Positions 1-64,000 of a stretch of DNA of 64,000 bases are shown in pieces; position 1 is the stretch's first letter, and every line of letters begins with the position of its first letter. The stretch lies in assembly GCF_014203795.1 (NCBI RefSeq), contig NZ_JACHJU010000002.1, positions 372,001 through 436,000 of the forward strand, written 5' to 3'. Source of the stretch: Streptosporangium album. Its GTDB lineage: Bacteria > Actinomycetota > Actinomycetes > Streptosporangiales > Streptosporangiaceae. A program made the position numbers and the translations under genes. The notes beneath the pieces are model-generated. The model was not told the DNA's origin. It saw nothing but the letters and a program-made list of their open reading frames with translations, and made no database searches.

Positions 1-916
1 GCATCAGCACCGCTTCGTAGCAGCCCTGCCCGTGCCCGTTGAGCAGGGGCGCGCTGCTGCCGAAGCGGCGGATGTAGCGCTCGCCGAGGCTCAGGCTGTC
101 GTCGGTGACCATGCTGGCGAAGTAGCCCATCGCCCCGTAGAGCTCGCCGGTCGCATCCCCGCCGATGCCGAGCAGGCCGTGCTCCTCCAGCGCTCCGCAG
201 AGTCTCGGGCACGACAGTCCGGCCGCGGTGAAGGCCCGGTTGAAGGTGACGAGGTCACTGCCGATCAGGCTGAGCAGTACGGCGTCGGCCCGGCTGGTGG
301 CGAGCCGTTCCAGGATCCGGGGGAGATCGCGCATGCCGTACGGCACGAACCGCTCGCCGACGACCGTGACGTTGCGGGCGGCGAGGTGGCGGCGGGCCGC
401 CTCGTGGACCAGACGCGGCCAGATGTAGTCGTTGCCGAGCAGGAACCACCTGCGGGCGCGCCGGCGCTCGATGAGCCAGTCGATACCCGGCCGGAGCTGG
501 CGGTCAGGCGTCTCGCCCAGGAAGTAGACCCCGGGCGTGTGACCGCCCCCCTCGTACGGCGGGGCGTAGACGAACGGCGCCCGCCCGGCCAGCGCCCGGA
601 CCACCGCGATCCGCACGTCACTGCCGTGGGTGCCGACCACCGCGTCGATCGCTCCGCTGTCCGCGAGCATCCCGACCTCGGCGGACACCCGCCGCGCGGG
701 GCGGCCACCGTCGATCAGAACCAGCTCGATCGGCCTGCCGAGCATCCCGCCCGCGAGGTTGACCTCGTCGGCGGCGAGGATCGCACAGTTGATCGCACAT
801 GGTCCCACCAGGCCGAGGACCCCGGAGACCGGCACCACAAGTCCAACGCGCAGGGCGTCGCTCTGGATGAGCTGGGCTTCCAGAGGATCGATGACCGGTG
901 TGACGGCTTCTGCCAC
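1..916 (-). CDS. Periplasmic-binding-protein-type ligand sensor/ABC substrate-binding protein, 3' end outside window
   Basis: The reverse frame is open from a GTG at 916 to the window edge and reads as a type I periplasmic binding fold of the Leu/amide/urea-binding kind (Peripla_BP_5/6). It has an early LRVGLVVPVSG strand, then ILAADEVNLAGGMLGRPIEL, VVGTHGSDVRIAV and a central WFLLGNDYIWPR strand. A GGGAGGA lies about 12 nt before the GTG; no ATG fits. No clear signal peptide is seen, so it may be a cytoplasmic ligand-sensing paralogue (AmiC-like) rather than a secreted binding protein. It diverges from the MarR gene at 989, leaving about 70 bp that must hold both promoters. The C-terminus is missing. 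Confidence 0.7.
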   Translation of the reverse strand, partial: MAEAVTPVIDPLEAQLIQSDALRVGLVVPVSGVLGLVGPCAINCAILAADEVNLAGGMLGRPIELVLIDGGRPARRVSAEVGMLADSGAIDAVVGTHGSDVRIAVVRALAGRAPFVYAPPYEGGGHTPGVYFLGETPDRQLRPGIDWLIERRRARRWFLLGNDYIWPRLVHEAARRHLAARNVTVVGERFVPYGMRDLPRILERLATSRADAVLLSLIGSDLVTFNRAFTAAGLSCPRLCGALEEHGLLGIGGDATGELYGAMGYFASMVTDDSLSLGERYIRRFGSSAPLLNGHGQGCYEAVLM

Positions 917-988
917 ACAGACGAGTATCCTCCCAAAAGAAGCCTTGGCAGACCTTTTATGCAACTGGGATAAAGGCGGGAGCCTCAC

Positions 989-1468
989 GTGGTGACGACC
1001 GGACTGGGATCCTCGCTCGCCTACCTGCTCAGCAGGGCAGAGCGCAGCGTCAACCGCGGTCTCGCCGCCGCGGTGACCGCCGAGGATGTCACGGTCGAAC
1101 AGTGGCGCATCCTGCGTGCCCTGGCCGACGGGCGGGGGCACTCGATGGGCGATCTCGCCGAGGCCGTGCTGATGCCGCATCCGACGCTGACCAAGGCGAT
1201 CGACCGGTTCATCGACCGCTCGCTCGTCTACCGGGGGCACGATCCGGCCGACCGGCGCAAGGTCGCGGTCTTCCTGTCCGACCGGGGGGCCGAGCTGCTC
1301 GCCCGGGTGGAGGGCGGGGTGGCCGGCCACCACCGGCTGATCGAGGCCGCCTACGGCACCGAGCGCACCGAGCAGCTGATGCATGACCTGCACAGGCTGG
1401 TCGTGGCCCTGGACGAGCCCTCCCGATCCGTCGCGGGGCCGGAGCCGGCCGATCCCGCCCGTTCGTGA
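989..1468 (+). CDS. MarR family transcriptional regulator
   Basis: A 159-residue winged-helix protein of MarR size. The recognition helix region is LAEAVLMPHPTLTKAIDRF, followed by the wing DRSLVYRGHDPADRRKVAVF (DxRxK/R wing signature typical of MarR). It begins at GTG 989 after GGCGGGAG; a second GTG follows at once. It is divergent from the binding-protein gene, which is the obvious regulatory target and may also provide the ligand link. It runs convergently into the glutamate dehydrogenase gene. Effector unknown. Confidence 0.85.
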   Translation: MVTTGLGSSLAYLLSRAERSVNRGLAAAVTAEDVTVEQWRILRALADGRGHSMGDLAEAVLMPHPTLTKAIDRFIDRSLVYRGHDPADRRKVAVFLSDRGAELLARVEGGVAGHHRLIEAAYGTERTEQLMHDLHRLVVALDEPSRSVAGPEPADPARS

Positions 1469-1506
1469 CGCGCCCGGCATGGCCGGAGCGTCTTCCGCCG
1501 GTGGAG

Positions 1507-1542
1507 GGCCCGGCCTCCCGGGTCCGCCGGGGAGACCGGGCC
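1507..1542. terminator. GC-rich hairpin between convergent genes
   Basis: GGCCCGG (1507-1513) pairs with CCGGGCC (1536-1542), with further C/G pairing inside. It lies between the convergent MarR and glutamate dehydrogenase stop codons. There is no U-tract, which is usual in actinomycetes; it could serve both strands. Confidence 0.45.
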
Positions 1543-1548
1543 GGTCCG

Positions 1549-2835
<1,287 letters not shown>

Positions 2836-3088
2836 GAAGGAGAGCCTCCGTACGGGAGCGGAGCGCCGTTGCTCCGCTCAGGGCTGCTGGTAATGATCAC
2901 ACGATTGCCGGAGTCTTTGCCGGGTCGTGTGAAACTTTGCGTACTTGTGGATGCGTTTTGTGTCTTTCCTCACTTCCGGATTGCTCTGTCGTTATCGATC
3001 AGAGCGGATGGGCACGGTGAGGGCAACGCGCCAATATGGCAGGCTGCCGTTGGCATGCCTGCCGTTCTGTAGTGCTGAAGGGATCAAC

Positions 3089-4651
3089 GTGCCGGAACTT
3101 GTGGTCGGGCCACTGCTGCGTTACGTGAATGAGACCAGCGCATCGGTGTGGGTGGAGACCAGCGAGCCGTGCGAGGTGACGGTCGAGGTCGGTGAGGCAC
3201 GGTCACAGGCGCTGACGTTCACCGTGCACGGCCACCACTACGCGATCGTGGACGTCGCCGCCGAGGGCGCCTACCAGGTCCGGCTGGCCGGGGAGACCGT
3301 GTGGCCCCTGCCGGACCAGCGGCCCGGCCGTATCCGCTTTCTCGGCCCCGGCGGACCGAACCGGGTGGTGTTCGGCTCCTGCCGGACCAGCGTGCCGCAT
3401 GACACGATGCACATCGTCTCGCACGGGGTCGACGTCCTGCGTGCGTACGGCCGCAGCATGATGGACAGCCCCGAGGAGGAGTGGCCCGACATGCTGCTCC
3501 TGCTCGGCGACCAGGTCTACGCCGACGAGCCGTCGGTGGAGATGCTGAAGTTCATCAAGGACCGCAGGGACGGCGAGCCGGTGGGTGAGATCGCCGACTT
3601 CGAGGAGTACGCCGAGCTGTACCGGCAGGCGTGGACCGACCCGGAGATCCGCTGGATCCTCTCGACGGTGCCCAGCGCGATGATCTTCGATGACCACGAC
3701 CTGCGCGACGACTTCAACACCTCCGCCTCCTGGCGCGAGAAGATGGCTGCGGTCTCCTGGTGGCCGCGCCGGGTGGCCTCCGGGCTCGGCGCCTACTGGA
3801 TCTACCAGCACCTGGGCAACATGTCACCGGATGAGCGCTCCTCGGACAAGCTGCTCAGCAAGCTGTGCGCGGCCGAGGGCGACGGGGGCGAGGCGCTCGA
3901 CACCTTCGCCCGGCGCGCCTACGACGTCCCCGCCGACAACCGGTGGAGCTACTCCCGCGACCTCGGCGGCACCCGCCTGATCATGCTCGACTCCCGCTGC
4001 GCCCGGCAGCTCACGCAGGGGGACCGGCGCATGATCGACCCGGTGGAGTGGGAGTGGCTGACCGAGGAGCTCCGCAGGGGCGGGGTGGAGCGCTTCGTGA
4101 TCGGCACGTCGGTGCCGTTCCTGCTCCCGGCCGGCATCCACCACATCCAGAACTGGAACGAGGCGCTGGCCCAGGGTGCCTGGGGCAGGACGGCGGCCCG
4201 CTGGTCCGAGGCGCTCCGCCAGGCCGTCGACCTGGAGCACTGGGCGGCCTTCCGGCGTTCCTTCGAGGACCTGTCCGAACTGCTGGCCGGGACGGGGAAG
4301 CCGGTGATCGTGCTCTCCGGCGACGTGCACTACTCCTACGTGGCCAAGGCCAAGGGGCTGCCCGTCTACCAGCTCGTCTGCTCCCCGATCCGCAACCCGC
4401 TGAGCCGTACGCTCCGCCTGGCCAACATCGTCGCCCAGTTCGGCGTCGCCACACTGATCGGCGGCTGGCTCTCCCGCCTGGCCAGGATCCCCAGACCTCC
4501 GTTCAAGTGGCGGATCACCAACGGTCCCTGGTTCTCCAACGCGCTGGCCACCCTGTCCCTGGACACCACACCCCTGTCCGTCCGCTGGGACACCGCCACC
4601 GGGACCAACCTGTCGGAGGTCACCACCGTGGAGCTCCCCGACCACGGTTGA
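3089..4651 (+). CDS. PhoD-like alkaline phosphatase family metallophosphoesterase
   Basis: A 520-residue protein with the PhoD metallophosphatase order: a beta-sandwich N-terminal domain (residues 1-80), VVFGSCRTS near 97, LLLGDQVYADE near 138 (metal ligands), MIFDDHDLRDDF near 200, and LSGDVHYSY near 412. I chose GTG 3089 (MPELVVGPLL) because GAAGGGA lies just upstream and the homologous N-terminus begins there; an in-frame start at 2945 would add 48 unlikely residues. No Tat or Sec signal is visible, unlike secreted PhoD, so the protein is probably cytoplasmic or uses another route. It is convergent with rocD across a strong terminator. Substrate (phosphodiester or phosphomonoester) unknown. 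Confidence 0.85.
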   Translation: MPELVVGPLLRYVNETSASVWVETSEPCEVTVEVGEARSQALTFTVHGHHYAIVDVAAEGAYQVRLAGETVWPLPDQRPGRIRFLGPGGPNRVVFGSCRTSVPHDTMHIVSHGVDVLRAYGRSMMDSPEEEWPDMLLLLGDQVYADEPSVEMLKFIKDRRDGEPVGEIADFEEYAELYRQAWTDPEIRWILSTVPSAMIFDDHDLRDDFNTSASWREKMAAVSWWPRRVASGLGAYWIYQHLGNMSPDERSSDKLLSKLCAAEGDGGEALDTFARRAYDVPADNRWSYSRDLGGTRLIMLDSRCARQLTQGDRRMIDPVEWEWLTEELRRGGVERFVIGTSVPFLLPAGIHHIQNWNEALAQGAWGRTAARWSEALRQAVDLEHWAAFRRSFEDLSELLAGTGKPVIVLSGDVHYSYVAKAKGLPVYQLVCSPIRNPLSRTLRLANIVAQFGVATLIGGWLSRLARIPRPPFKWRITNGPWFSNALATLSLDTTPLSVRWDTATGTNLSEVTTVELPDHG

Positions 4652-4667
4652 CGGACCCCCGGAACCG

Positions 4668-4699
4668 GTACGGCCCGCGCCCCGGGGCGCGGGCCGTAC
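4668..4699. terminator. Bidirectional rho-independent-like terminator
   Basis: A perfect 14-bp GC stem (4668-4681 with 4686-4699) with loop CCGG sits between the convergent phosphatase and rocD genes. Confidence 0.8.
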
Positions 4700-4705
4700 G
4701 GAGGA

Positions 4706-5917
4706 TCACTTCGCGAACTCGGCGAGGGCGTCGGCGAGCTGGTCGACGGCCCAGAGGAGGTCCTCCTCGGAGACGACGATCGGCGGGGCCAGGCGGATGG
4801 TGGAGCCGTGGGTGTCCTTGGCGAGGACACCGCGGCGCATCAGCGCCTTGGAGATCTCGCGCCCGGTCGCCAGGGAGGGGTCGATGTCGATACCCGCCCA
4901 CAGGCCGCGGCCGCGCACGGTCACCACGCCCTGCCCGATGAGGCCGCGCAGCCTCTCGTGCAGGACCGCTCCGAGCTCCTTGGCCCGTGCCTGATACTCG
5001 CCGGTGTTGAGGAGCTCGATGACCGCGCATGCCACCGCGCAGGCGAGCGGGTTGCCGCCGAAGGTGGATCCGTGCTGGCCCGGCCTGATCACGCCGAGGA
5101 TGTCCTCGTTGGCGGTGATCGCCGAGACCGGGACGACCCCGCCGCCCAGAGCCTTGCCCAGCACGTAGATGTCGGGGACGACCCCCTCGTGGTCGCAGGC
5201 GAAGGTGTCGCCGGTGCGGCCGAGACCGGACTGGATCTCGTCGGCGATCATCAGGATGTTCTCGGCGGTGCAGAGCTCGCGGACCTGGGTGAGATAGCCG
5301 TCCGGCGGGACCAGCACGCCGGCCTCGCCCTGGATGGGCTCCAGCAGCACCGCGACGGTGTTGGCGTCGACGGCCTCGCGGATCGCCTCGACGGAGCCGT
5401 ACTTCACGACCGTGAAGCCCGGGGTGTAGGGGCCGAAACCGTCGTGGGCGTCGGGGTCGGTGGAGAAGCTGATGATCGTGGTGGTGCGGCCGTGGAAGTT
5501 GTCCTCCATCACGATGATGTTGGCCTGCTCCGGGGCGACGCCCTTGACCTCGTAGCCCCACTTGCGGGCCACCTTGATCGCGGTCTCCACGGCCTCGGCG
5601 CCGGTGTTCATCGGCAGGACCATTTCCTTGCCGGTGAGGTCGCCCAGCCCGGCGGCAAAGGCGGCGAACTGGTCGTGGAAGAAGGCGCGGCTGGTCAGGG
5701 TGAGCTTGGCCAGCTGCTGCTGCGCCGCCTCAACGATCTTCGGATTGCCGTGGCCGAAGTTCAGCGAGGAGTAACCGGACAGGCAGTCCAGGAACCGCTT
5801 GCCCTCCACGTCGGTCACCCAGGCGCCCTGCGCCTCGTGGATCACGATGGGGAGCGGGTGGTAGTTGTGCGCGCTGCGGCGTTCGCTGAGCTCGATGAAC
5901 TGGTCTGTGGTGGTCAT
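4706..5917 (-). CDS. rocD: Ornithine--oxo-acid (delta) aminotransferase RocD
   Basis: A 403-residue class III PLP aminotransferase converting ornithine plus 2-oxoglutarate to glutamate-5-semialdehyde plus glutamate. Typical segments are YSSLNFGHGNPKI, MNTGAEAVETAIKVARKWGY, EDNFHGRTTTIISFSTD, IADEIQSGLGRTG (cofactor Asp) and YVLGKALGGG (Schiff-base lysine). The start is ATG 5917 (MTTTDQFIEL); a longer in-frame start at 5977 would overlap the upstream gene and adds residues with no family counterpart. It lies 43 nt downstream of the guanidine hydrolase gene on the same strand, so one transcript can take arginine to ornithine to glutamate semialdehyde if the upstream enzyme releases ornithine. 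Confidence 0.92.
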   Translation of the reverse strand: MTTTDQFIELSERRSAHNYHPLPIVIHEAQGAWVTDVEGKRFLDCLSGYSSLNFGHGNPKIVEAAQQQLAKLTLTSRAFFHDQFAAFAAGLGDLTGKEMVLPMNTGAEAVETAIKVARKWGYEVKGVAPEQANIIVMEDNFHGRTTTIISFSTDPDAHDGFGPYTPGFTVVKYGSVEAIREAVDANTVAVLLEPIQGEAGVLVPPDGYLTQVRELCTAENILMIADEIQSGLGRTGDTFACDHEGVVPDIYVLGKALGGGVVPVSAITANEDILGVIRPGQHGSTFGGNPLACAVACAVIELLNTGEYQARAKELGAVLHERLRGLIGQGVVTVRGRGLWAGIDIDPSLATGREISKALMRRGVLAKDTHGSTIRLAPPIVVSEEDLLWAVDQLADALAEFAK

Positions 5918-5960
5918 CCGATATTCGCCGTTTCTTTGCTTTTGGCTGCTATGTCTACTT

Positions 5961-6755
5961 TCATCCCCGAATCTCAAGCGTGCAGCACTTCGGCCCGCCG
6001 CCCGCTTTGCGCAGCTCCGACAGGTCGACCGGGATGACCTCGAAACCGTGGCGCTTGAGCTCCAGCTGGAGGTTGGCCGCCTCGAGGTTGATCACCACGT
6101 GGGTGCCGTCGCTGACCGCGTTGAGGCCCAGCACGGTCGCGTCGCTCTCATCCGCGACGACCGCGTCGGGGAACAGGTTCTTTAGCACTTCCTGGCTCCC
6201 CGCCGAGAAGGCCCCCGGGAAGTATGCCACGTTATGTCCGTTTAGCGGGAACAGTGCGGTGTCCAGGTGGTAGAAGCGGGGGTCCACCAGCTGCAGCGTT
6301 ACCACCGGGCGGCCGAGGAACTCCTGGGCCTCCTTGTGCGCGGTGATGTTCGTGCGGAACCCCGTCCCGGCCAGCACCAGGTGGTCGAGAGTGAGGAAGT
6401 CTCCCTCGCCCTCGTTGGTGAAGGCCGCCTCGTGCACCCGGTCGTAGCCGTTGGCGACGAACCACTTCAGATACGCCGGCCCCTCGGCGGCACGCTCCTG
6501 GTGAGCGAACCGCGCGCCGTACACCCGGCCGTCGACGACGAGCGCGCCGTTGGCGGCGAAGACCATGTCCGGCAGGCCCTCCACCGGGTCGATCAGGCTG
6601 ACCCGGTGCCCGAGCTCCTCATAGGCGCTCTTGAGCCCCTCCCACTGCCGGACCGCCACCTTGCGGTCGGCACCGGCTTCGGGGTCCATCCACGGGTTGA
6701 TCGCATACTCAACCGCAAAGTAGTCGGGCCGGCACATGAGATAGTGCTTGGTCAT
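5961..6755 (-). CDS. Amidinotransferase-fold guanidine hydrolase (annotated as DDAH; ArgZ/AgrE-like arginine dihydrolase more likely)
   Basis: A 264-residue pentein-fold enzyme starting at ATG 6755 (MTKHYLMCRPDY), with GGAG 7 nt upstream; the longer ORF start at 6794 lacks support. Seen: INPWMDP near residue 19, PDMVFAANGALV near 64, RFYHLDTALFPL near 165, YFPGAF and a C-terminal GGGPKCCTLEIRG carrying the nucleophilic cysteine. Homologues beside rocD are usually named dimethylargininase. The INPWM, VFxAN, FYHLDT and YxPGAF pattern is, from memory, that of the N-terminal domain of cyanobacterial ArgZ/AgrE, which hydrolyses arginine to ornithine, CO2 and two NH3. Ornithine is the RocD substrate, so the context favours dihydrolase activity. 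This is inference. Confidence 0.82.
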   Translation of the reverse strand: MTKHYLMCRPDYFAVEYAINPWMDPEAGADRKVAVRQWEGLKSAYEELGHRVSLIDPVEGLPDMVFAANGALVVDGRVYGARFAHQERAAEGPAYLKWFVANGYDRVHEAAFTNEGEGDFLTLDHLVLAGTGFRTNITAHKEAQEFLGRPVVTLQLVDPRFYHLDTALFPLNGHNVAYFPGAFSAGSQEVLKNLFPDAVVADESDATVLGLNAVSDGTHVVINLEAANLQLELKRHGFEVIPVDLSELRKAGGGPKCCTLEIRG

Positions 6756-6836
6756 GGGGGAGCTCCGCAAAGGATGTCGTGGTGGGGATGGCAACAGCCT
6801 AGGAACGGAGGTTCGCGCGGGCCAAGAGTCCGATCG

Positions 6837-6861
6837 TGCGCGTTTGCGCAGCTCTCTTGCG
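6837..6861. promoter_or_regulatory. Possible Lrp/AsnC operator upstream of the arginine-catabolic genes
   Basis: TGCGC-N4-GCGCA (6837-6850) is a perfect inverted repeat; TTGCG recurs 13 bp further on (6857). It lies between the Lrp/AsnC gene and the guanidine hydrolase start, where such a regulator would act. Motif family not verified. Confidence 0.35.
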
Positions 6862-6865
6862 TGTT

Positions 6866-7354
6866 TCAGGTAATCGACGGCGATCCGTTGTGTGTGGTGA
6901 TCAACGGGGCGTCGATCAGCCGGGAGAGCACGATGGAGCTCTTGGTCCGCACCACGAACGGCTCCGAGGCGATGCGCTCGATCACCTGCTCCACATGGCG
7001 CACGTCGGTTGCCCTGACGTGCAGCAACGCGTCGGCCTCACCGGTGATGGTGCACGCGGAGACCACCTCGGGAAGGCGGGCGACGGCCACCCCGATCTCC
7101 GCCGGAGAGGTTTTGCCCGCGCAGAAAAGCTCCACGTAGGCCTCGGTGGTCCAGCCGAGCGCCGCGGGCTCCACCCTCGCGGTGAACCCGGTGATCGCCC
7201 CCGTCTCGCGTAGCCGATCCACCCGCCGTTTCACCGCCGACGCCGACAGGCCCACCCTCTGCCCGATCTCCGCATAGGTGCTGCGGGCGTCCTCGACGAG
7301 CGCCCCGATGATGTCACGATCCAGCCGATCCAGTTCCACGCTGCTTTGTAACAC
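6866..7354 (-). CDS. Lrp/AsnC family transcriptional regulator
   Basis: A 162-residue feast/famine regulator. The N-terminal helix-turn-helix is LDRDIIGALVEDARSTYAEI then GLSASAVKRRVDRLRETGAI; the C-terminal RAM/AsnC ligand domain includes VVSACTITGEADALLHVRA. It sits immediately upstream of, and in the same orientation as, the arginine hydrolase-rocD pair, so it is likely their amino-acid-responsive regulator. GTG 7354 was kept as start; GTG 7339 (VELDRLDRDI) would remove five residues and is equally possible. Confidence 0.88.
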   Translation of the reverse strand: MLQSSVELDRLDRDIIGALVEDARSTYAEIGQRVGLSASAVKRRVDRLRETGAITGFTARVEPAALGWTTEAYVELFCAGKTSPAEIGVAVARLPEVVSACTITGEADALLHVRATDVRHVEQVIERIASEPFVVRTKSSIVLSRLIDAPLITTHNGSPSIT

Positions 7355-7520
7355 ACCACTTCACGCCGTTCGGCAACGCGGTGGGCCGCGCCGGTCGTGA
7401 AACGGCGGACGGCCCCTCCACGACGCGGAAAACGGGTGGCCTCTCCGCGACGCGGAAAGAGGGCCGCGACGGAATGTCACGACCCTCTTCTGCGGTCCCC
7501 GGCCATCCGGATGTCGCGCG

Positions 7521-7570
7521 CCTCAGGCGGGCTCAGGCGGGCTCGGATGCGCTCAGGCGGGCTCGGCCTC
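7521..7570. repeat. 10-bp direct tandem repeat over the 3' end of the DUF5941 gene
   Basis: Five 10-bp units related to GCTCAGGCGG run across the stop codon of the gene ending at 7553. Because 10 is not a multiple of three, each unit places a TCA (minus-strand TGA) in a different frame. Confidence 0.6.
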
Positions 7571-8260
7571 GCCCGTGGCCTGCTCCATTGCCTCTTCCGG
7601 AGACGCCTCCAGGTCGTCGCCTGCCTGGGCGAGCGCCGACTGCTTGTCCAGGCGGACCCAGCTCGTCACGCTCTCGATGGCGAACAGCACGCCGAGGTAG
7701 AGGGTGAGCGCGGCCAGCACCCAGGTCAGCACCCCGAACGCGGCGCCGGCACCGATCAGCAGCAGCCGGAGCTCCCAGCCCAGTCCGGCCTTGAACACCC
7801 AGTCGGGCGGCCAGATGCTCTGCCGGGTCCGGTACACCGTGTCGTAGGTGTGGTAGCCGATCACGTAGATCAGCACGAAGAGCAGCCACTTGGGCGCGTC
7901 CGCGGCCAGGCCGATCAGGATGATCGTGAGGAACTCGATGGTCCGGATCAGCGGCGGCATCAGCCAGTCGAGCCTGCCCAGGTGGTCACGGGCCACGGTC
8001 GGCAGCACCAGGGCCACCATGACCAGGACCGGGACGAGCAGGACCGGGCCCTCGTCCAGCATCCCGCTCACCGCCATCGCGACGATCGCGAGCAGCGCGG
8101 CGAGCGCGGCCGGCACCGGGGGCAGCCCCGGCCCCACCTTGTCGCGGAGCGCCATCACCAGCGGGCCGTCGTCCCGGTAGGCGAGCAGCCGCGCGGTCTG
8201 GATGCGCAGCCGTTCCTCGTAGGGGTCGGGGACGGGGCTGGTCTGCGGCTGGGTGATCAT
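7553..8260 (-). CDS. DUF5941-type integral membrane protein
   Basis: A 235-residue protein with a soluble N-terminus (PDPYEERLRIQTARLLAYRD), about six hydrophobic segments between residues 45 and 200, and an acidic C-terminal tail. It resembles the DUF5941 region found at the C-terminus of actinobacterial CDP-alcohol phosphatidyltransferase proteins. The ATG at 8260 overlaps the stop of the upstream phosphatidyltransferase (ATGA), so the pair are translationally coupled halves of what is often one polypeptide. The polar RTIEF...YHTYDTVYR region may be functional. Exact role unknown. Confidence 0.7.
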   Translation of the reverse strand: MITQPQTSPVPDPYEERLRIQTARLLAYRDDGPLVMALRDKVGPGLPPVPAALAALLAIVAMAVSGMLDEGPVLLVPVLVMVALVLPTVARDHLGRLDWLMPPLIRTIEFLTIILIGLAADAPKWLLFVLIYVIGYHTYDTVYRTRQSIWPPDWVFKAGLGWELRLLLIGAGAAFGVLTWVLAALTLYLGVLFAIESVTSWVRLDKQSALAQAGDDLEASPEEAMEQATGEAEPA

Positions 8261-9834
8261 GCGAGTGACCTCATCAGACGTCCGGTGAGCGTGTAGGTGG
8301 CGGCGATACCGCCCCAGATGATCAGCGTGAGGAAGGTGACCCGGGCGTCGAAGAGGGCGCTGACGATGGCGATGGCGGCGAAGCGCTCACCGATCGGGAA
8401 GACGATCATCTTGCGGGCCCAGTAAACGGCCCGGTACTTGCCCGCCTTGCTCCACATCTTCAGCAGCCCCCTGATCCCGCCGCTGCGCGCGATCTTGCGC
8501 TGCTCCAGCGCCGCGCGCAGCTCGGTGTCGGCGCTGATCGTCAGCGACACCGAGGGCAGCGGCGACGGGGGCTTGCGCCGGTTGGCAGCGCCGAACGAGA
8601 AGTCCAGCAGGTGCTTGCCGGACTGCAGGCTCAGCGCGATCAGCGCCAGCGTCCACACGTCACCCACGCCGGAGACGGCCGCGCCGACCGCCAGGCCGGC
8701 GAAGACCACATACTCCTTGAAGCGGTCGAAGGTGGCGTCCAGCCAGGCCCCGAGCACGCCGAACTTGCGGGCGTAACGTGCGACCTGCCCGTCCACGCAG
8801 TCGAACACGAACGCGAAGTAGATCAGGACGCCGCCGGCGACCATCCCGGCCCGCGCGCCGGTGGCGAAGCACGCCGCCGCGGCCACGCCCAGGGCGATGG
8901 AGATCAATGTGACCTGGTTGGGCGTCAGTCCCCTGCGGGCCGCCCAGCGGGCGATGAATCGGGAGTAGGTGCTGACGAAATAGGTGGTGAAGAAGCCGTC
9001 GGCGCCCTTGACCGCGTTGTTCAGCCGGGCCCTGTCCTCGTTGATCATGGACATCTCGGCCGCCGACTCGTCGGCCTGCTCCTGGCTGACCAGCCGGCGG
9101 AAGAACAGGTCGCGACGGCCTCGGATGCCGACCGAGACGCCTCGCCGTACCAACCCCAGGACCAGGAGCTGGACCAGGTCGTCCTCGGGGCCGAGCAGGT
9201 GCGCCATGTCGGCGAGCTCGCGGGCGGCCTCGGCCAGTGTGGGCGCGTGCTTGTGGTGCAGGTGCAGCGGGCCGAGCAGGACGGCGTTGGGCCGGGTCAC
9301 CGCGTGGTAGGCCGAGCCCACCGAGATCACCCGGGACTTGCTGGCGCGCGCCCGGACCGGCAGGTCTTCCCAGGTCCGGTCGCCGATCTCCGGCTCCGCC
9401 TCGTCGATCGGGACGTCGGGGACGATGGTGTCGCCGTTCTCGTCCTCTTCGTGGGGCTCCTTGGCGATCAGCGCGAGCGCTCCGCGCTTCGACTTGGTGA
9501 TCTGGTAGATCAGCTCGTCGTGGATAAGGGAGTTGGCCGGGAGGATGAGCAGGTTCTCCGTGGCGTGCTCGACCGCGTCGGCCACGGCACGCAGGTCGCC
9601 GGCGAGGTCGGAGGTCTCGACGAGACTGCCGGGGAAGCCCCGGTAGGCCGGGGCGTCGCCGGTGCGGGCGATCGTCACCGGCGCGGAGTCGAGCGAGGCG
9701 AGCTGGCCGTGCAGCTTGCCGATCACAGTGGGGCAGCCGGGGAGCGCGGGCAGAGTCAGCGCGGCGGGCGGCGTCGACTGAGCCGGAGCGGCATCGGGGC
9801 CGGGCGATGAGCCCAGCAGGACCACGCGGGGCAT
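8257..9834 (-). CDS. CDP-alcohol phosphatidyltransferase with N-terminal nucleotidyltransferase-like domain
   Basis: A 525-residue membrane enzyme. The catalytic CDP-AP motif D-x2-DG-x2-AR-x8-G-x3-D-x3-D is complete (DCVDGQVARYARKFG...LDATFD), followed by several membrane helices. The first ~250 residues start MPRVVLLGSSPG, have NTP-transferase-like strands (LLILPANSLIHDELIYQITK) and probably represent a sugar-phosphate cytidylyl/nucleotidyltransferase-like domain, as in IPCT-DIPP synthase fusions. ATG 9834 was chosen because it follows GAAAGGG and begins the conserved domain; an ORF extension to 10038 is not supported. Lipid or inositol-type product unknown. It is divergent from recO. Confidence 0.8.
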   Translation of the reverse strand: MPRVVLLGSSPGPDAAPAQSTPPAALTLPALPGCPTVIGKLHGQLASLDSAPVTIARTGDAPAYRGFPGSLVETSDLAGDLRAVADAVEHATENLLILPANSLIHDELIYQITKSKRGALALIAKEPHEEDENGDTIVPDVPIDEAEPEIGDRTWEDLPVRARASKSRVISVGSAYHAVTRPNAVLLGPLHLHHKHAPTLAEAARELADMAHLLGPEDDLVQLLVLGLVRRGVSVGIRGRRDLFFRRLVSQEQADESAAEMSMINEDRARLNNAVKGADGFFTTYFVSTYSRFIARWAARRGLTPNQVTLISIALGVAAAACFATGARAGMVAGGVLIYFAFVFDCVDGQVARYARKFGVLGAWLDATFDRFKEYVVFAGLAVGAAVSGVGDVWTLALIALSLQSGKHLLDFSFGAANRRKPPSPLPSVSLTISADTELRAALEQRKIARSGGIRGLLKMWSKAGKYRAVYWARKMIVFPIGERFAAIAIVSALFDARVTFLTLIIWGGIAATYTLTGRLMRSLA

Positions 9835-9996
9835 GGCACCCTTTCGTGCGGGGGCGGGGTAAAACGTGGCGCGGGGAGGTCGCCAGAGGTCAAAGTTTAG
9901 TGAGTTTTGGATGAACAACATGCACCCGTGATCCATCTGTGCCACTTGATCATGATTGAAACGCTGACACGTAGGGCATCCCACTAGACTGACCCG

Positions 9997-10734
9997 GTGA
10001 GTCTTTACCGTGACGACGGCATCGTGCTGCGCACCCACAAGCTGGGCGAGGCCGACCGGATCGTCACGGTCCTGACGCGGCGCACCGGCAAGATCAGGGG
10101 GGTCGCCAAGGGGGTCAGGCGGACCATGTCACGGTTCGGCGCCCGCCTGGAACCGTTCACCCATGTGGATCTCCAACTCCACACCGGCCGCACGCTCGAC
10201 GTGATCACCCAGGCCGAGACGGTCCGCCCGTACGGCGAGGCACTCGTGGCAGACTACCCGCGCTACACCGCGGGCAGCGCGATGCTGGAGACCGCAGACC
10301 GGCTGACCCTGGGGGAGAAGGAGCCGGCGCTCCGCCAGTTCCTGCTGCTCGTCGGCGGCCTGCGCACGCTCGGCTCGGGGGAGCACGAGGCCCGGCTGGT
10401 CCTCGACGCCTACTTCCTGCGCTCGCTGGCCGTCGCCGGTTACGCCCCGGCGCTGGAGTCGTGCGCCCGCTGCAGGGCCCCCGCGATCCGGGCGTTCGCC
10501 ATCGTGGCGGGGGGCGTGGTGTGCGGGGGCTGTCGTCCCGCGGGCGCCGCCGTGCCGGCCGGGGAGACTCTCGCCCTGATGGTCGCGCTACTGAAGGGCG
10601 ACTGGCTCACCGCCGACGCCTCCGAGGGCCGGCACCGCGCCGAATGCAGTGGGCTGGTCGCCGCATATCTCCAGTGGCACCTGGAACACGGCATACGCTC
10701 TCTCCGACACGTAGAAAGGGAGCCTGCCTCGTGA
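9997..10734 (+). CDS. recO: DNA repair protein RecO
   Basis: A 245-residue RecO: an N-terminal OB fold ([20 protein letters not shown], then [19 protein letters not shown]) and a C-terminal helical domain with a zinc knuckle CARCRAPAI...CGGCRP. RecO works with RecR and RecF to load RecA on SSB-coated gaps. The start is GTG 9997. Its stop overlaps the GTG of uppS (GTGA); recO-uppS is the standard actinobacterial pair. Confidence 0.95.
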
Positions 10735-11504
10735 ACGTCCGTCCCCCGGCCTCTCACCCCTCCGGTGCCGTCCCGCCCCCCATCCCCCGCGACCTCGTGC
10801 CCCAGCACGTGGCGATCGTGATGGACGGCAACGGCCGCTGGGCCAAGCAGCGTGGCCTGCCGCGGACCGAGGGCCACAAGGCGGGCGAGGCGTCGCTCTT
10901 CGACGTGATCGAGGGAGCGATCGAGCTCGGCATCCCCTATCTGTCGGCCTACGCCTTCTCCACCGAGAACTGGAAGCGCTCCCCGGACGAGGTGCGTTTC
11001 CTGATGGGGTTCAACCGCGACGTCATCCGCCGCCGCAGGGACGACCTCCACGCCATGGGCGTGCGGGTCCGCTGGGCCGGTCGCCCCGGACGGCTGTGGA
11101 AGAGCGTCATCTCCGAACTGCAGGACGCCGAGAGGATGACCGAGCGCAACTCCACGCTGACCCTGCAGTTCTGCGTCAACTACGGCGGGCGCGCCGAGAT
11201 CGTGGACGCGGCGCTGCGGCTGGCCGAGGACATCGCCGCCGGCCGGGTGAAGCCGGGCCGGGTGCGGGAGGAGACCTTCGCCCGCTACCTCGACGAGCCC
11301 GAGATCCCCGACGTCGACCTGTTCGTGCGCTCCTCGGGCGAGCAGCGCACCTCCAACTACCTGATCTGGCAGATGGCCTACGCCGAGATGGTCTTCCTCA
11401 ACCGTCTGTGGCCCGACTTCGACCGCAGGGACCTGTGGGAGGCCTGCGAGACCTACGCCAAACGCGACAGACGGTACGGCGGCGCCGTGCCCAACCAGGT
11501 CTGA
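10731..11504 (+). CDS. uppS: Isoprenyl transferase (cis-prenyl diphosphate synthase, UppS family)
   Basis: A 257-residue cis-prenyltransferase. The conserved blocks are [20 protein letters not shown] (catalytic Asp), [32 protein letters not shown] and [19 protein letters not shown] with E/D-rich ends. It makes undecaprenyl- or deca-/heptaprenyl-diphosphate for cell-wall lipid carriers. The start is GTG 10731, overlapping the recO stop, with GAAAGGGAG 8 nt upstream; the much longer ORF reading back into recO is an artefact. In actinomycetes several paralogues exist, so chain length is uncertain. Confidence 0.93.
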
Positions 11505-11728
11505 GCCTCCTGCCCGGGCGGGTCGGATTCCGCCCCGGGGCCCTCACCCCCGCCCGGCGGCCGGTGAGACCGCCGGGCACGTTCCGGCTCAGCGGAGGGT
11601 GGAGGAGACCGCTGCCCCCGCCGGGCGTGCCGCCCCGTGCCGGGTTGGCGCCGCGGCCGATCGCTCTGTTGCGGGTCATGACGCTGTTGAGCACCACTCT
11701 TAGAAGCGATCACAAGGAGGTGAGGCCC

Positions 11729-11872
11729 GTGACGACCGCCCCCGTCGTCATGGAGCTGGTCGGCCTCCCGGATCCGCCCCTGCGGCTGATCGTCGGCAGC
11801 CACTCCTGTCGACGCAGGCGCTCGCTGCAGACGTCGTGTAGGGCGACTGCCCGCCGGCGTCGGCATAGATGA
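11729..11872 (+). pseudogene. 47-codon ORF with perfect Shine-Dalgarno; SDR C-terminal tail remnant
   Basis: AAGGAGGTGA (11714-11723) lies 5 nt before GTG 11729. The reading frame starts MTTAPVVMEL and continues VGLPDPPLRLIVGSHS, which looks like the extreme C-terminus of short-chain dehydrogenases (PPLRLxLGSDA). It then runs into an Arg-rich, probably non-coding tail. I read it as a promoter/RBS joined to an SDR 3' end by deletion. It could instead be a real basic peptide. Confidence 0.35.
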
Positions 11873-12151
11873 CGGCGAGGGCGCTTTGGCGGGGAGGGAA
11901 ATGCTCGAACGACGTCCTGGCATGGGCGCAGCCGATGGAAGGCGCACCGCTCCTCACCTATGACCGAGGTCACACTCAGGGGTGGAGTCTCGTATCCTTC
12001 GAGCGCAGCCATAGCGCTCTCCGTCAAACTTCTCAGAGGAGCCTGAACAGGATGAAATTCTGAGTCGAGGACAAGCATGGGAGGTTCCCGCGAGGGGAGA
12101 GCGGTTGGTTCGAGAGTCCCCGATGAGGTCGTCCCCCGAGAGGTGCACCCG
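11873..12151. other. Intergenic stretch without a supported gene
   Basis: A 64-codon ORF (11869-12063) reads across but has no RBS and no recognisable domain. CCTGAACAGGATGAAATTC near 12040 and a GA-rich stretch precede the enoyl-CoA hydratase. It probably holds that gene's promoter plus degraded sequence. Confidence 0.4.
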
Positions 12152-12916
12152 TTGACTGTCAGGATCGAACGCGACGGCCCCGTCGCGACCGTCGTCCTGT
12201 CCCGTCCCGAGGCGCGCAACGCCGTGGACGGACCCACCGCCGCGGCCCTCGCCGACGCCTTCCGTGACTTCGACGCCGATCCGGACGCGGCGGTGGCCGT
12301 GCTGTGGGGTGAGGGCGGCACGTTCTGCGCCGGTGCCGATCTCAAGGCCATCGGCACCGAGCGGGGCAATCGGGTGGCTCCCGGCGGTGACGGGCCGATG
12401 GGCCCCACCCGGATGCGGCTCGGCAAGCCGGTGATCGCGGCGGTCGCGGGGTACGCGGTCGCGGGCGGCCTGGAACTGGCGCTCTGGTGCGATCTCCGGG
12501 TGGCTGAGAGCGACGCGGTGTTCGGCGTCTTCTGCCGCCGCTGGGGCGTTCCGCTGATCGACGGCGGCACCGTCCGGCTGCCGCGGCTGATCGGGACCGG
12601 CCGCGCGATGGACATGATCCTCACCGGGCGTCCGGTGCCCGCCCGGGAGGCCTGCGACATGGGCCTGGTCAACCGGGTGGTCCCGGTCGGCCAGGCGCGT
12701 GAGGCCGCCGAGAGCCTCGCCGCCGGCATCGCGCGCTTCCCACAGGCCTGCATGCGCGGTGACCGCATGTCGGTACTGGAGCAGGAGGGGCTGAGCGAGG
12801 AGGAGGCCATGGCGGGTGAGCTGCACCACGGCATGGAGGTCCTGCCCGGCGCGGTGGCCGGTGCCGCTCGCTTCACCTCGGGAGCCGGACGCCACGGCGA
12901 CTTCGGTGCGATCTGA
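12152..12916 (+). CDS. Enoyl-CoA hydratase/isomerase (crotonase) family protein
   Basis: A 254-residue crotonase-fold protein. It has VVLSRPEARNAVDGPTAAAL, the oxyanion-hole segment GTFCAGADLKAI, and KPVIAAVAGYAVAGGLELAL, followed by FGVFCRRWGVPLIDGGTVRL. In the usual hydratase Glu positions it has D/G-rich residues (PLIDGGT), so true hydratase activity is uncertain. I chose TTG 12152 (MTVRIERDGP) because GAGAGG lies 8 nt upstream and homologues begin there; ATG 12077 would add 25 residues and GTG 12143 adds three. It seems monocistronic, bounded by relic DNA on both sides. Confidence 0.82.
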   Translation: MTVRIERDGPVATVVLSRPEARNAVDGPTAAALADAFRDFDADPDAAVAVLWGEGGTFCAGADLKAIGTERGNRVAPGGDGPMGPTRMRLGKPVIAAVAGYAVAGGLELALWCDLRVAESDAVFGVFCRRWGVPLIDGGTVRLPRLIGTGRAMDMILTGRPVPAREACDMGLVNRVVPVGQAREAAESLAAGIARFPQACMRGDRMSVLEQEGLSEEEAMAGELHHGMEVLPGAVAGAARFTSGAGRHGDFGAI

Positions 12917-12924
12917 GGGGGCGG

Positions 12925-13032
12925 TCAGGCCTTGACCTCGCGCAGGCGGCCGGTTTCGACCTCGTAGACGAAACCGCGTACGGAGTCGGTGTGGGGGATG
13001 AAGGGGTCGTCCTTTGGGGGCGGGCCGCCACA
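12925..13032 (-). pseudogene. 3' remnant of a beta-carbonic anhydrase gene
   Basis: On the minus strand the last ~30 codons read KDDPFIPHTDSVRGFVYEV then ETGRLREVKA and a TGA at 12925. That is the characteristic C-terminus of actinobacterial beta-carbonic anhydrases (FIPHxDxVRGFVYxVxTGRL). Nothing of the zinc-binding body is present upstream; the frame meets a 24-bp palindrome at 13045-13068 instead. It is a deletion relic. Confidence 0.65.
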
Positions 13033-13044
13033 GGACAACCTACC

Positions 13045-13068
13045 CCTATTGCCTACTTAGTCAATAGG
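13045..13068. promoter_or_regulatory. 24-bp near-perfect palindrome with embedded minus-strand -35
   Basis: Starting CCTATTG and ending CAATAGG, 10 of 12 symmetric positions pair. The minus strand contains TTGACT within it. It is AT-rich against its surroundings and has the form of a dimeric-repressor operator, but today it faces only the carbonic anhydrase remnant. Confidence 0.5.
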
Positions 13069-13086
13069 TAATTACGGAGTGTGGCG

Positions 13087-13635
13087 TCAGGCGCGGCGGC
13101 GGGCGCGGTAGGCGGCGACGTGCATGCGGTTTCCGCATGTACGGCTGTCGCAGTAGACCCGTGAGCGGTTGCGCGACTCGTCCACGAAGACGTGATCGCA
13201 GTCGGGGGCCGAGCAGGTGCGCAGGCGCTCCCACTCGCCATCCACGAGCAGATGGGAGAGCGCGACGCCCAGGTCCGCGGAGAGATGCTCGGCGAGCGAG
13301 GCGTCGGGGGCGAAGTAGTGGACGTGCAGGGCGTGGCCGTCGTGCTCGGTCAGGTGTGGGGTGATGCGGCTGCCGCTCAGCAGCGTGTTCAGCCGGATGA
13401 CCGCGGTGGCCTGATCGGGAGCGGTGAAAACCTTGTGAAAGGCCTCGCGCAGGGCGCGCACCTGGCTCAGGTCCGCGGCGCCGAGCTCACCGACGCCGCT
13501 CACCTGCCGGCGTTCCACGAATTCGCAGAGCTGTACCAGGTCGGTCAGCCCGTCCTCACCTCCCGTGGAGGGAGAGGTGTTGACGAGATCGACCACCGTG
13601 GCGAGTGAGTGCACCATGTCATGTCCGAATGGCAT
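13087..13635 (-). CDS. CGNR zinc-finger / ABATE-domain protein (putative transcriptional regulator)
   Basis: A 182-residue protein with an N-terminal ABATE-type domain (VVDLVNTSPS...LREAFHKVF) and a C-terminal CGNR zinc finger: C-SAPDCDHVFVDES then RNRSRVYCDSRTCGNRMH, with cysteines in a C-x4-C/C-x4-C arrangement. Such proteins are presumed stress-related regulators. The ATG at 13635 follows a short AT-rich segment with TTGACT/TTGAAT. No operon partner: zur ends about 200 bp upstream on the same strand, so read-through from the zinc operon is possible. Confidence 0.85.
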   Translation of the reverse strand: MPFGHDMVHSLATVVDLVNTSPSTGGEDGLTDLVQLCEFVERRQVSGVGELGAADLSQVRALREAFHKVFTAPDQATAVIRLNTLLSGSRITPHLTEHDGHALHVHYFAPDASLAEHLSADLGVALSHLLVDGEWERLRTCSAPDCDHVFVDESRNRSRVYCDSRTCGNRMHVAAYRARRRA

Positions 13636-13842
13636 GTTGACTCCCGTTGAATGCGGTTTCAGCGTTAGGGAACCCGTACGGCGGCTCGCCGTCTCGGAAG
13701 AGTATCTCTCCGGCGGGTGTCCGTGGGCCTCTCACGATCGCGCGACGCCACGAGGTACGGCGTGCGCGGCCGGGGCGGGGTCCGCGGCCGTTCCCGGTTC
13801 CGGTATCCCCGCCGGGTGGGGGACTGCCCCGCCCGCCAGCCG

Positions 13843-14250
13843 TCAGATCCGGCTCGGCGCCTTCGCGGGCCTGACGGCCATCGAGCAGGAGCCACAGGTG
13901 CCGAAGACCTCGATCGTATGAGTGATCTCGGTGAAGCCGTGTTCGGAGCCGACCGCCTCGGCCCAGCGCTCCACCGCGGGTCCGGCAACCTCCACGGTGC
14001 GGCCACAGCGGCGGCAGACCAGGTGGTGGTGGTGATCGCTGCTGGTGCACGCGCGGTAGACCGACTCGCCGTCGTCGGTCCTGAGCATGTCGACATGGCC
14101 GCTGTCGGCCAGCGCCTGAAGCGCCCGGTAGACCGTGGTCAGCCCGATCTTCGCCCCTTCGGCGCGCATCTCGGCGTAGACGTCCTGCGCGCTGCGGAAG
14201 CCCTCGCTCTGGCGGAGAATCTCGTGGACGGCATCGCGTCTGTTGCTCAT
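13843..14250 (-). CDS. zur: Fur-family zinc uptake regulator Zur
   Basis: A 135-residue Fur-family protein: winged helix (SAQDVYAEMRAEGAKIGLTT then VYRALQALADSGHVD), the metal-binding HHHHLVCRRCG motif (first CxxC) and a C-terminal CGSC (second CxxC structural zinc). The permease gene's stop overlaps its start (znuB ends 14247), making it the last gene of znuA-znuC-znuB-zur. With the Zur box upstream of znuA this gives negative autoregulation in zinc sufficiency. Confidence 0.93.
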   Translation of the reverse strand: MSNRRDAVHEILRQSEGFRSAQDVYAEMRAEGAKIGLTTVYRALQALADSGHVDMLRTDDGESVYRACTSSDHHHHLVCRRCGRTVEVAGPAVERWAEAVGSEHGFTEITHTIEVFGTCGSCSMAVRPAKAPSRI

Positions 14251-15080
14251 CGGCTGGGCTCCTCTGCTCGGCTCCGGCGTACGAATCTACCGAGCCCGAG
14301 GGCCAGGACGAAGCCCGCAAGAGCCACGATCACGATGATGGCGCCCGGCGGGACCTCGACGTAGAACGAGGAGGTCAGCCCGCCGACCGTGGCGATCATC
14401 CCGAAAACCATGGAAAGTCCCATTGTGCTCATGAAACCCCGGGTGAGTTGCTGGCTGGCGGCCACCGGGACCACCATCAACGCGCTGACCAGTAGCAGTC
14501 CTACCACGCGCATGGCGATGACCACGGTCAGCGCGGCGGTGACGGCGATCAGCAGGCTGAGGAAGCGCACCGGCAGGCCGCTGGCCCTGGCGACCTCCTC
14601 GTCCTGGCAGAGCACGTACAGTTCGCGTCCGAAGAAGGCGACCACACCCAGCACGGCGGCCGCCAGCAGGCCGATCACCCACACGTCCTGGGCGCTGACA
14701 CTGCTGATCGAGCCGAACAGGTAGGACATCAGGGTGGCGTTACTGCCGCCCGGGGCCAGCGAGATGAGCAGCACGCCTCCGGCGATGCCGCCGTAGAAGA
14801 GCAGCGCGAGCGCCACGTCACCGCTGGTCCTGCCGCGTGCCCGGACCAGTTCGATCGCCACGGCGCCGAGCACCGAGACCGCCACGGCGGTCAGCACGGG
14901 TGCGGTGCCGGTCAGGAAGCCGAGCGCCACGCCGGTCAGGGCGACATGCCCGATGCCGTCGCCCAGCAGGGCCAGCCGGCGCTGCACGATGAACGTGCCG
15001 ATGGCCGGAGCGGCCAGGCCGACCAGGAGAGCGGCGATCAGCGCCCGCTGCATGAAGTCGAACCGCAGAAGGTCGATCAC
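14247..15080 (-). CDS. znuB: Zinc ABC transporter permease ZnuB
   Basis: A 277-residue ABC-3 family permease with about eight hydrophobic segments (MQRALIAALLVGLAAPAIGT, LALLGDGIGHVALTGVALGF, VSALMVVPVAASQQLTRGF). It overlaps znuC (stop 15077) and zur by 4 nt each, which indicates tight translational coupling. It forms the membrane channel for Zn2+ delivered by ZnuA. Confidence 0.92.
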   Translation of the reverse strand: MIDLLRFDFMQRALIAALLVGLAAPAIGTFIVQRRLALLGDGIGHVALTGVALGFLTGTAPVLTAVAVSVLGAVAIELVRARGRTSGDVALALLFYGGIAGGVLLISLAPGGSNATLMSYLFGSISSVSAQDVWVIGLLAAAVLGVVAFFGRELYVLCQDEEVARASGLPVRFLSLLIAVTAALTVVIAMRVVGLLLVSALMVVPVAASQQLTRGFMSTMGLSMVFGMIATVGGLTSSFYVEVPPGAIIVIVALAGFVLALGLGRFVRRSRAEEPSR

Positions 15081-15856
15081 GATACCGGTCTCCAGTCGAG
15101 CGGGCTTGAGGACTTCTCCTCGGCGTGCGGGTGCACATGGTCATGGCCGGGCAGCGCATGCGTGCCGACGGCATGGGGTGGCGGGCCGTCGTGGCAGACG
15201 CATCCGTCTCTGATCACCACCGCCCGGGTGATCAGCGGTTCCAGGGGGCCGAGTTCGTGGGCGACCAGCAGGACCGTCTTGCCCTGCCCGACGAGCGCCG
15301 CCAGGGTGTCGGCCAGGAGCTGCTGGCTCTCCGCGTCCACGCCCGCCGTGGGCTCGTCCATCACGAAGGTGTCGGGCTCTCCGGCCAGGGCGCGGGCGAT
15401 CAGCACCCGCTGCTGCTGCCCGCCGGACAGAGCCTGGACGGGATCTCCGGCACGATGGGCCATGCCGACGGCCTCCAGCGCCGCGGCGGTCGCCTCACGG
15501 TCGGCGGAGCCGGTCGGACGGAGCCGCCGCTGCCGGGCGATCCTGCCGGAGGCGACGACCTCGCGGATGGTGGTCGGCACGCCGCCGCCCACCGAGAGCC
15601 GCTGGGGGACGTATCCGATCCGTCGCCACTCGCGGAACCGCGCGGGTGGCGTGCCGTACAGGAGGGTTGAGCCGCGGGTCAGCGGCGTCAGGCCGAGCAG
15701 GGCGCGGATGAGGGTCGACTTGCCCGACCCGTTCGCACCGAGCACGGCTACGACCTCGCCGGGATCGATGGTCAGGTCGACGCCGCGGAGCACCGGACGG
15801 TGGTCCAGGCTGACCTGGCCGCCGCGCATGGTGAAAACTGCCTGATTGGATGTCAC
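15077..15856 (-). CDS. znuC: Zinc ABC transporter ATP-binding protein ZnuC
   Basis: A 259-residue ABC ATPase: Walker A GANGSGKST near 37, Q-loop YVPQRLS, signature LSGGQQQR, Walker B TFVMDEPTAG, switch His in LLVAHELG. The C-terminal HALPGHDHVHPHAEE is His-rich and may bind metal. It lies 9 nt downstream of znuA. Confidence 0.92.
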   Translation of the reverse strand: MTSNQAVFTMRGGQVSLDHRPVLRGVDLTIDPGEVVAVLGANGSGKSTLIRALLGLTPLTRGSTLLYGTPPARFREWRRIGYVPQRLSVGGGVPTTIREVVASGRIARQRRLRPTGSADREATAAALEAVGMAHRAGDPVQALSGGQQQRVLIARALAGEPDTFVMDEPTAGVDAESQQLLADTLAALVGQGKTVLLVAHELGPLEPLITRAVVIRDGCVCHDGPPPHAVGTHALPGHDHVHPHAEEKSSSPLDWRPVS

Positions 15857-15865
15857 GAGTCGCCT

Positions 15866-16822
15866 TTACGAGCAGCTGAGGGCCGCTTGAAGTGCGGTGA
15901 GGTTCTGGCGCATGGCGGACAGGTAGTCACCGGTCGCCGGCTGGCTTTCGACCGGGTCGAGGACCGCGGTCTTGGCACCGACCTCCTGGGCGAGAACCTC
16001 GGCGACCTTGGGGCTGACGAGGGTCTCGGTGAAAATGGTAGTCACCTTCTCCTGCTTGGACACCTTCGCCACCTCGGCGAGGCGGGCGGGGGAGGGCTCG
16101 GCGTCCGGGTCGAGGCCGCTGACCCCGATCTGGCGGAGCTTGTAGCGGTCGGCGAGATAGCCGAACGCGGTGTGGCTGGTGACGATCGCCTTCGAACCAC
16201 AGGAGCTCAGGCCCCGCGCCATCTCGCCGTCCAGGGAGCTGAGAGCGGCCGCGGTCGCGGCGGCACGCTGCCGGTAACCCTGGGCATGCGTGGGGTCGGC
16301 GGTGGCGAGCCTCTCACCGAGCTTGGTCGCGACCGTCGCGAAACGGGAGGGGTCCAGCCAGAGGTGCGGGTCGTAGCCGACGTCGTGGCCGTGCTCCTCG
16401 CCCTCGGCCGGCTCGCCGGCGACCGCGGGGAGAGTCGTGACCGCGGTCGCCGCGTCGAAGCTCCGGTCGGCGGCGTGCTGCTCCACCGCCTCGTCCACGG
16501 CGGGCTGCACGCCCTTGATGTAGGCGATCAGGGTGGTCTCCTCCAGGCCGGCCACCTGGATCGGCGTGAGCTCCAGATCATGCGGCTCGACGCCGGGCTT
16601 GGTCAGGCCCGTGACGGCGACGTCGGGGCCGCCCACCTGTCCGGCCAGCCACTGCAGGGGATACATGGCGGCGGCGACGTCGATCTTCCCCCCGGGCGCG
16701 CCGCCCGGCCGGGCGGAGTCGGCTGAGCCGGAACCGCAGGCGGCGGTGGTGGCGAGAACGGTCGAGAGAGCAAGCGCACCCACAGCACGCATACGCATAC
16801 GTCGGGAGAAGTCGGACATCAT
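15866..16822 (-). CDS. znuA: Zinc ABC transporter substrate-binding lipoprotein ZnuA
   Basis: A 318-residue cluster A-I metal-binding protein. The N-terminal signal ends in a lipobox-like LATTAACGSG. The His/acid-rich loop GEPAEGEEHGHDVGYDPH is near residues 150-170, and VTSHTAFGYLADRY carries a conserved metal-ligand His. It is the first gene of the zinc operon. Two adjacent ATGs (16822 and 16819) are possible starts. Confidence 0.92.
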   Translation of the reverse strand: MMSDFSRRMRMRAVGALALSTVLATTAACGSGSADSARPGGAPGGKIDVAAAMYPLQWLAGQVGGPDVAVTGLTKPGVEPHDLELTPIQVAGLEETTLIAYIKGVQPAVDEAVEQHAADRSFDAATAVTTLPAVAGEPAEGEEHGHDVGYDPHLWLDPSRFATVATKLGERLATADPTHAQGYRQRAAATAAALSSLDGEMARGLSSCGSKAIVTSHTAFGYLADRYKLRQIGVSGLDPDAEPSPARLAEVAKVSKQEKVTTIFTETLVSPKVAEVLAQEVGAKTAVLDPVESQPATGDYLSAMRQNLTALQAALSCS

Positions 16823-16843
16823 GGGGACCAGTATGAACGCAAA

Positions 16844-16858
16844 TGAAAACGATTGTCA
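16844..16858. promoter_or_regulatory. Zur box upstream of znuA
   Basis: TGAAAACGATTGTCA is close to the actinobacterial Zur operator consensus (TGAAAATCATTTTCA type) and lies 22 bp before the znuA start. Confidence 0.8.
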
Positions 16859-16983
16859 AAATCAGTGCGGCGAGGTCGGTCGGCGAAGGGGGCGAGCCGC
16901 CGACCGACCTCTCGTCGTCGCGCCGGTGAGCCGCCGCTCCCCGGCATCGATGTTCACGGGGGTGAGCCGTCCGAGGGGTGGGC

Positions 16984-17312
16984 TCAGTGAGACTTCGGGA
17001 CGATTCTTCCTTCCCCGGCGTAGACGTTCATCGAGTTGCCCCTGACGAACCCGATGAGCGTCGGCCCCGTCTCCGCGGCCAGCTCCACCGCGAGCGAGGA
17101 GGGGGCCGAGACGGCGGCGAGCAGGGGAATCCCGGCGGCGTGAAGCCCCCGGTCCGGTCGAACACCCGTTGCGCCGAGCGGAGCCGGTCGGGCAGCGCGG
17201 CGACCACCTCTGGCGGCACCAGTAGCGGGTCGTGGCGGGGAGCGTTCGTCGGCGGCGAACTGCTGGTGCGGGCCGTCACCCAGGGGACCGGCGCCGAACG
17301 CCTGCCGGGCAA
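16984..17312 (-). pseudogene. Degraded fdhD (formate dehydrogenase accessory sulfurtransferase)
   Basis: Two minus-strand frames carry FdhD pieces. The upstream frame reads [20 protein letters not shown] then [10 protein letters not shown]; the downstream frame reads [20 protein letters not shown] then [20 protein letters not shown] and stops at 16984. They are joined by a frame change near 17140-17160 with the intervening FdhD core missing. The N-terminal third and the catalytic CGVCG region are absent. FdhD transfers sulfur to the molybdenum cofactor of formate dehydrogenase; this copy cannot. At its 5' end it abuts a plus-strand coding-like fragment ending at 17346. Confidence 0.75.
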
Positions 17313-17362
17313 CTTCCCCGGCTACACGCTGCTTCCCACGGCATGACCAGAAGGTCCCGACC

Positions 17363-17755
17363 TTAGAAGGCCCCGAAACGATCGGCGATGAGCAGGATCA
17401 GGAAGGTGAGCAGGACGATGCGCAGGAGGCGGCCCCGGACGCCGAGTGACGGCCACGACATGTAGGCGAGCCAGCCGACGAACCCCAGCACCGGCAGCAC
17501 CGCGAGGCCGCCCCAGAAGGACGGCACCGCGAAGCCGACCAGGAGCAGGATCACGAGCGCGACCGGGGCGATCCACCGGGGGAGCTGGAACAGGAAGACC
17601 AGCGGGGCCGCGCTGCGCTGCTCGACCTTCTGCCGCAGGCCGGTCGCGCCCGGCGTGAGGAACTGCTCACCGGGCGGGAGTGGGCGTTGTCTCCGCTGCT
17701 GAGGCCGGTGCCGAGCCAGAGGATGTGCGGGACGCTCGCTGCGTTTGTCGGCCAC
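17363..17755 (-). CDS. DUF6703-like small membrane protein
   Basis: A 130-residue protein: a basic N-terminus rich in Arg/Gln, then [20 protein letters not shown] and three to four hydrophobic segments ([52 protein letters not shown]). GTG 17755 ([10 protein letters not shown]) was chosen; ORF extension to 17938 overlaps the divergent gene and is compositionally noncoding. Function unknown; a conserved neighbour of glyS in actinomycetes by recollection. Confidence 0.6.
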
Positions 17756-17924
17756 AGGCCCGAGCCTAATACCGGGACGTCCGGAGCGACACGCTTCGGC
17801 GCCCGGCGGAGCGAGTGCCCTCTCCGGCTTGCGGTGGTGCGCTCGCGTGTGTTGCGGGTGTGGGCGGCGGGATCTCCCGCTCCGTAGGGGTGAGGGGGCG
17901 GCAGGGCTCTGGCATGCTGGGCGG

Positions 17925-18203
17925 ATGCTTGCTCTCATCCGCTACTCGGTGCCCTCCGGCAGGACCGAGGAGTTCCTGGCCCAGGCCCACGACATCGTCG
18001 ACACCCTCGCCGCGCAGCCCGGTTACGTGCGCGGCCGGGTGGTCCGGTCGGTGGACGAGCCGGCGCTGTGGGCGCTGGTCAGCGAGTGGGAGGGGGCCGG
18101 TTTCTACCGGAGGGCGCTGGGGGCGGCGCGGATGGCGATGTATCCGCTGATGACGCTGATGATCAACGAGCCGAGCGCCTTCGAGGACGTGGACCGGTCC
18201 TGA
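17925..18203 (+). CDS. Antibiotic biosynthesis monooxygenase (ABM) domain protein
   Basis: A 92-residue dimeric alpha+beta barrel protein: MLALIRYSVPSGRTEEFLAQ, GYVRGRVVRSVDEPALWALV, SEWEGAGFYRRALGA. ABM proteins act as cofactorless monooxygenases or heme/quinone-binding proteins; no substrate is apparent. The start is ATG 17925 at the N-terminus of the domain; upstream in-frame extension is not needed. It lies upstream of glyS on the same strand. Confidence 0.75.
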   Translation: MLALIRYSVPSGRTEEFLAQAHDIVDTLAAQPGYVRGRVVRSVDEPALWALVSEWEGAGFYRRALGAARMAMYPLMTLMINEPSAFEDVDRS

Positions 18204-18323
18204 CGGCTTTTCGGGACAAGGGGGGCGTGATGCTCCATGCGCGCCTGTGCTCCCTTCCGACTCCCCTAAGCTGGGAACTCCACTATTCCTCGCCGACCTC
18301 CAGCCGGATGGAGATTTTCCCTT

Positions 18324-19709
18324 ATGGCACGCCGTACGGACATCATGGACACCATCGTCAGCCTTGCCAAGCGACGTGGCCTTGTCTACCCCTCCAGTGA
18401 GATCTACGGCGGCCTGCGGGCCTCGTGGGATTACGGTCCGCTGGGTGTGGAGCTCAAGAGCAACGTGAAGCGGCAGTGGTGGAAGAGCGTGGTGCAGGGC
18501 CGCGACGATGTGGTCGGCCTTGACTCCTCCGTGATCCTGGCCCGTGAGGTGTGGCAGGCCAGTGGCCACGTCGAGACCTTCACCGACCCGCTGACCGAGT
18601 GCCAGGCGTGTCACAAGCGCTACCGCGCCGACCACCTCGAAGAGGCCTACGAGGAGAAGCACGGCAAGGCGCCGGAGAACGGCCTGGCCGACATCACCTG
18701 CCCCAACTGCGGCAACAAGGGCTCCTTCACCGCGCCCAAGCAGTTCAGCGGCCTGCTGAAGACCTACCTCGGCGCGGTCGAGGACGAGTCCGGCCTGGCC
18801 TACCTGCGGCCGGAGACCGCCCAGGGCATCTTCATCAACTACCTCAACGTGCAGCAGTCGGCACGCAAGAAGATCCCGTTCGGCATCGGCCAGATCGGCA
18901 AGTCGTTCCGCAACGAGATCACCCCGGGCAACTTCATCTTCCGCACCCGCGAGTTCGAGCAGATGGAGATGGAGTTCTTCGTCAAGCCGGGCACCGACGA
19001 GGAGTGGCACCAGTACTGGATCGACGAGCGCTTCGGCTGGTACACCGACCTGGGTATCAACCCGGAGAACCTCCGCATCTACGAGCACCCGCAGGAGAAG
19101 CTGTCCCACTACGCCAAGCGGACCGTCGACATCGAATACCGCTTCAACTTCACCGGCAGCGAGTGGGGCGAGCTTGAGGGTGTCGCCAACCGCACCGACT
19201 ACGACCTGACCGCGCACGGCAAGGCCTCCGGCACCGACCTCAGCTTCTTCGAGCAGGACACCGGCGAGCGCTACGTCCCCTACGTGATCGAGCCGGCCGC
19301 CGGTGTCGACCGCGCCACGCTCACCTTCCTGCTCGACGCCTACACCGAGGATGAGGCGCCCAACGCCAAGGGCGTCCTGGAGAAGCGCACGGTCATGCGC
19401 CTCGACCACCGCCTCGCGCCCGTCAAGGTCGCGGTGCTCCCGCTGTCGCGCAACGCCGACCTGTCGCCGAAGGCCAAGGACCTGGCCGCCCAGCTCCGTC
19501 GCCGGTGGAACGTCGAGTTCGACGACGCGGGCGCGATCGGCCGCCGTTACCGCCGCCAGGACGAGATCGGCACGCCGTTCTGCGTCACCGTCGACTTCGA
19601 CACCCTCGACGACCACGCGGTGACCATCCGCGAGCGCGACTCGATGGCCCAGGAGCGCGTGGCCCTCGACCAGGTCGAGTCCTACTTCCGCCAGCATCTC
19701 AACGACTGA
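18324..19709 (+). CDS. glyS: Glycine--tRNA ligase (alpha2 type)
   Basis: A 461-residue class II aminoacyl-tRNA synthetase. It has [20 protein letters not shown], a zinc-type CQACHKRY...CPNCGNKG insertion, motif 2 [21 protein letters not shown], motif 3 near [17 protein letters not shown] and a C-terminal anticodon-binding domain from about 350. The start is ATG 18324. A 15-bp perfect terminator follows the stop. Confidence 0.97.
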
Positions 19710-19723
19710 TCGTCACCAGATCC

Positions 19724-19758
19724 GGTACGGCTCCCGCCACACAGGCGGGAGCCGTACC
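19724..19758. terminator. Bidirectional terminator after glyS
   Basis: A perfect 15-bp stem (19724-19738 with 19744-19758) and loop ACACA lie between the convergent glyS and Septum_form genes. Confidence 0.85.
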
Positions 19759-19764
19759 CGTCTG

Positions 19765-20445
19765 TCAGGGGTTGACCGCGCGGAACAGGAGTGACCTCGT
19801 GGCCTTGTGGACGGCGACGCAGATCACCAGGCGGTCGCCCGGCCAGTCCTCCCGGGCGGGAATGACGGGCATCGAGCTCAGCCGGTCCTTGATGGGGCTG
19901 CGCTCGAACAGCGGGGCGAGGCGCCGGTCGCAGCCCTCCTCGGCCAGGCTGTCGACTCTCTTCTGGCCCGGCCATCTGCCGGAGGGCAGGTCGAACCTGG
20001 CCAGCACCTCGCCCTCGTGCGCGTCGGTGCACTCGGCCAGGAACACGTCCCCCACGGTTTTATCGAACACGTCGTCCACACACGTGCCCGGCATGACGTC
20101 GTTGATGTAGGCGGTCTCCCTCGGCTCCCCGGTCTGTCCCGGCGCGGGGTCGGAGGTGGTGAAGGACGTGTCCGCGCCCCCTGTCCCCTCCTCCTGCGGC
20201 GCGGGGACGAAGCGCCGGGCGAAGACGACGGTGCCGCCGATCAGGACGGCCAGGACGAGCACTCCGGCGAGGGCCGCCAGCACGACCGGTAACGTCCGGC
20301 GGCGCGGCAGCGGCGCGAGGGGTGGGAACACCGGGGAGGGCGGCCACGGTTGCCGCTGTCCCGGCGGCGAATACGGAGTCCACGACGGCTCTTCCCGATG
20401 GTCGGGACTTACCCACGGCCGCTGTTCTCCCGGCCCCACATTCAT
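19765..20445 (-). CDS. Membrane-anchored septum-formation (Septum_form) domain protein
   Basis: A 226-residue protein: a Pro-rich cytoplasmic N-terminus (YSPPGQRQPWPPSPVFPPLA), one transmembrane helix (LPVVLAALAGVLVLAVLIGG) and an extracellular Septum_form-like domain with paired cysteines (MPGTCVDDVFDK, VFLAECTDAHEGEV, EEGCDRRL, LVICVAV). ATG 20445 (MNVGPGEQRP) was preferred; an in-frame start at 20535 lacks support. It is likely related to envelope or cell-division surface proteins; no direct partner is seen. Confidence 0.7.
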   Translation of the reverse strand: MNVGPGEQRPWVSPDHREEPSWTPYSPPGQRQPWPPSPVFPPLAPLPRRRTLPVVLAALAGVLVLAVLIGGTVVFARRFVPAPQEEGTGGADTSFTTSDPAPGQTGEPRETAYINDVMPGTCVDDVFDKTVGDVFLAECTDAHEGEVLARFDLPSGRWPGQKRVDSLAEEGCDRRLAPLFERSPIKDRLSSMPVIPAREDWPGDRLVICVAVHKATRSLLFRAVNP

Positions 20446-20575
20446 CACAAAGGTGACAATCCCACAGCGCCCCCCGGTGGGCCAGCGGAACGCGAGGCTC
20501 ACGGAAGGCGGGGGTGGCCGGCGTGCGCTCCTCATCCCCGCCTGAACCGCGGGTGAACGCGGCCGAATGCCGGAT

Positions 20576-20607
20576 AATTGGTTTATACCAATTGGTTTAT
20601 ACCAATT
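20576..20607. promoter_or_regulatory. Tandem overlapping palindromic operator upstream of ppdK
   Basis: Two copies of the palindrome TTGGTTTATACCAA are arranged head-to-tail and share AATT borders. A degenerate third copy, AATTGGATTAGACC, lies at 20649-20662. The form resembles GntR/HutC-family boxes (DasR, NagR type TGGT...ACCA). It stands about 180 bp before the ppdK start, so a long leader is implied. Confidence 0.65.
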
Positions 20608-20788
20608 CTAGGGACGGCCGATACGGTGGTTGATTTGGCGCCGATTTGAATTGGATTAGACCGCTATGTGGGTCCTGACGTGCGCAAACGTAGCGTCTTG
20701 TGTTGGGTGATGTTTTATCGTCTTATTCGTCGGTAGAGTCCGAAGTGAGGCGAACCACGCGTCGTTTGAAGTCGCAGAAGGAGCAACC

Positions 20789-23431
20789 GTGCCGAAGTAC
20801 GTTTACGACTTCACCGAGGGCAATAAAGATCTTAAGGATCTACTCGGAGGTAAGGGCGCCAACCTGGCGGAGATGACCAATCTCGGACTGCCGGTGCCCC
20901 CCGGCTTCACCATCACCACCGACGCGTGCCGCCGGTTCCTGGAGGACGGCGCGCTCCCCGACGGCCTGGACGAGGAGATCTCCGGCCACCTGGTCGCACT
21001 GGAGCGGCGGATGGGGCGTCGCCTGGGCCAGGCCGACGACCCGCTGCTGGTCAGCGTACGGTCCGGGGCGAAGTTCTCCATGCCCGGCATGATGGAGACC
21101 GTTCTCAACATCGGGCTGAACGACGAGTCGGTGCACGGCCTGGCCAAGCAGTCCGGCGGCAACGAGCGCTTCGCCTGGGACTCCTACCGGCGTCTCATCC
21201 AGATGTTCGGCAAGACCGTCCAGGACATCGACGCCGCGCTGTTCGACGATGCCTTTGAGGAACTCAAGAACGGCCGCGACGACCTGGACCTGGAGGCGGC
21301 CGACTTCCAGCGGCTCGTCGAGACCTACAAGGGCATCATCCGTGCCCAGACCGGACAGGACTTCCCCGCCGACCCACATCAGCAGATGAGCATGGCCGTC
21401 AAGGCGGTCTTCGACTCCTGGAACGCCCCGCGCGCCATCCTCTACCGCCGTCAGGAGCGCATCCCGGCCGACCTCGGTACGGCGGTCAACGTCTGCTCGA
21501 TGGTCTTCGGCAACTGCGGCATGGACTCCGGTACCGGTGTCGCCTTCACCCGCGACCCCGGCACCGGGCAGCCGGGCGTCTACGGCGACTACCTGCAGAA
21601 CGCCCAGGGGGAGGACGTGGTCGCGGGCATCCGCAACACCATGCCGCTGCAGGAGCTGGAGGGCATCGACAAATCCGTCTACGACGAGCTCCTGCAGATC
21701 ATGGAGAAGCTGGAGAACCACTACCGCGACCTGTGCGACATCGAGTTCACCGTCGAGCGGGGCAAGCTCTGGATGCTCCAGACCCGTGTGGGCAAGCGGA
21801 CCGCGGGCGCCGCGTTCCGCATCGCCGTACAGCTCGTCGACCAGGGCCTGATCGACCTCGATGAGGCCGTGAGCCGGGTCACCGGCGACCAGCTCGCCCA
21901 GTTGATGTTCCCGCGCTTCGCCAAGGGCACGGAGAGCACACAGATCACCACCGGGATGAACGCCTCCCCGGGGGCGGCGGTCGGCAAGGCCGTCTTCTCC
22001 TCCGAACGGGCGGTCGAGCTCGCGGCCCGGGGTGAGGCCGTCATCCTGGTCCGGCACGAGACCAATCCGGACGACCTGTCCGGCATGATCGCCGCTCAGG
22101 GCGTCCTGACGAGCCGCGGCGGCAAGACCTCGCACGCCGCGGTGGTCGCCCGGGGCATGGGCAAGACCTGCGTCTGCGGTGCTGAGGAACTGGAGGTCTC
22201 CGCCGACGAGCGCAGGTTCACCGCACCCGGCGGCGTCGTGGTCTCCGAAGGAGACGTCATCTCCATCGACGGCTCCAGCGGCGCCGTCTACCTGGGCGAG
22301 GTGTCCGTGGTCGCCTCCCCGGTCGTGGAGTACTTCGAGGGCACGGGCGACACCGGCGACGAGCTCGTCCAGGCGGTGCACCGTCTCATGGGCCACGCCG
22401 ACGCGTCCCGGCGGCTGGACGTGCGGGCCAACGCCGACAACGCCGAGGACGCCGCCCGCGCCCGCCGTTTCGGGGCCCGGGGGATCGGGCTGTGCCGTAC
22501 CGAGCACATGTTCCTCGGAGACCGCCGCCGGCTCGTCGAGGACCTGGTCCTGGCCGTCTCGCCCGAGGAGCGGGAGCGGGCGCTGGCCGCGCTGCAGCCG
22601 CTGCAGAAGGCGGACTTCACCGAGATCTTCCAGGCGATGGAGGGACTGCCCGTCACGATCCGCCTGATCGACCCGCCGTTGCACGAGTTTCTGCCCGACT
22701 TCACCGACCTGTCGGTCAAGGTCGCCCTCGCCGGGGAGCAGGCCGACGACAAGGACCGCAGGCTGCTCGCCGCCGTCAAGCGCCTGCACGAGCAGAACCC
22801 GATGCTGGGCCTGCGCGGGGTACGGCTCGGTCTGGTCATCCCCGGCCTGTTCGCCATGCAGGTCCGGGCGATCGCCGAGGCGGCCAAGGCCGTCCCGGGG
22901 ACCCGCGCGGAGATCATGATTCCGCTCGTCGCCGCAGTCCAGGAACTGGAGAGCGTCAGGGACGAGGCGCGGGCGATCCTCACCGAGGTGGGAGTCGGAG
23001 CGCTGGTCGGCACCATGATCGAAGTGCCGCGCGCGGCGCTGACCGCCGGGCAGATCGCGGAGGCCGCCGAGTTCTTCTCCTTCGGTACCAACGACCTGAC
23101 CCAGATGACCTGGGGCTTCTCCCGCGACGACGTCGAGGCCGCGTTCTTCTCCAAGTATCTGGACCTGGGCGTCTTCGGGGTCTCCCCGTTCGAGTCCCTG
23201 GACCGCGACGGTGTCGGCCGGCTCGTCCGGATCGCCGCCGAGGAGGGCCGCGCGACCCGTCCCGACCTCAAGCTCGGCATCTGCGGCGAGCACGGCGGTG
23301 ACCCCGACTCCATCCACTTCTGCCACGAGGTCGGGCTGGACTACGTGTCGTGCTCGCCGTTCCGCATCCCGGTCGCCCGGCTGGAGGCCGGCCGGGCGGC
23401 CCTGGCGGCGGGGGACTCCGGCACCCGTTGA
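20789..23431 (+). CDS. ppdK: Pyruvate, phosphate dikinase
   Basis: An 880-residue three-domain enzyme interconverting pyruvate + ATP + Pi with PEP + AMP + PPi. The N-terminal ATP-grasp domain starts KYVYDFTEGNKDLKDLLGGK. The central swivelling phospho-histidine domain has GVLTSRGGKTSHAAVVARGM with the catalytic His. The C-terminal PEP-utilizing TIM barrel has GIGLCRTEHMFL, SFGTNDLTQMTWGFSRDD and KLGICGEHGGDP (general-acid Cys). GTG 20789 is preceded by GAAGGAG. The tandem operator upstream suggests specific repressor control of this gluconeogenic/glycolytic switch. Confidence 0.96.
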   Translation: MPKYVYDFTEGNKDLKDLLGGKGANLAEMTNLGLPVPPGFTITTDACRRFLEDGALPDGLDEEISGHLVALERRMGRRLGQADDPLLVSVRSGAKFSMPGMMETVLNIGLNDESVHGLAKQSGGNERFAWDSYRRLIQMFGKTVQDIDAALFDDAFEELKNGRDDLDLEAADFQRLVETYKGIIRAQTGQDFPADPHQQMSMAVKAVFDSWNAPRAILYRRQERIPADLGTAVNVCSMVFGNCGMDSGTGVAFTRDPGTGQPGVYGDYLQNAQGEDVVAGIRNTMPLQELEGIDKSVYDELLQIMEKLENHYRDLCDIEFTVERGKLWMLQTRVGKRTAGAAFRIAVQLVDQGLIDLDEAVSRVTGDQLAQLMFPRFAKGTESTQITTGMNASPGAAVGKAVFSSERAVELAARGEAVILVRHETNPDDLSGMIAAQGVLTSRGGKTSHAAVVARGMGKTCVCGAEELEVSADERRFTAPGGVVVSEGDVISIDGSSGAVYLGEVSVVASPVVEYFEGTGDTGDELVQAVHRLMGHADASRRLDVRANADNAEDAARARRFGARGIGLCRTEHMFLGDRRRLVEDLVLAVSPEERERALAALQPLQKADFTEIFQAMEGLPVTIRLIDPPLHEFLPDFTDLSVKVALAGEQADDKDRRLLAAVKRLHEQNPMLGLRGVRLGLVIPGLFAMQVRAIAEAAKAVPGTRAEIMIPLVAAVQELESVRDEARAILTEVGVGALVGTMIEVPRAALTAGQIAEAAEFFSFGTNDLTQMTWGFSRDDVEAAFFSKYLDLGVFGVSPFESLDRDGVGRLVRIAAEEGRATRPDLKLGICGEHGGDPDSIHFCHEVGLDYVSCSPFRIPVARLEAGRAALAAGDSGTR

Positions 23432-23557
23432 CCTCTCTCCCCCCGGGGCGCCTTCCACGCGCAGGCGGCGGGTGCCCCGGAGGCGGGCTGTGCCCGATGA
23501 CCGCAGGTCAGCGGCCACCAGGTGTTTCCCCGCCGTTAGGTATGGGGTGTCGCTTTC

Positions 23558-24811
23558 ATGGATAAAATCACTGCACTTATGCACGGTTATGACGAGCACG
23601 ATCAGGCGAGATGGGTACCGGAATCTCCCGGCAACCTGGAGAGAGGCCCGTTCGAGCGGGACCGGGCGCGGGTGCTGCACAGCGCGGGGCTACGGCGGCT
23701 CGCCGCCAAGACCCAGGTGGTCGGGCCGGGGGAGACCCTCGGCAGCGGGCAGCACATGCCGCGTACCCGGCTGACCCACTCGCTGGAGTGCGCCCAGATA
23801 GGCAGGGAGATGGGTCAGTCGCTCGGCCGCGACCCCGATCTGATGGAGACCGCCTGTCTGGCCCATGACCTCGGGCATCCGCCGTTCGGGCACAACGGGG
23901 AGACCGCGCTCAACGAGCTCGCCGCCGGGTGCGGCGGGTTCGAGGGGAACGCGCAGAGCCTGCGCCTGCTGACCCGGCTGGAGGCCAAGGTCCTCACCGA
24001 GGACGGCCGCAGTGCCGGACTCAACCTCACCCGCGCGTCATTGGACGCCGCGGTCAAATACCCCTGGACCCGCGAGAGGAGCCCCAAATACTGCGCCTAC
24101 GACGACGACATGGCCGTCTTCGCGTGGATCAGGCAGGGCGCCCCGGAGGGACGGGTCAGCTTCGAGGCTCAGATCATGGACTGGGCCGACGATGTCGCCT
24201 ACTCGGTGCACGACCTGGAGGACGCCGTCCACTCGGGCGCCGTCGTGCCGCAGAACCTGCGCGACCCCGCCGAGCGCAGGGAGGTCTGTGCGACCACCCG
24301 GGCCTGGTACGTCCCGGAGGCCGACCCCGGCGAGCTGGAGGACATCTTCGGCCGTCTGGTCGCCCAGCCGCTCTGGCCCCGCCACTTCGACGGCTCGCTC
24401 ACCGATCTCGCCGCGATCAAAAGTCTCACCAGCTCGCTCATCGGCCGTCTCTGCCGGTCGGCGCAGCTGGCCACCCAGGAGGCCCACGGCCAGGCTGCCG
24501 GCCGCTACAGCGCCGATCTGGTCGTGCCCAGGGCCATCCGGCTGGAGTGCGCCCTGCTGAAGGGACTCACCGCCCACTACGTGATGACCCGGGACGCACA
24601 CAACGCCAACCAGGCCAGGCAGCGCGAGCTCATCCACGACCTGGCCCACCTGATCATGCTGGGCGCGCCCGGCACTCTGGAGCCCGCGCTCCGGCCCTTG
24701 TTCGTCAGGGCCGGGAGCGACGCCGCGCGGCTGCGTGTGGTCGTCGACCAGATCGCCTCGCTCACCGACACCTCCGCGGTCACCTGGCAGAGGCACCTGA
24801 CCGGACGTTGA
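23558..24811 (+). CDS. dgt: Deoxyguanosinetriphosphate triphosphohydrolase-like protein (HD superfamily)
   Basis: A 417-residue HD-domain dNTPase: PRTRLTHSLECAQIGREMG (first His), CLAHDLGHPPFGHNGE (HD pair) and MDWADDVAYSVHDLEDA (terminal Asp). It hydrolyses dNTPs to deoxynucleosides plus triphosphate. The start is ATG 23558 with no strong SD. It lies upstream of dnaG on the same strand, but the M23 gene lies between them in opposite orientation, interrupting the usual dgt-dnaG adjacency. Confidence 0.92.
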   Translation: MDKITALMHGYDEHDQARWVPESPGNLERGPFERDRARVLHSAGLRRLAAKTQVVGPGETLGSGQHMPRTRLTHSLECAQIGREMGQSLGRDPDLMETACLAHDLGHPPFGHNGETALNELAAGCGGFEGNAQSLRLLTRLEAKVLTEDGRSAGLNLTRASLDAAVKYPWTRERSPKYCAYDDDMAVFAWIRQGAPEGRVSFEAQIMDWADDVAYSVHDLEDAVHSGAVVPQNLRDPAERREVCATTRAWYVPEADPGELEDIFGRLVAQPLWPRHFDGSLTDLAAIKSLTSSLIGRLCRSAQLATQEAHGQAAGRYSADLVVPRAIRLECALLKGLTAHYVMTRDAHNANQARQRELIHDLAHLIMLGAPGTLEPALRPLFVRAGSDAARLRVVVDQIASLTDTSAVTWQRHLTGR

Positions 24812-24821
24812 CCCCGCCGGG

Positions 24822-24841
24822 GCGGGCGGCCGACCGCCCGC
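24822..24841. terminator. Short GC hairpin between dgt and the M23 gene
   Basis: GCGGGCGG (24822-24829) pairs with CCGCCCGC (24834-24841) with a 4-nt loop; it sits between convergent genes. Confidence 0.55.
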
Positions 24842-24846
24842 TGGTG

Positions 24847-25719
24847 CTAACCGCCCACCGTGATGTGCTCGTCGTCGGGCTTCGGGGGCTTCTCCGTGGG
24901 CTTGGGCTTGGCGCCCGGTTTGGAAGCGCACAGGGTCACGCACTTGGGCGCCGCCCCCGTCTGGTTCATCACGCTCCGCATCTCGTCCTTGGGGGAGAGC
25001 GTGCGGTTGCCGTTCAGCCAGGCGTCCAGGTAGTTCCACGGCTTGACCATGCCGCGCCGTACCCACCAGAGCGAGGGGGAGGTCTTCCAGGAGATCGCGA
25101 AGTAGAGGTTGCTGGCGGTGGAGCGGGCGTTGCCCGAGTTGCCGACCTGGCCGAGAAGCTGGCCCGCGCTGACCCGTGTCCCCGGTGCGATCCCGGGGGT
25201 GACTCTGTCCAGGTGCCCGCCGAGGTAGCGCACGCCGTCGTCCCCGATGACCGTGACGAACCGGCCCTCGCGATCGGCGCCCCGATCGGTGGAGGGCTTC
25301 CACTGGTTCTTGGTGTTGACCTCGTCGACCACGCCGTTCACCGGAGAGACGAACGAGCATCCCCTGCCCGCCCAGATCGTCGTCTTGGGCAGGACCAGCA
25401 GCCTGCTCTCGTAGGTCACCCTGCAGTTCTTCACGGGGAAGACATAGGTGTAGTCGGACACCTTCGGCGGCGGCACCTGCACCGGATCGTCGGCCTTGGG
25501 GCGTTTCACCACTATCGGCACCTTTGGGACGGACGTCCGCGTCGGCGATGGAATCGTCGCGGTCACCGCGCCAGGTGCCGCGACGACTTCGGCCGCAGAG
25601 GCCGGAGGCAGGGTGCCGACGCCTGCCACGCCGCCGGGTGACGCACAGGCCCCCGTGACGAGCACCGCGCCGGTCACGGCGGTCAATCGTGCTATATGCC
25701 CCGATCGCATGATCTCCAC
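24847..25719 (-). CDS. M23/LytM-fold putative lipoprotein lacking the canonical zinc ligands
   Basis: A 290-residue exported protein with N-terminal signal LTAVTGAVLVTGACAS (possible lipobox), a Pro/Thr linker and a LytM fold from about 95 to 240: GRGCSFVSPVNGVVDEVN, VRYLGGHLDRVTPGIAPGTR, GNSGNARSTASNLYFAIS. In active M23 enzymes the first motif is HxxxD and the last is HLHFE. Here the first is not found and the last is NLYFA, so metal binding is probably lost and the domain may activate or bind peptidoglycan rather than cut it. The tail is Lys/Pro-rich. GTG 25719 or ATG 25710 may be the start. Confidence 0.78.
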   Translation of the reverse strand: MEIMRSGHIARLTAVTGAVLVTGACASPGGVAGVGTLPPASAAEVVAAPGAVTATIPSPTRTSVPKVPIVVKRPKADDPVQVPPPKVSDYTYVFPVKNCRVTYESRLLVLPKTTIWAGRGCSFVSPVNGVVDEVNTKNQWKPSTDRGADREGRFVTVIGDDGVRYLGGHLDRVTPGIAPGTRVSAGQLLGQVGNSGNARSTASNLYFAISWKTSPSLWWVRRGMVKPWNYLDAWLNGNRTLSPKDEMRSVMNQTGAAPKCVTLCASKPGAKPKPTEKPPKPDDEHITVGG

Positions 25720-25846
25720 CCAGGTAACTTATCGAGAATCCGCCTTTACCTTTGTAACGGACCTTCCGATTGGTCACGACCTGTTCCCGAAAGTCGCCTC
25801 CGTCGTCCGGCTCCGAGCTGCCGGGGGGCCGGACTAGACTCACGGC

Positions 25847-27697
25847 GTGGCAGGCCGGATCAGTGACGAGGACATCGCGCTCGTGCGGGAGCGCTCGCCG
25901 ATCGCCGACATCGTGGGTGAGCACATCCAGCTCCGCAACGCGGGCGGCGGAAACCTGAAGGGGCTCTGCCCCTTCCATGACGAGAAGAGCCCGTCCTTCA
26001 ACGTCACCCCCACCCGCGGATACTGGTACTGCTTCGGCTGTGCCGAGGGCGGCGACGTCATCACCTTCGTCCGGCGGCTGGAGCACCTGTCGTTCGGGGA
26101 GGCCGTGGAGCGCCTGGCGAACCGGGCCGGCATCCAGCTCCGCTACGAGCAGGGCGGTTACGTCCCCGGCCGGGAGCAGGGCGAGCGGAGCCGGCTGATC
26201 GAGGCGCACCGGGCGGCGGCGGAGTTCTACGCTTCGAAGCTGGCCGGGCCGGACGCCGCGATCGGGCGCAAGTTCCTGTCGGAGCGCGGGTTCGAGCGGG
26301 CCGACGCCGAGCACTTCGGGGTGGGTTACGCCCCCGCCGAGTGGGAGGCGCTCTCGCGGCACCTGATGGCCCGGGGGTTCACCAGCGCGGAGCTGATCAA
26401 GGGCGGCCTGGCCAAGGAGGGGCGGCGGGGCCCGATCGACCGGTTCCGGGGGCGGCTGGTCTGGCCGATCCGTGACATCACCGGGGACGTGATCGGTTTC
26501 GGCGCGCGGAAGCTGAACGAGGCCGAGGACGGTCCTAAATACCTCAACACCCCCGAGAGCCCGCTCTACAAGAAGAGCGAGGTCCTCTACGGCATCGACC
26601 TGGCCAAACGGGAGATCTCCAAGCGTGCCCAGGCCGTGATCGTCGAGGGCTACACCGATGTGATGGCCTGTCATCTGTCGGGCCTGCCGACGGCTGTGGC
26701 CACCTGCGGCACCGCGTTCGGCGCGGAGCACATCAAGGTGCTGCGGCGGCTGCTGCTGGACCAGTCGGGGTCGCAGGGCGAGGTGATCTTCACCTTCGAC
26801 GGTGACGCGGCGGGGCAGAAGGCGGCGCTGCGGGCCTTCGCCGACGAGCAGAAGTTCGTCACCCAGACCTTCGTGGCCGTCCAGCCCGACGGGCTCGACC
26901 CGTGCGACCTGCGTATGAAGCAGGGCGAAGCCGCCGTACGGGATCTGATCGCCAGCCGGGAGCCGCTGTTCGCCTTCGCGATCCGCAGCGTGATCTCCCG
27001 CTACGACGTGAGCACCAACGAGGGCCGGCTGTCGGCGCTGGACGCCGCCGCGCCGATCGTGGCCGCGATCAAGGACCGGGCCCTCCGCCAGCTCTACGGG
27101 GTGGACCTCGACCGGTGGCTGGGCTTCAACAACGAGCAGTTCGTCATGGGCCGGATCGCCGAGATCTCCGCCCCGCCCCAGTCGCGCCCGCAGCGGCCCA
27201 CCGGGCCGCGGAAGGTCGCCGATCTCACCGATCCCGGCGTGCGGATCGAGGCCGAGGTGCTGAAGCTGGCCGTGCAGCGCCCCGCGCTGATCGGGCCCGG
27301 CTTCGACGCCATCGGCTCCGGGGCCTTCACGCTGCCCGAGCACGCCGCGCTCTACACGCTGGTCATGGAGGCCGGAGGCACCCCCGCGGCCGGGCACGGC
27401 GGCCGTGAATGGGTCGACCGGCTGCTGTCCGGGGTGACCGACGCGTTGCGCGGGGTGGTCACCCGGTTCGCGGTGGAGGAGCTGCGCGCGGACGTGGCGA
27501 GCGAGGAGCGCTACGCCTCGGCCATGCTGGCCGCGCTGGAGCTCGTCTCGGTGACCCGGGCGATCGAGCAGCTGAAGTCACGCATGCAGCGGACCAACCC
27601 GGTCGACGAGCAGCAGGCCTACAACCGGCTGTTCGGTGAGTTGGTCGCGCTGGAGCAGCAGCGGCGCGTGCTGAAGGAACGCGCCACCGGAAGCTGA
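25847..27697 (+). CDS. dnaG: DNA primase
   Basis: A 616-residue primase: an N-terminal CHC2 zinc finger (GLCPFHDEKSPSFNV...YWYCFGC), the DnaG catalytic core, a TOPRIM domain (VIVEGYTDVMACHLSGLPTA, then VIFTFDGDAAGQKAAL with acidic metal ligands) and a C-terminal DnaB-binding helical domain. It synthesises replication primers. GTG 25847 is the only sensible start. The sigma factor gene follows after 140 bp. Confidence 0.96.
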   Translation: MAGRISDEDIALVRERSPIADIVGEHIQLRNAGGGNLKGLCPFHDEKSPSFNVTPTRGYWYCFGCAEGGDVITFVRRLEHLSFGEAVERLANRAGIQLRYEQGGYVPGREQGERSRLIEAHRAAAEFYASKLAGPDAAIGRKFLSERGFERADAEHFGVGYAPAEWEALSRHLMARGFTSAELIKGGLAKEGRRGPIDRFRGRLVWPIRDITGDVIGFGARKLNEAEDGPKYLNTPESPLYKKSEVLYGIDLAKREISKRAQAVIVEGYTDVMACHLSGLPTAVATCGTAFGAEHIKVLRRLLLDQSGSQGEVIFTFDGDAAGQKAALRAFADEQKFVTQTFVAVQPDGLDPCDLRMKQGEAAVRDLIASREPLFAFAIRSVISRYDVSTNEGRLSALDAAAPIVAAIKDRALRQLYGVDLDRWLGFNNEQFVMGRIAEISAPPQSRPQRPTGPRKVADLTDPGVRIEAEVLKLAVQRPALIGPGFDAIGSGAFTLPEHAALYTLVMEAGGTPAAGHGGREWVDRLLSGVTDALRGVVTRFAVEELRADVASEERYASAMLAALELVSVTRAIEQLKSRMQRTNPVDEQQAYNRLFGELVALEQQRRVLKERATGS

Positions 27698-27738
27698 TCG
27701 CGTAATTGGCTTTAATTTCCATGCGCTGATTCGACCAA

Positions 27739-27751
27739 ACCTTAATAAGGT
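27739..27751. promoter_or_regulatory. 13-bp palindrome in the dnaG-sigma intergenic region
   Basis: ACCTTA-A-TAAGGT is perfect around a central A in an AT-rich spacer; a CCTTACC half-like element lies near 27774. It may be an operator for the sigma-factor promoter. Confidence 0.4.
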
Positions 27752-27837
27752 CTCGGTTCGATAATGATCGGGGCCTTACCTTCGGTGACAAAAATAGGTC
27801 TGCCATTTTGGGGGCCCAATACAGCAGACTGTGTCCC

Positions 27838-28986
27838 GTGGGTGCATCGGTGCTGCCAAGTGGGCCGCCATCGGTAGACCAGGTGGCCGACCTCGTTGCG
27901 AAAGGAAGAGAGCGCGGAAGCGTCACGGTTGACGACGTGGCCGCCGCTCTCGACAGATCCGAGCTGCCGTCGGACGCGCTCGAACGCGTCGTCCGCATGC
28001 TCGCCGAGCACGGAGTGGAGGTCCTCGAGCCCCAGGGCGACGAGGAGACCACCCGCTCCGATGAGGAGGATGTCGGTAAAAGGGCTCCGACCAGCGATCT
28101 GGTCCGCATCTACCTGCGGGAGATCGGGCGGGTGCCCCTGCTCACGGCCGAGGAGGAGGTGGAGCTCGCCAAGTCCATCGAGGCGGGACTGTTCGCCGAG
28201 GACAAGCTGACGAGCGTCGTCTCGCGGCTGGCCTTTCCGGAGTTCAAGGAACTGGTCTGGCAGGGCACGCGGGCCAAGCAGCGGCTGATCGAGGCCAATC
28301 TGCGGCTCGTCGTATCGATCGCCAAAAGATATGTGGGGCGCGGGATGCTGTTCCTGGATCTGATCCAGGAGGGCAACCTCGGGCTCATCCGGGCGGTTGA
28401 GAAATTCGACTACACCAAGGGATACAAGTTCTCCACGTATGCCACGTGGTGGATTCGTCAGGCGATCACGCGGGCGATCGCCGACCAGGCGCGCACCATA
28501 CGTATTCCGGTGCACATGGTCGAGACGATCAATAAGTTGGTCCGGGTGCAGCGCCAGCTCCACCAGGATCTCGGGCGCGAGCCGATGCCCGAGGAGATCG
28601 CACTGGAGATGGACCTCCCGATCGACCGGGTGGTCGAGATCCAGCGCATCGCCCAGGAGCCCGTCTCGCTGCAGTCGCCGATCGGTGAGGAGGATTCCGA
28701 CCTCGGCGACTTCATCGAGGACGCGGACGCGGTCGTGCCGATGGAGGCCGCGGCCTTCATCATGCTGCAGGACCAGCTCGACGACATCCTCGCGACGCTG
28801 TCCGATCGTGAGCAGCGCATCATCCAGCTGCGCTTCGGTCTCGCCGACGGTCATCCCCGGACACTGGAGGAGGTCGGCCGGGAGTTCGGCGTGACGAGGG
28901 AGCGCATCCGGCAGATCGAGTCCAAGACCCTGGCCAAACTCCGCCATCCGACCCGAGCGCAGATGCTCCGCGACTATCTCGACTGA
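27838..28986 (+). CDS. Primary-type (RpoD/HrdA-like) RNA polymerase sigma factor
   Basis: A 382-residue sigma-70. It has a region 1.1-like N-terminus ([20 protein letters not shown] then [20 protein letters not shown]), region 1.2/2.1 ([20 protein letters not shown]), region 2.4 ([20 protein letters not shown]), region 3, and region 4.2 ([20 protein letters not shown]). Being next to dnaG it corresponds positionally to S. coelicolor hrdA rather than to the essential HrdB. GTG 27838 ([10 protein letters not shown]) was preferred over TTG 27808; no SD is seen for either, so a leaderless start is possible. Confidence 0.9.
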
Positions 28987-28995
28987 GATTCCGTA

Positions 28996-29040
28996 CGGCG
29001 AAGGCCCCCTGGTTCTGTTCCCGGGGGCCTTCGCCGTTCT
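28996..29040 (+). terminator. Strong terminator after the sigma factor gene
   Basis: A 14-bp perfect stem (28996-29009 with 29023-29036) with a 13-nt loop is followed by TTCT. Confidence 0.85.
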
Positions 29041-29102
29041 CCGGTCAGGTTCCCCGGCGGCCGGAGGTGGTGCTTGTCACATCGCTCTGGATGCCCCTGG
29101 AT

Positions 29103-29146
29103 TGGCAATACGAGGTAAGGGGAAGCTAAGTTAGGGACGCCTAACT
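29103..29146 (+). promoter_or_regulatory. Promoter with TTAGG-N4-CCTAA operator upstream of efeB
   Basis: A -35-like TTGGCA at 29103 is followed by a CTAAGT/TAAGTT -10 region overlapping the perfect inverted repeat AGTTAGG-GACG-CCTAACT (29129-29146). TTAGG/CCTAA half sites recall actinobacterial IdeR/DmdR iron boxes, though the spacing differs from the 19-bp consensus. An iron-linked regulator is plausible because the next large gene is a deferrochelatase. Confidence 0.5.
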
Positions 29147-29163
29147 GACTATCGGGAGCCTCC

Positions 29164-29271
29164 TTGCCCTCCAATCTCCGCCCCGTCACCGCCCATGGTC
29201 TTCTCGCCGCCGCCGCACGCACCGCCCGCGGTCCGGCCGGTGAAGGTCTCGCCGCCGTCGCCGCGAGCTGA
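29164..29271 (+). CDS. Possible 35-codon ORF in the efeB leader
   Basis: GGGAG (29154-29158) precedes TTG 29164 by 5 nt. The frame (MPSNLRPVTAHGLLAAAART...) keeps strong G/C in the third position and ends 20 nt before the efeB start. It is Ala/Arg-rich with no recognised family. It could be a coupled leader peptide, a relic of an upstream efeO/efeU gene, or chance. Confidence 0.3.
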   Translation: MPSNLRPVTAHGLLAAAARTARGPAGEGLAAVAAS

Positions 29272-29291
29272 TCCTTCCGGAAAGGGAAGAC

Positions 29292-30494
29292 ATGCCTGAT
29301 CTCAGCCGACGCAGGCTCCTGACCGGGGCCGGCCTCGCCGTGGGCGCCGGCGCCGCCGCGGTCGCGGGAGCCGGTCTGGTACGACAGCCGGAACCGGCCC
29401 GGCCTGACCCCGCGGGCGTCGTGGTCCCGTTCTACGGCCCCCACCAGGCCGGTATCGCCACGCCGGTCCAGGACCGGCTGCACTTCGCCGCCTTCGACCT
29501 GAGCACCGACTCCCGCGAGGAGGTGGTGGCGATGCTGAAGGCGTGGACCGCCGCGGCCGCCCGGATGACCGCGGCGCAGGAGATCGGAGGTGGGGCCACG
29601 GGCACGGAGCTCGCCCCGCCGGACGACACCGGCGAGGCCATCGGCCTGCCCGCCTCACGGCTCACGCTGACCGTGGGCTTCGGCCCTTCGTTCTTCGACA
29701 AGCTCAAGCTGCCCAGGCCGGACCTGCTCAAGGAACTGCCGCACTTCCCCGCGGACAAGCTCGACCCGGCCCGCAGCGGTGGCGACCTCTGCGTGCAGGC
29801 GTGTGCCGACGACCCCCAGGTGGCGGTGCACGCCGTACGGAACCTGGTGCGCATCGGCTTCGGCACGGCCTCCATCCGGTGGTCCCAGCTCGGCTTCGGC
29901 AAGACGTCCTCGACCACGCCGGACGCGCAGACCCCGCGCAACCTGATGGGCTTCAAGGACGGCACCAACAACATCGCCGGCACCGACGGCAGGAAGCTGG
30001 ACGAGCACGTCTGGGTGGGGGCCGAGGGGCCCGAGTGGATGCGCGGAGGCTCCTATCTGGTGGCCAGGCGGATCAGGATGCACGTCGAGACCTGGGACCG
30101 GAGTTCGCTGAAGGAACAGGAGGACGTCTTCGGCCGGACCAAGCGCGAGGGGGCCCCGTACGGAGGCGCGCGCGAGCATGATCCCGTGGTCCTGGACAAG
30201 ATGCCGGTTGACGCCCACGTGCGGCTGGCCAACCCGGCCGCCCTGAGCGGGGTGACCATCCTGCGCCGGGGCTACTCCTTCACCGACGGCAGCGACGGCC
30301 TGGGGCGGCTGGACGCGGGCCTGTTCTTCCTGGCCTACCAGCGCGACCCCGAGAAGGGGTTCATCCCGATCCAGCGGGCTCTGGCGGCGAAGGACGCGCT
30401 TAACGAATACATCCAGCATGTCGGCTCCGGCATCTTCGCATGTCCGGGAGGGGTACGGCCGGGCTCGTTCTGGGGTGAGACGCTCCTGGCCTGA
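29292..30494 (+). CDS. efeB: EfeB-type deferrochelatase/Dyp-type heme peroxidase, Tat-exported
   Basis: A 400-residue protein with a twin-arginine signal (LSRRRLLTGAGLAVGAGAAA) and two ferredoxin-like Dyp domains. NLMGFKDGTNNIAG carries the distal GxxDG catalytic Asp; MPVDAHVRLANPA has the proximal heme His; the C-terminal GLFFLAYQRDPEKGF is typical of EfeB. It removes iron from heme or oxidises substrates outside the membrane. The usual partners efeU and efeO are not adjacent. ATG 29292 is preceded by AAAGGGAAG. Confidence 0.92.
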   Translation: MPDLSRRRLLTGAGLAVGAGAAAVAGAGLVRQPEPARPDPAGVVVPFYGPHQAGIATPVQDRLHFAAFDLSTDSREEVVAMLKAWTAAAARMTAAQEIGGGATGTELAPPDDTGEAIGLPASRLTLTVGFGPSFFDKLKLPRPDLLKELPHFPADKLDPARSGGDLCVQACADDPQVAVHAVRNLVRIGFGTASIRWSQLGFGKTSSTTPDAQTPRNLMGFKDGTNNIAGTDGRKLDEHVWVGAEGPEWMRGGSYLVARRIRMHVETWDRSSLKEQEDVFGRTKREGAPYGGAREHDPVVLDKMPVDAHVRLANPAALSGVTILRRGYSFTDGSDGLGRLDAGLFFLAYQRDPEKGFIPIQRALAAKDALNEYIQHVGSGIFACPGGVRPGSFWGETLLA

Positions 30495-30550
30495 CTGTGC
30501 GTCCGTCGGCGGCCAGGACGGCTTTAGGGCGTCTTTACATCCTCCTCGGC

Positions 30551-30564
30551 ATCCTAAAAAGGAT
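30551..30564. promoter_or_regulatory. ATCCT-N4-AGGAT palindrome ahead of the two-component genes
   Basis: A perfect 5-bp inverted repeat 18 bp before the response-regulator start; a direct copy of CATCCT occurs 11 bp upstream. It is a candidate autoregulatory site. Confidence 0.35.
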
Positions 30565-30581
30565 AATTGGGGGTAAATAGG

Positions 30582-31262
30582 ATGCGGGTTCTGTTGGTCG
30601 AGGACGAGCCCAGGATCGTCGACATCGTGCGCCGGGGGCTCGCCGTTCACCACGTCGCCGTTGACGTCCGTGCCGACGGAATCCAGGGACTGCGTGCGGC
30701 GGTCGAGAACGACCACTACGACGTGATCATCCTTGACATCATGCTGCCGGGGCTCAGCGGTTACAACGTGGTCCGTGGCATGCGGGAACGGCGGATCTGG
30801 ACGCCGGTGCTGATGCTCACCGCGAAGGATGGAGAGTACGACGAGGCCGACGCCTTCGACCTTGGCGCTGATGACTACCTGACCAAACCTTTCTCCTTTG
30901 TGGTGCTGGTGGCCAGGCTGCGGGCGCTGGCACGGCGCGGTGGGCACGAACGGCCCGTCATCATGACCGCGGGGGATCTGACGGTCGATCCGGCCCTGCG
31001 CAGGGTCGCCCGAGGAGATGTGGAGGTCGGTCTCACCCCGAGGGAGTATGAGGTGCTGGAGTTTCTCATGCGGCGCAAGGGGGAGGCCGTCGCCAAGAGC
31101 GACATTCTGGCCGGAGTCTGGGACGCCGACTACGAGGGCGGCGACAACGTGGTCGAGGTTTACGTGCGTTACCTGCGCAGGAAGCTCGATGAACCCTTCG
31201 GTAGATGTGCCATCCGGACCGTCCGTACGGTGGGATACGCGCTTGACCCGGCCGGAGGGTGA
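30582..31262 (+). CDS. OmpR/PhoB family response regulator
   Basis: A 226-residue two-domain regulator. The receiver domain has acidic residues at LLVEDEPR, phospho-acceptor Asp near 52 (VIILDIMLPG) and Lys in LTKPFSF. The winged-helix output domain (LTPREYEVLEFLMRRKGEAV, YVRYLRRKLDEPFGRCAIRT) is complete. ATG 30582 has GGGGG 8 nt upstream; an in-frame start at 30567 lacks support. The stop overlaps the kinase start (GTGA), forming a two-gene operon. Confidence 0.93.
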   Translation: MRVLLVEDEPRIVDIVRRGLAVHHVAVDVRADGIQGLRAAVENDHYDVIILDIMLPGLSGYNVVRGMRERRIWTPVLMLTAKDGEYDEADAFDLGADDYLTKPFSFVVLVARLRALARRGGHERPVIMTAGDLTVDPALRRVARGDVEVGLTPREYEVLEFLMRRKGEAVAKSDILAGVWDADYEGGDNVVEVYVRYLRRKLDEPFGRCAIRTVRTVGYALDPAGG

Positions 31263-32605
31263 CAGTGTCCCGGATCGGGGGCGGCGCAGGGGTGCGCTGG
31301 CGGACGACGCGGGTGGCCGTGCTGGTCACCGCCGTGGTCCTGGTGCTGGAGGCGATCGGCGGGGTGTTCGTCCTGCGGCGGATGCTGGTGGATTCGACGG
31401 CCGACACCCTGACCACCGGGGTGAGAGATCTCGCGAGCAAGGCGCGCCAGTCCGACGAGGGGGACCTCAAGGAAGTGACGTGGACGCTGCGCCGGAGCAC
31501 GGGCGTCGCGCAGATCGTCGACGCGCAGGGCAAAGTCATCTGGGGATTCCCCGATGAGGCGCCCTTCACTCGCCTGCGTCCCTCGGCCGAGGGACGGACC
31601 GTCGTCGAGCAGACCGGAGGCATGCTCATGGCGGCCGAGCGCGTCGACGTCGCCGGCGCCTCCTACACGGTGATCGTCGCCGATTCGCTCCAGTCCGTCG
31701 ACCTCACCACCTGGACGGCCCTTGGCCTGCTGGCCCTGGCTGTGCCGGTGTCGCTGTTGTTCGTCGGCGGGCTCACCTACCGGTTGTCGGGCCGGGCGCT
31801 GGCACCCGTCGAGGGAATCCGGCGGCAGGTCGCCTCGATCGGGGACGGCGACCTGTCCGCTCGAGTACCGGTCACCGGGACACGGGACGAGGTCGCGGGC
31901 CTGGCTGTCACGATGAACCAGATGCTGGCCAGGTTGGAATCGGCCCAGGCCGCTCAGCGGCGGTTTGTCGCTGATGCCAGCCACGAGCTGCGCAGCCCCC
32001 TGACCAGCGTGCTGGGCGGCCTCGAAATCGCCGAGCAGGACGGCTGGCATACCGAACCGGAGACCCTGCGGATGATGCAGATCGAGGCGGTACGGCTGCG
32101 CGATCTGGTAGACGACCTGCTGTTGCTTGCCCGTGCGGATGAGCGACGGCCTGGGACGCCACGCGAGGAGATCGATCTGGACGACGTCGTCGCCGAGGAA
32201 CGGACGAGGCTCCGCCGTATGAGCACGCTCCTGGTACAGGCCCGTCTGGAACCGGTCAAGGTCACCGGAGACCGTCAGGCGCTCGTCCGGATGGTCCGCA
32301 ACCTGGTGGACAACGCTGTCCGGCACACCCGCACCATGGTGACGCTGGTGGTGCGGCTCGACGGGGACATGGCGGTCGTGGAGGTGGCTGATGACGGTCC
32401 CGGCGTGCCGGAGGCGGATCGGGACCGTATCTTCGATCGGTTCGTCCGGGTGGACATGGCCAGGGACCGCGAAGCGGGCGGGGCGGGCCTCGGCCTCGCC
32501 ATCGTGGCGGAGATCGCCCGTAGACACCATGCCCGGGTGGAGGTGGCGGACTCGCCGGGCGGTGGTGCTCTGTTCCGCGTCAGGCTCCCCCGGCGTGCCG
32601 GGTGA
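31259..32605 (+). CDS. HAMP-domain sensor histidine kinase
   Basis: A 448-residue kinase. The first transmembrane helix is residues 13-35, a ~120-residue extracytoplasmic sensor follows, then a second helix (LGLLALAVPVSLLFVGGLTY), HAMP (LAPVEGIRRQVASIGDGDLS), DHp with phospho-His in DASHELRSPLTSVLGG, and the CA domain with N box (VRNLVDNAVRHTR), G1 (VADDGPGVPEADRDRIFDRF) and G2 (GGAGLGLAIVAEI). It pairs with the preceding regulator. The sensor ligand is unknown; the secreted acidic repeat protein encoded opposite is a possible output. Confidence 0.92.
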   Translation: MTVSRIGGGAGVRWRTTRVAVLVTAVVLVLEAIGGVFVLRRMLVDSTADTLTTGVRDLASKARQSDEGDLKEVTWTLRRSTGVAQIVDAQGKVIWGFPDEAPFTRLRPSAEGRTVVEQTGGMLMAAERVDVAGASYTVIVADSLQSVDLTTWTALGLLALAVPVSLLFVGGLTYRLSGRALAPVEGIRRQVASIGDGDLSARVPVTGTRDEVAGLAVTMNQMLARLESAQAAQRRFVADASHELRSPLTSVLGGLEIAEQDGWHTEPETLRMMQIEAVRLRDLVDDLLLLARADERRPGTPREEIDLDDVVAEERTRLRRMSTLLVQARLEPVKVTGDRQALVRMVRNLVDNAVRHTRTMVTLVVRLDGDMAVVEVADDGPGVPEADRDRIFDRFVRVDMARDREAGGAGLGLAIVAEIARRHHARVEVADSPGGGALFRVRLPRRAG

Positions 32606-32776
32606 CGTCCGGCTTCCCCTCAGGAGGGCCCATGGCCGTTGACAACCTGCCGATTCCCGTTCCCGGTCGTGTCGCCTGAGGTCCTGCCCGGCTGGAGAGC
32701 ACGTCTGAAGGCGCCCGTCCTCTACGCGGCCGCTCGAGAGAGCCACGCGGAGGACGGACGCCGGAATCACCCGGTT

Positions 32777-32820
32777 CCGCGGCGGAGGGCCAGGCTGCGC
32801 CGTCTGGCCCTCCGCCGCGG
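32777..32820. terminator. Bidirectional terminator between the kinase and the repeat-protein gene
   Basis: A perfect 17-bp stem (32777-32793 with 32804-32820) with a 10-nt loop lies just before the minus-strand stop at 32829. Confidence 0.85.
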
Positions 32821-32828
32821 GCCGACGG

Positions 32829-33257
32829 CTACTCGTTCTGCTGGCCTTGGTCGTCCTGCTGGTTCTGCTCGTCCTGCTCGTTTTCGTTCTGCCCGCTCTT
32901 TTCGTCCTGCTCGCCTTGCTCGTCCTGCTCGTCCTGCTCGCCTTGCTCGTCCTGCTCGTCCTGCTCGCCTTGCTCGTCCTGCTCGTCCTGCTCGCCTTGC
33001 TCGCCTTGCTCGCCTTGCTCGCCTTGCTCGTCCTGCTCGTTCTGCTCGTTCTCGTCCTGCTCGTTCTGCTCGTTCTGCTCGTTCTCGCTCTGCTCGCCCT
33101 GCTGGTTGTTCTGGTCGGGGTGCGCGGGGGTGGCGGTGCCGGTGCCCGGGGTCGGGGCCGGGGGAGTGTCGGCATTGGCCGCGGACACGGTGCCCGCCGC
33201 CCCCGCCAGGGTGACCAGGGAGAGCACACCGACGGCGATCTTCTTCTTGATGTTCAC
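32829..33257 (-). CDS. Secreted Glu/Gln/Asp/Asn low-complexity repeat protein
   Basis: A 142-residue protein. GTG 33257 ([15 protein letters not shown]) has CAAGGGG 6 nt upstream; the longer start at 33296 is not needed. The Sec signal ends near VSAANA-DT. A short Pro/Thr linker follows, then residues 50-142 consist almost wholly of E, Q, D, N and G in triplet patterns (GEQ, DEQ, NEQ). Nine-residue units GEQDEQDEQ repeat exactly three times (88-114). Lysine occurs once in the mature tail; the mature protein is extremely acidic, disordered and Cys-free. Function unknown; cation binding, matrix or wall association are guesses. It is divergent from the GH63 gene and faces the two-component system. 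Confidence 0.8.
32832..33110. repeat. Coding triplet/27-bp tandem repeats
   Basis: Codons for GEQ, DEQ and NEQ recur throughout. A 27-bp unit is present three times at about 32916-32996. All units are multiples of three, so copy-number change would alter length without breaking the frame. Confidence 0.8.
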
Positions 33258-33389
33258 GAATGCCCCTTGCTGGATGGCTTCTCCGGTGACTGTCACCGGA
33301 GCCCTCAGATTGCACGCGGGGCCGATGAGAGTGACAACGCCTCTCAGGAGGCTTTAAGCCCTCTGCGGAGCTTTAGGAACACTAGGGCT

Positions 33390-33405
33390 GATAAACACTG
33401 TTATC
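33390..33405. promoter_or_regulatory. GATAA-N6-TTATC inverted repeat before the GH63 gene
   Basis: A perfect 5-bp inverted repeat in AT-rich DNA; a TATAGG -10-like hexamer lies at 33414-33419, 15 bp before the ATG, so a very short leader is implied. Confidence 0.4.
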
Positions 33406-33433
33406 TGGGTGAATATAGGCGCAGACTGGGCAA

Positions 33434-34732
33434 ATGGAGGTGCGGTCGGCGATAGACGACGCCGCTCTCAGCCGCGAGGCGTGGTCCGTGCTCGACGCGA
33501 ACTGGACGGGGTCGGCCACCGTGCCCGCGCCCGGTCTCTACCCCCACCAGTGGAACTGGGACGCGACCCTCGTCGCGGTCGGCCTGGCCCGATGCGACCC
33601 GCGGAGAGCGGGGACCGAACTGCTCAGCCTGATGGCCGGGCAATGGAGCACCGGCATGGTGCCGCACATCGTCTTCCAGCCGGCCCGCACCGAGGGCTAC
33701 TTCCCGGGCCCCTCCGTCTGGCGCTCGCAGGAGCATCCGGCGTCGCCCAACCGGGTGGCCACCTCCGGGCTGACCCAGCCGCCGCTGCACGCCCTGGCCG
33801 TGTGGCGGGTGTGGCGGTACGCGGCAGACCGCGACGAGGCCGCCGCCCTCGTCCGCCGGCTGTACCCGATGCTGGCGGCCCAGCACGACTATCTCGCCGG
33901 GACCAGGGACCTGGGCGGCGGAGGGCTGGCCGCCATCGTGCACCCCTGGGAGTCGGGGATGGACGACAGTCCCGCGTGGGACGCCCCGATGGCCGCGCTG
34001 CCCCCGATCCACCACGCCTACCGGCGGGGCGGGCCTCCCAGCCATCATCTCGACACTTACCAGGACCGCTTCATCTGGCTGGCCACGCGTTACCGCGACA
34101 CCGGCTACGACGGCGCCTACTTGCGTGAGGACCATCCGTTCGCGGTCGAGGACCCGATGTTCAACGGCATCTGGCTGGCCTCCTGCCAGATGCTCGCCGA
34201 AATGGCCCCGGTGGCGGGCGCGGACCCCGGGCCGTACCGGGAGGCGGCCGAGCGGATCCGTGCGGGGCTGCTGGAGCGGCTCTGGGCCGACGGCGTCTTC
34301 CGCTCGCGCGACCTGCGTAGCGGGCGGCTCAGCTCCGTGTGCACGGTCGGATGCTTCGGGCCGATGCTCGACCCCGGCCTGCCCTCCGACCGGGTGGAGA
34401 GGCTGGTGAGCGTGCTCGAGTCCCCCCGGTTCATGGGAGCCGCCGGGTATCCGGTGCCGAGCTGTGAGATCCGCGCAGCGCAGTTCGACCGGTCCCGCTA
34501 CTGGCGGGGGCCCTCGTGGGTGAACACGAACTGGCTGCTGCGGCAGGCGCTGGCCGTACACGGCCTGACGGAGGCGGCGGGACTGCTCGGCGCGGCCACC
34601 TTGCGCATGGTCCGGCAGGCGGGATTCCGCGAGTGCTTCGACCCCTTCGACGGCAGCGGGCGAGGCGGCCGGGACTTCTCCTGGTCGGCCGCGCTCACCC
34701 TCGACCTGCTCACGGATAACGTTGCGCCATGA
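33434..34732 (+). CDS. GH63-type glycoside hydrolase (glucosyl/mannosylglycerate hydrolase-like)
   Basis: A 432-residue (alpha/alpha)6-barrel protein similar to GH63 mannosylglycerate/glucosylglycerate hydrolases in length and motifs: GLYPHQWNWDATLVAVGLAR, MVPHIVFQPARTEGYFPGP, IVHPWESGMDDSPAWD (catalytic Asp region), RYWRGPSWVNTNWLLRQAL and GFRECFDPFDGSGRGGRDFS (base region). A cytosolic role in compatible-solute turnover is the best guess. The ATG at 33434 has only a weak GGGC upstream. Its stop overlaps the next start (ATGA). Confidence 0.8.
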   Translation: MEVRSAIDDAALSREAWSVLDANWTGSATVPAPGLYPHQWNWDATLVAVGLARCDPRRAGTELLSLMAGQWSTGMVPHIVFQPARTEGYFPGPSVWRSQEHPASPNRVATSGLTQPPLHALAVWRVWRYAADRDEAAALVRRLYPMLAAQHDYLAGTRDLGGGGLAAIVHPWESGMDDSPAWDAPMAALPPIHHAYRRGGPPSHHLDTYQDRFIWLATRYRDTGYDGAYLREDHPFAVEDPMFNGIWLASCQMLAEMAPVAGADPGPYREAAERIRAGLLERLWADGVFRSRDLRSGRLSSVCTVGCFGPMLDPGLPSDRVERLVSVLESPRFMGAAGYPVPSCEIRAAQFDRSRYWRGPSWVNTNWLLRQALAVHGLTEAAGLLGAATLRMVRQAGFRECFDPFDGSGRGGRDFSWSAALTLDLLTDNVAP

Positions 34733-35190
34733 AGCTCTTCAACCGCATGCCCGCCGAGGTCCGCACCGCCGTCGCGCCGACCGACCGGGTGCTCACCTAC
34801 GCCGGCGGGCCGGACGGCTACGTGATCGCCACGGACAGGGCGCTCTACCTGGGCGGCACCCGGCTGCCGTGGTTCCAGGTGGAGCGCGGCGTGTGGGACG
34901 AGCAGGGATTGACGGTCGTCACCACGGCGGGGGAGTCGCACCGCGCGCTGCTGCCCGAGCCTGGGCGGATCCCCGAGGCCGTACGGGAGCGGGTGACCGC
35001 CTCGATCCTGGTGAACCAGTACGCCCCGCTGGACGCGCGCGGGGGAGTCAGGCTGGTGGCCAGGAAGGCCGACGACGACCGGGTGATCTGGGAGTTCGTC
35101 TTCGACGCGGGGCTGGATCCCGCCGACCCCGGTCTGCGGGCACTCGCCGAGCAGGCGCTTGAGGAGATCCGCCGCAGCTTCGGCGTCTGA
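34729..35190 (+). CDS. Conserved actinobacterial hypothetical protein
   Basis: A 153-residue soluble protein: MKLFNRMPAEVRTAVAPTDR, a PH-like beta-rich stretch (GYVIATDRALYLGGTRLPWF) and VERGVWDEQGLTVVTTAGES, ending in an amphipathic helix (LRALAEQALEEIRRSFGV). It is coupled to the GH63 gene by a 4-nt overlap. No enzymatic motif; function unknown. Confidence 0.8.
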   Translation: MKLFNRMPAEVRTAVAPTDRVLTYAGGPDGYVIATDRALYLGGTRLPWFQVERGVWDEQGLTVVTTAGESHRALLPEPGRIPEAVRERVTASILVNQYAPLDARGGVRLVARKADDDRVIWEFVFDAGLDPADPGLRALAEQALEEIRRSFGV

Positions 35191-35247
35191 TCTCGCCGAC
35201 GCGGATCGGCCCCCGAAACCGCCGGCCGGAAAGGGGCAGGGACGCGC

Positions 35248-35271
35248 GGAAGGCCCCCGAGGGGGCCTTCC
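35248..35271. terminator. Hairpin terminator
   Basis: An 11-bp perfect stem GGAAGGCCCCC/GGGGGCCTTCC with a 2-nt loop (effective stem shorter), between convergent genes. Confidence 0.75.
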
Positions 35272-35279
35272 ACAACCGG

Positions 35280-35594
35280 TCAGGGATGAGGGGCGTGGGC
35301 CCGCTCGTCCTCCGGCCAGCCGACTCCCGTCTCGTCGTGCTTCTGGGACTGCCAGCCGTTCTCCGACTGCAGGAACGGCAGCCGGTTCCTCGCCACGTGG
35401 GACATCTTGGTCCTGGCCACGTTGGTGACCTTCGAGATCCGTGCGCCCACCAGGCCCGCGGTCTCCTGCACCGAGGGATTGTCGGACACCCGCTGGGCGA
35501 TCCGCTTGATCTCCTCGTAACGCTCCCGGCCGGCGCGGCTTCCCAGGACGTAGCCAATCGCGAGACCCACCCCGAACATCATTCGATAACGCAT
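35280..35594 (-). CDS. YtxH-like small membrane-associated protein
   Basis: A 104-residue protein starting at ATG 35594 (MRYRMMFGVGLAIGYVLGSR), with GGAGG 5 nt upstream. One N-terminal membrane segment with the GYVLGSRAGRERYEEI motif is followed by an amphipathic helical region (VSDNPSVQETAGLVGARISK). The pattern is common in actinobacterial YtxH/DUF-type stress proteins. The ORF extension to 35684 is not supported. Confidence 0.7.
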   Translation of the reverse strand: MRYRMMFGVGLAIGYVLGSRAGRERYEEIKRIAQRVSDNPSVQETAGLVGARISKVTNVARTKMSHVARNRLPFLQSENGWQSQKHDETGVGWPEDERAHAPHP

Positions 35595-35759
35595 CTCCAC
35601 CTCCACAGCCGTGCTCCGCCAGGCCCCTACCCACGGATCGCGCGTCCTCTCGGACCTACCCCGGTGTATCGATGCGACACACACGCGCAGAGTGCGCTAA
35701 TCTATTCCTGCGCCGCAAGGAGCGGGGAAAACATCCCGCCCGAGCAGCGCAGAGCACGA

Positions 35760-35832
35760 TCCCGTGTAGCTCAATCGGCAGAGCAGCCGGCTGTTAACCG
35801 GCAGGTTATAGGTTCGAGTCCTATCGCGGGAG
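35760..35832 (+). tRNA. tRNA-Asn(GTT)
   Basis: A cloverleaf of 73 nt: acceptor TCCCGTG/CGCGGGA (one G-U), D-stem GCTC/GAGC, anticodon stem GCCGG/CCGGC with GTT at 35793-35795, T-loop GGTTCGAGTC, discriminator G. CCA is not encoded. Confidence 0.95.
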
Positions 35833-35839
35833 CAACATT

Positions 35840-35874
35840 CGAAGGCCCTGGGAGTCAAGCTCCCGGGGCCTTCG
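35840..35874 (+). terminator. Terminator after tRNA-Asn
   Basis: A 14-15 bp stem (35840-35854 with 35860-35874, one mismatch) followed by CTCTTTTA. Confidence 0.85.
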
Positions 35875-36180
35875 CTCTTTTACGCCCTGATTTGGCAGAC
35901 AAATCATCTTCCGTAATAGAAGATGACAGGCGCCGCGTCATGCGACCCCAGTCGGCGAGGATGACACGGCTGCCGCGGAACAACAGCGATCGCAGTGGGG
36001 CAAGGGCCACTGCACACAGGGCACCGCGCCGCCCGGAACGGCCGCCGTGCCCGTGAGCCACACATTGGTGGTTGTTCTGTGCTGACCTGGCGGAGGTCCC
36101 GGCGCCGTGCACCGGATCTGGTCCACGATGCCCAACGATCGGTATCCACGTTCTTGAAGACGAAGGGGCATGTTCCGGCC
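35875..36180. other. Spacer between tRNA-Asn and the NOS gene
   Basis: No supported gene. It contains the upstream in-frame extension of the NOS ORF, which has no family homology, and presumably the NOS promoter. Confidence 0.4.
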
Positions 36181-37302
36181 GTGCAAGAAACCGACATCGC
36201 GACGGCCGTGGACTTTCTGAGGTTGTTCCATGCCGAGAACCCGGTCGCGGGGCCGGTGAAACCCCGCCTGCGCGAGGTGCGGGCCGAGATCTACAGGACG
36301 GGGACCTACACGCACACCCCCGAGGAACTCGCCTTCGGCGCCCGGGTGGCCTGGCGCAACAGCTCCCGGTGCATCGGGCGGCTCTACTGGCAGTCGCTGC
36401 GGGTGCGCGACCGGCGGTGGGTGAACACGGCCGAGGGTGTGGCCGTGGAGTGCGTCAACCACCTGAGGGAGGCGGCGCCCAGCCGCAGGATCCGGCCGAC
36501 GATCACGGTGTTCGCCCCGGACCGGCCGGGCCTGCCGGGGCCGAGGATCTGGAACGAGCAGCTGATCCGGTACGCCGGGTACGCGATGGACGACGGGTCC
36601 GTCGTCGGCGACCCCCGGTATGTGGACTTCACCACGATGGCATGCAAGCTCGGCTGGCCCGGAGGGCCGGGCACGCCCTTCGACGTCCTGCCGCTGTTCA
36701 TCTCGGTGGGGGACGGGCGGCCGCTGATGTCCACGGTGCCCGGCGACGCCGTACTGGAGGTGCCGCTGTCCCACCCCTCCCACCCGTGGTTCGAAGAGCT
36801 CGGGCTGCGCTGGCACGCCGTACCGGCCATCTCCAACATGTGCCTGGAGATCGGTGGGATCCACTACGGGGCGGCACCGTTCAACGGCTGGTACATGGGC
36901 ACCGAGATCGGCGCACGCAACCTCGCCGACACCGATCGCTACGACCTCATGCCGGCCGTCGCCCGCCGGCTGGGGCTGGACACCGCCAACGACCGCTCGC
37001 TCTGGCGCGACCAGGCCCTGCTGGAGATCAACATGGCTGTCCTGCACTCCTTCGAGCGGGCGGGGGTGACGATGACCGACCACCACACCGAGTCCGGCAG
37101 GTTCCTGACCCATCTGAAGCGCGAGGAGAACGCCGGCCGGGTCTGCCCGGCCGAGTGGAGCTGGATCGTGCCACCGATGTCGGGTTCCGCGACGCCGGTC
37201 TTCCACCGCTACTACGACGAGGCCGAGCTCTCGCCGAACTTCGTCCACCACCCCGACGCCCTGGAACGGGGACTCGGTCACGGAACGGTGCCGGGGCGGT
37301 AG
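36181..37302 (+). CDS. nos: Nitric oxide synthase oxygenase (bacterial NOS)
   Basis: A 373-residue heme-thiolate enzyme oxidising arginine to NO and citrulline. The proximal cysteine is in RVAWRNSSRCIGRLYWQ (Cys about 64). The substrate-binding block is GLRWHAVPAISNMCLEIGGI, and PFNGWYMGTEIGARNLAD and DHHTESGRFLTHLKREEN match the pterin/heme region. There is no reductase domain, as in other bacterial NOS. GTG 36181 (MQETDIATAVDFLRLFHAEN) begins the conserved region; GAAGGGG lies 13 nt upstream, and longer starts are possible. No thaxtomin-type P450 partner is nearby. Confidence 0.93.
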   Translation: MQETDIATAVDFLRLFHAENPVAGPVKPRLREVRAEIYRTGTYTHTPEELAFGARVAWRNSSRCIGRLYWQSLRVRDRRWVNTAEGVAVECVNHLREAAPSRRIRPTITVFAPDRPGLPGPRIWNEQLIRYAGYAMDDGSVVGDPRYVDFTTMACKLGWPGGPGTPFDVLPLFISVGDGRPLMSTVPGDAVLEVPLSHPSHPWFEELGLRWHAVPAISNMCLEIGGIHYGAAPFNGWYMGTEIGARNLADTDRYDLMPAVARRLGLDTANDRSLWRDQALLEINMAVLHSFERAGVTMTDHHTESGRFLTHLKREENAGRVCPAEWSWIVPPMSGSATPVFHRYYDEAELSPNFVHHPDALERGLGHGTVPGR

Positions 37303-37359
37303 TTCCGGCGGAACAGGACGGGACGCACTCGCGGGGATCCCCCTCGGGGTTCCGCCGTG

Positions 37360-37396
37360 CCGTGCCGTACGACGCCGGTGAGGCCGTACGGCACGG
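37360..37396 (+). terminator. Terminator after nos
   Basis: A 12-bp stem (37360-37371 with 37385-37396) with a 13-nt loop, downstream of the nos stop. Confidence 0.7.
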
Positions 37397-37589
37397 TACG
37401 GGACCGGTCCGGGAGGCGCGGGCGGTCAACTGGCCGTTCCGCCCGTCCGGGGGCGCCGTCCGCCCGGGACAGGCACGGAGTCGCCGGCGGGAGCCTGAAC
37501 GGCTCCCCGGGCCCGCTCGCACGACGCTCTCGCCGGGAGAGGAGAAGGTATAGAACGATATTCTGCAGAACTCAGGGAAGAGGTGCGGA

Positions 37590-38363
37590 ATGGTGGATCT
37601 GGTGCCGGCGTCGATCGAGCAGGGCGTGCTGACGCTGACGTTCAACCGGCCGGACCGGCTCAACGCCTGGACCGACGCGATGGGACGGCGATACTTCGAC
37701 CGGCTCGCGGAGGCCGAACGGGACCCGGAAGTCCGGGTGATCGTCGTGACCGGTGCGGGGAGGGGCTTCTGTGCCGGCGCCGACTTCCAGACTCTCAACG
37801 CCATCCAGGACGGCTCTTATGAGGGGGAACCGGACAGGCGTCCCCCCACCTTCCCGACCACGATCGGCAAGCCGGTCATCGCGGCCGTCAACGGCGCCTG
37901 CGCCGGGCTCGGCATGGTGCACGCCCTGGTCTGCGACCTGGTCTTCACCGCGGCGGAGGCCAAGTGGACGACCGCCTTCGCCCGCCGCGGCCTGATCGCC
38001 GAGTACGGCCTGTCGTGGATCCTGCCCCGGCTCGCCGGCCAGGCGCGGGCCATGGACCTGCTGCTGTCCGGCCGCACGTTCACCGGTGCGGAGGCCTACG
38101 AGCTCGGCCTGGTCAACCGGTCGGTCCCCGGTGAGAGCCTGCTGGAGGAGACCGTGACCTACGCCCGAGAGCTGGCGACACACAGCTCGCCGGCGTCGAT
38201 GGCCGTGATCAAGCGCCAGGTGTGGGGCGACGGGAGCCGGACCCTGGAGTCGGCGGAGTCCGCCGCCGTGCGCCTGATGGCCGAGTCCTTCACCCGCCCC
38301 GACTTCGCCGAGGGGGTGGCCAGTTTCGTCGAGCGCCGAGCCCCCGGCTTCCCGCCGTTGTAG
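37590..38363 (+). CDS. Enoyl-CoA hydratase/isomerase family protein
   Basis: A 257-residue crotonase: LTFNRPDRLNAWTDAMGRRY, oxyanion segment GRGFCAGADFQTLN, KPVIAAVNGACAGLGMVHAL and FARRGLIAEYGLSWILPRLA, with Glu at the hydratase acid/base position (IAEYG). ATG 37590 follows GGGAAGAGG. It seems monocistronic and convergent with the DUF402 gene. Physiological CoA substrate unknown. Confidence 0.87.
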   Translation: MVDLVPASIEQGVLTLTFNRPDRLNAWTDAMGRRYFDRLAEAERDPEVRVIVVTGAGRGFCAGADFQTLNAIQDGSYEGEPDRRPPTFPTTIGKPVIAAVNGACAGLGMVHALVCDLVFTAAEAKWTTAFARRGLIAEYGLSWILPRLAGQARAMDLLLSGRTFTGAEAYELGLVNRSVPGESLLEETVTYARELATHSSPASMAVIKRQVWGDGSRTLESAESAAVRLMAESFTRPDFAEGVASFVERRAPGFPPL

Positions 38364-38390
38364 GGCGTCGCCGTACGGCGGGCGGGGCGG

Positions 38391-38891
38391 TCAGGTCACC
38401 TGAGAGAGCCAGTGGGGGGCGGTGCTGAAGGGGGCGGTGCCCGTGGTGACGGCCTCCATGAGCAGGCCGGCCGTGGCGCGGGCGGTCTCGATGACGTCGG
38501 GGGGATAGGCGTAGCGGATCTGGTGCTCCGCGAACTCGTCCTCGTCGTCGAGGATGATCCGGCCGTCGCGCATGCGGATCACGTCCAGGTCGAGGTCGAC
38601 CATGGTCACCTGGCCGTCGCTCCACTGGGGCACCGTGGAGATGTCGCAGTAGATCTCGGCCTTGTGCGGCGCGGCGTTGAAGGAGGCCGTCCACCAGGCG
38701 TCGCGGGGGAAGAGCATCACGAACGCGTGCTGCCAGGTGATCGGTGGCGCGATGCCCTTGCTGGCGCTGGCGCCGGCCAGGCACCCCGTCCAGACGCCGT
38801 GGTCGTCCTCGCCGAGGAGCAGGGCCCGGTGGTTCCAGTGCAGTGAGCCGTCGTACTTCCGATAGACCACATTCACCATCTCATGCGACAT
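38391..38891 (-). CDS. DUF402 (FomD/Sa1684-like) domain protein, putative nucleotide phosphohydrolase
   Basis: A 166-residue protein with the DUF402 core VTMVDLDLDVIRMRDGRIIL then DDEDEFAEHQIRYAYPPDVI; several Asp/Glu residues are metal ligands in characterised relatives that hydrolyse nucleoside di/triphosphates or CMP-phosphonates. An N-terminal beta-barrel (VVYRKYDGSLHWNHRALLLG) precedes it. It is divergent from the SAM riboswitch promoter, 16 bp from its -35 hexamer. Confidence 0.85.
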   Translation of the reverse strand: MSHEMVNVVYRKYDGSLHWNHRALLLGEDDHGVWTGCLAGASASKGIAPPITWQHAFVMLFPRDAWWTASFNAAPHKAEIYCDISTVPQWSDGQVTMVDLDLDVIRMRDGRIILDDEDEFAEHQIRYAYPPDVIETARATAGLLMEAVTTGTAPFSTAPHWLSQVT

Positions 38892-38907
38892 CCCTCGACA
38901 ATAAGGC

Positions 38908-38936
38908 TTGACAGGTATTTATGTATTTCCTACCTT
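38908..38936 (+). promoter_or_regulatory. Sigma-70 consensus-like promoter of the riboswitch operon
   Basis: TTGACA (38908-38913), a 17-bp AT-rich spacer and TACCTT (38931-38936). Predicted transcription start is near 38943, exactly where the riboswitch P1 stem begins. Confidence 0.8.
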
Positions 38937-38941
38937 CTAAC

Positions 38942-39058
38942 TAGGTTAAGAGTGTCAGTGCAAAGACCCGGCTAACTGACCGGCAACCCTCGCGCCGCGG
39001 CGGGGTGCCCCCGGGGAAGACCTGGCGGCACGGTGGGCGTGCCGCAAGCGCGGACCCC
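38942..39058 (+). ncRNA. SAM-IV riboswitch
   Basis: The order of conserved blocks matches SAM-IV: AGAGTGTCAG, then ACCCGGCTAACTGACCGGCA (SAM-binding core), ACCCTCGCGCCGCGGCGGGG, TGCCCCCGGGGAAGACC closing P1 (GGTT...GACC), and a downstream hairpin with GCAAGCGCGGAC forming the pseudoknot characteristic of class IV. Position (TSS at its 5' end, small ORF 35 nt after its 3' end) supports cis control by S-adenosylmethionine, expected to switch the operon off when SAM is plentiful. Confidence 0.85.
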
Positions 39059-39093
39059 CCAACGGGTCACCGAGGCATGCCTGGGAGCAGTAC

Positions 39094-39129
39094 ATGTCCG
39101 AGATCACACTGAACTACGCCGCCGTATGA
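39094..39129 (+). CDS. 11-residue peptide ORF directly after the SAM riboswitch
   Basis: GGGAG (39083-39087) is 6 nt before ATG 39094; the frame encodes MSEITLNYAAV and stops at TGA 39127. A GC-rich hairpin (GGCGCGG/CCGCGCC, about 39143-39164) and a second SD then precede the flavoprotein start. It contains no Met (after the start) or Cys codons, so it does not look like a sulfur amino-acid attenuator. It may be a translated riboswitch sensor, a coupling device, or the product/precursor of a peptide pathway. Confidence 0.55.
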   Translation: MSEITLNYAAV

Positions 39130-39184
39130 GACAGCCGGCCGATCGGCGCGGGACGCACCCCGCGCCGCAGGGTGAGGAGATCGC

Positions 39185-40939
39185 ATGAGTGCCTCCATCG
39201 CCGTCGTCGGCGCAGGGCCGACCGGCACCTGCCTGGTGGAGCGGATCTGCGCCAACGCCGCCGACCTGCTCGACTGGCCGTCACTGGACATCCACGTGAT
39301 CGACCCCTACCCGCCGGGCGGCGGGCGGGTCTGGCGCGCCGAGCAGCCCGAACTGCTCTGGATGAACTCCACCGCGGCCGACGTGACGCTGTTCACCGAC
39401 GCGTCGGTCCAGTGCCGGGGCCCGATCCGCCCCGGCCCGTCGCTGGCCGAGTGGCTCGGCGGCGACCCCGGCGGATTCGCCTCCCGGCGGGTCCAGAACG
39501 CCTACCTCTCGCACGTCTTCCAGCACGCGGTCACCACCGCTCCCCGCGGCGTCCGGGTCCACGTCCACGCCACCCGCGCGCTGGACCTCGCCGACGTCCC
39601 CGGCGGGCAGGCGGTGAGGCTGGAGGACGGCCGGACGATCGAGGTGGACGCGGTGATCCTGGCCCAGGGGCACGGCGACGTGACCCCGACCGGGCAGGAG
39701 CGGGCGCTGGCGGGCCTGGCGGAGGCCGACGGGCTGCGCTACCTGCCCACCGGTTACACCGCCGACCTCGACCTGGACCAGGTGCCCGGCGGCGAGCCGG
39801 TGATCGTGCGGGGCATGGGGCTGGCCTCCGTCGACCTGACGGTGCTGCTCACCTCGGGCCGCGGCGGCCGCTTCATCCGTGAGTACGACGGGGAGCTGGT
39901 CTACCTGCCCAGCGGCCGGGAGCCGCTGCTTCAGCTGGGATCGCGCCGCGGCGTGCCGTACCACGCGAAGACCGGATACCCGTTCCGGGGCGCGCGCCCG
40001 CCGGTCCCGCGCTTCCTCACCGCGGCGGCGCTGGGCGAGGGGCCGTGGAACTTCCGCCGGGACGTGTGGCCGCTGGTCGCCAAGGAACTGGCCTTCGCGT
40101 ACTACCACGAGCTCATCACCGCCCACCCGAGACGGTCCCGGATGGGCTGGCCGGAGTTCGAGGAGGCATACGCGGCCGAGGAGTGGCGCAGCGCCGGGAT
40201 GCGGGCCCTGATCCGCAGGGCCGTACCACGGCATCTGGACCGGCTGGACTTCGACCGGCTGGACCGTCCGCTGGAGCGCATGCGGTTCGGCGACTCCGCG
40301 GGGCTGCGCAGGTGGATGAACGGCTACCTGGGCGCCGACCTGCAGCGACGCTCCGACCCCGCGCACAGCGCCGACCACGCCATGATCCTCGGGCTGCTGT
40401 CCGTCCACGGCGTCCTCGCCGAGCTGGGCGTCTCCGACCCGTGGTTCCACGGCTTCTTCAGCTACGTCGCCAGCGGCCCGCCCGGCCCTCGGCTGGAGGA
40501 GCTGCGGGCCCTCGCCGGGGCGGGGGTGGTCACCTTCCTCGGCGCGGACCTGAGGGTCGAGCACCGTGACCGGCGATGGTGGGCGCACAGTCCCACCGTC
40601 CCCGGCGGGATGGCGGCCCGGACCCTGATCGAGGCCCGGCTGCCCGCGCCCAGTGTGAGCCGGGCCACCGACCCGCTGATCTCCGCGCTCCGGGACCGGG
40701 GAGAGGCCGATGAGGACTCAGGGCTGCTGAAGGTACGGCCCGCCGACCGGCGCCTGCTGGACCGGTCGGACACCCCCCACCCCCGCAGGTTCGCCTTCGG
40801 ACCGTGGGTCGTCGGCGGCCGGGCCACCGGCGGATTCGCCCGGCCCGGTCTCGACGCCCCGCTTTTCCGGCACGCCGACGCGCTCGCCCGGATCGTGCTG
40901 TCCGAGGCCGTCGCCACCCCGATCAGACATGTCGCCTGA
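39185..40939 (+). CDS. FAD/NAD(P)-binding oxidoreductase (NAD_binding_9 family)
   Basis: A 584-residue flavoprotein: N-terminal dinucleotide fold ASIAVVGAGPTGTCLVERI, ELLWMNSTAADVTLFTD, and a second Rossmann-like segment EVDAVILAQGHGDVTPTGQE. A long C-terminal region contains GKRGVPYHAKTG-like and WFHGFFSYVASGPPG segments; FGPWVVGGRATGGFARPG closes the FAD domain. ATG 39185 has GAGGAG 7 nt upstream. It is the first large gene behind the SAM riboswitch and upstream of the ABC importer, so it probably oxidises the imported sulfur compound or peptide. Reaction unknown. Confidence 0.85.
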   Translation: MSASIAVVGAGPTGTCLVERICANAADLLDWPSLDIHVIDPYPPGGGRVWRAEQPELLWMNSTAADVTLFTDASVQCRGPIRPGPSLAEWLGGDPGGFASRRVQNAYLSHVFQHAVTTAPRGVRVHVHATRALDLADVPGGQAVRLEDGRTIEVDAVILAQGHGDVTPTGQERALAGLAEADGLRYLPTGYTADLDLDQVPGGEPVIVRGMGLASVDLTVLLTSGRGGRFIREYDGELVYLPSGREPLLQLGSRRGVPYHAKTGYPFRGARPPVPRFLTAAALGEGPWNFRRDVWPLVAKELAFAYYHELITAHPRRSRMGWPEFEEAYAAEEWRSAGMRALIRRAVPRHLDRLDFDRLDRPLERMRFGDSAGLRRWMNGYLGADLQRRSDPAHSADHAMILGLLSVHGVLAELGVSDPWFHGFFSYVASGPPGPRLEELRALAGAGVVTFLGADLRVEHRDRRWWAHSPTVPGGMAARTLIEARLPAPSVSRATDPLISALRDRGEADEDSGLLKVRPADRRLLDRSDTPHPRRFAFGPWVVGGRATGGFARPGLDAPLFRHADALARIVLSEAVATPIRHVA

Positions 40940-40966
40940 GTCATCTGAGCCGTTGAGGAGAAGAGC

Positions 40967-42598
40967 GTGAAAGCGAGATGGGGCGTCCTGACGCTGGCCG
41001 GAGCACTGGCACTCACGGCGTGCGGAGCCCAGACGCAGGCCCCGGCGGCCGCGGTGGGCGGTAGCGGAGGCGACGGCGGGTCGCTGACCTGGGCGGTGGA
41101 GACGCAGCCCATCACGTTCAACCCCCAGCAGTGGGGCCAGAACAAGGCCCGCCTGCTGGTGCACAACCAGTTCGACTCGTTGATCGCCCGTGGGAGGAAC
41201 GGCGAGTTCCTGCCGTGGCTGGCCACCTCCTGGGAGGTCTCCAAGGACGGCCTGACCTACACCTTCAAGCTCCGCGACGACGTCACCTTCCACGACGGGG
41301 AGAAGTTCGACGCGGCGTCGGTGAAGGCCAACCTCGACCAGTTCCTCGTGCCGGGCTACAACGCGGCGGTGGCCGCCATCCAGCTCCGCAACTTCGGCAG
41401 GGCCGAGGCGACCGGCACGCACACCCTCAAGGTCACGCTGAAGGCGCCGGACGGGCTGTTCCTGGACTTCCTCTCCTCGCCCTACGCCGGCCAGGTCTCC
41501 CCGAAGTCGCTGAAGAACGCCAAGGACCTCAAGGCCGGCGGTGTCGACGTCGTCGGCACCGGGCCGTTCATCCTTGACCGGTTCACGCCGGGCCAGGAGG
41601 TCCACTACCGGCGCAACCCGAACTACGACTGGCCGCCCACGGGCTCGGCCCACCAGGGCCCGGCATACCTGTCGGAGGTGACCTACCGCTTCCTGCCCGA
41701 GGCGGCGGTCCGGGTCGGCGCGCTCACCTCGGGCCAGGTCCAGGTGATCGAGGGCGTGCCCGCCACCGAGATCGGTCTCATCAAGGCCGACCCCCGGCTG
41801 AGGCTTGAGACGAGCCTCAACTCCGGCAGCGCCTTCTCCTACTACTTCAACGTCTCCCACGCCCCGTTCGACGACAGGCGGGTCCGCAAGGCGTTCCGGG
41901 ACGCCGTCGACGTCGACACCGTGCTCGACTCGGTCTACCAGGGCACCGCCAAGCGGGCCTGGAGCATCATCGGCCAGGGCAGCCCGCAGTTCTACGACGC
42001 CTCGCTGGAGAACACCTTCGGCGGCAACCCGGCGCGGGCCAACAAGCTGCTCGACGAGGCCGGCTGGGACAGACGCGACGCCGAGGGCTTCCGGGTCAAG
42101 GACGGCAGGCGGCTGACCGTGCGGACCGTGGCCTCGGCCCCGTTCGTCAGGGACCGCCGCGACATCCTCGCCCAGGCGGTCCAGGCCGCGGTGAAACAGA
42201 GCAGCGGCATCGACTTCCAGGTCAGACTGGTCGACCAGGGCACCGCGCAGAAGGCCTACGACGACGACCAGTACGAGGTCTTCGAGAACTCGCGCGGCGA
42301 CACCGACGCCGGGGCGGCGCTCAACCTGATCCTGCCGAAGGGCGCCGCGATCAACCGCACCCACTTCGAGAGCGCCGAGCTGGACGGGCTCCTCACCAAG
42401 GCGTCGGCCAGCTCCGACACCGCAGAACGCAGGGAGCTCTACGCCAAGGTGCAGAAGCTCGTCGCCGACGAGGCACTGATCCTCCCGCTCTACGTGCCCG
42501 CCGACCAGGTCGCCTACGGCGCCGGCGTCACCGGGCTCACCTTCGAGCCGGTCTCCGGCACCCCCAACAGCGCCTATGACATCCGGACAGGGACATGA
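40967..42598 (+). CDS. ABC transporter substrate-binding lipoprotein (SBP_bac_5, peptide/nickel type)
   Basis: A 543-residue lipoprotein: signal VLTLAGALALTACGAQ with lipobox LTAC, then SBP_bac_5 features LTWAVETQPITFNPQQWGQN, LATSWEVSKDGLTYTFKLRD, GTGPFILDRFTPGQEVHYRR and RRELYAKVQKLVADEALILP. It captures a peptide-like or opine-like ligand outside the cell. GTG 40967 has GAGGAG upstream; the stop overlaps the first permease start (ATGA). Confidence 0.92.
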   Translation: MKARWGVLTLAGALALTACGAQTQAPAAAVGGSGGDGGSLTWAVETQPITFNPQQWGQNKARLLVHNQFDSLIARGRNGEFLPWLATSWEVSKDGLTYTFKLRDDVTFHDGEKFDAASVKANLDQFLVPGYNAAVAAIQLRNFGRAEATGTHTLKVTLKAPDGLFLDFLSSPYAGQVSPKSLKNAKDLKAGGVDVVGTGPFILDRFTPGQEVHYRRNPNYDWPPTGSAHQGPAYLSEVTYRFLPEAAVRVGALTSGQVQVIEGVPATEIGLIKADPRLRLETSLNSGSAFSYYFNVSHAPFDDRRVRKAFRDAVDVDTVLDSVYQGTAKRAWSIIGQGSPQFYDASLENTFGGNPARANKLLDEAGWDRRDAEGFRVKDGRRLTVRTVASAPFVRDRRDILAQAVQAAVKQSSGIDFQVRLVDQGTAQKAYDDDQYEVFENSRGDTDAGAALNLILPKGAAINRTHFESAELDGLLTKASASSDTAERRELYAKVQKLVADEALILPLYVPADQVAYGAGVTGLTFEPVSGTPNSAYDIRTGT

Positions 42599-43566
42599 GC
42601 ACCCTCACACTCACCCGGCGGCGGGGGCTGGCCGTCGTCGGGTGGCTCGGCCCGGTGGCCCGGCGGCTCGGATCCGGCCTCGCCGTGCTCTGGGCCGCCG
42701 CCACCGCGGCCTACGTCTCGCTGCTGCTCGTCCCCGGCGACACCGTCGACGTCCTCATCGGCGACGGCCTCGACACCCCCGAGCGGCGGGCGCAGATCAT
42801 CGCCGAATGGGGACTGGACCGCTCGGCCCTGCGGCAGTACGGCGACTACCTGGCCCGGCTGCTCCACGGCGACCTCGGCCACTCCTACATCCTGCAGCGC
42901 GGGGTCGGCGACATCCTGGCCTCACAGATCGGGCCGACGGTCCGGCTCGCTCTCACCGCAGCGCTCTTCGGGAGCGTCCTCGCCCTGGCGCTCGCGCTGA
43001 CCACCGCCGGGCGACGGCCCTGGCTCGGCGGGCTGGCCGGCCTGTCGGAGCTGGTGGCGGTCTCGGTCCCGCCGTTCCTGATCGGGATCCTGCTGCTCGC
43101 CGTGTTCTCCTTCACCCTCGGCTGGTTCCCCGTCTCCGGAGACCAGGGCCCCGTCTCCCTGGTGCTGCCCGCCGTGGCGCTGAGCCTGCCGATCTGCGGC
43201 GTGCTCGGACAGGTGCTGCGCGAGGGACTGGAACGGGCGCTGGAGGAGCCGTTCGCGGTGACCGCGCGCTCGCGCGGCATCACCGAGCGGCGGCTCGTCG
43301 CCCGGCACGCCCTGCGGCACGCCCTGCTTCCGGCCGTCACCCTCACCGGCTGGTTCACCGGCACCCTGCTCGGCGGCGCGATCATCGTGGAGTCCGTGTT
43401 CGGCCGTCCCGGGCTCGGCCAGGTGACCCTCTCCGCGGTGACCGGCAAGGACATGCCGGTGGTGATGGCGGTCGTGCTGCTGTCGGCCCTGGTCTACGTC
43501 ACGGTCAGCACGATCGTCGACCTCACCTACCTCGCGATCGACCCCCGCCTGAGGAGCAGCCGATGA
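42595..43566 (+). CDS. ABC transporter permease (DppB-like)
   Basis: A 323-residue inner-membrane permease: N-terminal helix, an extracytoplasmic loop, and the BPD_transp_1 region with EAA-type motif VTARSRGITERRLVARHALR followed by the last helices. It is overlapped by 4 nt on both sides and forms the channel with the permease at 43691. Confidence 0.92.
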   Translation: MSTLTLTRRRGLAVVGWLGPVARRLGSGLAVLWAAATAAYVSLLLVPGDTVDVLIGDGLDTPERRAQIIAEWGLDRSALRQYGDYLARLLHGDLGHSYILQRGVGDILASQIGPTVRLALTAALFGSVLALALALTTAGRRPWLGGLAGLSELVAVSVPPFLIGILLLAVFSFTLGWFPVSGDQGPVSLVLPAVALSLPICGVLGQVLREGLERALEEPFAVTARSRGITERRLVARHALRHALLPAVTLTGWFTGTLLGGAIIVESVFGRPGLGQVTLSAVTGKDMPVVMAVVLLSALVYVTVSTIVDLTYLAIDPRLRSSR

Positions 43567-43694
43567 GCGCCGTACCCGTGTCCGAAAGAGGGCGAGGCCC
43601 TTCACCCGTCCCTTCGCCGGTCCTTCCTCTGCCCCTTTCGCCGGCCCTTTCAGCCGTCCCCGAGCCGGGGGTCTGGGCCCGGGCCCCCCGATGA
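43563..43694 (+). CDS. 43-codon Pro/Ser-rich ORF bridging the two permease genes
   Basis: ATG 43563 overlaps the first permease stop (ATGA) and TGA 43694 overlaps the second permease ATG (ATGA), so ribosomes could pass through all three genes. The product (MSAVPVSERGRGPSPVPSPV...) is low-complexity, from imperfect CCCTTCRCCxG-like DNA repeats. It may be only a coupling linker. Confidence 0.35.
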   Translation: MSAVPVSERGRGPSPVPSPVLPLPLSPALSAVPEPGVWARAPR

Positions 43695-44560
43695 CGGCCC
43701 TCTCCCAGGCGCCGCCGGTCACGGCCGCCGCCTCCATCCCCGCCGGCCGCCGGTACGGCGTGCGGCCATGGCTGGCCGTCCCCCTGCTGTTCCTGGCCCT
43801 CGCCGCGGTCGCCGCCCTGGCCCCGGGGCTGCTGAGCGGCGTGGACCCCCTGGCCGCCGACCCGCTGCACGCGCTCGCCGGGCCGAGCGCCGGACACTGG
43901 TTCGGCACCGACCACCTCGGCAGGGATGTGCTGGCCCGGGTCGTCCACGGCGCCGGGCACTCCCTGGGCATCGGCGCCGCCGCGATCCTGTTCGCCGCCG
44001 GGGCCGGCACCCTGCTGGGCATGCTGGCCGGGCTGTCCCCCCGCTACCTCGACGAGCTGCTCAGCCGCCTGTTCGACGTGCTGGCCACCTTCCCCGAACT
44101 GCTGCTGGCCCTGCTGGTCATCGCGATCACCGGCACCGGCACCGGCAACGTCATCCTCGCCATCGGCCTGGCCCAGGTGCCCAACTACGCCCGTGTGATC
44201 AGGGCACAGACCTTCGTCGTCCGTCGATCCGGCTACGTCGAGCAGGCGGTCACCTTCGGCCTGCGCCGGCCGGTCCTGGTCCTGCGCCACGTGCTGCCCA
44301 ACGTCCTGGGCCCCCTGCCGGTGCTCGCCACGATCGGCATGGGCACCGCCATCATCGCCACCTCGGGGCTCAGCTTCCTCGGCATGGGCCCGCAGCCGCC
44401 CAGCCCGGAGTGGGGCTCGATGCTCTCGGAGGCGCGCAACTACCTGCGTGTCGCCTGGTGGACGGCGCTCTTCCCCGGTCTCGCCGTCACGCTGACCGTC
44501 ATCAGCCTCACTCTGGCCGGACGCCACCTGCAGCGCCGTTTCGAAGGGAGACACCGGTGA
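43691..44560 (+). CDS. ABC transporter permease (DppC-like)
   Basis: A 289-residue permease: SAGHWFGTDHLGRDVLARVV is the DppC/OppC N-terminal signature, EAA loop SGYVEQAVTFGLRRPVLVLR, and GLSFLGMGPQPPSPEWGSML near the C-terminus. The stop overlaps the GTG of the ATPase gene. Confidence 0.92.
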   Translation: MTALSQAPPVTAAASIPAGRRYGVRPWLAVPLLFLALAAVAALAPGLLSGVDPLAADPLHALAGPSAGHWFGTDHLGRDVLARVVHGAGHSLGIGAAAILFAAGAGTLLGMLAGLSPRYLDELLSRLFDVLATFPELLLALLVIAITGTGTGNVILAIGLAQVPNYARVIRAQTFVVRRSGYVEQAVTFGLRRPVLVLRHVLPNVLGPLPVLATIGMGTAIIATSGLSFLGMGPQPPSPEWGSMLSEARNYLRVAWWTALFPGLAVTLTVISLTLAGRHLQRRFEGRHR

Positions 44561-46167
44561 GTCTCATCGAGATCGAGGACCTGCGGGTCACCTTCCCCGC
44601 CTCCGGGGTGCGGGCCGTACGGGGCGTGAGCCTCTCGATCGCGGCGGGCGAGTGCGTGGCGATCGTGGGGGAGTCGGGTTCCGGCAAGAGCGTCACCGCC
44701 AGGACCCTGGTGGGGCTGACCGGTCCCGGCGCCGCGGTGACCGCGGGGAGGTTCACCGTGAAGGGCGGGGACGCGCTCCGGTTCGGAGCGCGCGACTGGC
44801 GGCGGCTGCGCGGCCGGTTCGCGGGTCTGGTGCTGCAGGACGCCCTCGTCTCCCTCGACCCGCTCCGCACGGTCGGCGATGAGATCGCCGAGGTGCTCGC
44901 CGCCCATGACGTGGTGCCGCGCGCCGGCCGCGGGGCGAAGGTGATCGAGCTGCTCGACGCGGTCGGGGTGCCGGAGCCGGAGGTGCGTGCCCGGCAGTAC
45001 CCCCATCAGCTCTCCGGAGGGCTGCGCCAGCGCGCCCTCATCGCCTCGGCCATCGCCGCCGATCCGCCGTTGATCATCGCGGACGAGCCGACGACGGCGC
45101 TCGACGTCACCGTGCAGGCCCAGATCCTGCGCCTGCTCGCCGCACGCAGGGCCGCCGGCACCGCGCTGCTCATGATCAGCCATGACCTGGCCGTGGTCTC
45201 CTCCATCGCCGACCGGGTGCTGGTCATGAAGGACGGCGTGGTCGTCGAGGAGGGGCCGACCGTCCGCGTGCTGTCCACGCCCGAGCACGACTACACCCGG
45301 CTGCTGCTGGCCGCCGTCCCCTCGGCCGCCTCGCGCGGCACCCGGCTGTCCGCCGTCGCCGCCGGAGGCGTCTCCCTGCGCGCACCGTTGCCCGAGCGGA
45401 CCGTGGACCGCGGCGCGCCGGTCGTGCGGGTCTCGGGCCTGTCCGCCGGGTACGGCTCCCGACGCGTGGTGGACGACGTCTCCTTCGAGGCCCACCCCGG
45501 TGAGACCGTCGGCATCGTGGGGGAATCGGGCTCGGGCAAGACCACCGTCGCCCGGCTCGTGCTGGGCCTGCTGACCCCCCTCTCCGGCGAGGTGCGGCTG
45601 GACGGCGCGCCCTGGTCGGCGCTCTCCGAGCGCGGGCGCCGTCCCCGCCGGTCCGCCATCCAGGTGATCTCCCAGAACCCGCTCGACTCCTTCGACCCCC
45701 GCTACACCGTCGGCCGCCTGGTCGCCGAGCCCCTCGGCAGGTCTTTCCCGGACCGGAAGGCCCGGGTGGCCGAGCTGCTGGAGCGGGTGGGCCTGCCGGC
45801 CGACATCGCCGGACGGCACCCCCGGCGACTCTCCGGCGGGCAGCGCCAGCGGGTGGCCATCGCCAGGGCCCTCGCGCCCCGGCCCCGCGTCATCGTCTGC
45901 GACGAGCCCGTATCCGCGCTGGACGTGTCGGTCCAGGCCCAGGTGCTCGACCTGCTCGCGGAGATCCAGGCGGCCGACGGGACGGCCCTGATCTTCATCT
46001 CCCACGACCTCGGGGTGGTGCACCACATCAGCGACCGGGTGCTGGTCATGCGTGAGGGCCGGGTGGTGGAGGAGGGACATGTGGACGAGGTGTTCTTCAT
46101 CCCCAAGCACGACTACACCCGTGAGCTGCTCGGCGCGGTGCCCACGCTCGTGTCCGCGGAGCCCTGA
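44557..46167 (+). CDS. Fused dual ABC ATPase (DppD-DppF type)
   Basis: A 536-residue protein with two nucleotide-binding domains. NBD1: Walker A GESGSGKSVT, signature LSGGLRQR, Walker B PLIIADEPTTALD, His MISHDL. NBD2: GESGSGKTTV, LSGGQRQR, VIVCDEPVSALD, FISHDLG. Each ends with the oligopeptide-type tail (EHDYTRLLLAAVP; KHDYTRELLGAVP). It powers the importer. GTG 44557 has GAAGGGAG 6 nt upstream; the much longer reading-frame extension is an artefact. Confidence 0.94.
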   Translation: MSLIEIEDLRVTFPASGVRAVRGVSLSIAAGECVAIVGESGSGKSVTARTLVGLTGPGAAVTAGRFTVKGGDALRFGARDWRRLRGRFAGLVLQDALVSLDPLRTVGDEIAEVLAAHDVVPRAGRGAKVIELLDAVGVPEPEVRARQYPHQLSGGLRQRALIASAIAADPPLIIADEPTTALDVTVQAQILRLLAARRAAGTALLMISHDLAVVSSIADRVLVMKDGVVVEEGPTVRVLSTPEHDYTRLLLAAVPSAASRGTRLSAVAAGGVSLRAPLPERTVDRGAPVVRVSGLSAGYGSRRVVDDVSFEAHPGETVGIVGESGSGKTTVARLVLGLLTPLSGEVRLDGAPWSALSERGRRPRRSAIQVISQNPLDSFDPRYTVGRLVAEPLGRSFPDRKARVAELLERVGLPADIAGRHPRRLSGGQRQRVAIARALAPRPRVIVCDEPVSALDVSVQAQVLDLLAEIQAADGTALIFISHDLGVVHHISDRVLVMREGRVVEEGHVDEVFFIPKHDYTRELLGAVPTLVSAEP

Positions 46168-47447
46168 CCGGTCGGGCCGGGCCGGTGGGGGCCGCCGGGG
46201 CCCTCATCTGAGGGGTGGAGGGCGGCGGGTTCCCGGCTCGACGGGCCGGCCTCGGCATGCGCCCGGCCGAGCCGGCGGACGTCGGGCAGGGCCAGCACCC
46301 CCAGGCAGGAGAGGGCGATCAGTGCCGCCGCGCCGTACAGCGTGGGGGCCGTCCCCGCCACCGCGGACAGCGGGCCGGCCAGGGCCATGCCGAGCGGCAT
46401 CAGCCCCAGGGAGAGCATCCAGTCGTAGGCCGACACCCGTGAGATCGCCTCGGCGGGGATGTGCTCCTGCACAGCGGTCTCCCAGAAGGGGGACATGACC
46501 GCCAGGCCGCCGGTCATCAGCCCGTAGGCCGCCGCGACGACCAGGGCGGGCGCCCCGGCGGCGAGCGTGACCAGCGGGAGCGCGCCGAGCGCGAGCGCGA
46601 GGTTGGCCGCCACGAGGGGGCTGCGCGGTCTGGCTCGCAGCGCGAGCAACGCCCCGCAGAGGGCGCCGACCGTGCCGCCCTGCACGATCGTCCCCCAGGC
46701 CAGCTGACCGCCGAGGCCGGTGACGGCGATCAGCGGGCCGAGCGTGATCAGGAAGCAACGGCCCAGGTTCCACAGTGCGTGGCCGATGAGGTTCGTCCAG
46801 TACCACCGGTGGCGGCGCAGCACGGTCCAGCCCTCGGCGAGCTGCCTGCCGAACCGCTCGCGCGGCGCGGACGGGATCGGCGCGAGCCGCAGGCGGCCCA
46901 GCAGCACCGCGCTGACCGCGAACGTCGCGGCGTCGAGGATCAGCGCCCAGCCCGGCCCGGCGGTCAGTGCGAGGGCGGTGGCGATCCCGGGACCGAGCAG
47001 CATGGATCCGCGCTTGGCGATCGCCATGAGCGCGTTGGCCCGGGCCAGATGCTCGGCGTCGACGGTGGCGGGCACCAGCCCGGTGGTGGCGGGCAGGAAG
47101 AACGCCGTCGCCGCGCCGCAGATCGCGGCGAGCACCGCCAGATGGACGATGTCGACCGTTCCGGTGATCAGTTCGATGCCGATGGCGGTGTAGGCGAGTC
47201 CGCGGACCACGTCGGCGGTCAGCATCACCCGCTGGCGGGGGAGCCGGTCGGCCCAGACGCCGCCGGGCAGCATCAGCGCCACCGTGGCCGTCGACTGGGC
47301 GGCCAGAACCAGACCGAGGTCGGTGGCGGAGCCCGTCGCGGTGATGATCGCCAGGGCGAGGGCGACGGGGGTGACGGCGTCGCCGATGTGCGACAGGGCC
47401 TGGCCGGTCCAGAGCAGGCGGAAGCGTGGATCTCGCAAGGGGGTCAT
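46113..47447 (-). CDS. MFS transporter
   Basis: A 444-residue major facilitator with about 12 hydrophobic segments: RFRLLWTGQALSHIGDAVTP, then motif A-like GGVWADRLPRQRVMLTADVV, and SRVSAYDWMLSLGLMPLGMA near the C-terminal half. It resembles small-molecule exporters of the DHA3 type. The hydrophilic C-terminal tail (about 50 residues) is encoded antisense to the end of the ABC ATPase gene, overlapping it by 55 bp. It is divergent from the MarR gene, its probable regulator. Confidence 0.88.
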   Translation of the reverse strand: MTPLRDPRFRLLWTGQALSHIGDAVTPVALALAIITATGSATDLGLVLAAQSTATVALMLPGGVWADRLPRQRVMLTADVVRGLAYTAIGIELITGTVDIVHLAVLAAICGAATAFFLPATTGLVPATVDAEHLARANALMAIAKRGSMLLGPGIATALALTAGPGWALILDAATFAVSAVLLGRLRLAPIPSAPRERFGRQLAEGWTVLRRHRWYWTNLIGHALWNLGRCFLITLGPLIAVTGLGGQLAWGTIVQGGTVGALCGALLALRARPRSPLVAANLALALGALPLVTLAAGAPALVVAAAYGLMTGGLAVMSPFWETAVQEHIPAEAISRVSAYDWMLSLGLMPLGMALAGPLSAVAGTAPTLYGAAALIALSCLGVLALPDVRRLGRAHAEAGPSSREPAALHPSDEGPGGPHRPGPTGQGSADTSVGTAPSSSRV

Positions 47448-47460
47448 GAGGGGAAAATAC

Positions 47461-47487
47461 TACGAAAACAAAATATACACATTCGTA
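47461..47487. promoter_or_regulatory. TACGAA-N15-TTCGTA operator between MFS and MarR genes
   Basis: A perfect 6-bp inverted repeat in an AT-rich 65-bp divergent spacer, overlapping both likely promoters. It is the expected kind of MarR autoregulatory site. Confidence 0.65.
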
Positions 47488-47512
47488 TTAAGACGGTCGC
47501 TACTCTGTGGGC

Positions 47513-48082
47513 ATGTCAGAGCAGGACTCGGTCGACCGCCACATCGCGCACTGGTCACGCGAGCTGTCCGACCTCGACCCGCAGGCCGAGGGGATCGTGA
47601 CACGCATGCAGATGCTCATGCGGCTGCTCAGGCGCAGCAAGGAGGCCTGGCTGGCATCCTCCGGGTTCAAGCCCTGGGAGTTCGAGGTGCTCCACCACCT
47701 CGTCGCAGCCGGGCCGCCCTACCGGGTGACGCCGTCACTGCTGGCCGAGTGGCTGGACACCCACCCGGCCACGCTGACCAACCGGCTCGACCGGCTGGAG
47801 CAGGCCGGATACATCACCCGCGTACCCGACCCCGGCGACCGCCGCCGCCTGCTCGTCGCGCTGACCGCGGAGGGGCGCGCGGTGTGGGAGGAGCGGATGG
47901 CGGAGGGAGACCGGTCGGAAAGAGCGCTGCTCGACCTGCTCGACCCCGGTGAGCGCGACCTGCTCGACGGCCTGCTGCGACGGCTGGTCCGCGCCGTGGA
48001 GGCCGGCGGTCCGCCGCTGATGCCCGACTGGTCCTCGGTCGACCGGAAATCCCCTGCCGTCACGAGGGGCGGCTCGTTATGA
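47513..48082 (+). CDS. MarR family transcriptional regulator
   Basis: A 189-residue protein with winged-helix LLAEWLDTHPATLTNRLDRL and wing GYITRVPDPGDRRRLLVALT. A long N-terminal helix (VTRMQMLMRLLRRSKEAWLA) forms the dimer interface. ATG 47513 was preferred over GTG 47507. It is divergent from the MFS exporter. No SD, so the mRNA may be near leaderless. Confidence 0.88.
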   Translation: MSEQDSVDRHIAHWSRELSDLDPQAEGIVTRMQMLMRLLRRSKEAWLASSGFKPWEFEVLHHLVAAGPPYRVTPSLLAEWLDTHPATLTNRLDRLEQAGYITRVPDPGDRRRLLVALTAEGRAVWEERMAEGDRSERALLDLLDPGERDLLDGLLRRLVRAVEAGGPPLMPDWSSVDRKSPAVTRGGSL

Positions 48083-48089
48083 TGGCGGC

Positions 48090-48119
48090 ATGACGTTCCA
48101 GGTGATGATGCCCCGCTAA
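48090..48119 (+). CDS. Methionine-rich leader peptide (attenuator)
   Basis: A 9-residue ORF MTFQVMMPR with tandem ATG ATG codons, starting 8 nt after the MarR stop. The stop codon lies in a CCCGC/GCGGG hairpin (48112-48125), and the segment GACGTTCCAG at its start can pair with CTGGACGTC at 48129-48137. Downstream is a terminator-like hairpin and then a methionyl-tRNA synthetase relic. This is the classical layout of ribosome-mediated attenuation sensing charged tRNA-Met. Confidence 0.6.
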   Translation: MTFQVMMPR

Positions 48120-48142
48120 CGCGGGTCACTGGACGTCTTTTC

Positions 48143-48165
48143 CGAGGCCCTGAGACGGGGCCTCG
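48143..48165 (+). terminator. Attenuator hairpin
   Basis: CGAGGCCC (48143-48150) pairs with GGGCCTCG (48158-48165) with a 7-nt loop, followed by ATGTGTTT. It lies between the leader peptide and the MetRS-like start. Confidence 0.65.
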
Positions 48166-48195
48166 ATGTGTTTCGGAGCCCTATCGGAGGTTCCG

Positions 48196-48606
48196 ATGCC
48201 GCGAATTTTCCTGACCGCCACCATTCCGTACGTCAACGCGCGCCCGCACCTGGGCTTCGCCCTCGAGCCGGTCCAGGCCGACGTGCTCGCCCGCCATCAC
48301 CGCCTGCGTGGCGACGAGGTACGGCTGCAGACGGGCACCGACGACAACTCGCTGAAGAACGTGCAGGCGGCCGACGCCGAAGGCCTCGCCGTACGGGATC
48401 TCGTCGACCGCAACGCCGCGCTGATCGCCGACCGGCGGATCCACGTGCTGGGCAAGGGCGTCGTGCGCTTCCACGCCGTCTACTGGCCGTCCCTCTCGCC
48501 GCGCGCGGTGAACAGGCGGAACGCCTCGTGCGGTGGGAGGCCGACGCTGAGGGTGCCGATGACCCTTATCGCCCCTCCTCCGGCTGGTGTGCGTCGGCGG
48601 CGGTGA
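48196..48606 (+). pseudogene. Decayed methionyl-tRNA synthetase paralogue
   Basis: ATG 48196 has GGAGG 5 nt upstream and the frame opens MPRIFLTATIPYVNARPHLG (class I HIGH-type motif at RPHLG), continuing through RLQTGTDDNSLKNVQ to VDRNAAL. It then jumps to IHVLGKGVVRFHAVYWP, which in intact MetRS lies far downstream; the intervening ~150 residues are missing. After WPSLS the frame is lost, the KMSKS region is absent, and a different frame carries RLVRWEADAEGADD. An inactive remnant that still has its regulatory leader. Confidence 0.75.
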
Positions 48607-48614
48607 GAGGAGGC

Positions 48615-49733
<1,119 letters not shown>

Positions 49734-49888
49734 GATCCAACACTCCTCAACAACGTCCCCCCGTAGATTAGCGAGTCCCCCGGACACCGCTTCCACCGCC
49801 GAAGGTCACATCTTGAACGCGTACCGCCCGGCGGATGTGCGAACAGGGCGGACCTTTGATTGAATGCCGCAGTACGGCATGCGCGCGA

Positions 49889-49962
49889 GGGGCGGTAGCT
49901 CAGCCGGTTAGAGCAGGGGACTCATAATCCCTGGGTCGCGGGTTCGAGTCCCGCCCGCCCTA
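49889..49962 (+). tRNA. tRNA with CAT anticodon (tRNA-Met, or tRNA-Ile2)
   Basis: A 74-nt cloverleaf: acceptor GGGGCGG/CCGCCCT, D-stem GCTC/GAGC, anticodon CAT at 49923-49925 in CTCATAA, T-arm GCGGG-TTCGAGT-CCCGC, discriminator A. Elongator Met and the lysidine-modified Ile2 both have CAT; sequence alone does not settle it here. Its 3' half is the attachment site for the following elements. Confidence 0.93.
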
Positions 49963-49964
49963 CC
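49917..49964 (+). repeat. Attachment-site copy 1 (tRNA 3' end)
   Basis: The 48 nt from GGGACTCATAATCC to CCCTACC recur exactly at 55292-55339 and with one substitution, over 44 nt, at 60055-60098. Being inside an intact tRNA gene, this is the bacterial-side junction. Confidence 0.85.
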
Positions 49965-49979
49965 TCTCGTGACCATACG

Positions 49980-50022
49980 AAAAGCGCCTCTGACCTGCTC
50001 TCTCGCGGTCAGAGGCGCTTTT
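49980..50022. terminator. Perfect terminator between tRNA and integrase
   Basis: A 16-bp stem AAAAGCGCCTCTGACC (49980-49995) with its complement at 50007-50022 and an 11-nt loop. Degenerate copies occur after attachment copies 2 and 3. Confidence 0.85.
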
Positions 50023-50103
50023 GTCATGTCCGGCTGTCCACGGCTGGCACCGGTTGCCTGCGGCTCGCTGTGCCGAATACGTGCCGAAGTTTCGGGGAGG
50101 TCG

Positions 50104-50856
50104 TCAGCTCTCGCCGAGAGCGTCGGTGATCCGGCGCTTGGCCGTCTCGTCCTGGCCCACGATGCATTTGGCGTAGATCTTCAACAGCACGTCCACGCTG
50201 TGCCCTGCCCACGTGGCGACCTGGGTGGGCGGTACTCCGGCGTTGAGCCAGGTGGACAGGCAGGTGTGCCGCAGATCGTAGATGCGCTTGCCGAGCGGAG
50301 AGGCGTACTCGGCTTCGCTCAACACCACCGCTCGGGCCTTGTCCCATGCGCGCCGGTAGGTGATGGTCGGCAGGTCGCCGCCGTTGACCCCGGTGAACAG
50401 CCGGCCATCCTTCTCGGGTGGGAAGGCAGCCACGTGGGCGCGGAGGAAACGAACCAGCTCGGGAGCGCAGGGAACGGAACGGCTTTCGCCCTCGGCGCGG
50501 TGCTTGAGCTGACGTTCCTCTCGCTGGGTGCCCTCGTCGGTCCACTCCTTACTGACGTCTGGAGCCGCGGTGCGCAACCGCAGCTCTCCCCAGGCGTTCG
50601 GCTGTTCCTCCCACCGACCGGTCTCCTCGTTCCGGACCAGTGCGGGCAGGATCACGTTCGCCTTACGGAGGTCCATGGCCTCCTCGGGCCGCAGGCCGGC
50701 GAAGTACAGGGCCGCGAAGAAGGCCACCAGCCTCGGGCCGCTCCGCTTCTGCGCGGCAACGGCGGCCACCCTCTCTGTCAGACTGCTGTGAGACATAGAC
50801 GTATGAGTCCTTTTGATGTGAAGCAGGGCGAGACGGGACCACCAAGACAGTGACAA
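50104..50856 (-). pseudogene. 5'-truncated tyrosine site-specific integrase
   Basis: The catalytic domain of a phage/ICE-type tyrosine recombinase: first Arg in FFAALYFAGLRPEEAMDL, then YDLRHTCLSTWLNAGVPPTQ (HxxR region), WAGHSVDVLLKIYAKC with nucleophilic Tyr. The arm-binding and core-binding N-terminal ~150 residues are absent; homology ends near 50790 and IS3-related DNA starts about 60 bp further on. The first ~20 residues of the open frame are not integrase-like. It once integrated the element into the adjacent tRNA; now presumed inactive. Confidence 0.85.
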
Positions 50857-50879
50857 TGACCTTCGCTGATCAGGCCGCC

Positions 50880-51308
50880 ATGACGGGGCAAAATGGTCAC
50901 GTGACCGATAAGCGGCCGAGCCGGCCGGTGCGCCGGACGTTCACCGCGGCCTACAAGACGCGGATCCTCGCGGCCTACGACGCGCTGCCCGAGGGCAGCC
51001 CCGAACGCGGTGCCCTGCTGCGCACCGAGAAGCTGTACCACTCGCATATCGAGCACTGGCGCAAGCAGCAAGACAACGGAACCCTGGCCGCGTCGACCGG
51101 TAAACCGAAGAAGGACGCCGAATCGGAGGAGTTGGCCCGGCTGCGGGCCGAGAACAAGAAGCTCAAGGCGGACGCGGCCAAACTCGCGGCGCGAAACGAC
51201 AAACTCGCCGGTGAACTCGGAAAGACCAGGACAGCGCTGGACATCGCGGGAAAAGCATTCGCGCTGCTGGAGAACATCTCAAGCAGCGCGGACTCCGACG
51301 AGAGCTGA
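50880..51308 (+). CDS. IS3 transposase OrfA
   Basis: A 142-residue helix-turn-helix protein: RRTFTAAYKTRILAAYDALP, YHSHIEHWRKQQDNG, then a leucine-zipper-like coiled coil (LARLRAENKKLKADAAKLAA). ATG 50880 was chosen (GTG 50901 possible) since the earlier GTG 50850 lies in the terminal repeat. A GGGAAAA slippery heptamer near its 3' end allows -1 frameshift into OrfB. Confidence 0.8.
   Translation: MTGQNGHVTDKRPSRPVRRTFTAAYKTRILAAYDALPEGSPERGALLRTEKLYHSHIEHWRKQQDNGTLAASTGKPKKDAESEELARLRAENKKLKADAAKLAARNDKLAGELGKTRTALDIAGKAFALLENISSSADSDES
51248..51254 (+). other. Programmed -1 frameshift site (G GGA AAA)
   Basis: In the OrfA frame the codons are GCG GGA AAA GCA, so GGGAAAA is a correctly phased X XXY YYZ heptamer. 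After a -1 slip the frame (from 51254) is open directly into OrfB without a stop. Confidence 0.65.
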
Positions 51309-52336
51309 ACCAGGCCCTCGATGAGTATTTCCCCGGCCTGGAAGCCGCCGTCGGCACGCAGCACGCGTGCCGGATCCTCGGGAGATCCCGCGCCGGCGTG
51401 TATCGGAAACGCCATCCCCGGCCGCGCGTGGCGCGTGAGCGCACGCCGTTTCATCATCCGGCCGAGTTGTCGCAGGAAGAACGCGCGCACGTGCTGGCGG
51501 TGCTGGACTCGCCCCGGTTCGTCGACCGGTCCCCGGGCCAGGTGTGGGCGATCCTGCTGGATGAGGGCACCTACCTGTGCTCGCAGGCCACCATGTACCG
51601 GCTCCTTCGCGAACGCGGCTCCTCCGGCGAGCGCCGCGCCCAGGCCGTCCATCCGGCGAAGAAGAAACCCGAACTGGAAGCCGACGGGCCGAACCAGGCG
51701 TGGTCCTGGGATATCACGAAACTGAAAGGACCTTCGCGCGGCGTCTACTATCTCCTGTACGTCATCATCGATATCTTCTCCCGTAAAACCGTCTGGTGGG
51801 AGATCTGGCCGACGGAAACAGGAACCCTTGCCAGAGAGTTCATCGAGCACGCCATTGAGGCCAATGGTGGGATTGCCCCGGGCGCGATTCACGCCGACCG
51901 CGGCACGTCGATGACGTCGAATACCGTTTCCGGCCTGCTCGCGTTGCTGGGGATCGATCAGTCCCATTCACGGCCGCGCGTGTCCAACGACAACCCGTAC
52001 TCGGAAGCACAGTTCAAGACGCTCAAATATTGTCCCGCGTTTCCTGGAACGTTCGGGTCCATCGAAGATGCCAACGTCTTTTGCGGCCAGTTCTTCCGAT
52101 ATTACAATAACGAACACCGCCATTCCGGTATCGGAATGCACACCCCGGCGTCCGTGCACGACGGCTCCGCGGCCGAGATCCACGCCAAACGGGTCGCCAC
52201 CTTGAACGCGGCCTTCCTGGCCCACCCCGAGCGGTTCCGCGGTCGTCGGCCCTGCCCGCCGCCGCTGCCCACCCGAGTGTGGATCAACAAGCCATCCACG
52301 ACCCTCCAGACCGGTAAGCATTCAACAGCGTTGTGA
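51254..52336 (+). CDS. IS3 transposase OrfB (DDE catalytic subunit, via frameshift)
   Basis: The open frame from the slip site gives ELNQALDEYFPGLEAAVGTQ, the HTH_21 region, then rve core motifs AWSWDITKLKGPSRG (D), GAIHADRGTSMTS (D) and NDNPYSEAQFKTLKY (E), with the IS3-typical YNNEHRHSGIGMHTP. A conventional GTG start is at 51398. The last seven codons (GKHSTAL) come from the IS66 left end, so the natural C-terminus has been replaced. Confidence 0.85.
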   Translation, partial: SIRAAGEHLKQRGLRRELNQALDEYFPGLEAAVGTQHACRILGRSRAGVYRKRHPRPRVARERTPFHHPAELSQEERAHVLAVLDSPRFVDRSPGQVWAILLDEGTYLCSQATMYRLLRERGSSGERRAQAVHPAKKKPELEADGPNQAWSWDITKLKGPSRGVYYLLYVIIDIFSRKTVWWEIWPTETGTLAREFIEHAIEANGGIAPGAIHADRGTSMTSNTVSGLLALLGIDQSHSRPRVSNDNPYSEAQFKTLKYCPAFPGTFGSIEDANVFCGQFFRYYNNEHRHSGIGMHTPASVHDGSAAEIHAKRVATLNAAFLAHPERFRGRRPCPPPLPTRVWINKPSTTLQTGKHSTAL

Positions 52337-53856
52337 CGTTGTGTGATGCTGGCTGGTCAGTCGGCCAGAGCGATCGGGGGCATCCAGAGGCTGCCGGTGA
52401 AGGCGCGGTGGATCGCGTCGAAGGCACCCAAGCCGTGCTTGCGAGCGGAGTCGAGATAGGAGCGTACGGCCAGCCAGGCGGCGGCACCGGTCTCGGATTG
52501 GTGGCAGCCGGAGATCTTCACCTGGGTCTTGACCGGCCGCAGCGCGCGCTCACCGGTGTTATTGGTGAACGGCACCAGGCCCGGCTGGTCGGCAAAGCGC
52601 AGCACGTCGGCACTGCGGTCGCGCAGGCGCTCCAGCAGGTTGCGGGCCGGGCTCTGTTTACGGCCCGGCGCCCGGGGGTGCAGCGACAGCCCGACGGCCA
52701 CCCCGTGGTGGAAGGCTTGCAGGTAGACCAGAGCCCGGTCCGGCGCAATGTCGGCCAGTCCCTGCTCGGCGGCCTTCTTGGCCTGCTTGTTCAACTCCGC
52801 CAGCGCCCAGCGCACCTGGAGTGGCCGGCGCTCATCGGGGTGGTCCTCGGCCGCGGCGGTCAACTCCCTGATCAGGTGCGCCCCGCATAACCGGTGCCGA
52901 GCATCGGGGTAGCCGTCGTACAAGGCGAGGGAATCGTGGACCACCACGCCGCGAAAGTCCGGCAGCACCCCCAGCGCGTTGGCGCCCTCGCGCGAGCGTG
53001 GCCCCAGCCCGAGCAGGGTCAGCTTCTCGGTGCAGGCCACATGCAGCCAGCGCCGCCCGCTACCGATCCGGGTGGTGGTCTCATCGGCATGCAGCACATG
53101 CCCCAGCGTCAGCAGCGCCCGGATCAGCTTCAGGCTGCTCTCCACCACAGTGGCGGCCTGGCCCAGCAGACCCGACACCCACCCGGTCGAGACGTGCGCC
53201 CCGGTCAGATCGGCGATCAGCAGCGCACACCGCTCGACCGGGACATGCTGGAAGACCAGCAGGTAGACCGCCAACGCGCGCAGATTCGGCCCATAAGAGG
53301 TTGGCGAGCCCGACACCGTCGCGGGCATCTGCGCCCGGGTCGTCGTTTCGCACGTGCAGCGGCACCGATGCGCCCGATGCTCGGTCACCGCCACGCTGAC
53401 CAGGGGAATGTCCCACACCTGGCGGCGTTCGAACCCCGTGCTGCCGGTCAGGTCCAGCCCGGCCCCGCACCCACCACACCGCTCGGGCAGGTGATCGGCG
53501 ACGGCGTCCGGACGTTCGACCATGGCCAGCCCGCCACCAGCCGAGCCCGGCTGGCCACCGCGTCGTCGGCCACTCCCCGGTACCGCCTTCTTCTGCGGCC
53601 GGGTGAAGGTATCGGCCGAGGGCGGCAGTGAGGAGTTACCCGAGTTACGGCCCAGCCGCCGTTCCAACTCCGCCACCCGAGCCGTCAACCGCTCGTTTTC
53701 GGCTCGCAACTCGACGATGATCCGCGCCTGCTCTACGACCAGGGCGGCAAGCTCGTCATACGACGGACGCCCATCCCCGGCCTGCACACGAAGATCATCC
53801 CACGGCTGGCAAGCCGCTCACGCCGTACTCGATCTCGTGGCCTGATGAATGCTTAC
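52314..53856 (-). mobile_element. IS66-family insertion sequence
   Basis: Terminal inverted repeats: 52314-52328 reads GTAAGCATTCAACAG and 53842-53856 is the complement of GTAAGCATTCATCAG (14/15). The GTAA tip is typical of IS66. It has a single transposase gene without tnpA/tnpB accessories. Flanking 8-mers do not match, so no target duplication remains. Confidence 0.85.
52357..53787 (-). CDS. IS66-family transposase (TnpC-like)
   Basis: A 476-residue protein: N-terminal coiled coil (IIVELRAENERLTARVAELE), LGRNSGNSSLPPSADTF, zinc-binding CGGCGAGL, then DDE core HADETTTRIGSGRRWLHVAC, VHDSLALYDGYPDARHRLCG and NNTGERALRPVKTQVKISGC (E). It begins at GTG 53787 and ends inside the left inverted repeat region. 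It looks intact. Confidence 0.9.
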   Translation of the reverse strand: MQAGDGRPSYDELAALVVEQARIIVELRAENERLTARVAELERRLGRNSGNSSLPPSADTFTRPQKKAVPGSGRRRGGQPGSAGGGLAMVERPDAVADHLPERCGGCGAGLDLTGSTGFERRQVWDIPLVSVAVTEHRAHRCRCTCETTTRAQMPATVSGSPTSYGPNLRALAVYLLVFQHVPVERCALLIADLTGAHVSTGWVSGLLGQAATVVESSLKLIRALLTLGHVLHADETTTRIGSGRRWLHVACTEKLTLLGLGPRSREGANALGVLPDFRGVVVHDSLALYDGYPDARHRLCGAHLIRELTAAAEDHPDERRPLQVRWALAELNKQAKKAAEQGLADIAPDRALVYLQAFHHGVAVGLSLHPRAPGRKQSPARNLLERLRDRSADVLRFADQPGLVPFTNNTGERALRPVKTQVKISGCHQSETGAAAWLAVRSYLDSARKHGLGAFDAIHRAFTGSLWMPPIALAD

Positions 53857-54119
53857 TAGTCGATAGATCACCTACGTGATGGCGGAGTCGGTTGCCTCCG
53901 CTGTGAGGTTGGCCTGAAGCGCGGTGCCAGCCTTGCGACTGGTCCGTTTTTCCGGCTTGCCCGCCGCAGAGCTTCCGTTCCTCGGGCTTCGCGGCCCTGC
54001 GATATAACGATACGGTTAAGGTGGGTTGCTGCGCACCGGATCGCCTTGTATTTCCACGACTGGTGCCGAGTACGTGCCGAAACTCCTACCAGGAAATACG
54101 TTTCTGCTGGTCAGAACGG
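53857..54119. other. Non-coding relic DNA beyond IS66
   Basis: No gene is supported. Near 54062-54090 a segment GTGCCGAGTACGTGCCGAAA resembles the integrase-3'-flank sequence found after each attachment copy (TACGTGCCGAAGTT), so this is probably a further integrase-end fragment. Confidence 0.4.
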
Positions 54120-54185
54120 TTTCGCGGTGGGTCTGTAAAGCCGTCGGCTCAGCCAGCGCAGATTCAAGTCCTGCACCTGCCGCCA
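54120..54185 (+). other. tRNA-Tyr-like 3' fragment (attachment-site relic)
   Basis: The sequence has an anticodon loop CTGTAAA (GTA, Tyr) flanked by a short stem, a variable-arm-like GTCGGCTCAGCC, a T-arm-like GCAGATTCAAGTCCTGC with one mismatch, and ends CCGCCA. There is no 5' half, so it cannot be a working tRNA; it looks like the attR of an element that used a tRNA-Tyr gene. Confidence 0.45.
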
Positions 54186-54304
54186 GCCAAACTGGCAGCT
54201 TAGAGCCCCTTGCCCAGCAGGAAGAAGTTTGCCGAATTGTTCTTGTAGGTGTTCAAGATCGTGAAGATCCAGGAGATCGGCACTCCGTGAGCCCCTCGCC
54301 TTGA

Positions 54305-54346
54305 GCTTGAACGCCGTCTTCAGACTTCGGAAGGCGGCGTTCAAGC
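54305..54346. terminator. Terminator of the small secreted-protein gene
   Basis: A 12-bp perfect outer stem (54305-54316 with 54335-54346) extended by CTT/AAG pairing, 12 bp beyond the minus-strand stop. Confidence 0.8.
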
Positions 54347-54357
54347 GTGGCGTCAGA

Positions 54358-54585
54358 TTAGTGCGCGAGGGCGTAGCGCCTGGGGCTGCTGATCGTGGTG
54401 CAGTAGTACCCGGCGGGCGCCAGCTTGAGGTCGATCTGGCAGCTCCTCGCGCCTGCCGCGGTGTACGGGTAAGTCTTGATGACTGTCTGTGCGGATGCCG
54501 GAACCGAACTGAGGGCGACACCGACGGCCGCCGTCGCGACGATGACGGACAGCCCCTTGGACATACGCCCCAAGCGAACCTTCAT
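54358..54585 (-). CDS. Small secreted protein with one cysteine pair
   Basis: 75 residues. The start is ATG 54585 with GGAGG 8 nt upstream (an in-frame TTG at 54600 contains that SD and is rejected). The Sec signal LSVIVATAAVGVALSSVPAS ends near ASA-Q. The ~43-residue mature peptide begins QTVIKTYPYTAAGARSCQID and has Cys49 and Cys62 with aromatic residues near the second (AGYYCTTISS). It has its own terminator. No family recognised; a cargo gene of the integrated element. Confidence 0.7.
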   Translation of the reverse strand: MKVRLGRMSKGLSVIVATAAVGVALSSVPASAQTVIKTYPYTAAGARSCQIDLKLAPAGYYCTTISSPRRYALAH

Positions 54586-55291
54586 GCGCAAAACCTCCAA
54601 CGTGTCGATTTACAGTGATCATGTCACGCGTGTCGGATACCTTCTAGATCTGCGACCCGCAGTGATCGTGTGGCGTACGTCACGTTCCCTGACGCCTCCG
54701 AAGCTCTGGCGTCGTTCAAGAGCAACGCCACCACCAGGAGCCAGTCAAGTGAGACTCGACACCACTGGATGAGGACTTTCTGTACATTTTCAAGCCGCTT
54801 CAATCCGTCGCTCTCACGGTGGGGGAGCGGGGCGACGCCGGGCCGAGGAGAGACGGCGAGCTGGCGGAAGGGGGAGAAGGAGGGGGTTCTACGCCGGACG
54901 CTGACAATGAAGCAGGACGGGGTTCGCAGCAAGGCAGTAGTGATCCCAGGATCACCACGGGGGCGAGGAGGGGGAGGCACGGCGCAGCCCTGGTAGCCAT
55001 TCACGGCCCGCATGTTTCCCTGGAGCCCTGCTGGGCCGTCTGTGGGCCGTCCGGGGTAGGCCAACGATGACAGACGGCGGCTAAGGCTGACGGTTCGACA
55101 GCGGGCTCAGCGCAGTGGCGCGCAGGTGCCTACAGGCCGCTTTGATCGGGCATCACTTCCTGCGCAACAAGCGCATCGAATAGCTCCCGGTGGAGCAGTG
55201 CCGTGCCGAATGCGTGCTGAAGTTCTGTGTAACCACGAGGCTTCAGCATCGTTTGCCCAGGCAGTGGGCATGATTGTCGGTTGTAGCGAGC
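54586..55291. other. Element-internal DNA without a supported gene
   Basis: CAGTGATC(A/G)TGT occurs twice (about 54613 and 54660) in the promoter region of the small secreted-protein gene. Open frames on both strands (54670-54996, 54624-55064) have poor composition and no SD. Near 55200, GTGCCGAATGCGTGCTGAAG is another integrase-tail-like fragment just before attachment copy 2. Confidence 0.4.
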
Positions 55292-55339
55292 GGGACTCAT
55301 AATCCCTGGGTCGCGGGTTCGAGTCCCGCCCGCCCTACC
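55292..55339 (+). repeat. Attachment-site copy 2
   Basis: Identical over 48 nt to the tRNA 3' half at 49917-49964, with unrelated sequence in place of the tRNA 5' half. It is followed by a degenerate copy of the terminator (55354-55398) and of the integrase 3' flank (TGTGCCGAATACGTGCCGAA at about 55444). Confidence 0.85.
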
Positions 55340-55584
55340 CCTCGGTACCACACGAAAAGCGTCTTTGACCTGCTTGTTTGCGGTCGGGGGCGCTTTCGTC
55401 TTGTCCAGCTGTCCACGGCTGACGCCGATCGTTTGCGGCTGGCTGTGCCGAATACGTGCCGAAGTTCCGGGAAAGACCACCGTCCATCAGCACCTGGGCC
55501 GGCGCTTGATGGCCTCAGGGTGCTCTCAATGCTGGGGCTGGTTGGCTACCCATCCCGCAGAACAGGACTCCGCTTCTGTCTGAG

Positions 55585-57334
55585 CCTGAATCCACCGAGC
55601 GTTATCAGGTGAGGGCTGGACCGTAGACATGACGATGCCCTCTGACCTGGCAGGATGGGAGTTCTCTACGCTTCCAGCCGCCGAATCAAGAGGGCACGTC
55701 GTAAGTGCGATTGTCTCACGCTCCCGCCCACACCCATGCGATCTTCGATGACCAGCACACGGTCGCCTACGCAGGCCTGCTGCCGGTGATGCGCCTGGCC
55801 GAGCGCTGTGACCTGGCCGGTCTGGCTCAGGAGCACGTGACCATCGCCGACCGACTCGGGGTGAATGCCCCGCTGAAAATCGGCTCGATCGTGGCCGGGA
55901 TGATCGCCGGGGCCGACAGCATCGATGATCTGGACGTGCTGCGCCACGGCGGGATGGATAAGTTGTTTGCCGGGATCCGCGCCCCCTCCACGCTCGGGTC
56001 GTTTCTGCGCTGTCTGACGTGGGGCAACGTGCGGCAGATCGGGAAGGTCGGCCGCCGCCTGCTGGCCCGTCTGGCCGCGCACACACCGCTGCTGCCCGGC
56101 GTGGACGTGCTGGCGTTCCTCGATCTGGACTCGATGCAAAAACGGATTTACGGGCCGACCAAACAGGGCGCCGGGTTCGGGCACACCAAGATTCAAGGCA
56201 AGAGCCTGCGGGTCCGCGGTCTCAACGTGCTCGCCTCGGCCCTGTCCACCCCACTGGCCGCCCCGGTCATCACCGCCAGTCGGTTGCGCGGCGGCACCGC
56301 CAACTCCGCCCGCGGCGCAGACACCTTCGTGACCGAGTCGATCAATACGGCCCGGGAGGCCGGAGCCACCGGCATCCTGCTCTGCCGAGGCGATGCGGCC
56401 TACTACAGCGCCAAGGTCATCGGCGCCTGCCGGCGAGCCGATGTCCGGTTCTCCTTCACCGCGAAGATGGACCCCAAAATCAAGGCGGCGATCGCCGCGA
56501 TCCCCCAGGGCGCCTGGACCCCGATCAGCTACCCCAACGCCATCTTGGACGAGGAATCCGGGCAGTGGATCTCCGATGCCGAGGTCGCCGAGACCCGCTA
56601 CACCGCGTTCACCTCCAAGAAGGGGCAGGCCGTAACCGCCCGCCTGATCGTGCGCCGGGTCAAACGACTGGGTGAGCAGACCGACCCCGGCCACCACCCG
56701 TGCTATCGCTACCACGCCGTGTTCACCGACACTCCGTATGAGCTGATCCAGGCCGAAGGACAGCATCGTGATCACGCGATCATCGAGCAGATCTTCGCCG
56801 ATCTGATCTCCGGGCCGCTGGCTCACCTGCCCTCCGGTAATTTCGCGGCCAACGCCGCCTGGCTGGCACTGGCCACGATCAGCCACAACCTGCTCCGCGC
56901 CGCCGGTTGCCTGTCCGGAGCCCGCTGCGCACGAGCACGTGGAGCCACTCTGCGCCGCCACCTCATCGCCGTACCCGCCCGCCTCGCCCGGCACGGGCGC
57001 GGCCATATCACCCTCCACCTGCCCGGCCACTGGCCCTGGCAGCCCGCCTGGATGAACCTCTTCGACGCGCTTCGCTCGCCACCGCTCGCCCGAGCCGCTT
57101 GATATCCCATCTCACAGGCACCACCCCGCCAGCACCTTGACGGCCTACCCAGCCACCGGCGACACCGCCACCGACCGCCCCGAACCGCATGACCCGGACA
57201 AGCCGCAGAACCCGCCAGCGGCGGCCCCATCACGCCCGAAAACAGGACTCCACCTGCCGAACACCGAGAGAAACGGCCCTCATGGAGGAATCGAACTTAG
57301 AAACGATCATTCAAAGACGCTCGGTGGATTCAGG
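55585..57334 (+). mobile_element. IS1380-family insertion sequence with target duplication
   Basis: Perfect 18-bp inverted repeats CCTGAATCCACCGAGCGT (55585-55602) and its complement (57317-57334), flanked on both sides by CTGAG (55580-55584 and 57335-57339). It carries one intact transposase. The clean duplication suggests recent insertion. Confidence 0.88.
55705..57102 (+). CDS. IS1380-family transposase
   Basis: A 465-residue DDE transposase (Tnp_1 IS4-like superfamily): VLAFLDLDSMQKRIYGPTKQ (first D), ILLCRGDAAYYSAKVIGACR (second D), RDHAIIEQIFADLISGPLAH (E). The N-terminal segment AYAGLLPVMRLAERCDLAGL is typical of IS1380. The frame is uninterrupted, starting at GTG 55705; it looks functional. 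Confidence 0.9.
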   Translation: MRLSHAPAHTHAIFDDQHTVAYAGLLPVMRLAERCDLAGLAQEHVTIADRLGVNAPLKIGSIVAGMIAGADSIDDLDVLRHGGMDKLFAGIRAPSTLGSFLRCLTWGNVRQIGKVGRRLLARLAAHTPLLPGVDVLAFLDLDSMQKRIYGPTKQGAGFGHTKIQGKSLRVRGLNVLASALSTPLAAPVITASRLRGGTANSARGADTFVTESINTAREAGATGILLCRGDAAYYSAKVIGACRRADVRFSFTAKMDPKIKAAIAAIPQGAWTPISYPNAILDEESGQWISDAEVAETRYTAFTSKKGQAVTARLIVRRVKRLGEQTDPGHHPCYRYHAVFTDTPYELIQAEGQHRDHAIIEQIFADLISGPLAHLPSGNFAANAAWLALATISHNLLRAAGCLSGARCARARGATLRRHLIAVPARLARHGRGHITLHLPGHWPWQPAWMNLFDALRSPPLARAA

Positions 57335-57359
57335 CTGAGTACCTCATACCTCCAGGCTG

Positions 57360-57927
57360 TCACCTGGGCAAACAGTACTGGCAAGCGCCTCGGGCAACTC
57401 GAGACGCCCAGATTTCTTCATCAGCACGCCGCCGGCGGAGCATCAGCGTCGTGATGGCCGGAATGACCGCCCGACGATGGAACCCGAACGGGTCTCTGAT
57501 GAGCGCCCGGAAGGGGAGGTCCTCCCATGAAAGGCCTGTTTGCCCTTTCATCATCGCGGCGGCGGTCTCGTGGCCGACGGCCTCGGAGACATCCAGCTTG
57601 TCGAAGTAGTTGGCCAGGCCGAACGTCATCTCTCCCTGTCCGCTCGACCAGCGCAGGTCGAGCAGCCGGTAGCTTGGCCGATTCTCGAACAGGGTGGGCG
57701 GGTCCATGTAACGGACAGCCGAGGTGTACCGGTCATACGCTGCGGCAGCCAGGGCGGCACGGTTCCGGTTGAGGTAGCGACGGCCCTCCAGCCACCGGCG
57801 TTGGCTGGCCGCCACCGGATCGGGAGACGTTCCTGCTTGTCGGCAGACGGTGGAGCAGCCCCGCGAGGAGAAACCGATCATCCGGAGTGAACACGGACCT
57901 GGCCACCTGCCGCTGCGTTATCACCAA
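57360..57927 (-). pseudogene. Frameshifted, 3'-truncated conserved actinomycete gene
   Basis: Frame one from 57927 reads VFTPDDRFLLAGLLHRLPTS; after a frame change near 57830 it continues QRRWLEGRRYLNRNRAALAA, MTFGLANYFDKLDVSEAVGH and RALIRDPFGFHRRAVIPAIT. This is the pattern of a ~280-residue actinomycete hypothetical family whose C-terminal third is missing here. The IS1380 element lies just beyond the lost end. Function unknown; no catalytic motif. Confidence 0.5.
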
Positions 57928-58134
57928 CTAATGCCGCAGCACCAAGATTCGGCACCCGCAGGGTGCACCGCGGTCCTGCGCGGTGACATGAAGGTCGCCG
58001 AACGCCTGCTTGTCGCATCCCACCCACACCGAGCAAGGCCTGACCACGCCGGTGCGATCGCGAGCAGTCTACATATTTCCATTGAGCGGGATTATGCTCT
58101 GGGCAGTCCTGAAGTGGATCACATGGAGGTGCCC

Positions 58135-58218
58135 ATGAGAAAGATGACCATCCGCCGTAAGAGCGCGCTGCGCCTGCTGTCCGGCGCCCGCCGGCTCTGG
58201 ATCGAGTGGTGCTGGTAG
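58135..58218 (+). CDS. 27-residue cationic peptide with aromatic C-terminus
   Basis: GGAGG (58125-58129) lies 5 nt before ATG 58135; the frame reads MRKMTIRRKSALRLLSG, ARRLWIEWCW and stops at 58216. It carries seven basic residues, three Trp in the last seven positions (W-I-E-W-C-W) and a penultimate Cys, and has no signal peptide. The TPR gene starts 55 nt downstream. The composition suggests a signalling/modified peptide or an amphipathic membrane peptide. An upstream ATG at 58123 would place the SD inside the gene and is less likely. Confidence 0.6.
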   Translation: MRKMTIRRKSALRLLSGARRLWIEWCW

Positions 58219-58273
58219 CTGCCGGCACGGCGGGCGCTCCCGGGCGCCCGCCCCTGCGGCGATCGGCCCGGCC

Positions 58274-59977
58274 GTGACCGGCGAGCCGGGCGGCTACGAC
58301 TGCCACCGCGACCACGGGCCGTACGCCGGGGTCGCGGCCTTCCTCGGCCGGATCGCCGCCGACCGTCCCCGCCTGGCGTCCCGCCACAAGGTTGAGCTGC
58401 ACGCCATCGCACCCTGGCTCGACCACGCGGCACGACCGGCCGCCGAGGAGGAGCCGATCCGGTTCCATCCCGCCCGGCGCACCGCCTGCCTGGCCTACGG
58501 CGCGGCGGAGTTCGTGGCGGCCTGGGCGGGCACGCTCCGGCACCCGGTCACGGTGCGGTTCGACCACGTCGGCAATGCCGACGAGACCACCTGCGAGCTG
58601 CTGGACGCGCTGATCCGCCGGATCGGGTCGTCCCCGGTGCGCCTGGACCTGCGCGACGGCGGCGCCCGCAAGCCGGTAGCGGCCGACCCGGCGCCGGAGG
58701 CGATGCGCACGGCCCTGGGCGACAGCCTGGCCCGCGGCTTCTACCACCACGCGGCCCGAGTTGCCGGGCGGGGGCGCGCCACGGTGACCCCGGACGGCGA
58801 CTTGCGGCACTGGTGGGCGTTCACCACTGGTCTGGCCACCGCCCTGGCGGCGCTGGACCGCGCCGCCGAAGCGCTCGACCTTTACCACGAGGCGCGCGCC
58901 GCCACTGACGACCCGAAGATCACCATGTCGGCCGCGTACGCCACCGCCATGTTGTACGCCAGGCACCTGTCGGCGGCCGACCAGGACCCGGCGCAGGCGC
59001 GGCACTTGCTGGAACAGGCGCTCCACCTCGCCGCCGGACTGAACGACCCGCGGCAGCGGGTGCTGTCCACCGTCTTCTACGAGCAGGGCCTGGCGCTGCT
59101 GGACACCAGGGCGGGTGAGCCCGCCCGCGCGCTGCGGCTGATCGACGACGGGCTGGCCCGGCTGACGGCAGTGCTCACCCCCGGCGAGCGCCCGCAGGAC
59201 CTGGCCCGGTTACGCCACAACCGGGCGCAGGTGCACCTGGCCCTGGGCGATCCGGCACAGGCCCTGGCCGACCTCAACACCGTGATCGCACACGACCCCG
59301 GCAACTGTGAGTACTACGTGGACCGGGCCGCCCTGCACCGTGCGGCGGGTCGGTCCCAGGCCGCGATCAGGGACTATGGCACCGCGATCCGCCTGGGACC
59401 GCACCTGCCCGAGGCGTACTACAACCGGGCCGTGCTTCAGCAGGAGCGGGGCCGCCTCGATCGGGCGCGTGACGACCTGGAGCGCGCGCTCGCCGTTGAC
59501 CCCGGGCACCTCGACGCCCGGATCGCCTTGGTCAACCTGCAGGTGGAGCGCGGCGCGTTCGACGCGGCCGAGGTGGGCGCGCGGGCCGGGCTGACGCTGG
59601 CCCCGCAGGAGCCCGCGCTGCTGTGCACCCTCGGGCTGATCCGCTCGGAGCGTGGCAGCCTCGCCGAAGCCGACGAGCTGCTCACTCGGGCCCTGGCCTG
59701 GGATCCGGAGCTGGTCGAGGCATGGACGAACCGGGCCGCCGTCCGGTTTGAACGCGGCGACGTGGCCGCCGCCGTGGCCGACCTGGACCGGGCGGTGGCG
59801 CTGTCGGCGGCGCCGGTGCCCCGCTACAACCGGGGCACGGCGCTGATGCGGCTGGGGCGGTGGGACGAGGCCGCCCGCGACTTCGCCCACGCGCTCGCCC
59901 AGCCCAGCCTGGACCGGGCGCTGCGACGCGACCTGCGCGCGGAACTTGCCCGCTGCCGTCGCGCCATGGCCGGATGA
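58274..59977 (+). CDS. TPR-repeat protein, probable partner of the upstream peptide
   Basis: A 567-residue soluble protein. Residues 1-130 form an unrecognised domain (GPYAGVAAFLGRIAADRPRL, HPVTVRFDHVGNADETTCEL) perhaps related to the sensor end of STAND-type ATPases, without a Walker A. From about 170 to 565 there are roughly ten TPR helices pairs, with clear units such as AIRDYGTAIRLGPHLPEAYY, RARDDLERALAVDPGHLDAR and AVADLDRAVALSAAPVPRYN. No HTH, kinase or membrane segment. TPR arrays of this size bind peptides in RRNPP systems, so the adjacent 27-residue peptide is a candidate ligand; this is inference. GTG 58274 start. Confidence 0.8.
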   Translation: MTGEPGGYDCHRDHGPYAGVAAFLGRIAADRPRLASRHKVELHAIAPWLDHAARPAAEEEPIRFHPARRTACLAYGAAEFVAAWAGTLRHPVTVRFDHVGNADETTCELLDALIRRIGSSPVRLDLRDGGARKPVAADPAPEAMRTALGDSLARGFYHHAARVAGRGRATVTPDGDLRHWWAFTTGLATALAALDRAAEALDLYHEARAATDDPKITMSAAYATAMLYARHLSAADQDPAQARHLLEQALHLAAGLNDPRQRVLSTVFYEQGLALLDTRAGEPARALRLIDDGLARLTAVLTPGERPQDLARLRHNRAQVHLALGDPAQALADLNTVIAHDPGNCEYYVDRAALHRAAGRSQAAIRDYGTAIRLGPHLPEAYYNRAVLQQERGRLDRARDDLERALAVDPGHLDARIALVNLQVERGAFDAAEVGARAGLTLAPQEPALLCTLGLIRSERGSLAEADELLTRALAWDPELVEAWTNRAAVRFERGDVAAAVADLDRAVALSAAPVPRYNRGTALMRLGRWDEAARDFAHALAQPSLDRALRRDLRAELARCRRAMAG

Positions 59978-60054
59978 CTGCCAACCGGGGCGGACATCGG
60001 CGGGATCAATCCCAACCCGAGGGAAAGCTTTCAGGAAAGCGGGGGACTTCACCT

Positions 60055-60098
60055 CTCATAATCCCTGGGTCGCGGGTTCGAGTCCCGCTCGCCCTACC
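60055..60098 (+). repeat. Attachment-site copy 3
   Basis: 44 nt matching the tRNA 3' end with a single C-to-T change at 60089. It is followed by a copy of the terminator stem (60113-60157) and of the integrase 3' flank (TCCGGCTGTCCATGGCTGTC). Confidence 0.85.
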
Positions 60099-60421
60099 CT
60101 CCGTGACCATGACGAAAGCGCCCCTGACCTGCATGTCTGGAGCCAGAGGCGCTTTCGTTGTGTCCGGCTGTCCATGGCTGTCACCGGTTGTTTGCGGCTG
60201 ATCGTTCCCAATGCGTTCCCAAGCTCGATGAAGATCACCGGTCGTCGCTGCAAGCGAGGGCGCATGTCGCGTTGGATCTACAGTGCAGTTGATTGATCGT
60301 CAAGTGAGCACTTTCACCACACCGTCAAGCCACCGCTGACGCGCTGAAGGCGGGGGTTGAGGAACAGGCGGACCGGATCCGGCGCTTAGGGGCAGAGACC
60401 GCGCAGTACGAAGGTCCCGGG
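60099..60421. other. Terminator and integrase-flank relic, no intact gene
   Basis: After the terminator copy the sequence parallels the 3' flank of the integrase gene at 50022-50100 for about 100 bp, then diverges. A plus-strand open stretch near 60335-60425 (ADALKAGVEEQADRIRRLGA) is coding-like but has no start. Confidence 0.45.
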
Positions 60422-61189
60422 TCAGTGACGCAGCAACTGGACGATGGCGGCGGTACCCACCGCCACGATGAGGATGCGCAGCACTGCGGGGCTGAGGCGG
60501 CGGCCTACTTTGGCCCCGAACGGGCCGCCGAAAGCGGAACCGGCCGCGATGAGTACGACGGCCGTCCAGTCGAAATCCGCGGAGAAGAGGAAGAAGAGCG
60601 CGGCGACGGCGTTGACGACGGCAACAAGGATGTTCTTGACGGCATTGAGGCGTTGCAAGGTCTCGTCGAGGAGCACGCCCATCAGGGACATGTAGATGAT
60701 TCCCTGGGCGGCGGGGAAGTAGCCGCCGTAGACGCTGGCGAGTGTCAGTCCGGTGAAAAGCAGCGGGCCGCCGTCGGGGCGGGCGGAGCCGCCGGTGCGT
60801 TCGCGGCGGCGCCGCACGCTTTTGCTGATCCGGGGCTGGAGGATGACCAAGACGAGGGCGAGGCCCACCAAGGCCGGCACGATCTTCTCGAACGCCGTGG
60901 CGGGCAGGGCCAGCAAAAGCGTGGCGCCCGTGAGGCCGCCGAGCAGGGCGCCGACGCTCATCTTCAGGATGCGCCGGCTCTGGCCGCTGAGCTCTGTGCG
61001 ATAGCCGATGGCCCCGCTGATGGAGCCGGGGATCACGCCGAGTGTGTTGGAGACCGCGGCGGTGACGGGCGGCATGCCGGTGGCGAGCAGAACGGGAAAG
61101 GTGATCAGTGACCCGGAGCCGACAACGGTGTTGACGGCGCCGGCGCCGGCGCCCGCCGCGAAGACGGCGAGCATCTCCCACGGCGTCAC
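60422..61189 (-). CDS. TauE/SafE family sulfite/sulfonate exporter-like permease
   Basis: A 255-residue protein with about eight hydrophobic segments. The N-terminal half has GAGAGAVNTVVGSGSLITFP and VTAAVSNTLGVIPGSISGAI; the second-half repeat has FTGLTLASVYGGYFPAAQGI and GGPFGAKVGRRLSPAVLRIL. This is the TauE/SafE duplication. GTG 61189 has GGGAAGAG upstream; the ORF extension to 61375 is Arg-rich and unsupported. Substrate unknown (organic/inorganic sulfur acids or others). Confidence 0.88.
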   Translation of the reverse strand: MTPWEMLAVFAAGAGAGAVNTVVGSGSLITFPVLLATGMPPVTAAVSNTLGVIPGSISGAIGYRTELSGQSRRILKMSVGALLGGLTGATLLLALPATAFEKIVPALVGLALVLVILQPRISKSVRRRRERTGGSARPDGGPLLFTGLTLASVYGGYFPAAQGIIYMSLMGVLLDETLQRLNAVKNILVAVVNAVAALFFLFSADFDWTAVVLIAAGSAFGGPFGAKVGRRLSPAVLRILIVAVGTAAIVQLLRH

Positions 61190-61873
61190 GCTGTCTCTTC
61201 CCTCGCGGAATCGGCGCCCATGCCAGGCCAGGCGGCGCGCGAGGGCCATGCTTGGTGGCGTACCGGACCGAGCGACCCCAGAACCAGCGATCCGGCGAGG
61301 AGCCGTCCCGACGCCGGGGCTCCCGGTGAATGGGCCCAGCCGGCTGCGCGGATGGAGCCGCAGACCGAGGACCACAACACGGCGGTGACGCCTGCTGCGG
61401 CCAGGGTGGGCGATTCCGTCTGACAGCCGGTGTCCGGCGAGATTCTCACGCAGCCGAAGCTAAACCGGAAATACTTCGGCGCTCAGCGAAGTATCCCGGC
61501 TCCGCTGGCGAGCACCTGCGCTGACGGCCGCCCACGGAACCGGGCCGGGTCAGCCCGCCGGCTGTCTGGCCCGGTCGTCCTGCGGGGTGCCGATGTGGAT
61601 CTCTCCGAAAGGGCGAGGGGGGACACATGACCACGCAGACGGCGATGAGCCGAACGTTTGGAGCCTGGAGAGCACGGCAGGCGACGCACGCGAAGAGACG
61701 GGGAAAGGAGCGGAAGTGGGGAGGGGCGAAGACCTTGGAGCGCTGCCCCAGACCGGGCCCCACCAGGTCAAGCTGTCATCGTGCACATAGGGCGACCAGC
61801 GGGTGAGGGGCCACAATGCCTCCAGGGGATGGCTTGACCCTATATATCCATAAGGTCCACTGTTCCCCGTACG
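61190..61873. other. 684-bp stretch without a supported gene
   Basis: All open frames overlap on both strands with no SD and no domain. An AT-rich TATATATCCATAAGG lies near 61840, upstream of neither flanking gene's start, and may mark degenerate promoter DNA. Confidence 0.4.
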
Positions 61874-62388
61874 TCATGAGGTCCTCGCTCCTGCCGGTAC
61901 CCGGCACAGGGTCCGTCGTTCGGCGGGCCAGTCCCGGTCGATGAACCGGCCGGTGAGCCGCCCGACGGCGATCAGGTGGGGATCGAGGTCGTCTTCGTCA
62001 CCTTGATCATCGTTGAGGCACAGGTCGTCGAGCCCCTCCTCGCGGTAAATGCCGCCGACACCGTAGAACTCGTCGATCTTCCGCAGGTAGCAGAAGTCGA
62101 AGACCCGCCGGTCCGGCGGGTTCAGGTCGAACGCCGAACCGGCGACCACCAGAGCGAACGTCCAGCCGGGCGCGTGCTTGCCCACCCAGAGGGTGGGGTG
62201 CGCGCGTCCGCATCGCTCCAGCGCAGTGCGGTGGCCGGGGCGCATTCGAGCGTTGTGGTGGGGTCGATCTTCAACTCGGCGGCGATCGCGTCGATGTCGT
62301 CGCCTTCGATCCACACAGCCTGGAAATCCTCCCGCAGCCCTGCGCCGGTCAGCAGCTCCCACTGACTCTCTTCAGGAAACAGTTCCAC
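61874..62388 (-). pseudogene. Frameshifted gene of unknown family
   Basis: From GTG 62388 (GAGGTG upstream) the frame reads MELFPEESQWELLTGAGLRE, DDIDAIAAELKIDPTTTLEC and RWSDADA. The homology-like continuation HPTLWVGKHAPGWTFALVVA, FDFCYLRKIDEFYGVGGIYR and LIAVGRLTGRFIDRDWPAER lies in another frame, entered near 62200. A one-base indel would restore a ~170-residue protein with a Trp-rich core (APGWTF). It may be a real mutation or a sequencing error. It resembles small actinomycete immunity-type proteins only loosely. Confidence 0.5.
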
Positions 62389-62896
62389 TTAGCACCTCAA
62401 CCCGGGAAATAGCGGAAGACGTCGTATTCTGATCAAGAAATGCGGGCGCGACGTAACGCGAGGATCTTTTCGGGCGCGGTTTTCCCTGGCGAAAGGGGTG
62501 CGGCCCGCGATAAAAGCGCCCGGGCGGCCTGGGGCTCGTGTACAGGTCGCGATCCTGCGGGATCGGAACCCGGCCCACAGGACGACTCCCTCGACGCCAG
62601 GTTGCATCACTTCAAAGTGATCATGACCATGCCCGGGGTGAACTCGCCCAAGAACGGGGCGGCGTCCGCCGGGGATACTCAGTGGTTGTGAGTTCCAGCC
62701 GCACTTATTGATCTTTAGCGCGTTGCCGCCGGTAGCGACCCCGCCGAGCGCGGGTCTGACGGCGTAGTCGCCAGTCGAGCCGGTGCCGGATCCGCTGCTC
62801 GCCAGGCAGTGGCCGGGTGGGCAAGGCAACAGGCGGACCGCCGACCGACCGGACATACTTACCCCGAGTGGCCGGCCATCGAGAGGGGACGAGGAC
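62389..62896. other. Spacer without a supported gene
   Basis: A minus-strand frame at 62389-62856 contains GGNALKINKCGWN but has no start signal or family; the plus-strand frame 62440-62691 is no better. Treated as noncoding or relic. Confidence 0.35.
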
Positions 62897-63427
62897 GTGC
62901 GCTACGCGGACGGCCCGACTGTGGAGTGCGATGTGCACATCGAGGCGGACCCGGCTCGGGTGTGGGAGCTGGTGATCGACATCGAGCTGCCCGCCCGGTT
63001 CAGCCCCGAGCTGCGGCGCGTGCGATGGCTGGACGACGCCGACCGGCCGGCGGTGAATGCCCGTTTCGAAGGCCACAACGACAATGCGGTGCTGGGCGAG
63101 TGGCGGACCGTCTCGTACGTGATTGAGCTGGACGCCCTGCGCGTGTTCGGTTGGGCCGTGGTCGATCCGGACGGCAGGTTCGGCGGAGGCACGGCCGACC
63201 CGCGAACCCCGATGGCCGCCTGGCGGTTCGACCTCGAACCCGAGGCCGGCGGCACTCGGCTGCGGCATGGCGCGCGGATCGGCCCGGCGCGTTCCGGACT
63301 CAGTCTGGCGATCGACCGCATGCCGGAGAAGGAGGAGGCCCTCGTTCGGCACCGGCTCGCTGGCCTGCTCGCCGGCATTCAGGACACGCTACTCGGCATC
63401 AAAACCCTCGCCGAGCAAACGGGCTGA
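62897..63427 (+). CDS. SRPBCC (polyketide cyclase/START-like) family protein
   Basis: A 176-residue single-domain protein: VECDVHIEADPARVWELVID, RVRWLDDADRPAVNARFEGH, EWRTVSYVIELDALRVFGWA and a C-terminal helix EALVRHRLAGLLAGIQDTLL, the helix-grip order of SRPBCC. GTG 62897 follows GAGAGGGGACGAGGAC; the ORF extension to 62783 is unsupported. It binds an unknown hydrophobic ligand. Confidence 0.82.
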   Translation: MRYADGPTVECDVHIEADPARVWELVIDIELPARFSPELRRVRWLDDADRPAVNARFEGHNDNAVLGEWRTVSYVIELDALRVFGWAVVDPDGRFGGGTADPRTPMAAWRFDLEPEAGGTRLRHGARIGPARSGLSLAIDRMPEKEEALVRHRLAGLLAGIQDTLLGIKTLAEQTG

Positions 63428-63823
63428 GCTCTCCTGCCGGGGGAGCGGGGCACACCCGGGGCACACGAGCACGAGAAAGGCTGTCAAACGACGAAAACCA
63501 ATGCACGGTGAAATCTCAGTTCGGAGCAGCTTTCGCGACGTAGCCCCAGGTAGCAAACTCGATGAGCCTATTTCCGCCACAAGTACGAGCCAGGTCGACG
63601 AGGCGGTCGCGGACGACCGCGCGTCATCCGACGTCACCCGGTATTGAGTGAATCCGCTAACTTGGGTCAAGTTATCCGCCTCCCGGGTCGCCGGCTGGAC
63701 CTCTCAACATCCGACTTTACGGATCTTGTGTTCTATCTGTTACCAAAGAGGGATTCAATGCCTTGTGTGGCAGGTTCAGGCTTCTGATCACGTATGTTCC
63801 GCCCACCCCCCCATGAGGTGATC
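63428..63823. other. Intergenic region upstream of the last gene
   Basis: No supported gene. A plus-strand frame (63123-63647) continues beyond the SRPBCC stop but lacks an SD. TTGTGT and TATCTGT near 63728-63742 may be part of the promoter of the secreted-protein gene. Confidence 0.35.
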
Positions 63824-64000
63824 GTGAAGAGGCGCCTGCTGCTTGCAGTGCTCGCGTCCGCGGGTATCGCCATTCCGCTGACGGTGATCCCGTCTTCGGC
63901 GACCGCAGATTCCACCCGGCCGTCCAGTTTCGAACATCTGGAGGGCGCGTTCAGCTACACGAAGTTCAAACCCGCCGCACTGGATCCCACCCGTCAGCTC
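63824..64000 (+). CDS. Secreted protein, N-terminus only (possibly an S8 subtilase)
   Basis: The frame from GTG 63824 (alternative GTG 63818), after GAGGTG, encodes a Sec signal KRRLLLAVLASAGIAIPLTV ending near SSATA-DS, then FEHLEGAFSYTKFKPAALDP. Runs past the window end. The ALDPTRQ segment after the signal is reminiscent of actinomycete subtilase propeptides, but too little is present to be sure. Confidence 0.55.
   Translation, partial: MKRRLLLAVLASAGIAIPLTVIPSSATADSTRPSSFEHLEGAFSYTKFKPAALDPTRQL

Follow-up and report, generated by a model that had tools for sequence, protein, structure and literature searches.

What does a 27-codon open reading frame (ORF) do that stands directly before the gene of a TPR protein in Streptosporangium album, and do the two belong together? 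Communication through peptides that are bound by TPR proteins has been described for Bacillota, where the RRNPP proteins (Rap, Rgg, NprR, PlcR, PrgX) carry out peptide-TPR quorum sensing. In the window, the 64,000-nt stretch of S. album DNA analysed as a whole, an earlier note had described a 27-codon ORF with a Shine-Dalgarno sequence and a WIEWCW end, followed 55 nt on by a 567-residue TPR gene, and had likened the arrangement to RRNPP systems. The sequence confirms this description; the pairing of peptide and TPR gene is real, and the interpretation placed on it is partly supported. The features on which the argument rests are the following.

58125..58129, + strand: Shine-Dalgarno sequence GGAGG of the peptide ORF, 5 nt 5' of the ATG
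58135..58218, + strand: peptide gene of 27 codons, MRKMTIRRKSALRLLSGARRLWIEWCW, called from sequence, orthologs and selection
58135..58179, + strand: leader-like half, codons 1-15, common to the wider family by alignment; dN/dS 0.351
58180..58215, + strand: core-like part, codons 16-27, SGARRLWIEWCW; dN/dS 0.075 (88 of 105 pairs usable)
58274..59977, + strand: TPR protein gene, 567 aa, GTG start, called from the ORF, orthologs and Pfam
58274..58670, + strand: N-terminal 'GPY' domain, resembling the region of STAND ATPases that follows Walker A; boundary approximate

The peptide ends in WIEWCW, with three Trp codons and one Cys codon among its final six. A DNA pattern for W[IFLV]EWCW followed by a stop codon matched in 15 of 297 genomes of the family Streptosporangiaceae, and its reversed control gave no match in the same 297 genomes. 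All 15 W[IF]EWCW ORFs lie directly upstream of a homologous TPR gene, whose products are 79-95% identical to that of the window, and seven of these loci fall outside the genus Streptosporangium; in a first sample, the small ORF was present before 8/8 close Streptosporangium TPR orthologs, the window's own included. The GGAGGTG at the start of the peptide ORF was identical in nine of nine aligned loci. Across the 15 ORFs, the in-frame dN/dS was 0.263 (mean dN over mean dS; 104 of 105 pairs, those without dS being dropped), compared with 0.273 for 40 codons of the TPR gene. Frame +1 is interrupted by stops in 15/15 sequences, and frame +2, open in 11/15, gave a dN/dS of 2.5 (38 pairs). The peptide frame is therefore under purifying selection, in line with the conservation across relatives that the earlier note had asked for, and is most constrained over its last 12 codons; residues G17, A18, R19, R20, E24 and C26 are invariant in all 15 peptides, even though codons 17-20 vary. 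Together, the 15/15 pairing with the TPR gene and the in-frame selection rule out a chance ORF, and we conclude that the 27-codon ORF is a real gene. Its product has a charge of +7, a longest hydrophobic run of 3 and a best 9-residue hydropathy of 0.94; by this hydropathy test no export signal was seen, as the absence of a signal sequence had already been remarked upon.

We then asked how far the pairing extends. A profile of the first ~300 residues of 15 TPR proteins, applied at E 0.001, matched in 190/297 genomes of the family and 49/394 of the class, weak hits (E about 1e-4) included; ten weak-hit loci were examined, of which eight have a STAND-type frame, seven of these with a P-loop. Removal of duplicates reduced 209 hits to 152 loci, and the 81 loci that the peptide pattern itself had retrieved, 80 of which have a peptide, were excluded from the tally as biased. 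Among the distinct loci with at least 250 nt of upstream sequence (eight TPR hits with less, six of them protease-linked, were dropped), a related peptide of 24-34 residues was found upstream in 66 of 71, comprising 59/64 fetched via the TPR gene and 7/7 fetched via a linked protease; the small ORF predicted upstream of homologous TPR genes is thus borne out. The counting pattern was written after the peptides had been seen, with 57 of the 66 matching it and the other nine being W[IF]EWCW forms; as controls, it matched at 1/71 loci on the opposite strand and in 0/290 downstream windows. Five of the 64 TPR loci lack a family peptide, and a family peptide occurs without a GPY-TPR gene in L119, L177 and L186. 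The two genes, peptide and TPR, are a genuine unit that is conserved among soil actinobacteria.

Typical peptides upstream of relatives read MKKIIVHKPGTVKLSGTASPKHVG (a composite of forms) or MKRIVVRKPGTARLAGTSSVIHKG, and differ from that of the window but can be aligned with it. A basic N-terminal half is common to the family and the C-terminus is varied, with L14 recurring in most members. G10 is invariant in the short form and in the MKKI-type form that accompanies a protease, and is mostly Ser in the W[IF]EWCW form. In a gap-free register, residue 22 differs between the classes. All 77 distinct short-form peptides have His there and all 15 W[IF]EWCW peptides Trp; among 13 distinct protease-form peptides of the MKKI type, 11 have Tyr and the other two Pro followed by Tyr. 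Two longer peptides of the protease form, which start otherwise than with MKKI, were left out of this count. The short form has a fixed tail with an H-x-x end and measures 24 aa in 76/77 cases. At the position of WIEWCW, the relatives' C-termini are hydrophilic and Trp-free, and the window ORF aligns to these Trp-free peptides without a gap. The W-x-x-W-C-W ending, suggested as a search key, stands before the same TPR gene in 15/15 cases; it is one of several C-terminal types among family peptides, which rules it out as the ending of the family.

When the WIEWCW peptides were left out of the training of a position-specific score, the window peptide was outranked by 26 unrelated ORFs among ~16,100 and its best WIEWCW ortholog by three, with the peptides of L246 and L247, which precede distant protease relatives, counted as family; one of the 'null' ORF lists still contained real family members. 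With 26 unrelated ORFs scoring higher, homology by peptide sequence alone is moderate. A scan of 84,980 species genomes with the peptide pattern gave at least 119 stretches; among the 80 listed, 76 come from Streptosporangiaceae, the rest from Streptomyces, Actinacidiphila, Nocardia and Desulfobacula (L178), the last likely a chance hit; one Frankiaceae and a second Streptomyces member were found among the remaining loci. No description of the family was found among the full-text literature matches listed, and the window pair belongs to a wide, apparently undescribed family of small peptides and repeat proteins, whose make-up resembles that of a peptide signal and its receptor.

The TPR protein starts with GTG in the window and with ATG at the same place in orthologs L006 and L008. 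Its best-scoring Pfam TPR stretches lie within residues 311-543, with TPR models reaching E 3.9e-30. To place the N-terminal region, the GPY domains of ten relatives (that of the window excluded) were compared with seven P-loop STAND ATPases by hhalign, giving a probability of 94.7 and an E value of 5.9e-8 over 54 columns around Walker B. The GPY domain begins ~15 residues from the N-terminus, and GK[ST] is absent from the window sequence, leaving no P-loop; on both counts the protein resembles what is left of a STAND domain, fused to TPRs. Pfam gave no DNA-binding domain, HTH or Rap-type match in the window protein, and PADLOC returned only a match of its TPR region to a PrimPol model and nothing for the peptide.

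In deep branches of the family, the peptide and TPR genes are separated by a gene for an HExxH protein with a weak likeness to PqqD. Streptomyces tateyamensis, Actinacidiphila epipremni and Nocardia aurantia carry peptides (e.g. MKKIVVRKPGSVRLTSAAQPLYGCTCVAA, in tandem) followed by the HExxH protein; a long GPY-TPR gene lies 3' of it in the first two, and the N. aurantia stretch ends inside the GPY-TPR gene. Tandem peptide genes occur in L176 and L128. Streptosporangium species show the same three-gene order with MKKIKIRKVGPIRLTAAACSIYKVPN, which aligns gap-free to the window peptide. The order peptide, protease, TPR gene held in 13/13 protease loci that were not chosen by peptide, and in 18/18 when peptide-chosen ones were added. 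The label 'protease' is based on the HExxH motif (present in 5/5 proteins checked), hydrophobic stretches seen by eye and the position in the operon; neither a sequence search of the PDB at E 1 nor the Pfam protease models gave a match, and the PqqD likeness amounts to a Pfam E value of 0.044 in L176, below cut-off, no match in L128 and E 0.063 for a lasso PqqD model. Distant protease relatives (scores 131-240 vs at least 490) have no GPY-TPR gene within ~1.5 kb on each side, and the strict HExxH pattern was not found in them.

At E 1e-60, the HExxH protease is encoded in 24/297 Streptosporangiaceae genomes. The S. album genome has no match, nor do seven other W[IF]EWCW genomes; the remaining seven of the 15, all Streptosporangium, have one, a proportion that rules out the protease as a required partner of this form. 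In a later set of 25 protease loci, which overlaps the set used for gene order, a peptide was found in 24. Within it, an AfsR-type regulator is encoded divergently in 15/15 loci with 'CSIYK'-type peptides and in 0/10 others, one of which (L308) has only ~600 nt of upstream sequence; Trans_reg_C, BTAD and NB-ARC matches define the regulator in three of the 15 and similarity to one of these in the others.

On midpoint-rooted trees of the TPR proteins, the C-terminal class of the peptide follows the tree, requiring 12 changes against 56.1 in shuffles, with none of 200 shuffles as low. Such agreement is expected of a ligand and its receptor, and equally of two genes that are simply inherited together. 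In both of two trees, the WIEWCW proteins fall outside the protease-less clade of short forms (support 100) and sit on a long branch among protease-linked proteins; two or more losses of the protease are therefore probable. They join L092, L093, L229 and L230, with a long-branch warning in one tree and an SH-aLRT of 90 in the other; this sister subgroup has its Tyr at position 23 rather than 22, with Pro at 22 in the two exceptional peptides among the 13 above.

The DNA around the peptide ORF is conserved as well, on both sides.

58055..58134, + strand: conserved upstream stretch, probable promoter or 5' leader of the cassette; 49% identical columns
58184..58192, + strand: ORF segment able to pair with the left arm of the hairpin instead (alternative fold)
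58229..58252, + strand: hairpin GGCGGGCGC-tcccgg-GCGCCCGCC between peptide and TPR genes, attenuator-like, without a T run

Columns identical in nine loci make up 49% of the 80 nt upstream of the peptide ORF, versus 4% of the preceding 80. All nine base pairs of the hairpin are kept in 15/15 W[IF]EWCW sequences, and two pairs have been altered on both sides, in one sequence each. The alternative pairing, with codons 17-20, retains 8-9 of 9 pairs (G-U included) at this place in 14/15 sequences and is predicted to be likelier than the hairpin in 4/15, the window not being among them; it may be a by-product of GC-rich codons, and its recurrence leaves room for an attenuator on top of the role of the hairpin. 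The median longest stem in the spacer is 12 for protease forms (15 loci), 10 for WIEWCW forms (9) and 8 for short forms (116), versus 6-7 in shuffles. Stems exceed the shuffles, with at most one of 20 shuffles reaching them, in 10/15 protease, 7/9 WIEWCW (shuffle median 7) and only 45/116 short-form loci; by folding energy, the WIEWCW spacers do not stand out (median z-score -0.5). Hairpins also occur 3' of Trp-free family peptides. Most simply, the hairpin lowers the level of the receptor relative to that of the peptide.

The locus had further been placed on an integrated element. Three repeats of ~170 bp, each holding the 3' end of tRNA-Met, lend this some support.

49889..50096, + strand: tRNA-Met gene (ARAGORN, 49889-49964) and first att-like repeat (49917-50096)
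55292..55471, no strand assigned: second att-like repeat, 87% identical to 49917-50096
60055..60223, no strand assigned: tRNA-Met 3' end and flank, att-like repeat to the right of the cassette, 83% identical to 49921-50089

The second and third copies are 79% identical, and at 50107-50856 there is an integrase match that stays below the Pfam cut-off. In seven other Streptosporangium loci (12.5-19 kb each), similarity to the window starts at 57949-58069 and ends at 59,965-60,014, and the tRNA-Met region beside the cassette is common only to L021. Apart from pairs of close loci, no neighbouring gene beside the cassette is shared among these seven. Duplicated tRNA 3' ends, of the kind that integration leaves behind, lie near the cassette in the window, L021, L022 and L024, i.e. 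four of eight loci examined. With similarity confined to it, the cassette is a 1.95-kb unit that stands by itself, in many cases, though not in all, close to a tRNA site. Phages gave no match to the cassette family, and 11 pattern stretches in viral contigs yielded none that was confirmed; among plasmids, one record matched, an 11.85-Mb Nonomuraea sequence, at 34% identity. We see no sign of phage carriage. As in the earlier note, no modifying enzyme was found adjacent: Pfam gave none, and no radical SAM/SPASM gene, in seven window neighbours, inspection by eye or mutual comparison found none beside relatives, and the HExxH protein that relatives do have is missing from the S. album genome.

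Starting from what was observed, namely the ORF and its selection, the family, the constant association with a TPR gene, the hairpin and the protease and regulator neighbours, we propose that the pair acts as a peptide ligand and its dedicated intracellular TPR receptor, a reading to which we assign a probability of roughly 0.46; processing, export or retention, binding and output are inferred. The small gene would yield a 27-residue pro-peptide with a basic N-terminal half recognised by handling machinery and a C-terminal part, about SGARRLWIEWCW, serving as the functional ligand, while the hairpin after the peptide gene would hold receptor levels down in favour of the peptide. The TPR protein would bind the peptide in its groove, either intact or after cleavage by a cellular protease, and its vestigial STAND domain might relay the signal to a partner. 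In the ancestral form, a leader-recognising HExxH protease belonging to the system was presumably encoded between the two genes, one branch having an AfsR-type regulator beside it; the window form would have lost the protease, outside the large protease-less clade, and would move as the 1.95-kb cassette. We favour this reading by analogy with SHP-Eep-Rgg, and count for it the 15/15 pairing, the peptides upstream of 66/71 loci, the agreement of peptide class with the TPR tree, the 13/13 gene order, the AfsR-type neighbours (15/15 vs 0/10), a second TPR protein with a peptide in 4/4 loci (below), the C-terminal selection and the hairpin with its compensatory changes. Against it we count the lack of a neighbour gene in common, the sufficiency of joint inheritance, the lack of a visible export signal, an own genome without the protease, the three loci with a peptide and no GPY-TPR gene, the 5/64 TPR loci with no peptide and the moderate similarity of the peptides.

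The main rival to the ligand-receptor reading is a RiPP-type precursor: enzymes from other loci would modify or trim its core, and the TPR protein would serve as chaperone, scaffold or immunity factor. A conserved leader half before a varied core would suit such a precursor, as would the HExxH partner of relatives with its faint PqqD likeness (below cut-off in L176, none in L128, lasso model at E 0.063), the tandem genes of L176 and L128, the AfsR-type regulator of one subgroup and a hairpin behind the precursor gene. We nevertheless consider it less likely, given that no modifying enzyme was found by Pfam in seven window neighbours or on inspection beside relatives, and given the absence of the HExxH protease from the own genome and the lack of any NCBIfam or Pfam family for five peptides tested. 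The other possibility raised by the earlier note, a membrane-active peptide guarded by the TPR protein, here taken to be cationic, Trp-rich and harmful inside or outside the cell, in the manner of a toxin-antitoxin or bacteriocin-immunity pair, draws on the charge of +7, the three C-terminal Trp residues and a small cassette found at changing places. It sits poorly with relatives that are hydrophilic and Trp-free at the same place, with a longest hydrophobic run of 3 and with a PADLOC result confined to the PrimPol-model match of the TPR region, and we judge it improbable. More improbable still is a leader ORF through which tryptophan (and cysteine) supply would attenuate the TPR gene. The last six codons, with three for Trp and one for Cys, recall such leaders, as do the conserved hairpin that follows the stop codon and the competing segment in 14/15 sequences, but the ORF aligns gap-free to Trp-free peptides, keeps six residues invariant in 15/15 while codons 17-20 vary, and is followed by a hairpin that lacks a T run and occurs behind Trp-free members too; nor does the TPR gene encode a Trp enzyme.

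How does the proposed ligand-receptor pair compare with known systems? Passages of a survey that we draw on (PMC10075063) give as the RRNPP signature a pro-peptide of 10-100 aa, carrying a secretion tag (SHP and PrgQ excepted), an adjacency of -60 to 400 bp and a TPR-containing receptor of 250-500 aa, and state that actinobacterial signals are typically small molecules. The window resembles these systems in its 27-aa peptide, its 55-nt spacing and its TPRs, and the HExxH protein of relatives recalls Eep, described in part of PMC3150281 as the membrane HExxH protease of SHP-Rgg signalling that matures the short peptide bound by the Rgg regulator. It differs in its actinomycetotal host, in the lack of an export signal by hydropathy, in a receptor of 567 aa, in a STAND-like remnant instead of an HTH or Rap helices, and in a protease that is operon-encoded and weakly PqqD-like or absent. 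As the export tag and the receptor length of the five-point signature in those survey passages (PMC10075063) are lacking, we reject RRNPP membership; of the likeness drawn by the earlier note, 'works like' is the most that stands, with the missing export signal, the 567 aa and the STAND-like N-terminus against anything closer.

FxSxx-COOH peptide-processing systems, found beside VMAP-ternary conflict systems in the relevant part of PMC7159879, likewise combine an actinobacterial short peptide, a metallopeptidase gene and a STAND-type or TPR partner, and the short form shares a fixed tail with them; the family peptides have no FxSxx (the window ends in WIEWCW, other members otherwise too), no radical SAM gene occurs among the neighbours tested or inspected, and the protease-like protein is of another kind, hydrophobic and with an HExxH motif. 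RiPP precursors with RRE-containing enzymes, as covered in parts of PMC7470986 and PMC12710340, share the leader/core make-up and a weakly PqqD-like partner in relatives, and differ in having a modifying enzyme, of which none was found adjacent here; M50, tetratricopeptide and TPR have no occurrence in the main text of either paper. AfsR/SARP and MalT/LuxR-type STAND regulators resemble the GPY-TPR proteins in their Walker B region and TPRs, and an AfsR-type regulator adjoins the cassette in one branch; the window protein, however, has neither GK[ST] nor a Pfam DNA-binding domain.

The conserved peptide-TPR family of Streptosporangiaceae, with its deeper members in Streptomyces, Actinacidiphila, Nocardia and Frankiaceae, makes the question of whether actinomycetes have peptide pheromones read by TPR proteins directly testable, and would, if the peptides were RiPPs instead, point to precursors without a known enzyme class. 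Tentatively, and with some doubt, we speculate that it could constitute an actinobacterial intracellular peptide signalling family independent of RRNPP, in which basic-leader pro-peptides carry lineage-specific C-terminal 'words' centred on residue 22, which is aromatic or His (Tyr, His, Trp), an operon-encoded, leader-recognising HExxH protease matured the peptide ancestrally, the TPR receptors derive from STAND proteins, the protease was lost at least twice and one version (WIEWCW) became mobile. A second, all-TPR protein of ~350 residues is encoded in four of 253 loci, with a family peptide directly downstream in 4/4; since three of the four were fetched by the peptide pattern and one (L098) by the GPY-TPR gene, this pairing is suggestive and does not amount to a rate. 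Two of these loci also have an MFS gene before the GPY-TPR gene, identified by Pfam in L131 and by eye in L098.

A different protein of ~350 residues, built entirely of TPRs, has the family peptide (24-34 residues) immediately downstream at four fetched loci, three of which were retrieved via the peptide pattern. The peptides at these loci end in TPKHADP or similar.

L170:493-1681, all-TPR protein and family peptide
L131:3998-5190, all-TPR protein and family peptide
L194:6749-7820, all-TPR protein and family peptide
L098:7437-8810, all-TPR protein and family peptide

At two of them, the GPY-TPR gene lacks an upstream peptide of its own and is immediately preceded by an MFS gene.

L131:5251-6510, MFS gene (by Pfam) preceding the GPY-TPR gene
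L098:6124-7428, MFS gene (by eye) preceding the GPY-TPR gene

Family peptides with no GPY-TPR gene 3' of them were observed at three further loci, each with a conserved regulator-like gene carrying a GRQHRE motif nearby; this gene lies upstream in 27 of 32 VIHKG-type loci.

L119:4202-4276, family peptide
L177:1809-1901, family peptide
L186:5207-5281, family peptide

Tandem precursor genes occur in L176, L128 and L216, with an additional diverged copy, MKKTVVRESGSVRPSG..., in L176. Peptides MKKLIVRRLESVKTSAATSCSVVVA (L246) and MKKLVVRKLEPIKTSANADCVPAAA (L247), possibly an outer branch of the peptide family, lie 5' of distant relatives of the HExxH protease, and the GPY-TPR gene is absent. Other such relatives (L232, L233, L234, L236, L237, L241, L242) accompany a 360-380-residue protein, PqqD/ThiF-like by eye, and probably represent a different peptide system.

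Directly 5' of the TPR genes in L061, L062, L064, L073, L085, L087 and L099 lies ftsY, identified by eye from its C-terminal end; it neighbours the TPR gene in 14 of 48 P[RK]H-type loci. The window cassette itself sits in a tandem pair of att-flanked segments (49889-60223), placed behind tRNA-Met, which also hold an integrase remnant and three transposase genes.

50107-50856, integrase remnant
51398-52333, rve-type transposase
52360-53787, IS66 transposase
55705-57102, DDE_Tnp_1_4 transposase
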